From a virus, in IMG/VR virus record IMGVR_UViG_3300020129_000256, positions 1 through 21,434 of that record: 21,434 nt of DNA. The stretch is one strand, 5' to 3'. The position numbers were made by a program, and so were the translations under genes. Positions 1 to 21,434 of the stretch are shown here, in pieces; within the stretch, counting starts at the first letter, position 1; each line of letters starts with the position of its first letter. The notes below the pieces were generated by a model. That model saw only the letters and a list, made by a program, of their open reading frames with translations, searched no databases and was not told where the DNA came from.

Positions 1-16
1 ATGTTTTGACCGCCCG
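1..16. repeat. Terminal direct repeat, left copy
   Basis: ATGTTTTGACCGCCCG is repeated exactly at 21398-21413. It most likely marks assembly overlap of a circular or terminally redundant genome. Confidence 0.75.
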
Positions 17-1315
17 CAGCGTCCGTCCGATCGCGGTCAGCCGGTCGCCCCGGAACGCGCCGGCGTCGCCCTGCTCCGCGCAGTAGAACATCGGTTGCCC
101 GTCGAGCTTGTCGACGACGTACACGCCCAGCGTCGCCGCCGCGACGAACAGCGCAGCCTCCGCCGCGTTCAGCCCGGACGGTTGCGCCCCGTCCGCCAGC
201 AGCAGCATCCCCTCCGCGATCGGCCCGGGTCCGCCCCCGACGTCGTTCGCGATCGCCGGGTAGACCTGCGGCCCCCCACAGGTTCCGACGCCGCCCTGAT
301 CGTTGTAGCTGAACGCGCAGCAGAGCGCGTGCGGGATGACGCCTGCGACGACCTCGTCGTGCGTGATCGTCCCCGCGGCGGTCGGCGCGCCGGACACGGT
401 CACGCCTGCGGACAGGAACGGGGACGCCGAACCCCAGCCGGTCCCGGTTTTCCAGTTGTGACGCGCCCACGCGGCGCAGGACCAGTGTCGGTCGCCGACC
501 TTGTGCAGCTGCCACATATCGACGAGGTCGCCGCTGTCGCGGTTCAGGACGCACAGGTGCCCGTCCGTTCCCGACGCGGGGACCGCGCTGTCGGGCATCG
601 GGAAACGCTGCTGACCGGCAGGCCAACCCCAGGTGTTCGGCATGTCGAACGTGTGCGTCGGGTCGCTGTTCGACGCCCACGCGATCGGGTGACCGTACGC
701 GCCGGCGTTCATGCCGTAGGTCAGCGACCGCAGCCGGTCGTCCGCGCCGGTCGCCCACGCGCCCGGGATCTTGCGTGTGTTCCACAGCGAGCCGGGCACG
801 AACAGCGTCCCCGCCGGCGCGACCTCACCGGCGGCGACCTCGACCTCGACGGTCAGCCGGTTGTTGTCCTCGCTGCCCGGTCCGGCCTCGACGATCCGGT
901 TCGTGTCGTCGACGAACGCGGTCAGCTCGTGCGGCCCCGCGTCGACGGTCGGGACCCACGGTCCGCCTCCCATCGGTGCGGACGCGGTGTCGAGCTGCAC
1001 CGACGCGCCGGCGGCGAGCCCGGCGGACGTGCTGACCCAGGTCACCTGCTCGCCGACCGTCGCCCCGTCGAGCAGGAACCCGACGCCGACGATCGCGCCG
1101 GTCGGGGTCGCCGCGTCGCCCTGGTTGGTGACGACGACGCCGAGCGTCGCGGGTTGCCCCTGCGTGATCCGCGCGGGCACGAGGACGTCGTCGACGACGA
1201 GGTCGACGCCGTCCGGGGTCGGGACCGGTTCGGGGTCGGGCGGATCCGGCGGGACCGGGGTCGTCCCCGCGAGCAGGTCGTCGACCTCGCTGGTCGTGTA
1301 CACGTACTCAGGCAT
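1..1315 (-). CDS. CARDB-domain protein with large C-terminal carbohydrate-active-like domain (3' end runs off the window)
   Basis: The ATG at 1315 overlaps the preceding stop (TAATG). 438 codons are visible and the frame is open at base 1. Joining the window ends adds W-G-stop, giving 440 aa. Residues 1-19 are a short N-terminal segment with no signal peptide, and 20-35 are a Pro/Asp-rich linker. Residues about 38-162 fit a CARDB (Ig-like adhesion) domain, with QGQPATLGVVVTNQGDAAT and the acidic VDDTNRIVEAG...DNN signature near the end. Residues about 170-438 form a second domain with motifs DGHLCVLN (251-258), EVVAGVIPHALCCAF (321-335) and LGVYVVD (396-402). From memory these resemble a family of exported actinobacterial proteins of unknown fold and activity, often linked to carbohydrate-binding modules. 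A host-surface binding or depolymerase role is inference. It lies well away from the tail genes, among small accessory genes, which is unusual for a receptor-binding protein. I am confident that it is coding and weak on function. Confidence 0.85.
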   Translation of the reverse strand, partial: MPEYVYTTSEVDDLLAGTTPVPPDPPDPEPVPTPDGVDLVVDDVLVPARITQGQPATLGVVVTNQGDAATPTGAIVGVGFLLDGATVGEQVTWVSTSAGLAAGASVQLDTASAPMGGGPWVPTVDAGPHELTAFVDDTNRIVEAGPGSEDNNRLTVEVEVAAGEVAPAGTLFVPGSLWNTRKIPGAWATGADDRLRSLTYGMNAGAYGHPIAWASNSDPTHTFDMPNTWGWPAGQQRFPMPDSAVPASGTDGHLCVLNRDSGDLVDMWQLHKVGDRHWSCAAWARHNWKTGTGWGSASPFLSAGVTVSGAPTAAGTITHDEVVAGVIPHALCCAFSYNDQGGVGTCGGPQVYPAIANDVGGGPGPIAEGMLLLADGAQPSGLNAAEAALFVAAATLGVYVVDKLDGQPMFYCAEQGDAGAFRGDRLTAIGRTLRAVKT

Positions 1316-1551
1316 TAGAACAGCGCCTCCTGGTCGGGGTCGTGCTCGGGCTCGTGTTCGGTTCGGTTCGGTGGCTGCCAGCCCGCGCAATCGCGCCGGC
1401 AGACCCGACAGCGCATCCCGTCAGTGTGGTCGTCGAGGTCGTGTCCGCAGCCGTGCGGTCCCCAGCCGTTCGGCCAGGGGTGACAGACCGTGTGACGCGC
1501 CGGCGGCGACAGGGGTCCGCACACGTCGCAGGGGACGAGCGGGTACGTCAC
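1315..1551 (-). CDS. Small cysteine-rich zinc-ribbon protein
   Basis: A 78-aa protein with CDVC near the N-terminus and a second cluster, CGH...CRVCRRDC, in the middle, plus several histidines. This pattern suggests one or two structural zinc sites. The C-terminus is acidic and polar (NRTEHEPEHDPDQ). I chose the GTG at 1551 because a GGGAGGA ribosome-binding site lies 8 nt upstream, inside an element repeated before two other genes. An alternative GTG at 1593 would overlap the upstream stop as GTGA and add 14 residues. The TAA stop overlaps the ATG of the CARDB gene. Function unknown; such proteins are frequent in actinobacteriophage accessory regions. Confidence 0.75.
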   Translation of the reverse strand: MTYPLVPCDVCGPLSPPARHTVCHPWPNGWGPHGCGHDLDDHTDGMRCRVCRRDCAGWQPPNRTEHEPEHDPDQEALF

Positions 1552-1558
1552 AGCAGCG

Positions 1559-1580
1559 TCCTCCCAGGGTTCGCGGAACC
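1559..1580 (-). promoter_or_regulatory. Start-associated RBS element, copy 1, with inverted repeat
   Basis: On the minus strand this reads GAACCCTGGGAGGA (1572-1559), ending 8 nt before the GTG at 1551. Just upstream, GGTTC-CGC-GAACC (1580-1568) is a perfect 5-bp inverted repeat that overlaps the element. The same 14-mer occurs at 2489-2476, and one-base variants at 20602-20589 and 20689-20676. The GGGAGG core can pair with the 16S rRNA 3' end. The conservation beyond the Shine-Dalgarno core is the unusual part. Confidence 0.6.
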
Positions 1581-1589
1581 GGGACGGTA

Positions 1590-1820
1590 TCACCGCGCCC
1601 CGTTGCGCGCCCCCAGCTCGGCGAACATCCCCGACGCGAGTAGCAGCAGCTCGACGAGGTCGAGGTCGTCGAACAGCTCTAGGCGGATCGACGCCAGCTG
1701 TCGGAGTGTCGCGGCGTCGACCCCGCGTTGCGCCGCGGCGGCGACCAGCTCGGCGAGGACCCGGTCGACGTGCTGTCGGGATCCGATGCGCTCGACCTCG
1801 TCGGTCGTGTCGTTCAGCAC
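1590..1820 (-). CDS. Small helical protein of unknown function
   Basis: A 76-aa protein. The GTG at 1820 is preceded by a good ribosome-binding site (GGAAGGA, about 6 nt upstream) and lies 16 nt after the stop of the winged-helix gene. The sequence is strongly helical and rich in Ala, Leu, Asp and Glu (LAELVAAAAQRG, LELFDDLDLVELLLLASG), with no cysteines and no membrane segment. The composition suggests a small helical-bundle or coiled-coil protein. Its position directly after the probable replication initiator could mean a replication accessory role, but nothing in the sequence shows this. Confidence 0.75.
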   Translation of the reverse strand: MLNDTTDEVERIGSRQHVDRVLAELVAAAAQRGVDAATLRQLASIRLELFDDLDLVELLLLASGMFAELGARNGAR

Positions 1821-1836
1821 GTCGTTTCCTTCCCGT

Positions 1837-2268
1837 TCACCTGCGCAGCCGAGCGCGGACGTCCGCGGGCATCGGTACCCGCTCGTCGCTGTCCACAGCA
1901 TTATCCCCAGCAGGTGTACCGGCAGTCGGCACACACACCCCTTGTGATTCTTGTGATTCTTGTTCTTTCGTCGCGCCAGTCGGTACACCTAACCCCGCCA
2001 GTCGGTACACCTGTACCGGTACCCGGTACACGTTCGCGTGCCCGCGCCGGCCGCGCCGGACGACCTCGACGAGCCCGGCCGCGGACAGCTGCTCGACCGC
2101 GCCGGGCACGGTCGACGTGCTGACGTGCGCCCAGCGCGCCAGCGTCCGCATCCCCGGCCAGCACAGCCCGTCGTCGTCCGCCGCGAGCGCCAGGGCGCAC
2201 AGGACGGACCAGCTCGTGCCCTTGACGTCGGTTGCGTCCCGAGCCCACAGATACGCGGCCCAGGACAC
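1837..2268 (-). CDS. Winged-helix DNA-binding protein, probable replication initiator
   Basis: A 143-aa protein. The GTG at 2268 follows the upstream stop by one base. Residues about 15-75 form a winged helix: LCALALAADDDGLCWPG, then RTLARWAHVSTSTVPGAVEQ (recognition helix) and LVEVVRRGRRGHANVYRV (wing). This matches the HTH_36-like domains found at the N-terminus of phage replisome organisers and DnaD-like proteins. After the wing comes a low-complexity linker (TKEQESQESQ) and a short C-terminal tail. The DNA encoding the wing end, linker and tail holds iterons, an AT-rich tract and DnaA-box-like sequences, much as the lambda origin lies inside gene O. That makes an initiator more likely than a plain transcription regulator, though the latter is not excluded. 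Confidence 0.8.
   Translation of the reverse strand: MSWAAYLWARDATDVKGTSWSVLCALALAADDDGLCWPGMRTLARWAHVSTSTVPGAVEQLSAAGLVEVVRRGRRGHANVYRVPVQVYRLAGLGVPTGATKEQESQESQGVCVPTAGTPAGDNAVDSDERVPMPADVRARLRR
1870..2031. other. Candidate replication origin inside the winged-helix gene
   Basis: Seen directly on the plus strand: CTGTCCACA (1889-1897) and TTATCCCCA (1901-1909), each one base from known DnaA-box forms and 12 bp apart; AGGTGTACCG (1912-1921); an AT-rich tandem of TTGTGATTC (1942-1950, 1951-1959) and TTGTTCTTT (1960-1968); two exact 17-bp direct repeats CGCCAGTCGGTACACCT (1974-1990, 1996-2012; 22-bp period); and the inverted repeat TGTACCGG-TAC-CCGGTACA (2012-2030). The 1912 element is the repeat core in opposite orientation. 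Iterons flanking an AT-rich tract, next to DnaA boxes and inside a DNA-binding protein gene, fit a theta-type origin. Function is inferred. Confidence 0.55.
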
Positions 2269-2269
2269 G

Positions 2270-2470
2270 TCAGGGCGTGTGACGCCTCGTGCGGCCCTGC
2301 TCGGCGCGCCGAGCCGCCGCGGCGGCCCGGTCGAACCGGCCCCGGTGCGGACGGTCGCTGCGCCCCTTGCGCGCGCTGACGCAGGGCTGACAGGGCAGCG
2401 CCCCACAGTCCGGGCACAGCACGCGCAGCTCCGGCGGGTATCGCACGAACGGATCAGGTCGACCGGGCAC
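2270..2470 (-). CDS. Small zinc-ribbon protein
   Basis: A 66-aa protein. The GTG at 2470 lies 6 nt after GGGAGG in the second copy of the repeated start-associated element, which decides this start over in-frame upstream alternatives. The core CPDCGALPCQPC is a compact zinc-ribbon pattern, followed by a basic segment with paired His/Arg (SDRPHRGRF) and an Arg/Ala-rich helix. Proteins of this type (CPxCGA-x-PxxxC-x-HxxR) are common in actinobacteriophages and lack a known role. It lies directly upstream of the winged-helix gene and is probably co-translated with it. Confidence 0.75.
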   Translation of the reverse strand: MPGRPDPFVRYPPELRVLCPDCGALPCQPCVSARKGRSDRPHRGRFDRAAAAARRAEQGRTRRHTP

Positions 2471-2475
2471 AGGTG

Positions 2476-2489
2476 TCCTCCCAGGGTTC
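2476..2489 (-). promoter_or_regulatory. Start-associated RBS element, copy 2
   Basis: Minus-strand GAACCCTGGGAGGA, identical over 14 bases to the copy at 1572-1559 and placed 5 nt before the GTG at 2470. The flanking inverted repeat is weaker here. Confidence 0.6.
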
Positions 2490-2493
2490 AGGG

Positions 2494-2610
2494 TCACCGC
2501 AGCCACACGGTCAGCGCCCACGCGACGCCGAGCAGCGACAGGGACCACACGAGCACGAGCACGAGCTGCGTCGCCGGACGCAGGTCGTCGAGGTCGTCGT
2601 CGTCACGCAT
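2494..2610 (-). CDS. 38-residue membrane miniprotein
   Basis: ATG at 2610, overlapping the end of the preceding gene by 8 nt; TGA at 2496-2494. The N-terminus is very acidic (MRDDDDLDDL) and is followed by one hydrophobic helix (about residues 16-36, QLVLVLVWSLSLLGVAWALTV). The layout fits a single-pass inner-membrane peptide with a negatively charged N-terminus. Function unknown. It is supported by its place in the run of overlapping genes and by the clean membrane segment, but it is short enough that doubt remains. Confidence 0.6.
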   Translation of the reverse strand: MRDDDDLDDLRPATQLVLVLVWSLSLLGVAWALTVWLR

Positions 2611-2707
2611 CGACGCCGCCGTCCGGGTCGTGCCAGCGGCGCGTGTCGTGCTGCCCGTGGTCGCCGATCAACGCCCACGCGCACAACCAGCGGACCAGCC
2701 GGGTCAT
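2603..2707 (-). CDS. 34-residue miniprotein
   Basis: The ATG at 2707 overlaps the zinc-ribbon gene stop as ATGA. The sequence starts MTRLVRWLCAWALIG, which may be an amphipathic or marginal membrane helix, and continues with a polar His/Asp-rich tail (DHGQHDTRRWHDPDGG). No family is recognised. The ATGA coupling on one side and the overlap with the next ATG on the other argue that it is translated. Confidence 0.5.
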   Translation of the reverse strand: MTRLVRWLCAWALIGDHGQHDTRRWHDPDGGVDA

Positions 2708-2841
2708 CCGCGCAACCAATCGACGACCTGCCAGCAATCGCGGCACACGACCTGACCGTCGGCGTTGCTGTACGTACGCAGGTGCGCGCAACGCCGGCGC
2801 GGCGGATCAATGTCGGGCAGGTGCGCGGGCGGACCGTACAC
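2704..2841 (-). CDS. Zinc-ribbon miniprotein (may be the 3' part of an amber-interrupted gene)
   Basis: 45 residues from the GTG at 2841. The core CAHLRTYSNADGQVVCRDCW is a recognisable phage zinc-ribbon pattern (CxHxxTYxNADGxxVCxDC). The GTG at 2841 has only a weak ribosome-binding site. In the same frame upstream, 13 acidic codons lead back to a TAG at 2883-2881, and before it is another 15-codon stretch that starts with a GTGA-coupled GTG at 2928. The natural gene may therefore be 2928-2704 with one amber codon in it. Confidence 0.65.
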   Translation of the reverse strand: MYGPPAHLPDIDPPRRRCAHLRTYSNADGQVVCRDCWQVVDWLRG

Positions 2842-2880
2842 GGGCAGCTCGTCGAACCGGTCCGCGTCGTCGGGCGGATC

Positions 2881-2928
2881 CTACTCGTGCTCGACCTCGT
2901 GCGCCTGATCCTCCGGACGGCCGTTCAC
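2881..2928 (-). pseudogene. 15-codon GTGA-coupled leader ORF ending in TAG; possible 5' part of the zinc-ribbon gene
   Basis: The GTG at 2928 overlaps the stop of the previous gene (GTGA), the style used by most neighbours. It encodes VNGRPEDQAHEVEHE and ends at TAG (2883-2881). The next codons in the same frame are again acidic (DPPDDADRFDEL) and lead into the zinc-ribbon core. It could be an interrupted gene, a readthrough site, a sequencing error, or simply a short coupled leader. Confidence 0.35.
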
Positions 2929-3224
2929 GACGTCGCCTCGCGTCGGTTGCGCAGCGCGACCAGGAACGCCGCCGCGGTCGCCGGGGTCGCGTCGAGCGTG
3001 TCGGTCAGCTCGGCGAACACGAGCGCGTCCTGCTCGGCAGCCTCCGCGGCTTCCAGGTAGGCCAGGGCGTGCGCCCGCAGCTCGTCCGGGGTCAGCTGCC
3101 CGATCAGCTCGACGTCGAACGACCCGACCTTGCCCGACGCCCGCACCTGCACGAAACCGGCCCCGGTCGCCTCGCTGACCCCGGACAGCATCGTGACGTC
3201 GTCGAGGTCGCCGAACCGGGTCAC
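2925..3224 (-). CDS. Hypothetical protein downstream of the annealing protein
   Basis: 99 aa. The GTG at 3224 overlaps the upstream stop as GTGA. The N-terminal part is predicted beta-rich (GFVQVRASGKVGSFDVELIGQL). The C-terminal part is helical (PDELRAHALAYLEAAEAAEQDALVFAEL and a final helix ending LRNRREATS). No family is recognised. Tight coupling to the RecT-like gene suggests co-expression and possibly a recombination or DNA-handling partner, but no exonuclease motif is visible. Confidence 0.75.
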   Translation of the reverse strand: MTRFGDLDDVTMLSGVSEATGAGFVQVRASGKVGSFDVELIGQLTPDELRAHALAYLEAAEAAEQDALVFAELTDTLDATPATAAAFLVALRNRREATS

Positions 3225-4072
3225 TGCTGCCACGGTTCCGCGTCCTCGTCGCGCATCCCGCCCGCGGCGAACGTGTCGCCGACGCCCGGGTCGGTCTGCT
3301 CGGGTGCGGGCGGACCCAGCAGCTCCCACAGCGCGCCGGCAGGCCAGGGCGCGTCGATCTGCGCGATCCGGTGTCGACGTCGGAACAGCTGACGTGACCG
3401 GTCGGACAGCCGCCCGAACGCTTCGCGCGCCGCGGCCTGTCGGGCGTCGTCGAACGCCGCCGAGCCCGACGCGTCGCCTCCCGCAACGGACGACGCCCCG
3501 CGCGACGTCGGGCTCGGCTGCGGATCGTCAGCGGACCCGGGGCTGCTGACCCCGGGTCCGCCTATGCGACCGGCCTGCGGACCGGGCGCGTCCTCGTCGT
3601 CGAGGTCGCTGTCGCGCAGGTAGGGCGCGAACTGCGGATCGACGCGGATGGGGTCGAACGCGTTGCGCAGCGCGCGTCGGGTCGCCCTGGTGATCGCCTG
3701 CGCTTCCGGGTCCTCTTTCCCTTCGGCGAACCCGCAGCCGGCGCGTCCGTCGAACCCGTGCGCGCAGCCTTTGCGCCACACGGTCACGAACGCCCGCCAG
3801 CCATTCCCGCCTTCACTGCTGTCGATCGTGATCCCGTCGAGCTGCCCGGACGCGAGCGCGATATGCCGATACCCGTCCGCGGTGATGTAGACCTGCGGTC
3901 CCCGGTTGCCCTTGCCCGGGATGACCTCGACCTGACGTAACGCGGGGTCGAGGTCGTACCGTTCGCACAGCAGCAGGAACAGCCGCCCGAGCGGACGTTC
4001 GACCGCGTCGCGCGGGACCCCGGCGTGAACCATCACGTCGACCGTCGGCGCGGCGCGCACGACCTCAGCCAC
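3221..4072 (-). CDS. RecT/Bet-like single-strand annealing protein
   Basis: 283 aa; the GTG at 4072 overlaps the previous gene by 8 nt. The N-terminal half carries the layout of RecT/Bet-type annealing proteins: LCERYDLDPALRQVEVI (about 35-51), a beta pair VYITADGYRHIALASGQLDG (about 61-80), WRAFVTVWRKG (about 92-102) and AQAITRATRRALRNAF (about 124-139). Family members coat and anneal single-stranded DNA for recombination or recombination-dependent replication. Residues about 150-210 are Gly/Pro/Ser/Asp-rich and probably disordered. The last 70 residues include a helical, basic segment (RSRQLFRRRHRIAQ). No partner exonuclease is visible nearby, which is unusual. The assignment rests on motif pattern alone. 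Confidence 0.65.
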   Translation of the reverse strand: MAEVVRAAPTVDVMVHAGVPRDAVERPLGRLFLLLCERYDLDPALRQVEVIPGKGNRGPQVYITADGYRHIALASGQLDGITIDSSEGGNGWRAFVTVWRKGCAHGFDGRAGCGFAEGKEDPEAQAITRATRRALRNAFDPIRVDPQFAPYLRDSDLDDEDAPGPQAGRIGGPGVSSPGSADDPQPSPTSRGASSVAGGDASGSAAFDDARQAAAREAFGRLSDRSRQLFRRRHRIAQIDAPWPAGALWELLGPPAPEQTDPGVGDTFAAGGMRDEDAEPWQQ

Positions 4073-4256
4073 GACCGATCACCTGCTCGGTCATTGCCAG
4101 CCCGGCGCGGATCCGCGCGAACCGGGCCTCGACGACCGCGCCCAGGTAGTCGAACGTCGCCGCGACGTCGCGCCGATGCCAGAACGTCAGCGAACGGATC
4201 GCGTCGTCCAGCTCGTCGAACGTCGCCGCCCAGCTCGTGCCCGGTTCGTGAATCAC
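4065..4256 (-). CDS. Small helical hypothetical protein
   Basis: 63 aa. The GTG at 4256 overlaps the upstream stop as GTGA, and the gene ends 8 nt inside the start of the annealing protein gene. It is helical throughout (FDELDDAIRSLTFW, VVEARFARIRAGLAMTEQ), with no cysteines or membrane segment. No family recognised. Its overlaps place it in the same translational unit as the recombination gene. Confidence 0.7.
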   Translation of the reverse strand: MIHEPGTSWAATFDELDDAIRSLTFWHRRDVAATFDYLGAVVEARFARIRAGLAMTEQVIGRG

Positions 4257-4447
4257 CGCGCGACCTCGTCGTCGAGGACGACCAGCTGCTCGTGCTGACG
4301 GACCGTGTCGAACGGCGCAGGTGATCCGCGCTCGCCGGACAGCTCGCGCACGAGCAGCCCGTCGACGACGACGTCGCAACGCAGGATCCCGCGCCCGTTC
4401 CCGAGCCCTTCCGCGTAGTAGTGGATATACGACCGGGCCGCGATCAC
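4253..4447 (-). CDS. Small hypothetical protein
   Basis: 64 aa. The GTG at 4447 overlaps the preceding stop as GTGA and its stop overlaps the next GTG. It begins MIAARSYIHYYAEGLGNG and appears mixed alpha/beta, with an acidic C-terminal half (FDTVRQHEQLVVLDDEVAR). No known domain seen. Confidence 0.7.
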   Translation of the reverse strand: MIAARSYIHYYAEGLGNGRGILRCDVVVDGLLVRELSGERGSPAPFDTVRQHEQLVVLDDEVAR

Positions 4448-4704
4448 AGCCCGACCTCGTCGCCGACCCAGCGCGACACGTAGAACGGTCGCCCGTCGAC
4501 CTCGACCCGCTCGACCGTGCGCCGCGGCGCGGGTCGCAGCTCGGGAACGTCGCGGGACCAGTCGAACGGTCGCGGGATCGAACGGACCAGGTACAGGGTC
4601 CTCGTGCGCGCTAGGCGCGCCTCGTACACGTCAGAACGCGGTAACGGACGACGACGTCGCTGCGCGAGGTCGCGCAGCAGGTCGCGGACGCGGTCAGCCA
4701 GCAT
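4444..4704 (-). CDS. Hypothetical protein, first gene after the lysis module
   Basis: 86 aa. The ATG at 4704 has a purine-rich ribosome-binding site (GAAGGGG) about 6 nt upstream. The N-terminus is helical and Arg-rich (DRVRDLLRDLAQRRRR); the C-terminal half is predicted beta-rich (VERVEVDGRPFYVSRWVGDE). No family recognised. It follows a 233-base gap containing repeats and a palindrome, so it probably opens a new transcription unit (accessory and replication genes). Confidence 0.75.
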   Translation of the reverse strand: MLADRVRDLLRDLAQRRRRPLPRSDVYEARLARTRTLYLVRSIPRPFDWSRDVPELRPAPRRTVERVEVDGRPFYVSRWVGDEVGL

Positions 4705-4937
4705 CGGTAACCCCTTCGGTTGTCAGCATCGGACGGTCGAGGCTACCGCGAGCCCGGCCCCAGGGTTTCGCCGGGTCGCCCGGGCGCTGCACGCCCCACG
4801 CCACCGACGCACCGATGCTGACGGCCCCCAGGGACCCGGGCACGCGCCGGCAGTGTTGCACAGCAACGCCCGCGGCCCGGGATCCCGCTCGAGTAGTTAC
4901 ACCCGTGTAGTCAGAGCTCCAACGGATCCCACCGCTG
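4705..4937. promoter_or_regulatory. Longest gene-free gap; repeats and a palindrome, probable regulatory region
   Basis: Between the holin candidate and the next gene. It contains the 12-bp palindrome TACACCCGTGTA (4898-4909), the inverted repeat GTTGC-ACA-GCAAC (4855-4867), and GTCAGCATCGG at 4722-4732 with its inverted copy CCGATGCTGAC at 4812-4822. A third CAGCATCGG at 4699-4707 overlaps the downstream start codon. A minus-strand AAACCCTGGGG near 4765 resembles the start-associated elements. I cannot assign a convincing -35/-10 pair. Operator or promoter function is inferred from position and symmetry. Confidence 0.45.
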
Positions 4938-5174
4938 TCATTTCGGCCCGCCGTCGCCGGCGCGCCGGCCCTGCTCGCCGCGGATCAGGTACCCGACGAC
5001 GACGCCGGTCAGCGCGGTGAACGTCGAACCGACCGCGCCGACCGCCCGGGACGTGTCGACGGACGGGTTCACGACCTCGACGACGACGACGCCGATCGTC
5101 ACGACGACGAGCGCGACCGCCATCGTCACGACCAGGACGAGCACGACCAGCTCCCGCGTCGTGCGGTCGGTCAC
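4938..5174 (-). CDS. Probable holin (two-helix membrane protein)
   Basis: 78 aa. The GTG at 5174 lies 15 nt after the endolysin stop. Two membrane segments are clear: about 9-35 (LVVLVLVVTMAVALVVVTIG and onward) and about 47-64 (AVGSTFTALTGVVVGYLI). A short loop and a basic, polar C-terminus follow (RGEQGRRAGDGG). Size, two-helix topology, charged tail and position directly after the amidase all fit a holin that permeabilises the membrane so the endolysin reaches the wall. The family cannot be named from sequence alone. Confidence 0.7.
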   Translation of the reverse strand: MTDRTTRELVVLVLVVTMAVALVVVTIGVVVVEVVNPSVDTSRAVGAVGSTFTALTGVVVGYLIRGEQGRRAGDGGPK

Positions 5175-5189
5175 GACGCGCGGTCGGGG

Positions 5190-5945
5190 TCAGCGACCGA
5201 GCAGCGCGTCGTGCAGCGCGATCGCGTCCTGCCAGTACTGATCCCACGCGCCGACGTCGTCGAGCATCACGAACGCGCCTTTCCAGCTGTTCACACTCGC
5301 GATCTTGCGCGGTCGATGCCCGGACGGGCCGATGATCGCCGCGCCCCGCTCGGGATTGATAATCAGCATGTAGTCGACCTCCCAGGTCGTCACGTCGTCG
5401 TCGTCCGGGCTCGGGGACGGACCCGCGCCCCCTTGCGCCTGTCGGACCATCTCGCCGCGTTGCGCGACGATGTTCGGCCCCGGACAGCCGGTCGAGCCCC
5501 AATCGTTCGCCGTGCAGGGACCCGGGACCATTGAGTGATACCCGACGCCGTGTCGGTTCCCGGGATCGGCGACGCGCAGCTCGACGCCGTGCGCGTCGTG
5601 CAGCCACGCGAGGATCCGCGCGCACGCCGACACCTGCTGGTCGGTCAGGGGCAGCCACAGGTCCCCGGACGACGCGCTTTCGTTTTCGATCCCGACCTGA
5701 CCCGCGTAGTTCGCCCCACACGCGTGATACGCCGCGTCGTTCGTGTCGACGTACTGATACGTCGTCCCGTCGTAACAGACCCCGAAGTGCGCGGACGCGC
5801 CCGACCCCGGGCTATTGAAATGCGCGAACGCGGACGCCTCGCTGCTGACCATATGGTGAATGACGCAGCCGACGACCCGCCCGATCTGTCCGGGCGCGTA
5901 GTTCGACCCAATCGGTTTCCAGACCGCGCCCGGCATCTTCCCCAT
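5190..5945 (-). CDS. Endolysin, PGRP/Amidase_2 N-acetylmuramoyl-L-alanine amidase
   Basis: 251 aa. Residues about 8-165 match the zinc amidase fold that cuts between MurNAc and L-Ala in peptidoglycan. VIHHM (28-32) supplies the first zinc histidine (H30/H31), GYHSMVPG (135-142) the second (H137), and GCPGPNI (153-159) the zinc cysteine (C154). E87 in VGIENES sits where an active-site residue is expected. A Ser/Pro/Asp linker (about 175-185) leads to a C-terminal domain of about 65 residues (VDYMLIINPERGAAIIGPSG...) that probably binds the cell wall; this last point is inference. It lies between tail genes and a holin candidate, the usual lysis position. A Gram-positive-type modular endolysin fits an actinobacterial host. 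Confidence 0.92.
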   Translation of the reverse strand: MGKMPGAVWKPIGSNYAPGQIGRVVGCVIHHMVSSEASAFAHFNSPGSGASAHFGVCYDGTTYQYVDTNDAAYHACGANYAGQVGIENESASSGDLWLPLTDQQVSACARILAWLHDAHGVELRVADPGNRHGVGYHSMVPGPCTANDWGSTGCPGPNIVAQRGEMVRQAQGGAGPSPSPDDDDVTTWEVDYMLIINPERGAAIIGPSGHRPRKIASVNSWKGAFVMLDDVGAWDQYWQDAIALHDALLGR

Positions 5946-5956
5946 GGTTCGCCTCC

Positions 5957-6586
5957 CTACGCCGGGACGCCCGCGGGTCCGACGTCCTCGACGCGGATGA
6001 ACGCCGGGACGGTCGGCCCCGCGGTGCCCGTCATCGCGGTCGCCGCGCAGTACAGCCGCAGATTGAACGCCTTAGAACCCGACGCCGGCGCGACCCAGGT
6101 GACCGAAAACTCTTTGCCCGCGTAGTTCGACGCGCTGCCCCCCATTGCCAGCGCCATCCCCGCGAGCTGCGCGGTCGTGCCATCCCAAATCGTCAACGCG
6201 AAATCGCCGGTCCCGGCCGCGCCGACTGAATAGACCGACGCGGTGATTTTGTAACGCCGGTTCTGCACGACGTTCACGGTCACCCCGAACCACGACGTCA
6301 CCGCGCCCCCGCCGGGCACGGTCCCGCTGTTCGCGGTGACGACGGTCTCGCCGATGAACCCCCACGGTTCATTCCACGGTTTCCGCCACGCCGTCCCGTT
6401 CCAGACCTCGACGCCGTGCTGCGCGTCGAGGTTCGTCAGGACCGACACCGCGCCGTTCGGCGGCGACGCCCAGCCCGCGGTACGCGCAGCAGGCGACGCG
6501 AACTGTGCCGCGATCTGATCGGAAACGATCGTGAAATCGCTAGCGATGACCTCCTCGCCGATAGCCCAGGTTTTATGTCCCGGCAT
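5957..6586 (-). CDS. Minor tail or fibre-like protein with C-terminal beta domain
   Basis: 209 aa. The ATG at 6586 follows the previous stop by 16 nt. The N-terminus (MPGHKTWAIGEEVIASDF) matches the short segment typical of actinophage fibre proteins encoded after the tail-tip genes. A fragment around 55-75 (GVEVWNGTAWRKPW) is followed by a beta-rich region from about 80 to 205 with alternating hydrophobics (YKITASVYSV, FALTIWDG, FNLRLYCAAT) that looks like a jelly-roll. It probably decorates the tail tip or contacts the host. There is no enzymatic motif. Confidence 0.75.
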   Translation of the reverse strand: MPGHKTWAIGEEVIASDFTIVSDQIAAQFASPAARTAGWASPPNGAVSVLTNLDAQHGVEVWNGTAWRKPWNEPWGFIGETVVTANSGTVPGGGAVTSWFGVTVNVVQNRRYKITASVYSVGAAGTGDFALTIWDGTTAQLAGMALAMGGSASNYAGKEFSVTWVAPASGSKAFNLRLYCAATAMTGTAGPTVPAFIRVEDVGPAGVPA

Positions 6587-6602
6587 CGTGCGCCCCTCTC
6601 AT

Positions 6603-8021
6603 CTATGCGGCCCAGCCGATCACGTTCGCGTCGTTCAGTTTGTCGTTCGCGTGCGGACCCATCGTCCAGACCTTCGCCGCCTGACGGGTCGCGGCCATGA
6701 GGTCGAACCGGACGACCCACTGCGTCGGGCTGATCGTGTGACGGACCCCCATCACCCACGAGCGGACGTCGAGGGGCGCGGACCCGTCGTCCGGGGTCCA
6801 GACCGTGCGCAGAATGTCACGCAGGACCCGCATCCCGAGCACCGCGCGCCACAGCTGCGCGTCGTGACCCTGGTATTGCTGCGGGACCAGCTCGACCGTC
6901 CGGGCGGTCGGTTGCGGGTACGCGAACAGCGCGACGACCCACTGCGCCCACGCGGCGACGGTCGGGTCGTCGATCAGGGTCAGCTTGTCTTTCCGGTAGA
7001 TCGCCTCGACGCCGCCGTGCGCGCCGATGCTCGCCGGGCTGCGCGCGACCTGCACGACCGGCGTGTCGCCGGTCCCCGTGCTCGACCGGTTCGCGTAGAC
7101 CGCGTTTCGGAGCTGGTCGTCGATCGCGGCCAGCACGAGCGCGGTCGCAATGTCGTACGCGCCCGACACGCCGCAGCCGAGCACGAGCGCCGGCGCGGGC
7201 AGGGGCAGGGTCAGCAGGTACTCACGCGTGAAAACGTCGACGTTCCCGTTCGGCAGCACGTGCAGGAACCCGACCTCCGCGTCCGCCGCGTCGACCAGGT
7301 TCTCCCACGCCGAGCCCTGAAAATCGGTCGCGGCCATCCGCGCGGTCGAGGTCGCCCCGTACTGCGTCGCGGTGCCCGGCCAGCCGAACCGGGTCAGGAT
7401 CCGGTCGACCCGTTGCTTGTACGTGTCCGACGCGCCGACCGGCGTGTCGTCCTGCCCGTAGTCCCTCGACGTCAGCTGTTTGATCGCGCCCGACGCGGTG
7501 ACCGTGGCGCGCCGATCGGCGAACACGGGCTCGACCTCGCTCGACCAGGTGTCGACCAGCCCCGAAAACAGCGGGAACGACACGACGCCGGTCCCCGCGT
7601 CGTTCAGAACCTCCGCGGTGACCTCGATCGGTGTCCCCGCGGTCAGTCGTGACTGCCCGTGCAGCCAATACGGCCCCGAGCTGTTCGCCGGGTCGTATCG
7701 ACGGTCGGGGTCGTACAGGGTCAGGACCAGCGTCGACGCCTCGTCGCGGGACACGACCCCGATCCCGGTCGAGCTGCTGTCGCCGACCTCGACGTTCATC
7801 GTGTCGCAGGCGAGGTCGACCCACAGCCGCCCCGCCGCGTCGACGACACTGCCCGACAGGGGACCTATCACGTTGCCGCTGTCGAGCCTGTCCGCCGCGT
7901 GCGGCCCGATATGCCACGACGTCCCCGACAGCAGGGCAGCGCGGACGACGAGCGCCACACTGTCACCCCAGGGCAGCTGCGGACCGCCCCGGGCTGCGCC
8001 CGGGCTTCCCGGCCAGGTCAC
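6603..8021 (-). CDS. Large tail-tip / minor tail protein with a duplicated GPHA motif
   Basis: 472 aa. The GTG at 8021 overlaps the tape measure stop as GTGA. Being directly after the tape measure gene and rich in beta structure (TLVLTLYDPDRRYDP, WVMGVRHTISPTQWVVRFDL) fits a combined distal-tail and hub protein, as in siphoviruses with small tips. A motif WxxGPHAxDxLxxxNVIG occurs twice, at residues 36-53 and 452-469, so related strands bracket the protein. Around 85-110 is VGVVSRDEASTLVLTLYDP-like sequence typical of baseplate hub domains. Only this gene and the fibre-like gene stand between the tape measure and the endolysin, so the tip must be very simple. Confidence 0.8.
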   Translation of the reverse strand: MTWPGSPGAARGGPQLPWGDSVALVVRAALLSGTSWHIGPHAADRLDSGNVIGPLSGSVVDAAGRLWVDLACDTMNVEVGDSSSTGIGVVSRDEASTLVLTLYDPDRRYDPANSSGPYWLHGQSRLTAGTPIEVTAEVLNDAGTGVVSFPLFSGLVDTWSSEVEPVFADRRATVTASGAIKQLTSRDYGQDDTPVGASDTYKQRVDRILTRFGWPGTATQYGATSTARMAATDFQGSAWENLVDAADAEVGFLHVLPNGNVDVFTREYLLTLPLPAPALVLGCGVSGAYDIATALVLAAIDDQLRNAVYANRSSTGTGDTPVVQVARSPASIGAHGGVEAIYRKDKLTLIDDPTVAAWAQWVVALFAYPQPTARTVELVPQQYQGHDAQLWRAVLGMRVLRDILRTVWTPDDGSAPLDVRSWVMGVRHTISPTQWVVRFDLMAATRQAAKVWTMGPHANDKLNDANVIGWAA

Positions 8022-10009
8022 CGGGTCACGTCCTCTAGGCGACCGTTTCGGCTGACGTAGCCGCGTAGGGCGTCGACGACGGCCCGTTGAATCTCCGGCG
8101 CGTCCGCGCCGAGCCCCCGCGTCGTCACGTTCACGACGAACGTCACGCCCGACGCCGGAACCCCGGACGTCAACGCGGGGACCGCGGGTCCCGCCGGCGC
8201 GGCGGCGAACGCCATCGGTGCGACCAGCTCGGGCGTGACCGGCCCCGTCGCCCGGGCCGGCGCGACCGACCGGGTCGAGCCCCCGCCCGGATTGATGAAC
8301 GAAAACCCGGGCGTGTTCAGCGCCACCTTCAAAAAGTCTGCGATCTGTTGCTGGAGCGCGGCGATTTTCTGCTCGGCGTCGGTCGTGTTCGCGGTCACGA
8401 CAATTTCGCCGTTCGGCAGGGTCAGCACCTGGTATCCGAGTTTCTGTAGTTCGGTGATCGTCCCGGGCACGGTCGCGGCCATGTTTTCCAGCGCGAGGGT
8501 CGTCGCGTCGACCGCGGCCTTGTGCGCAGCCTCGCTGTCGGGACTCGCGCCCGACGCCTGAATCGCGCGCTTCGACGCCGCGTCGATCACCCCAAAAATC
8601 GCCTGCTGAACCTTGATTTCCGCGCCTTCGACCTCGTCGGACTGATCGACCCCGAACTGCGCCGCGTTGTTGGCGTCGGTCTGCGCTTTCGCCTGATCGT
8701 CGAGCGCCTGACGCAGATTCAGCATCGACGCCTGAACCCCCAGGTTCGACTGCGCCAGCGCGAGGTGTTGTTGCGTCGCGTCGAACGCGGCGGTCGCCTC
8801 GTCCTGCATCGACGTCGCGACGGTCTCCGACGCCGACGCGATCGTCGCCGCCGCGGCCGCGGCGTCGCGGTGCGCGTCCGCGTATTCCTTCGTGTTTTCC
8901 TTCCCCGCCGCGGCGAGGTTGTTCATTTTCAGAACCGCGTCCGCGCCTTTCTGCTGCGCGTCCGTGAACTTTTTCGTGTCGTCCGACCCGCTGTCGAACA
9001 CGCCGAAAAAGTCGCCGATCTGTTTCGTCACCCCGACGCCCGGGATCGCGTTCAGCAGCGAGTTCCCGACGTCGTCGAACGCGTTTTGTATGTCGACCGC
9101 GCCTCCGGTCACGCCTTTGATAATCGGACCGACCGCCGACCCGAACGACCCGACCCCGTCGACGACCGCGTTTACCGCGCGGTCCATCGTTTCTAGCGCC
9201 ACGGTCGCGTCCTTGATCCCCTCCGTGAATACGGGGATGACCGCCGCGCCTATCTCGGTTTTGAATCCGGACAGGGTCTGATTCAGCTCCCGCATCGCGA
9301 CGCTGAACTCGCGTCCCCGGTCGAGGTCGTCCTGCGTGAAAATCTCGTGATGCGCCGCGGCAGCCTTAAAAAACTCGTCCAGCTCGGCGCGGGATTTCGA
9401 CAGCAGCGGGATCAACGCTGCGCCACCTTTGCCGAAGTTTTCCATCACGAACGCGGCCCGTTCCGCGGGGTCGGTCATGTTCTGAAACGCGGTCGCCGCG
9501 TTCTCGACCGTCGCGACCATGTTCACGGTCCCGTCCGTGTTCTTGACGACCGCCGCGCCGTGCTCGTCGAGCGTGTCTTTGTTCTGCCCGATCCGTTTCG
9601 CGAGCTGGAAAAACGCGGTGCCCGCAGCGTCCGCGTTGACGCCGAGCACCTTGGTCACCGCGACGATTCCGGACGCGTCCTCCGCGGTTGCGCCCGTCAC
9701 CCGTTGAAACGCCCGGACCTCGCTCGTCGCATCGGCGAAATGCTGCGCCATGTCGAACGCGGCTTGCCCGACCTTGACCGCCGCGAACGCAGCCGCCGCG
9801 CCGGTCGCGACGCCGAGCGCCGAACCGACCGCTTCCGCCGGGACCCCGAGCGCCTGTAGGGCGTTCTTCGCGCCGGTCGACGCGAGCCCCATCGCTTTTT
9901 GCTTCCCGGTCAGGTTCTCGGTTTCGTCGCTGGTCCGTTTCAACGCGCTGACGGCCTGCGTCGTCGACGCAGTCACCAGCAGCTCTAAGCGTTCGGTGAA
10001 CGTCGCCAC
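8018..10009 (-). CDS. Tail tape measure protein
   Basis: 663 aa. The GTG at 10009 overlaps the previous stop as TAGTG. Evidence is its length relative to the neighbours, its Ala-rich helical composition, the N-terminal coiled-coil segment (QAVSALKRTSDETENLTGKQ), a hydrophobic glycine/alanine stretch (about 60-82, SALGVATGAAAAFAAVKVG) and its place between chaperone-like and tip genes. Tape measures set tail length at roughly 0.15 nm per residue, so this one predicts a tail near 100 nm, at the short end for siphoviruses. The C-terminal 80 residues are Pro/Ala-rich and end in a small domain (VTFVVNVTTRGLGADAPEIQ). No lysozyme or peptidase domain is visible. Confidence 0.92.
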   Translation of the reverse strand: MATFTERLELLVTASTTQAVSALKRTSDETENLTGKQKAMGLASTGAKNALQALGVPAEAVGSALGVATGAAAAFAAVKVGQAAFDMAQHFADATSEVRAFQRVTGATAEDASGIVAVTKVLGVNADAAGTAFFQLAKRIGQNKDTLDEHGAAVVKNTDGTVNMVATVENAATAFQNMTDPAERAAFVMENFGKGGAALIPLLSKSRAELDEFFKAAAAHHEIFTQDDLDRGREFSVAMRELNQTLSGFKTEIGAAVIPVFTEGIKDATVALETMDRAVNAVVDGVGSFGSAVGPIIKGVTGGAVDIQNAFDDVGNSLLNAIPGVGVTKQIGDFFGVFDSGSDDTKKFTDAQQKGADAVLKMNNLAAAGKENTKEYADAHRDAAAAAATIASASETVATSMQDEATAAFDATQQHLALAQSNLGVQASMLNLRQALDDQAKAQTDANNAAQFGVDQSDEVEGAEIKVQQAIFGVIDAASKRAIQASGASPDSEAAHKAAVDATTLALENMAATVPGTITELQKLGYQVLTLPNGEIVVTANTTDAEQKIAALQQQIADFLKVALNTPGFSFINPGGGSTRSVAPARATGPVTPELVAPMAFAAAPAGPAVPALTSGVPASGVTFVVNVTTRGLGADAPEIQRAVVDALRGYVSRNGRLEDVTR

Positions 10010-10362
10010 TACCGAACCCCCGCGTCAGCCCCCGGGACGACAGCGAGCGCCGGCGCGACGCGCACGACCCGTTGCAGCAGCTCCGCGACGACGTACTGAC
10101 CGGCCGCGCTGCGCCGCTCGACCCCGGCGTGCGCTTCGCACGCCTCGACCAGCGCGATCGCGCCGAGCAGGTCCGCGGTCGGTTGTTGCAGCAGGTCCGG
10201 CCAGGGGACCCCGGTCGAGCGTTGCACGCCCGCCAGCTCTAACGCCGACAGCTCGTCGAGCCGCACGACCAGGTCCTCGACGACGACGCCGAACGTCCCC
10301 AGCTTCCCCAGCTCGTCCGCGTACGCCGCGCCGACCCGCTCGACCTCGTCGGGCTCGGGCAC
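10009..10362 (-). CDS. Probable tail assembly chaperone
   Basis: 117 aa. The GTG at 10362 directly follows the previous TAG, and its stop overlaps the tape measure start. Position just before the tape measure, an acidic N-terminus (MPEPDEVERVGAAYADEL) and all-helical composition fit a tail assembly chaperone, which binds the tape measure during tail assembly. Many siphoviruses make a longer form by frameshifting. Here there is no second chaperone ORF, and the -1 frame runs straight into the tape measure gene. A single-form chaperone is therefore likely. No sequence signature proves it. Confidence 0.6.
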   Translation of the reverse strand: MPEPDEVERVGAAYADELGKLGTFGVVVEDLVVRLDELSALELAGVQRSTGVPWPDLLQQPTADLLGAIALVEACEAHAGVERRSAAGQYVVAELLQRVVRVAPALAVVPGADAGVR

Positions 10363-10863
10363 CTAGAACACCGCCCGCAGTATCGCCTCGCCCCGCGCTT
10401 GGAACAGCCGGGTGATCGCCGGGCGCGCGGCGTCGGTTCCCTTCGCCCAGGGATGCTGACCTTTCGTCCCGGGATGCTGTACCCGGGTCCGCACGCCCCG
10501 CTTCCCGTGGTCGCCGCCTTCCGCGCCCCCCGGGACGACCGCGTGTCCGAACACGCCCTCAAACGTTTTCGTTCGGCGTTGCCGCGGGATCTGGTGCGCG
10601 GCGGTGTCCCGCTCGATCAGCTGCCACGGCCCCTTGGCTTTGACGAGCGCGGTCGGTTCCCGGCCCCCGCTGTACGTCGTCGTCACGGTCAGCTTCGCGC
10701 CTTTCTTGCCGACCCCGGACAGCGACGCCGGCGCGACCGCCAGCACCGACCGTCGCTGCAACGCCGCAGCCTCGCGCACGAGCTGCGTGTCGAGGTTCGC
10801 GTACGCGGTCGCGACCGTCGTCAGCTTGCGCGCCAGCGCCTCCGGGCTCGACGACACCCCCAT
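10363..10863 (-). CDS. HK97 gp10-like / tail-completion protein
   Basis: 166 aa from the ATG at 10863. The N-terminal helix (SPEALARKLTTVATAYANLD) is followed by a beta region with VTTTYSGGREPTALVKAKGP and the motif VQHPGTKGQHPW, then a helix (AITRLFQARGEAILRAVF). The HPGTKGxxPW motif and this alpha-beta-alpha order are typical of HK97 gp10-type head-tail joining or tail-completion proteins. It lies after rather than before the major tail protein, an order seen in some actinophages. The central segment is unusually Lys/Arg- and Gly-rich. Confidence 0.75.
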   Translation of the reverse strand: MGVSSSPEALARKLTTVATAYANLDTQLVREAAALQRRSVLAVAPASLSGVGKKGAKLTVTTTYSGGREPTALVKAKGPWQLIERDTAAHQIPRQRRTKTFEGVFGHAVVPGGAEGGDHGKRGVRTRVQHPGTKGQHPWAKGTDAARPAITRLFQARGEAILRAVF

Positions 10864-10867
10864 ACGG

Positions 10868-11374
10868 TCAGGCGGGGACGGGCTCGGGCTGCTGGTAGGT
10901 CTGCTCGGGCTCGGCGGTCGCGGCGAGGGTCAGCGCGCCGGCCCCGATCGTCGGCTTGCCGAGAATCGGCAGGGTCAGTTTCAGGACCAACACCTCGCCT
11001 GCGACGCCACCGAAATCACCGGCCGCGATGCTGACGATCCCGGTCGCCTCCGGGTCGGTCGTGTCGTCGATGTAGAGCGCGAACGCCATCTGTTCGGCGT
11101 CGTTGTCGAACAGGAACTGCGAAAACGACGCCGCTTCGCCCCAATCCTGTAGCCCCTGCAACTCAAGGTCGAACGATGACGGAACATTGATCTTCGACGC
11201 CGGTTCGCAGAACGTCGCCGGGACGTCCGTCGTGTTCGGCGTCGCGGTAATGCGCGCCTCGACGACCTGACAGCCGTAATCGGTCAACGCCGCCGGGTCG
11301 ATCGGCGCGGGCGGGACCGGCGCAGCCCCGAACTTGACCGACGCGCTCTTAATGATCTTCACAATCCGCGCCAC
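10868..11374 (-). CDS. Major tail tube protein
   Basis: 168 aa. The GTG at 11374 has a strong ribosome-binding site (GAAAGGA), fitting a highly expressed structural gene. The sequence has the tube-protein pattern: an N-terminal strand, then FDLELQGLQDW...FSQFLFDNDAEQMAFALYIDDT and a final strand set (VLVLKLTLPILGKPTIG) with a Pro/Gln/Glu tail (EQTYQQPEPVP). Position between the tail terminator and the tape measure group supports it. It would stack as hexameric rings around the tape measure. Confidence 0.85.
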   Translation of the reverse strand: MARIVKIIKSASVKFGAAPVPPAPIDPAALTDYGCQVVEARITATPNTTDVPATFCEPASKINVPSSFDLELQGLQDWGEAASFSQFLFDNDAEQMAFALYIDDTTDPEATGIVSIAAGDFGGVAGEVLVLKLTLPILGKPTIGAGALTLAATAEPEQTYQQPEPVPA

Positions 11375-11390
11375 AGCAAGGGTCCTTTCG

Positions 11391-11798
11391 TTAGGCGTGC
11401 AGGTCGAGCACGAGGTCGGCGGACATCGCGCCTTGCGCTTCCCGGGTCCGAACGTTTGCGATACTGCGCACGACGAGCTGCGCATACGGTGCGCCGGTCA
11501 GGTTCTCCAGCGCGTACGCGACGGTCAGCACGAGCTGCTCTAACGCGGCGACGCCGGTCTCGGGTTCGGGATCCGCGACCCACAGCTCCGCGTTCCAGGT
11601 GACGACCTCGCCGCCGAGCACCGATGCGTGTAACAGCACCGATCCGAACACGGGCAGCACGAGCGCCGGATATTCCACCTGCGGATCCGGGTACGCGTAC
11701 ACGTTCAGCCCTGCGACGCCGAGCTGCGCGGCGATGAACGCCCGCACCGCGGCGAAATCAAGGTCGGACACGACCCGAGCATCGACCGCGCCGGTCAC
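11391..11798 (-). CDS. Probable tail terminator protein
   Basis: 135 aa. The GTG at 11798 overlaps the adaptor stop as GTGA; an in-frame GTG at 11819 is possible but would overlap further. The mixed alpha/beta sequence begins with a helix (DFAAVRAFIAAQLGV), then YAYPDPQVEYPALVLPVFGS and a long helix (GVAALEQLVLTVAYALENL). This fits the gpU/tail-terminator class that caps the finished tail tube and joins it to the head. The assignment rests on size, fold pattern and gene order. Confidence 0.65.
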   Translation of the reverse strand: MTGAVDARVVSDLDFAAVRAFIAAQLGVAGLNVYAYPDPQVEYPALVLPVFGSVLLHASVLGGEVVTWNAELWVADPEPETGVAALEQLVLTVAYALENLTGAPYAQLVVRSIANVRTREAQGAMSADLVLDLHA

Positions 11799-12208
11799 GC
11801 GAACACCCACGAACGCCACCGGTCGACGTTCCCCTCAATGTCGGGATCCGCGGTCCGCACGGGCACGGTCCCCAGGTCGTCGAACCCGTCGAACCCGTTG
11901 ACACTGTTGCGTCGCCGCCACTGCGCCGCGGCGCGCATCAGCACGGCCCGTGCGACCGGGCTCGGGACCGTGTCCGGCGGCGACGCCCCATCGGCGACCA
12001 TCAGCGCACACGACAGCCGGGCGAGTTCCCGGTCCGCCGCGATCGCGCAGACCTCGTCGAGCTGCGTCAGCACGTCGGGGTCGGGGTTCTTGACCGACAG
12101 GTACACCGCGAGGTCGTCGCCGACCGGCAGGGGACGGATCCCGGGCGCATAGCAAACGTCCGGCGGAACCGTCGGATCGTTCGGCGGACTGTTGTCGACG
12201 TACGTCAC
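11795..12208 (-). CDS. Head-tail adaptor (connector) protein
   Basis: 137 aa. The GTG at 12208 overlaps the capsid TAG by one base (TAGTG). The mid-part is helical, typical of gp6/gp15-like adaptors that dock below the portal: DVLTQLDEVCAIAADRELARL, then VARAVLMRAAAQWRRRNSVNG and the C-terminal DRWRSWVFA. Gene order directly after the capsid supports the call. No separate stopper gene is evident, so this protein or the terminator may combine functions. Confidence 0.75.
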   Translation of the reverse strand: MTYVDNSPPNDPTVPPDVCYAPGIRPLPVGDDLAVYLSVKNPDPDVLTQLDEVCAIAADRELARLSCALMVADGASPPDTVPSPVARAVLMRAAAQWRRRNSVNGFDGFDDLGTVPVRTADPDIEGNVDRWRSWVFA

Positions 12209-13464
12209 TACGCGCCCAGCGTGATGACCGTCAACGCCGACGGACGCCGCAACGCGAACGCGGCGAACTCGTACACCGCGAAATCGACGCCGAGCTGCGC
12301 CGGGTTGTCCGCCCGTAGGGTCTGCACGCCACCCAACAGTGACGTGAACGCGCGCGAGTCCCCCGCGACGGATTTCGTCGCGGCCATGTTCGGATCCGCG
12401 ACGAACGTCAGCCCCCGCGCGTTCCCGGTCGCGCTCGTCACCATGCTGTCGCCGACCGGGTTCGCCGGTCCGACGTTCGGGAACAGCGGACGACCGGTCG
12501 TGTCCGCTGCGCCGACGACGTACGCCCACACGTCGAGCCCCATCACCCACGTGTCGAGCGTCGCGTGTGCGGCGAGCGCCGCTTTCCCCGCGGCGGCGAG
12601 GACGCCCGCGATATCCGCGCCTTTCAACGCGGCGGACAGCGCGCCGGCGGGACCGGTCGCGCCCCCGATCACGAGCGCGCACGCATCGGTGTCCATGTTG
12701 ATAGCCATCTGCTCTGCGTACAGCTCGTTCACGATGGCTAGGTAGCTGGGATCCGTCCTCTGTATCGCCTGAACGCTGACGTCCTCGCCACCGCCGTACG
12801 TGCTGACCGGCGCGGATCCCGCGACGATCGTCGTCGCCCGGGACGCGGTCGCGCCTTTCTCCGCGGTCTGCTTCCCGGTCAACGGTCGGACCGTCACCTG
12901 CGGGAAGTTGACCGTCATCCCGCTCGGTGGCAGCGGCCGCGAGCTGAACGCCGAAATCAACGGACGCGCGGTGCCGATGAAATCGACAATGTCTTTCAGC
13001 CAGGTCGGCGGGAGGATCCCACCCAGGTTCGCGGTTGTCTGGTCGACCAGCGCGCGCCGCCCGTCGATGCGGCCGCGCTGCTGCTGCTCGTACTCGCGCG
13101 TGATCCGGTCGAGCGCGTCGATCGTCGGGACCGCGACCTGACCGGCGGCGAGCGCCCGCGCGTAGTCACCCCAGGTCTGGAACTCGTGCAGCTCGTGCGA
13201 CACCGCCCGCACGCCCTGCAACGCGCTGTCGACGTTCGGGACCCCGGCCAGCAGCTCCGCGCCGGCGTTCATCCGGTCCGCCCGAGCGCGGGCGTGCTCG
13301 ATCTGCGGCCCGACCCGCTCTAGCGCCTCGTTCAACGATTCCAGCGACGCGGCCTGCTCGTCGGTCGGCAGACCGTCCGGGTTCTCCGCGACCTCCGCCT
13401 CAATGGCGCGGATCTGGTCGGTCGTTTCGGTGAACTGTCCACGCAGCGTTTCCAGCAGTTGCAT
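12208..13464 (-). CDS. Major capsid protein, HK97 fold
   Basis: 418 aa. The ATG at 13464 has a GAAAGGG ribosome-binding site about 9 nt upstream. Residues 1 to about 75 form a charged coiled coil (LLETLRGQFTETTDQIRAIE and onward) acting as the scaffolding delta domain that the protease removes. From about 110 the HK97 fold follows: LVDQTTANLGGILPPTWLKD, FIGTARPLISAFSSRPLP, the E-loop/P-domain region around EKGATASRATTIVAGSAPVS, AEQMAINMDTDACALVI and a C-terminal strand set ending FALRRPSALTVITLGA. No scaffold gene is seen, consistent with the built-in delta domain. It is preceded by a 156-base leader with four short repeats. Confidence 0.92.
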   Translation of the reverse strand: MQLLETLRGQFTETTDQIRAIEAEVAENPDGLPTDEQAASLESLNEALERVGPQIEHARARADRMNAGAELLAGVPNVDSALQGVRAVSHELHEFQTWGDYARALAAGQVAVPTIDALDRITREYEQQQRGRIDGRRALVDQTTANLGGILPPTWLKDIVDFIGTARPLISAFSSRPLPPSGMTVNFPQVTVRPLTGKQTAEKGATASRATTIVAGSAPVSTYGGGEDVSVQAIQRTDPSYLAIVNELYAEQMAINMDTDACALVIGGATGPAGALSAALKGADIAGVLAAAGKAALAAHATLDTWVMGLDVWAYVVGAADTTGRPLFPNVGPANPVGDSMVTSATGNARGLTFVADPNMAATKSVAGDSRAFTSLLGGVQTLRADNPAQLGVDFAVYEFAAFALRRPSALTVITLGA

Positions 13465-13620
13465 CGGTCGAGCCCTTTCGACGACGAGGGATCCGGGATC
13501 GGTGCGCCACTGCTGCACCTGCGGCGACCCCTGCGACGCCACTGCGCCCGGGCTCGACCTCGCTGTCGCCACTGCGACCAGCCGCCGGGTCCGCCACTGC
13601 GGCCCCCGACCGGGCGGACG
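13465..13620. repeat. Leader before the capsid gene with four CGCCACTGC repeats
   Basis: CGCCACTGC occurs at 13505-13513, 13537-13545, 13567-13575 and 13592-13600 (32, 30 and 25 bp between starts). On the transcribed strand it reads GCAGTGGCG. The gap separates the protease TAA from the capsid ribosome-binding site, and no gene with a supported start lies in it. Regulation of capsid expression is possible but unproven. Confidence 0.5.
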
Positions 13621-14205
13621 TTACAGCAGCAGCGCGCCCCGGTCGAGGTTCCCCTGCGTCCGGGCACGCAGCTCGCGCCACGCCGTCGCCCGGGCGTGCA
13701 GCTGCGCGAGGTCGACGTCGTCGACGTCGAGCGACCGCCGCGCGGTAATCAGGGCGTCGTCGTACTGGCCGCGCTGCCCGTCGAGGACGAGGGAGAGTTC
13801 GCGGGGTCGAGCCCGGGTCCGCCACACGACCCCGTCGACCGTCCGTTGACGGTCGGACTCGAAACGCAGCGACACCGCGACGACGTCGCCCCGGTCGACG
13901 TGCTCTAACGCGGCGTCGCCGAGCGGACCGTCGTCGACGGTCGCCGCGAACCCGAGCGCCCGCGCGCTATCGGCGAACGCGACCCGCCCGGCGCGGACGT
14001 CCTCGTGCCCGAGCCGGAGTTCGTGCAGGTTCCCTGTCGCGGCGAGCCCTTCGGTGAACGCCCCCGGACGCCAGCCCTCGTGATAGAAGCTGCGCCCGCC
14101 GTCGTCGCTGACCCGATACGCCCGGTCGTACGACAGCGCGGTTCCCTCGATCACCCGCCCGACCGCTTCCAGCGCGATCGGCAACGCCCGCTCAAACGTT
14201 CTCAT
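13621..14205 (-). CDS. HK97-type prohead protease (S78/U35)
   Basis: 194 aa. The ATG at 14205 overlaps the microprotein stop as ATGA. The family layout is present: RVIEGTALSYDRAYRV near the start, FYHEGWRPGAF (40-50), a catalytic histidine in LRLGHED (H67 most likely; H61 also nearby), FADSARALGF (78-86), the serine in VAVSLRF (S112), and ARPRELSLV (132-140), which supplies the acidic partner region. The enzyme cuts the capsid delta domain during head maturation. Length is normal for the family. It lies between portal and capsid genes, the canonical position. Confidence 0.9.
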   Translation of the reverse strand: MRTFERALPIALEAVGRVIEGTALSYDRAYRVSDDGGRSFYHEGWRPGAFTEGLAATGNLHELRLGHEDVRAGRVAFADSARALGFAATVDDGPLGDAALEHVDRGDVVAVSLRFESDRQRTVDGVVWRTRARPRELSLVLDGQRGQYDDALITARRSLDVDDVDLAQLHARATAWRELRARTQGNLDRGALLL

Positions 14206-14285
14206 CGCCGCAGCAACCCGACGAGCGCGGCCAGCGCGAGGACGCCGACCTCGACCACGAGCACGACCGCGAGTCCGTGATTCAT
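14202..14285 (-). CDS. 27-residue membrane microprotein between portal and protease
   Basis: The ATG at 14285 directly follows the portal stop, and its TGA (14204-14202) overlaps the protease ATG as ATGA. The peptide is MNHG, then a hydrophobic run (LAVVLVVEVGVLALAALVGL), then LRR. One acidic residue lies within the hydrophobic stretch. It fits a single-pass membrane peptide with positive residues at the C-terminus. The exact tiling between two essential genes argues for real translation. It might be a lysis- or assembly-related peptide, or act mainly in translational coupling. Not described in a family I know. Confidence 0.55.
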   Translation of the reverse strand: MNHGLAVVLVVEVGVLALAALVGLLRR

Positions 14286-15587
14286 TCAGACCACCGCCTC
14301 CGCGGTTGTTGGCGACGTCACCGACGTGTCCTCGACCGGGACCGTCGACCCTGCGGGCGGACGCCCGAACGGAACCCGCGACCAATCCTGGTCGTACAGG
14401 GGCAGCCCTTCGACGCCGCGGGCGTCGTCGAGCGTGAACACGCCTTTGTCGAGCGCGAGCCCCGTCGCGGTCAACCGGGTGAGCGTGTCGGTCCGCAGTA
14501 GCCGCTCGACGTTGAACGTCATCGACCGGCGTCCGGGCAGCAGGTCGGCCCAGGTCTGTTCAAAGCGACGCAGCCACGGACCGATGCCGTGGGTCAGGCG
14601 TTCAATCTCGCGCTGTTCCCGGTTCGCGTACGTCATCGACCCGCGGACCCCGCCGATCGTCGCGTCGAGGTCGGTCGGGTCGAGCCCGAACATGTACGCA
14701 GTCTCGGCGATCCCGAGCTGTCGACTCTCTAGGTACTGGACGTCGGACGGGCTGAACGCCAGCGGCGAAATCGTCATCGACCGCGGGATGACCGCCGGAC
14801 GTCGGACCCCGGACCCGTGACGGTCAATCCACGCTTGTTGGATGCTGTCCGCCTGCTGCGGCGACAGCTCGGGACGGTCGACGGAAATCACGACACTGTT
14901 CTCCGCGGCGGTCGCGAAATTCGTCGCCCCGTAGAGCGCGGTGTCCATCTGCGCGGCGAGGGACAGCCGAAACGTTTCGATCACGCCGAGACCCCACAAC
15001 GCGCCCGGGCTCGTGTACCCGCGGACGTGTGTCACCTCATCCCAGCCGAACGCCTCCCCGGCCCAGCCGTACACGGGCAGCCCGTCGACCATCGTCAGCA
15101 TCACGTCGGACGGGTGAACGGGCATCACCTGACGCGGGTAACCCGAGACCGGATCCGTGTCGATATTGATCCCGACGAAATTGCCGTACAGCAACGCGGC
15201 GCTGAACGCCTGCACCCAGAACTCGTGCGCGGTCAGGAACGACCACGGACGTTCCACGATGGACGACAGGGGCTCGACCCGGACGCCCGAGCTGTCCAGC
15301 TCGATCGGTGGCGCGCACGACGCGCACGCGTTCGCGATGAACGTAAGACACTTCCACGCCGCCGGGATCCCGCACACGCCCCGTTCGGTGACCGGGTACC
15401 CCGACGACGGGCTCGGCAAGGTTTCGTGGTCGAGCAGCCACGGCCACACGTCCGCCCCGTACGACCCGCCCGCGCCCGGTTGGCGCGCCGGCGCATCTTC
15501 GGGGATCGGGATCGGGTCGCGGAACTGACGCGGCAGCGACCTCGCCGCCTCCGCGAACCCGGGCGTCCCCGGGACGACGAGGGTCAT
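14286..15587 (-). CDS. Portal protein, HK97/SPP1-like family
   Basis: 433 aa. The ATG at 15587 overlaps the previous mini-ORF stop as ATGA. Family features are present: the N-terminal region with SGYPVTERGVCGIPAAWKCL (about 62-81), wing segments with LYGNFVGINI, a clip/stem region around HVRGYTSPGALWGLGVIE, and MFGLDPTDLDA then NREQREIERLTHGIGPWLRR in the C-terminal half. The portal forms the dodecameric ring at the packaging vertex where terminase docks. The C-terminal 40 residues are Pro/Thr/Val-rich. Gene order terminase, portal, protease, capsid is canonical. Confidence 0.92.
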   Translation of the reverse strand: MTLVVPGTPGFAEAARSLPRQFRDPIPIPEDAPARQPGAGGSYGADVWPWLLDHETLPSPSSGYPVTERGVCGIPAAWKCLTFIANACASCAPPIELDSSGVRVEPLSSIVERPWSFLTAHEFWVQAFSAALLYGNFVGINIDTDPVSGYPRQVMPVHPSDVMLTMVDGLPVYGWAGEAFGWDEVTHVRGYTSPGALWGLGVIETFRLSLAAQMDTALYGATNFATAAENSVVISVDRPELSPQQADSIQQAWIDRHGSGVRRPAVIPRSMTISPLAFSPSDVQYLESRQLGIAETAYMFGLDPTDLDATIGGVRGSMTYANREQREIERLTHGIGPWLRRFEQTWADLLPGRRSMTFNVERLLRTDTLTRLTATGLALDKGVFTLDDARGVEGLPLYDQDWSRVPFGRPPAGSTVPVEDTSVTSPTTAEAVV

Positions 15588-15628
15588 CGGATCGACCGAT
15601 GGGGTTTAGGACCTAAAACAGGGGTCAC
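15584..15628 (-). other. 14-codon coupled mini-ORF before portal
   Basis: A GTG at 15628 (GTGA overlap with the previous mini-ORF) opens VTPVLGPKPHRSIR. It ends in TGA overlapping the portal ATG (ATGA). Together with 15708-15625 it tiles the whole terminase-portal gap without a break, so ribosomes could re-initiate from gene to gene. Peptide function is doubtful. The DNA includes the palindrome at 15605-15617. Confidence 0.3.
15605..15617. repeat. 13-bp palindrome TTTAGGACCTAAA
   Basis: TTTAGG-A-CCTAAA is a perfect 6-bp inverted repeat around one base. It stands out as an AT-rich island in very G+C-rich sequence just upstream of the portal start. An operator, processing site or small hairpin in mRNA is possible. 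Confidence 0.5.
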
Positions 15629-15708
15629 GCGCCGGCCCCCCAGGTCGACGACGTCGATCGCGACAGCGCACAGCGCCCCACAGCGGCCCGGATCCGGCCC
15701 CCGATCAC
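15625..15708 (-). other. 27-codon coupled mini-ORF after terminase
   Basis: GTG at 15708 overlaps the terminase TGA (GTGA). The ORF encodes VIGGRIRAAVGRCALSRSTS and a short tail, ending in TGA that overlaps the next GTG. It is basic and Ser/Ala-rich, with no recognisable domain. It may be a coupling leader rather than a functional peptide. Confidence 0.3.
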
Positions 15709-17171
15709 CGGAACACCCACAGACCGCCCGTCGCGTCGGACACCGCCCGCCACAACGCCAGCGACGCAGCCACGAGCGGCGACAGGTCCGTCGAGCTCGA
15801 CCGGCGCGCCCAGGTGAACGCGTCACCGCGCCGGCGTGTCCGAGCCCCTGCGACCGCGGCGTCGAGCCGGTCGTCGGGTCGCGCCCGGACCCGACCCTGC
15901 ACGACCGCGTCGTAAAACATCCCCGCCGCGACGGTCATCTGCTGGTCTGTCGCAATCGTCGCCCCTACGCCGAACGCCCGCTCGACCTCGACCGCGAATG
16001 TCCCAGCAGGACCTGCTGCGTGCAGCACGACACCGCGCACGTCCGGGTGATTCTGCCCCAGGTCGCCCAGCCGGTCGAGGACCCATGCCAGCCCGTCGTG
16101 TCGGTCGACGACCTCGAGCTGGACGACCGGCCCCGCGGCGTCGCCCTGGTGGTCGTCGTCGGGCACGACGGACGCGGCGACGATCACCGCGGACGTCCGT
16201 TCCGGCGGGACGTCGAGCCCCAGGTACACCGCGCCCGCCGGCGCGGCCTGCTCGTCCCGAGCCCGCGCCCACAGGTCCGCCGGGATGACCTGCTCGGCGG
16301 TCATCGTCCACCGGTTCCCGAACGCCCGGGCGAACTCCGCCGCGGGCATCGTGTCATGAGCGTGTGACACTGACGCCAGCGCCTGCGTCGTCCCCAGCGC
16401 AGGCATGAACGACGACCAGGTGCCCGGGTCGTCCAGGTCGACGTCGTCGCCTGCGGACCACTCAAAGTACGCCGACCCCGACCGGGATCCCCGCTCGACC
16501 GCGGAGCGCCCGTGCGCCACCTTGCGTTGCAGATAGAGCGCTTCCGCGGTCCCCGCCGTCGACGTGACCCACAGCTGCGCGTCGTCCCGGGTCGCCATCG
16601 CGGGGACGACCGCCTGCTCGCGCCGGTCGTCAGTGTCTGCCATTGCCTCGTCGACGAGCGCAGTGTCGACGGTCATCCCGTGCCCCGCGTGTGGCGTGTT
16701 CGCCAGCAGCCGGAACGACGACCCCGTGCTGAACCCCAGCAGCTCCGCGCCGGCCGCGTACCGGACCCGGGTCAGAGTCCGCCCGAGCGCCGATCCCTCG
16801 ACCAGCGGAACCCAGCCGTCGAGGACCGTCCGCCGGGCGTCGGTACCGTGCTGCGCGCTGTAGGTCAGGGACTGCGCCCGTCCTCGCCGGCGCGCGTACG
16901 CCAGCGCCCGCCACAACGCCAGCACGAGCAGCGTCAGCGATTTTCCCGACTGTCGGGGTTCGGTCACGGTCACGTCCCGGTACACGAGCAGCCCGGTCGC
17001 CTCGTCGACCTCTAGGCCGACGTCGAGCACGAGCTGCTGGTGTGCCATGAGGTCGAACCCGAGCGCCCGGGCGAGCCGTCCCGCCTCCCCGCCGTACGTC
17101 GGGCGTTCAGGGCTGCGCGGGGTTGCCCAGCGAGCCAAGCAGGGCGTCGAGCCCGTCAGCTGCTGCGTCAC
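15705..17171 (-). CDS. Terminase large subunit
   Basis: 488 aa. The GTG at 17171 overlaps the small-subunit gene by 65 nt; the conserved block TPCLARWATPRSPERPTYG (9-27) supports this early start. ATPase features: Walker A EPRQSGKS (71-78), Walker B TALVDEA (170-176, D174/E175), and the coupling motif STAGT near 208-212. The C-terminal nuclease half (from about 315) includes YLGLDVPPERTSAVIVAAS, which carries the first metal-binding aspartate, and later conserved acidic residues (DRLDAAV near 430). It pumps DNA into the prohead through the portal and makes the packaging cuts. An HNH protein encoded upstream is a known partner in many phages of this type. Confidence 0.93.
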   Translation of the reverse strand: MTQQLTGSTPCLARWATPRSPERPTYGGEAGRLARALGFDLMAHQQLVLDVGLEVDEATGLLVYRDVTVTEPRQSGKSLTLLVLALWRALAYARRRGRAQSLTYSAQHGTDARRTVLDGWVPLVEGSALGRTLTRVRYAAGAELLGFSTGSSFRLLANTPHAGHGMTVDTALVDEAMADTDDRREQAVVPAMATRDDAQLWVTSTAGTAEALYLQRKVAHGRSAVERGSRSGSAYFEWSAGDDVDLDDPGTWSSFMPALGTTQALASVSHAHDTMPAAEFARAFGNRWTMTAEQVIPADLWARARDEQAAPAGAVYLGLDVPPERTSAVIVAASVVPDDDHQGDAAGPVVQLEVVDRHDGLAWVLDRLGDLGQNHPDVRGVVLHAAGPAGTFAVEVERAFGVGATIATDQQMTVAAGMFYDAVVQGRVRARPDDRLDAAVAGARTRRRGDAFTWARRSSSTDLSPLVAASLALWRAVSDATGGLWVFR

Positions 17172-17376
17172 GACCGGTCAGGCCGCGCAGCCGATCGACC
17201 GCCAGCAGGTGAACCCGGGCGCAGCTCGCCGCCGCGGCCGTCCCCGGCACGGCCCGGTCGAGGGAATCCGCAGTGGCGCGCACCAGCGCCAGCAGCGCCT
17301 CGTCGACCGGTTCGACGCAGCCGAGCGTCCGCAGCGCCTGAATCGTTCGCCGTACCGCTAACGCTTCGCGTCGCAC
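17107..17376 (-). CDS. Probable terminase small subunit
   Basis: 89 aa. The GTG at 17376 has a GAGGG ribosome-binding site about 8 nt upstream. It is all-helical: VRRTIQALRTLGCVEPVDEALLALVRATADSLD, then a second helix pair with CARVHLLAVDRLRGL. Size, position between HNH and large terminase, and 65-nt overlap with the latter fit a minimal small terminase, which recognises the packaging site. No classic helix-turn-helix is obvious, so the call rests mainly on context. Confidence 0.65.
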   Translation of the reverse strand: MRREALAVRRTIQALRTLGCVEPVDEALLALVRATADSLDRAVPGTAAAASCARVHLLAVDRLRGLTGRDAAADGLDALLGSLGNPAQP

Positions 17377-17394
17377 GACCTCGTCCCTCGCCGA

Positions 17395-17487
17395 TCACGC
17401 CGGGTCCGGGCTGGCAGCGACCGCCCGGCAAGGGGTTGGTCGGCTGCTCCCCGGACCCGTGCGTCCCGGGATACTGCCACCGGTCAC
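17395..17487 (-). other. 30-codon ORF between HNH and small terminase, doubtful
   Basis: A GTG at 17487 overlaps the HNH stop as GTGA and runs 30 codons (VTGGSIPGRTGPGSSRPTPC and onward) to TGA at 17397-17395. It is Pro/Gly/Ser-rich without a domain. It fills most of the 107-base gap before the small terminase. It may be only a spacer. Confidence 0.25.
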
Positions 17488-17780
17488 CACTGCCGCGAGG
17501 GATCCCGACCGGCCTGCTCGGCGTCGCCGAGCGCACGCACAAGCGCCCGTCGCCGGCGCGAGACCAGCGCAATTCGCTGACCGCCGCGGGCGTTGTACGC
17601 CGAGCAGACCGGGACCAGCACGCAGCAGCCCGACCCGCGGACGTGCTCGTGCAACGCCAGCGCGGGCTGGTGGTCGAGCTGCGTCGCGGGACGCCCACAA
17701 TGCCAACATTCCGCGCCCCCGCGGGTCAGGGCAGCCCGAGCCGCCCGATACTCCGGGTCGTTGTACGCCCGTCGCCGCAC
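17484..17780 (-). CDS. HNH endonuclease associated with packaging
   Basis: 98 aa from the GTG at 17780; an in-frame GTG at 17837 would add 19 residues, and neither start has a strong ribosome-binding site. I prefer 17780 because VRRRAYNDPEYRAAR is the usual family N-terminus. The HNH motif is complete: the zinc pair CWHC (25-28), catalytic DHQP (D36-H37), the second zinc side around CVLVPVC (to C60) and the asparagine in YNARGG (N63). HNH proteins next to terminase genes help the large subunit cut DNA at packaging sites in HK97-like phages. Position as the first gene of the packaging operon fits. Confidence 0.88.
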   Translation of the reverse strand: MRRRAYNDPEYRAARAALTRGGAECWHCGRPATQLDHQPALALHEHVRGSGCCVLVPVCSAYNARGGQRIALVSRRRRALVRALGDAEQAGRDPSRQW

Positions 17781-17839
17781 GTCAGGACAGACCCGGGCCG
17801 ATGTTCGCCAGCCGGTAGGAAAACGAAGAAGGAACACGG

Positions 17840-17924
17840 GGTAACGCGTTCGACTCGCGAAAACTCGCGCGCGTTCGCGCGACCTCGCGCGAAATTTCGC
17901 GCGACCGCGCGGCCGCGCCGACCG
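17840..17924. promoter_or_regulatory. Palindrome-rich gap upstream of the packaging genes
   Basis: Contains the perfect 20-bp palindrome TCGCGCGAAATTTCGCGCGA (17885-17904), the direct repeat TTCGCGCGACC at 17874-17884 and 17896-17906 (22-bp period), and many further TCGCG words. No gene is supported here. Its place ahead of HNH and terminase fits an operator/promoter or a packaging (cos/pac) site. The choice cannot be made from sequence alone. Confidence 0.45.
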
Positions 17925-18365
17925 TCACTCGCTCGTGCTGCTCGTGCTGCCCTGCTCGGGCTGGTCGGGCTGCTGCTGCTGATTGGTGTCGGGGTCGAGG
18001 ATGGGTCGCCGCCCGACCTCCTCGCCGCCCTGGTACGACACGAGGTCGTCGCCCTGCTGCACGACGACGACGTCGTCGTCGCCCGCCCCGGTCGACACCT
18101 GCGCCTCGTCCTCGCTCGACTGCTCGGTCCGCTGCTCGCGCTGCTCGTCCATCCGCGCAGTGTCGACGGTCACGCCCGGGTCGGTCAAGCGCACGACCCC
18201 CCAGGATCTCGGCGGGTACCGGCCCCGGGACGGCCCGGGCCGGTCGGCCCCGAACATGAGCGCCACGAGCGCGCCGGCCACGAACAGCAGCAACGCCTCG
18301 TCCGCCACCACTGCGGCGACGATCACGGCCACGGCCAGCAGCCCAAGCAGGTCGACCTTGCGCAC
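17925..18365 (-). CDS. Two-helix membrane protein with acidic Gln-rich tail
   Basis: 146 aa; GTG at 18365 (VRKVDLLGLLAVAVIVAAVVA). Two membrane helices lie at about 6-21 and 23-39, with a tight turn (DE) between them. A long soluble C-terminal part follows: Arg/Pro/Gly-rich at 42-60, then acidic (STGAGDDDVVVVQQGDDLVS) and ending Gln/Pro/Ser-rich (TNQQQQPDQPEQGSTSSTSE). It probably anchors in the cytoplasmic membrane with the tail on one side. It could be a second lysis factor or a superinfection/immunity protein, but nothing is diagnostic. It is isolated by a hairpin upstream and a palindromic gap downstream. Confidence 0.7.
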   Translation of the reverse strand: MRKVDLLGLLAVAVIVAAVVADEALLLFVAGALVALMFGADRPGPSRGRYPPRSWGVVRLTDPGVTVDTARMDEQREQRTEQSSEDEAQVSTGAGDDDVVVVQQGDDLVSYQGGEEVGRRPILDPDTNQQQQPDQPEQGSTSSTSE

Positions 18366-18384
18366 GGCCCATCGTGACAGCAGT

Positions 18385-18412
18385 CGACCCCGGGCGTGTC
18401 GACCCGGGGTCG
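18385..18412 (-). terminator. Hairpin after the 228-aa gene
   Basis: CGACCCCGGG (18385-18394) and CCCGGGGTCG (18403-18412) form a perfect 10-bp stem with an 8-nt loop. It begins about 40 nt past the stop of the 228-aa gene and ends 19 nt before the membrane protein start. There is no U-tract, as is common for actinobacterial terminators. Confidence 0.5.
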
Positions 18413-18450
18413 TTGCTTACGCTGGCGCGGCGGGACCGCCCGGGTCGCTT

Positions 18451-19137
18451 CTACCCTGTTGCATCCCCGGTCGGTCCCGCGTGCTCGGCCAGCCGTCGTG
18501 CGACCTCAGCCTCGACCGCGTCGCGGAACGCCTCGTCGGGCGTTGCCAGCTTGGCCCCGAACACGCGACGCCGCGACCCGAGCAGGTTCGGGTTCTTGGC
18601 CGCGCCCACTTCCATACGGTCGCCGCCGATGACGGTCGGTTGCCCGTGGTCCGCGCCATCGGACACGACCTCAGCGACCGGGCCGGTCGACGTCGGTCGC
18701 TCGGGTACCGCGCGCATACGGGTCAAGGTGCCGCGCTCGCGCCCGGTCAGCTCGCCGCCCGCTTCTTTCGCTTCCAGCTCGGCCAGCCGAGCGCGACGGT
18801 CCGGGGTCTGCTGACGGTTCGCGCCCCGCACCGACGTCACGTGCGACGCCCCGTTGAGCGTGACCCGGTGCTGCGACGGTTGCGACCAGCCCTGGTCAAA
18901 GTGGAGCAGCAGCGACGCCGCTTGATCGGGCGTCAGCCACGTATACCGTTCGCCCTTCGCCCGATCGGTCGCGCTGATCGACCGCATCGTGACCGTGATA
19001 TGCGACAGGTTCGGATAGGCGTCGCGGATGCTGTCCGCGATGACGCACGCGCCGCTGTCGGATCGTTTCGCAGTAGCCCAGCGTTCGGGCGTGACCTCGA
19101 CCCGGACGCGCGGCGAGCGTGACGACTTCTTACCCAT
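18451..19137 (-). CDS. Conserved phage hypothetical protein, possibly DNA-related
   Basis: 228 aa. The ATG at 19137 has an AGGGGA ribosome-binding site 8 nt upstream; an ATG at 19158 is an in-frame alternative. The N-terminal 90 residues (MGKKSSRSPRVRVEVTPERW..., then SGACVIADSIRDAYPNLSHI and RYTWLTPDQAASLLLHFDQG) resemble, from memory, a family of uncharacterised actinobacteriophage proteins. The middle is basic and helical (RRARLAELEAKEAGGELTGRERGTLTRMR), and the C-terminus again helical (DEAFRDAVEAEVARRLAEH). No enzymatic motif is visible. It is flanked by strong hairpins, so it appears to be a separate transcription unit. That could suit a regulator. Confidence 0.75.
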   Translation of the reverse strand: MGKKSSRSPRVRVEVTPERWATAKRSDSGACVIADSIRDAYPNLSHITVTMRSISATDRAKGERYTWLTPDQAASLLLHFDQGWSQPSQHRVTLNGASHVTSVRGANRQQTPDRRARLAELEAKEAGGELTGRERGTLTRMRAVPERPTSTGPVAEVVSDGADHGQPTVIGGDRMEVGAAKNPNLLGSRRRVFGAKLATPDEAFRDAVEAEVARRLAEHAGPTGDATG

Positions 19138-19158
19138 GACGTTTTCCCCTGTTCTCAT

Positions 19159-19185
19159 CCTGAAGTCGCGACCTGCGACTTCAGG
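19159..19185. promoter_or_regulatory. 11-bp perfect inverted repeat just upstream of the 228-aa gene
   Basis: CCTGAAGTCGC (19159-19169), 5-nt loop, GCGACTTCAGG (19175-19185). A second nested pair, GCGACCTG/CAGGTCGC (19168-19175 and 19182-19189), overlaps it, so two alternative hairpins compete. It ends 22 nt before the ATG at 19137. An operator or an attenuator-like leader is possible. Confidence 0.5.
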
Positions 19186-19206
19186 TCGCAGGGTACCCGG
19201 ACAGCA

Positions 19207-19242
19207 CACGACCCCGACCGCGGGCAACAGGTCGGGGTCGTG
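19207..19242 (-). terminator. Strong hairpin, likely terminator of the small-gene operon
   Basis: CACGACCCCGACC (19207-19219) and GGTCGGGGTCGTG (19230-19242) make a perfect 13-bp stem with a 10-nt loop. It starts 31 nt after the stop of the gene ending at 19274 and lies in a 136-base gap. It lacks a U-tract. Confidence 0.6.
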
Positions 19243-19273
19243 CAGGTGGTCAAGGGTCTCGCGTTGTCGGACG

Positions 19274-19468
19274 CTACTGCTCGACCGCCTCGCGTTCCAG
19301 ACGGTCGACCTGCGCTCGGGCATCGGCGAGCGTCCGGTGTTCGCTGAGGATCAGGGCGTCGCCGCCCTGAATCTCGGACACGACCCACACTCGCCGCCGG
19401 TCATCCCACCGGTCCGCGCGGTATCGACCGTCGAGCGTCACGTACGCGCCGGCGGCGAGCCGCCTCAC
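19274..19468 (-). CDS. Small hypothetical protein, last of the overlapping run
   Basis: 64 aa. The GTG at 19468 overlaps the previous stop as GTGA. The N-terminal half is beta-rich (GAYVTLDGRYRADRWDDRRRVWVVSEI). The C-terminal half is one charged helix (RTLADARAQVDRLEREAVEQ). No named family recognised. It ends the operon ahead of the hairpin at 19207-19242. Confidence 0.72.
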   Translation of the reverse strand: MRRLAAGAYVTLDGRYRADRWDDRRRVWVVSEIQGGDALILSEHRTLADARAQVDRLEREAVEQ

Positions 19469-19575
19469 TGCCCGCCGTCCTGGTCGTCGAGGTCGTCGAC
19501 GAACACGCAGCCGGGCTCGGGGTCGGGCTCGGGCTGACGCAGCCAGCGCCAGAACCCGAGCAGCCGCCCGATCAC
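19465..19575 (-). CDS. 36-residue miniprotein
   Basis: The GTG at 19575 overlaps the upstream stop (GTGA), and its own stop overlaps the next GTG (GTGA). The peptide starts VIGRLLGFWRWLRQ, an amphipathic and possibly membrane-associated helix, then has a Pro/Glu/Asp segment and an acidic end (FVDDLDDQDGGQ). Supported mainly by exact tiling between two genes. Confidence 0.5.
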   Translation of the reverse strand: MIGRLLGFWRWLRQPEPDPEPGCVFVDDLDDQDGGQ

Positions 19576-19808
19576 AGCTCGACCCCGTGAACGTCGCAGA
19601 ACCCCATACGACACTGGACGCAGGGGACGTCGCCGCTGACGATCGACGCCTCGATACGCAACGCCCGACGCACGAGCGCGGTCGCCGCGTCGAGGTCGTC
19701 GCGGACCCGTTCCCACTCGTCCCGCTCGGCAGGGTTCGCTGCGTCCCGGGCGCGGTCGTGCGCCCGCTTCCGACGCAGGTCGAGCGTGTGCAGCAGGTCG
19801 CCGCTCAC
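19572..19808 (-). CDS. Small helical protein with C-terminal cysteine motif
   Basis: 78 aa. The GTG at 19808 overlaps the upstream stop as GTGA. A long charged helix (LDLRRKRAHDRARDAANPAE, then WERVRDDLDAATALVRRALR) is followed by CVQCRMGFCDVH, which could bind one zinc ion. Function unknown. The basic helix plus zinc knuckle could suit nucleic acid binding, but this is a guess. Confidence 0.7.
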   Translation of the reverse strand: MSGDLLHTLDLRRKRAHDRARDAANPAERDEWERVRDDLDAATALVRRALRIEASIVSGDVPCVQCRMGFCDVHGVEL

Positions 19809-20119
19809 AGCTCGACCTCGCCGTCGGGGTCGGGCTGCTCGGCGGCGATGACCCGACGCCACAGGTCGAGCGCGGTGTCGTCCTCGTCGTCGACGCCCAG
19901 CTTGCACAGCAGCGCGGTGTACCGCACGAGCGCCAGCGTCACGACCGGGTCGCCCGCGACGTCCGCCAGCTGTTCGGCGAACGCACCGGCCATTGCGTCG
20001 CCGGCGCGACCGCCGTAGCCCCTGCTGCCCAGCTCGTCAGCCCAGGACAGGTACGCGGTGACGAGCCCGCGGGCTCGCTCGTTTGCGTCCTCGACCGGGA
20101 TCATTGCGTGCCCGGTCAT
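19805..20119 (-). CDS. Helical hypothetical protein
   Basis: 104 aa. The ATG at 20119 overlaps the previous stop as ATGA. Largely helical: ANERARGLVTAYLSWADELG, AMAGAFAEQLADVAGDPVVTLALVRYTALL, then LDLWRRVIAAEQPDPDGEVEL. There is one cysteine and no zinc motif or membrane helix. The spacing of hydrophobics suggests a small helical domain. No named family recognised. Confidence 0.75.
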   Translation of the reverse strand: MTGHAMIPVEDANERARGLVTAYLSWADELGSRGYGGRAGDAMAGAFAEQLADVAGDPVVTLALVRYTALLCKLGVDDEDDTALDLWRRVIAAEQPDPDGEVEL

Positions 20120-20334
20120 CGTGCGACCTCGACGGTCGCGAGGATGCCGAGCAGGTCGGCGCACGCCGAGCAGGTGACGGGCTCGGGCACGACGTCGTAC
20201 TCCACGAGCCGACCCCGCGGCCGGTCGCACAGCGTCCGGGTCGAGGTCGGGTCGGTCGGGTCGAGCAGCCCGACGTGCACCTTCAGCCGATGCGCCGGAC
20301 GTCCGGGTCCAGCGACGCGGACCAGCCGGATCAT
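20116..20334 (-). CDS. Small protein with CxxC pair
   Basis: 72 aa. The ATG at 20334 overlaps the upstream stop as ATGA. It has a mixed sequence with LKVHVGLLDPTDPTSTRTLCDRP and later PVTCSACADLL. The Cys in LCDRP plus CSAC could form a treble-clef-like zinc site. This arrangement is common in actinophage accessory proteins. Role unknown. Confidence 0.72.
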   Translation of the reverse strand: MIRLVRVAGPGRPAHRLKVHVGLLDPTDPTSTRTLCDRPRGRLVEYDVVPEPVTCSACADLLGILATVEVAR

Positions 20335-20585
20335 CGGACGACCTCGTGCGGCCAGGGCTGCCCGTGCAGCGCGGTCACGTTCTCGCTCGTCGGGGCTGCG
20401 GTGTCGAGGTCGACGACGAGCCCGACCGGGATTTCGCAGTAGAACCCGAGCAGCGGATCGCCGAGCACGATGAACCGGTCGGACACGTCGACGAGGGTCG
20501 CCCGGATCAGACCGACGTCGCGGACGACGACGACGACCCGAGCACCGACCGCCGGCGCGAGGGGATGACGGGGTTGCGTTTGCAT
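20331..20585 (-). CDS. Small beta-barrel-like hypothetical protein
   Basis: 84 aa. The ATG at 20585 has GGGAG 5 nt upstream, within the third copy of the start-associated element. The middle alternates hydrophobic strands (GARVVVVVRDVGLIRATLVD, FIVLGDPLLGFYCEIPVGLV) and looks like a small SH3- or Sm-like barrel; this is a fold guess only. It opens the run of overlapping genes that ends at 19274. Confidence 0.75.
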   Translation of the reverse strand: MQTQPRHPLAPAVGARVVVVVRDVGLIRATLVDVSDRFIVLGDPLLGFYCEIPVGLVVDLDTAAPTSENVTALHGQPWPHEVVR

Positions 20586-20588
20586 TGC

Positions 20589-20608
20589 TTCTCCCAGGGT
20601 TCGGAACC
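20589..20608 (-). promoter_or_regulatory. Start-associated RBS element, copy 3, with inverted repeat
   Basis: Minus-strand GAACCCTGGGAGAA (20602-20589), 13 of 14 bases identical to copies 1 and 2, placed 3 nt before the ATG at 20585. GGTT-CCG-AACC (20608-20598) is an overlapping inverted repeat. Confidence 0.6.
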
Positions 20609-20637
20609 GGGCGGACGTCGCCCGGGCGGTCGTCAGT

Positions 20638-20871
20638 CTAGGGTCGGGGCTCGTCGCCCGGGTCCGCGGGGACTTGCCTCCCAGGGTTCGGACCCGCGGG
20701 CTCGGGCACGACGCAGTCGAGCCGAGCGCCGCCGTGCCCGTCAGCGTGTCGTTCAGCCCCGGCCCTCGTGTGCAGCAGCTCGCCGCACGTGTGGCAGCGC
20801 CACCGGCCCCGTCCGGTCCCGCGGCGTGTCACAGGCGCACACAGCCGGTCTGACGGACGGTCCGGGTCCAC
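20638..20871 (-). CDS. C2H2-like zinc finger protein
   Basis: 77 aa from the GTG at 20871; an in-frame TGA near 20904 rules out a much earlier start. The finger RWRCHTCGELLHTRAGAERHADGHGG (about 23-48) has the C-x2-C-x12-H-x3-H spacing of a single C2H2-type finger. The C-terminal 25 residues are Pro/Gly-rich. The DNA coding for that tail contains the fourth start-associated element, so the true end or a nested signal is uncertain. A DNA- or RNA-binding role is possible. Confidence 0.68.
   Translation of the reverse strand: MDPDRPSDRLCAPVTRRGTGRGRWRCHTCGELLHTRAGAERHADGHGGARLDCVVPEPAGPNPGRQVPADPGDEPRP
20676..20695 (-). promoter_or_regulatory. Start-associated-like element, copy 4, without a start codon after it
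   Basis: Minus-strand GAACCCTGGGAGGC (20689-20676), 13 of 14 bases identical to copies 1 and 2, with GGGT-CCGA-ACCC (20695-20684) overlapping. No ATG or GTG lies within the usual distance downstream. It falls within the tail of the zinc finger gene, about 87 bp upstream of copy 3. Confidence 0.45.
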
Positions 20872-20948
20872 GGGCCTCGACCGGGTCGAGTCGGACCCGG
20901 ACCGTCACGCCCCGGGGTCGACCAGCGCGCCGGCCCCGTACCGTTCAC
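20829..20948 (-). other. 39-codon coupled ORF, doubtful
   Basis: The GTG at 20948 overlaps the upstream stop as GTGA and encodes VNGTGPARWSTPGRDGPGPT and onward to TGA at 20831-20829. It overlaps the zinc finger gene by 43 bases. Composition is Arg/Gly/Pro-rich with no domain. It may be a translational bridge rather than a functional product. Confidence 0.3.
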
Positions 20949-21103
20949 GAGCCCCCAGCCGGCGCGGCTGATACCGCCGGCGCGATCGTGGTCGTCGGGT
21001 CGCCGGGCTCGGGTCCGCTGATCCCGGGCGCGGTGACCCACACGTACGCGACGAACCCGGCCACCGCGGCGGCGAACAGCACGAGCGCGACGGCCCGGGT
21101 CAC
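20945..21103 (-). CDS. 52-residue single-pass membrane protein
   Basis: The GTG at 21103 overlaps the upstream stop as GTGA. One hydrophobic helix (about 4-24, AVALVLFAAAVAGFVAYVWV) follows VTR. The rest is a Pro/Thr/Ser-rich segment (PGISGPEPGDPTTTIAPAVS) that is probably exposed outside the membrane. Function unknown; exclusion or lysis roles are possible but not shown. Confidence 0.65.
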   Translation of the reverse strand: MTRAVALVLFAAAVAGFVAYVWVTAPGISGPEPGDPTTTIAPAVSAAPAGGS

Positions 21104-21399
21104 GGCCACGGGGTCGCCTCGTCGAGCTGCGTCCCGGCCGGGATCCCGACCCACGCCGGGTGACGTTCGCCGGTGTCGCCGTCGAACACGACGACGACGA
21201 GGGGACCGGCCAGCTGCGCGGCGCGCGCCAGCTCGCCGACGTGCTCGGCGTCGAGCGCGCCCAGCAGCTCGGGCTCGTCGGTCGGGGTCAGCAGCCGGAC
21301 CAGCAGCCGGGTCCCGCGGCCGTCGTACACGTGCAGCACGACACCGCCCGGCGCGACGCCCGGCGCGAGCCGTTCGGGTCCGGGTCGGATCACCCCCAT
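21100..21399 (-). CDS. Hypothetical protein after the CARDB gene
   Basis: 99 aa. ATG at 21399. After closure of the genome, the CARDB gene's stop (TGG GGG TGA) overlaps this start. The sequence is beta-rich (GVVLHVYDGRGTRLLVRLL), then a helix (LLGALDAEHVGELARAAQL), then a strand (GPLVVVVFDGDTG) and a final loop. It resembles a small alpha/beta domain but matches nothing I can name. Confidence 0.75.
   Translation of the reverse strand: MGVIRPGPERLAPGVAPGGVVLHVYDGRGTRLLVRLLTPTDEPELLGALDAEHVGELARAAQLAGPLVVVVFDGDTGERHPAWVGIPAGTQLDEATPWP
21354..21378. repeat. Inner arm of a 25-bp terminal inverted repeat
   Basis: Perfect reverse complement of 21410-21434, with 31 bases between the arms. It lies inside the 99-aa gene, so this copy is the native one. 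Confidence 0.7.
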
Positions 21400-21413
21400 G
21401 TTTTGACCGCCCG
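21398..21413. repeat. Terminal direct repeat, right copy
   Basis: Exact copy of bases 1-16. Joining the copies restores a complete reading frame across the junction, with a stop overlapping the next start codon. Confidence 0.75.
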
Positions 21414-21434
21414 AACGGCTCGCGCCGGGCGTCG
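21410..21434. repeat. Outer arm of the terminal inverted repeat; probable fold-back artefact
   Basis: Perfect reverse complement of 21354-21378, ending exactly at the window edge. It shares CCCG (21410-21413) with the direct repeat, which gives a microhomology point where a strand switch could have occurred. Confidence 0.65.

Follow-up and report, generated by a model that had tools for sequence, protein, structure and literature searches.

Origins nested in initiator genes

In phage lambda, the origin iterons and an AT-rich region are located in the middle of the O gene, and the O protein binds the iterons. The minimum for unwinding is two iterons and the AT-rich tract (PMC7466680). RepC plasmids (repABC) likewise nest their origin within the initiator gene at an A+T-rich region, and replication is lost when the A+T content is altered by silent mutations (PMC3155836). 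In iteron plasmid origins of the RK2 oriV type, DnaA boxes, iterons and an AT-rich DUE are situated side by side, and DnaA can deliver DnaB (PMC4980987).

The stretch of DNA analysed here (the window) corresponds to an entire IMG/VR virus record (21,434 bp). It probably carries a phage replication origin of the lambda-O type, placed inside the gene that encodes the initiator itself. Like lambda O/ori-lambda, it has a winged-helix initiator gene, iterons just behind the winged-helix part, an AT-rich tract next to them, and a linker encoded by the (in the window, putative) origin. The iteron spacings are 20–24 bp in lambda and 21 and 22 bp in the window. The window differs from lambda in that its protein lacks the C-terminal domain of lambda O and no lambda P gene was recognisable, whereas an inverted iteron and two DnaA-like boxes are added beyond the AT tract. 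The repC gene differs in having no iterons or DnaA boxes and in encoding a plasmid initiator of another family. RK2 oriV resembles the window in the neighbourhood of boxes, iterons and AT-rich DNA. The RK2 origin is not known to lie within an O-like gene, and its initiator family is different. Nesting of the lambda O/ori kind is thus already known; what is unusual here is the reduced initiator with almost no C-terminal domain, the two DnaA-like boxes, and a phage without recognised replication enzymes.

Every recognised gene in the record lies on the minus strand. The best GenBank relatives of the terminase are 15–17-kb Arthrobacter and Gordonia phages (~33% identity). The other minus-strand genes are portal, protease, capsid, major tail, tape-measure and amidase genes, a RecT-like ORF (3221–4072) with weak matches to RecT/Bet-like single-strand annealing proteins, and the O-like gene. 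The original prediction that no polymerase or helicase is encoded agrees with the window ORFs scanned, none of which matched either. A helicase loader was not recognised among the subset of ORFs scanned in this possibly incomplete record. The cumulative GC skew falls steadily along the window and does not turn at 1.9 kb, where a switch had been proposed as a check; the recognised genes are all on one strand.

Two further features of the record were observed. At its 3′-end, positions 21410–21434 are a perfect 25-bp inverted copy of 21354–21378, 31 bp earlier, and bases 1–16 recur at 21399–21414. The probable cause is a fold-back where a circular or terminally redundant assembly ends. The exact 11-mer TCCCAGGGTTC occurs four times, always on the plus strand (1562–1572, 2479–2489, 20592–20602 and 20679–20689); its coding-strand reading is GAACCCTGGGA. 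Three or four of the copies immediately precede the start of a minus-strand gene, GGGAG being the likely Shine-Dalgarno sequence. We take these 11-mers to be reminiscent of the start-associated sequences in cluster K mycobacteriophages.

A short O-like initiator and the repeats within its gene

The initiator gene (1837–2268, minus strand) encodes 143 aa. The GTG at 2268 was taken as the start because an MS... start is common to relatives, and the motif DDDGLCWP is also common to them. The protein matched PHROG 11896 'primosomal protein' (E 2e-15), 1032 'replication initiation protein' (3e-11), 391 and 8540, both 'replication initiation O-like' (3e-11 and 2e-10), and also 678 'O-like' and 270 'replication initiation protein'. 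In Pfam, it matched HTH_36 at 3e-5, just under the curated cut-off. Phage_rep_O (PF04492), which lambda O matches at 6e-36, was not among its matches.

The AlphaFold2 model comprises a winged helix (approximately residues 1–84), a helix (85–92), a disordered linker (93–134), and a C-terminal helix (135–142). The block pLDDT was at least 85 up to residue 90 and approximately 50 in the linker, falling below 50 at residues 99–104. Beyond the inverted iteron, only about 24 residues with one short helix remain in the model, and a C-terminal domain behind the candidate origin for contact with a helicase loader is absent. O-like relatives are mostly 218–340 aa long vs 143 aa in the window. Among the BFVD matches are replication protein O of phage Min27 and further HTH proteins of 87–165 residues, so O-like proteins of small size are not confined to the window.

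No close relative of the initiator was found in phages, plasmids or genome contigs by pairwise alignment, and tblastn against plasmids gave no match; a broader alignment yielded 21 bacterial loci. Among PDB folds, entries titled 'Structure of initiator' and 'Structure of Rep-DNA complex' matched the protein at weak E-values. Relatives sought through the portal, terminase and capsid were fragments or too distant, and a search of them with the O model was negative for O-like genes, as it was for the best terminase match, Gordonia phage Emperor. A scan with RecT yielded no relative.

On the coding strand, the gene reads in the order winged helix, iterons 3, 2 and 1, AT-rich tract, inverted (dyad) iteron, two DnaA-box-like 9-mers, and stop. 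Iteron 1 (1974–1990), which adjoins the AT-rich tract, and iteron 2 (1996–2012) both read AGGTGTACCGACTGGCG on the minus strand. They are exact copies in different reading frames, and their 17-mers (CGCCAGTCGGTACACCT) are 22 bp apart from start to start. Iteron 3, CGTGTACCGGGTACCGG (2016–2032, minus strand), is 21 bp from iteron 2 and carries CGTGTACCG at 2032–2024. The palindromic half-sites TGTACCGGTACC (2012–2023), listed as a dyad, join iterons 3 and 2. A palindrome of GGTACA words had been reported here; its sequence, TGTACCGGTACCCGGTACAC, is indeed present at 2012–2031, but it is really the third iteron plus the adjoining half-site, since GTGTACCG recurs on the minus strand at 2031, 2010 and 1988 (steps of 21 and 22 bp). 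An inverted copy of GTGTACCG is located at 1914 on the plus strand.

The AT-rich tract (1929–1968), a candidate DNA unwinding element, contains CTTGTGATT twice in tandem (1941–1958) and encodes approximately residues 100–113, a part of the disordered linker. The inverted iteron GGTGTACCGGCAGTCG is fused to a degenerate direct copy (1911–1936, plus strand) and forms the 21-bp near-palindrome GTGTgCCGaCtGcCGGtACAC. The inverted copy spans 1911–1929 (84%) and the degenerate direct copy 1920–1936. The DnaA-box-like 9-mers TTATCCCCA (1901–1909) and CTGTCCACA (1889–1897), each with at most one mismatch to TTRTCCACA, are 12 bp apart on the plus strand in one 21-bp stretch beside the iterons. One of the two departs at a conserved base. 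The predicted elements (the exact 17-bp pair 22 bp apart, the inverted copy, the AT-rich tandem, the reinterpreted palindrome, and the two DnaA-like 9-mers) were all recovered in place.

The 17-bp pair is the sole exact direct repeat of at least 16 bp within 130 bp in the whole 21.4-kb window. A 17-mer pair appeared in 2.7% of Markov-shuffled windows, and synonymous recoding of the gene gave a longest repeat of at most 14 vs 17 observed (0/500). GC content also reaches its minimum for the contig here: at window sizes of 40, 60 and 100 bp, the lowest values are 42.5, 48.3 and 54% (windows starting at 1929, 1933 and 1892, respectively) vs a contig mean of 70.8%. At up to one mismatch, TTRTCCACA has two sites in 21.4 kb where 2.1 are expected. 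The number of DnaA-like 9-mers is therefore ordinary, but their position is not, as both fall beside the iterons. The repeat, the AT minimum, and the 9-mers are each modest alone; their coincidence within approximately 160 bp is not.

The same parts stand in the same order as in lambda, and binding, opening and origin activity are therefore inferred by analogy. By this analogy, the winged-helix protein from 1837–2268 (minus strand) would bind the GTGTACCG iterons, which are in phase (2032, 2011 and 1989), as well as their inverted copy (1913–1928). The nucleoprotein complex would open the adjacent AT-rich tract (1929–1968), and the host replisome would enter there.

Repeats behind the winged helix in O-like relatives

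Loci with O-like genes were drawn from IMG/VR, GenBank phages and GTDB genomes, giving 42 non-redundant loci. The densest direct-repeat cluster was sought in up to 5 kb around each O-like gene, and its expected place was defined as −30 to +260 bp from the winged-helix end. The densest cluster lay directly behind the winged-helix coding part in 34 of the 42 loci (the scan output was 35, from which L080, a locus without any repeat, was removed). The binomial probability against uniform placement is ~5e-33, a value to be read as a guide only because the loci, although non-redundant, are not independent. Lambda served as positive control, and the scan placed its annotated iterons at +29. The commonest iteron spacing across loci was 22 bp, the same as in the window. 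The original prediction of a lambda O style cluster over the linker of a DNA-binding protein gene is supported by both the PHROG matches and the layout of the relatives.

No repeat cluster was found at the expected place in L006, L053, L071, L077, L080, L082 and L083 (the ORF of L083 is incomplete), and L013 has a stronger array elsewhere. Strong arrays away from the O-like gene occur at approximately 4820 in L013 (GGCGCGGC-type, 20-bp period) and at approximately 5920 in L032; they do not look origin-like.

The Decurrovirus phages, represented by Maggie gp23 and Kels gp21 (PHROG 8540), share with the window an O-like gene and phased palindromic repeats behind the winged helix. Gp23 of the Arthrobacter phage Maggie matches PHROG 8540 at 5e-104, and its gene carries two exact copies of a 23-bp sequence, spaced by 25 bp, behind the winged helix. 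Decurrovirus differs from the window in its iteron (TACCCC[CG]GGGGGGGTA, spacing 25), its cysteine-rich, zinc-ribbon-like C-terminal domain, and the lack of a DnaA-like box nearby. The small zinc-finger ORF directly upstream of the window's initiator (2270–2548, minus strand) matches PF24623 Phage_zn_bind_8 at 4e-7, above the curated cut-off. It was considered as a split-off Maggie C-terminal domain and rejected, as there is no significant similarity. In Arthrobacter phage Atraxa (NC_070767; L094), an unannotated cysteine-rich small ORF at approximately 14204–14375 matches the Maggie C-terminal domain without a winged helix, so that this domain also occurs alone.

Compensating one-base indels in Kels and Arielagos (78% protein identity) have moved the repeat stretch into another reading frame. 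Maggie and Kels both retain two iteron copies at the 25-bp spacing, in frames that differ, while the peptide across the iterons changes from IPPGGYVPDTPGGV to GTPGGVSGTYPGGGI. The frame is shifted and the DNA repeats are kept, which shows selection on DNA. This is a clean natural experiment for selection on DNA within a coding region, and it gives the predicted pattern of conserved DNA repeats and a varying linker in Maggie vs Kels, not in close kin of the window's own initiator. The Curtobacterium phage Penoan also has dyad iterons inside its O-like gene. Its iteron is another one, GGACCGACCGGTCC, in three or four copies 23–24 bp apart; the protein is larger (~250 aa) and the repeats lie farther from the winged helix (+195). 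Both Maggie and Penoan, with genomes of 15.6 and 15.3 kb, are ultra-small actinophages with nested repeats. In the Penoan record (MZ333133; L093), the O-like gene (553–1416, minus strand) is annotated as hypothetical and overlaps a hypothetical plus-strand CDS (880–1416), which is probably spurious.

The repeats might be an accident of low-complexity coding or of peptide repeats, and the predicted disorder of the linker, which leaves the protein sequence free to drift, is compatible with this. The probability of such an accident is very small. The repeat copies stand in different frames in the window and in at least two frames in 18/18 families checked, so peptide repeats are excluded as the cause and that explanation was rejected. 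Synonymous recoding never reached the observed repeat, and the DNA repeat stayed in Kels while the frame shifted. These results bear out the earlier view that the DNA element dictates the linker. The sequences themselves establish the gene family, iterons and AT tract of the window and, from the relatives, that selection favours the DNA over the peptide.

Alternatively, the repeats could be an operator through which the winged-helix protein regulates its own gene, with replication beginning elsewhere or via recombination. PDB searches show a fold similar to that of MarR/GntR-type regulators, and a RecT-like ORF is present for a recombination start. However, the strong family matches are all to replication initiators and not to repressors, and, as in lambda, the iterons have the AT-rich tract beside them. 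In addition, the O-like gene adjoins a helicase, helicase-loader or lambda P-like gene in L001, L053, L055 and L057, and nested repeats are present in the O-like genes of L001, L055 and L057. We consider an operator improbable.

Helicase loading and implications

For a nested lambda-O-type origin, the loading of DnaB is the least certain step. The initiator lacks the C-terminal domain found in most relatives and no loader is recognisable, which leaves two routes: DnaB may be loaded by host DnaA on the adjacent boxes or through a 78-aa ORF (1590–1826, minus strand). This ORF is directly downstream of the initiator, in the lambda P position, and from its position is possibly a helicase-recruiting partner. 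It gave no PHROG or confident Pfam match.

It is nearly an even chance that the origin stands as described and that DnaB arrives through ORF 1590–1826 as a lambda-P analogue or through a host loader, the DnaA-like 9-mers being there by chance; this is compatible with the explanation preferred here. The ORF is placed like lambda P and like the helicase loaders of DelaGarza and Psychrobacter phage Y8A, but no resemblance to loaders was detected. O-like relatives show no enrichment of DnaA-like boxes (0.36 vs 0.25 per kb), and about two matches are expected in the contig. Against chance, both 9-mers fall in one 21-bp stretch by the iterons and nowhere else.

In a more speculative version of the nested origin, an O-type initiator has been cut to its DNA-binding half and helicase loading has been handed to host DnaA at the two boxes in the gene. 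We regard this hybrid origin as rather unlikely, because DnaA-like boxes do not characterise the O-like family and chance alone would place two somewhere in the contig. If it is true, the whole phage-encoded initiation machinery would be approximately 430 bp that serve as gene and origin at once.

In the cultured 15-kb Arthrobacter and Curtobacterium phages, the replication gene is annotated just as 'helix-turn-helix' or hypothetical, and the terms 'DNA replication' and 'helix-turn-helix' do not occur in the main text of the Maggie-cluster paper (PMC5513430). The 42 loci give the rule that iterons begin at the winged-helix end and are approximately 22 bp apart. This rule could predict origins and the binding sites of O-like proteins from sequence alone. 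The window itself offers a concrete candidate origin in an ultra-small actinophage-like virus without a recognised replication enzyme.
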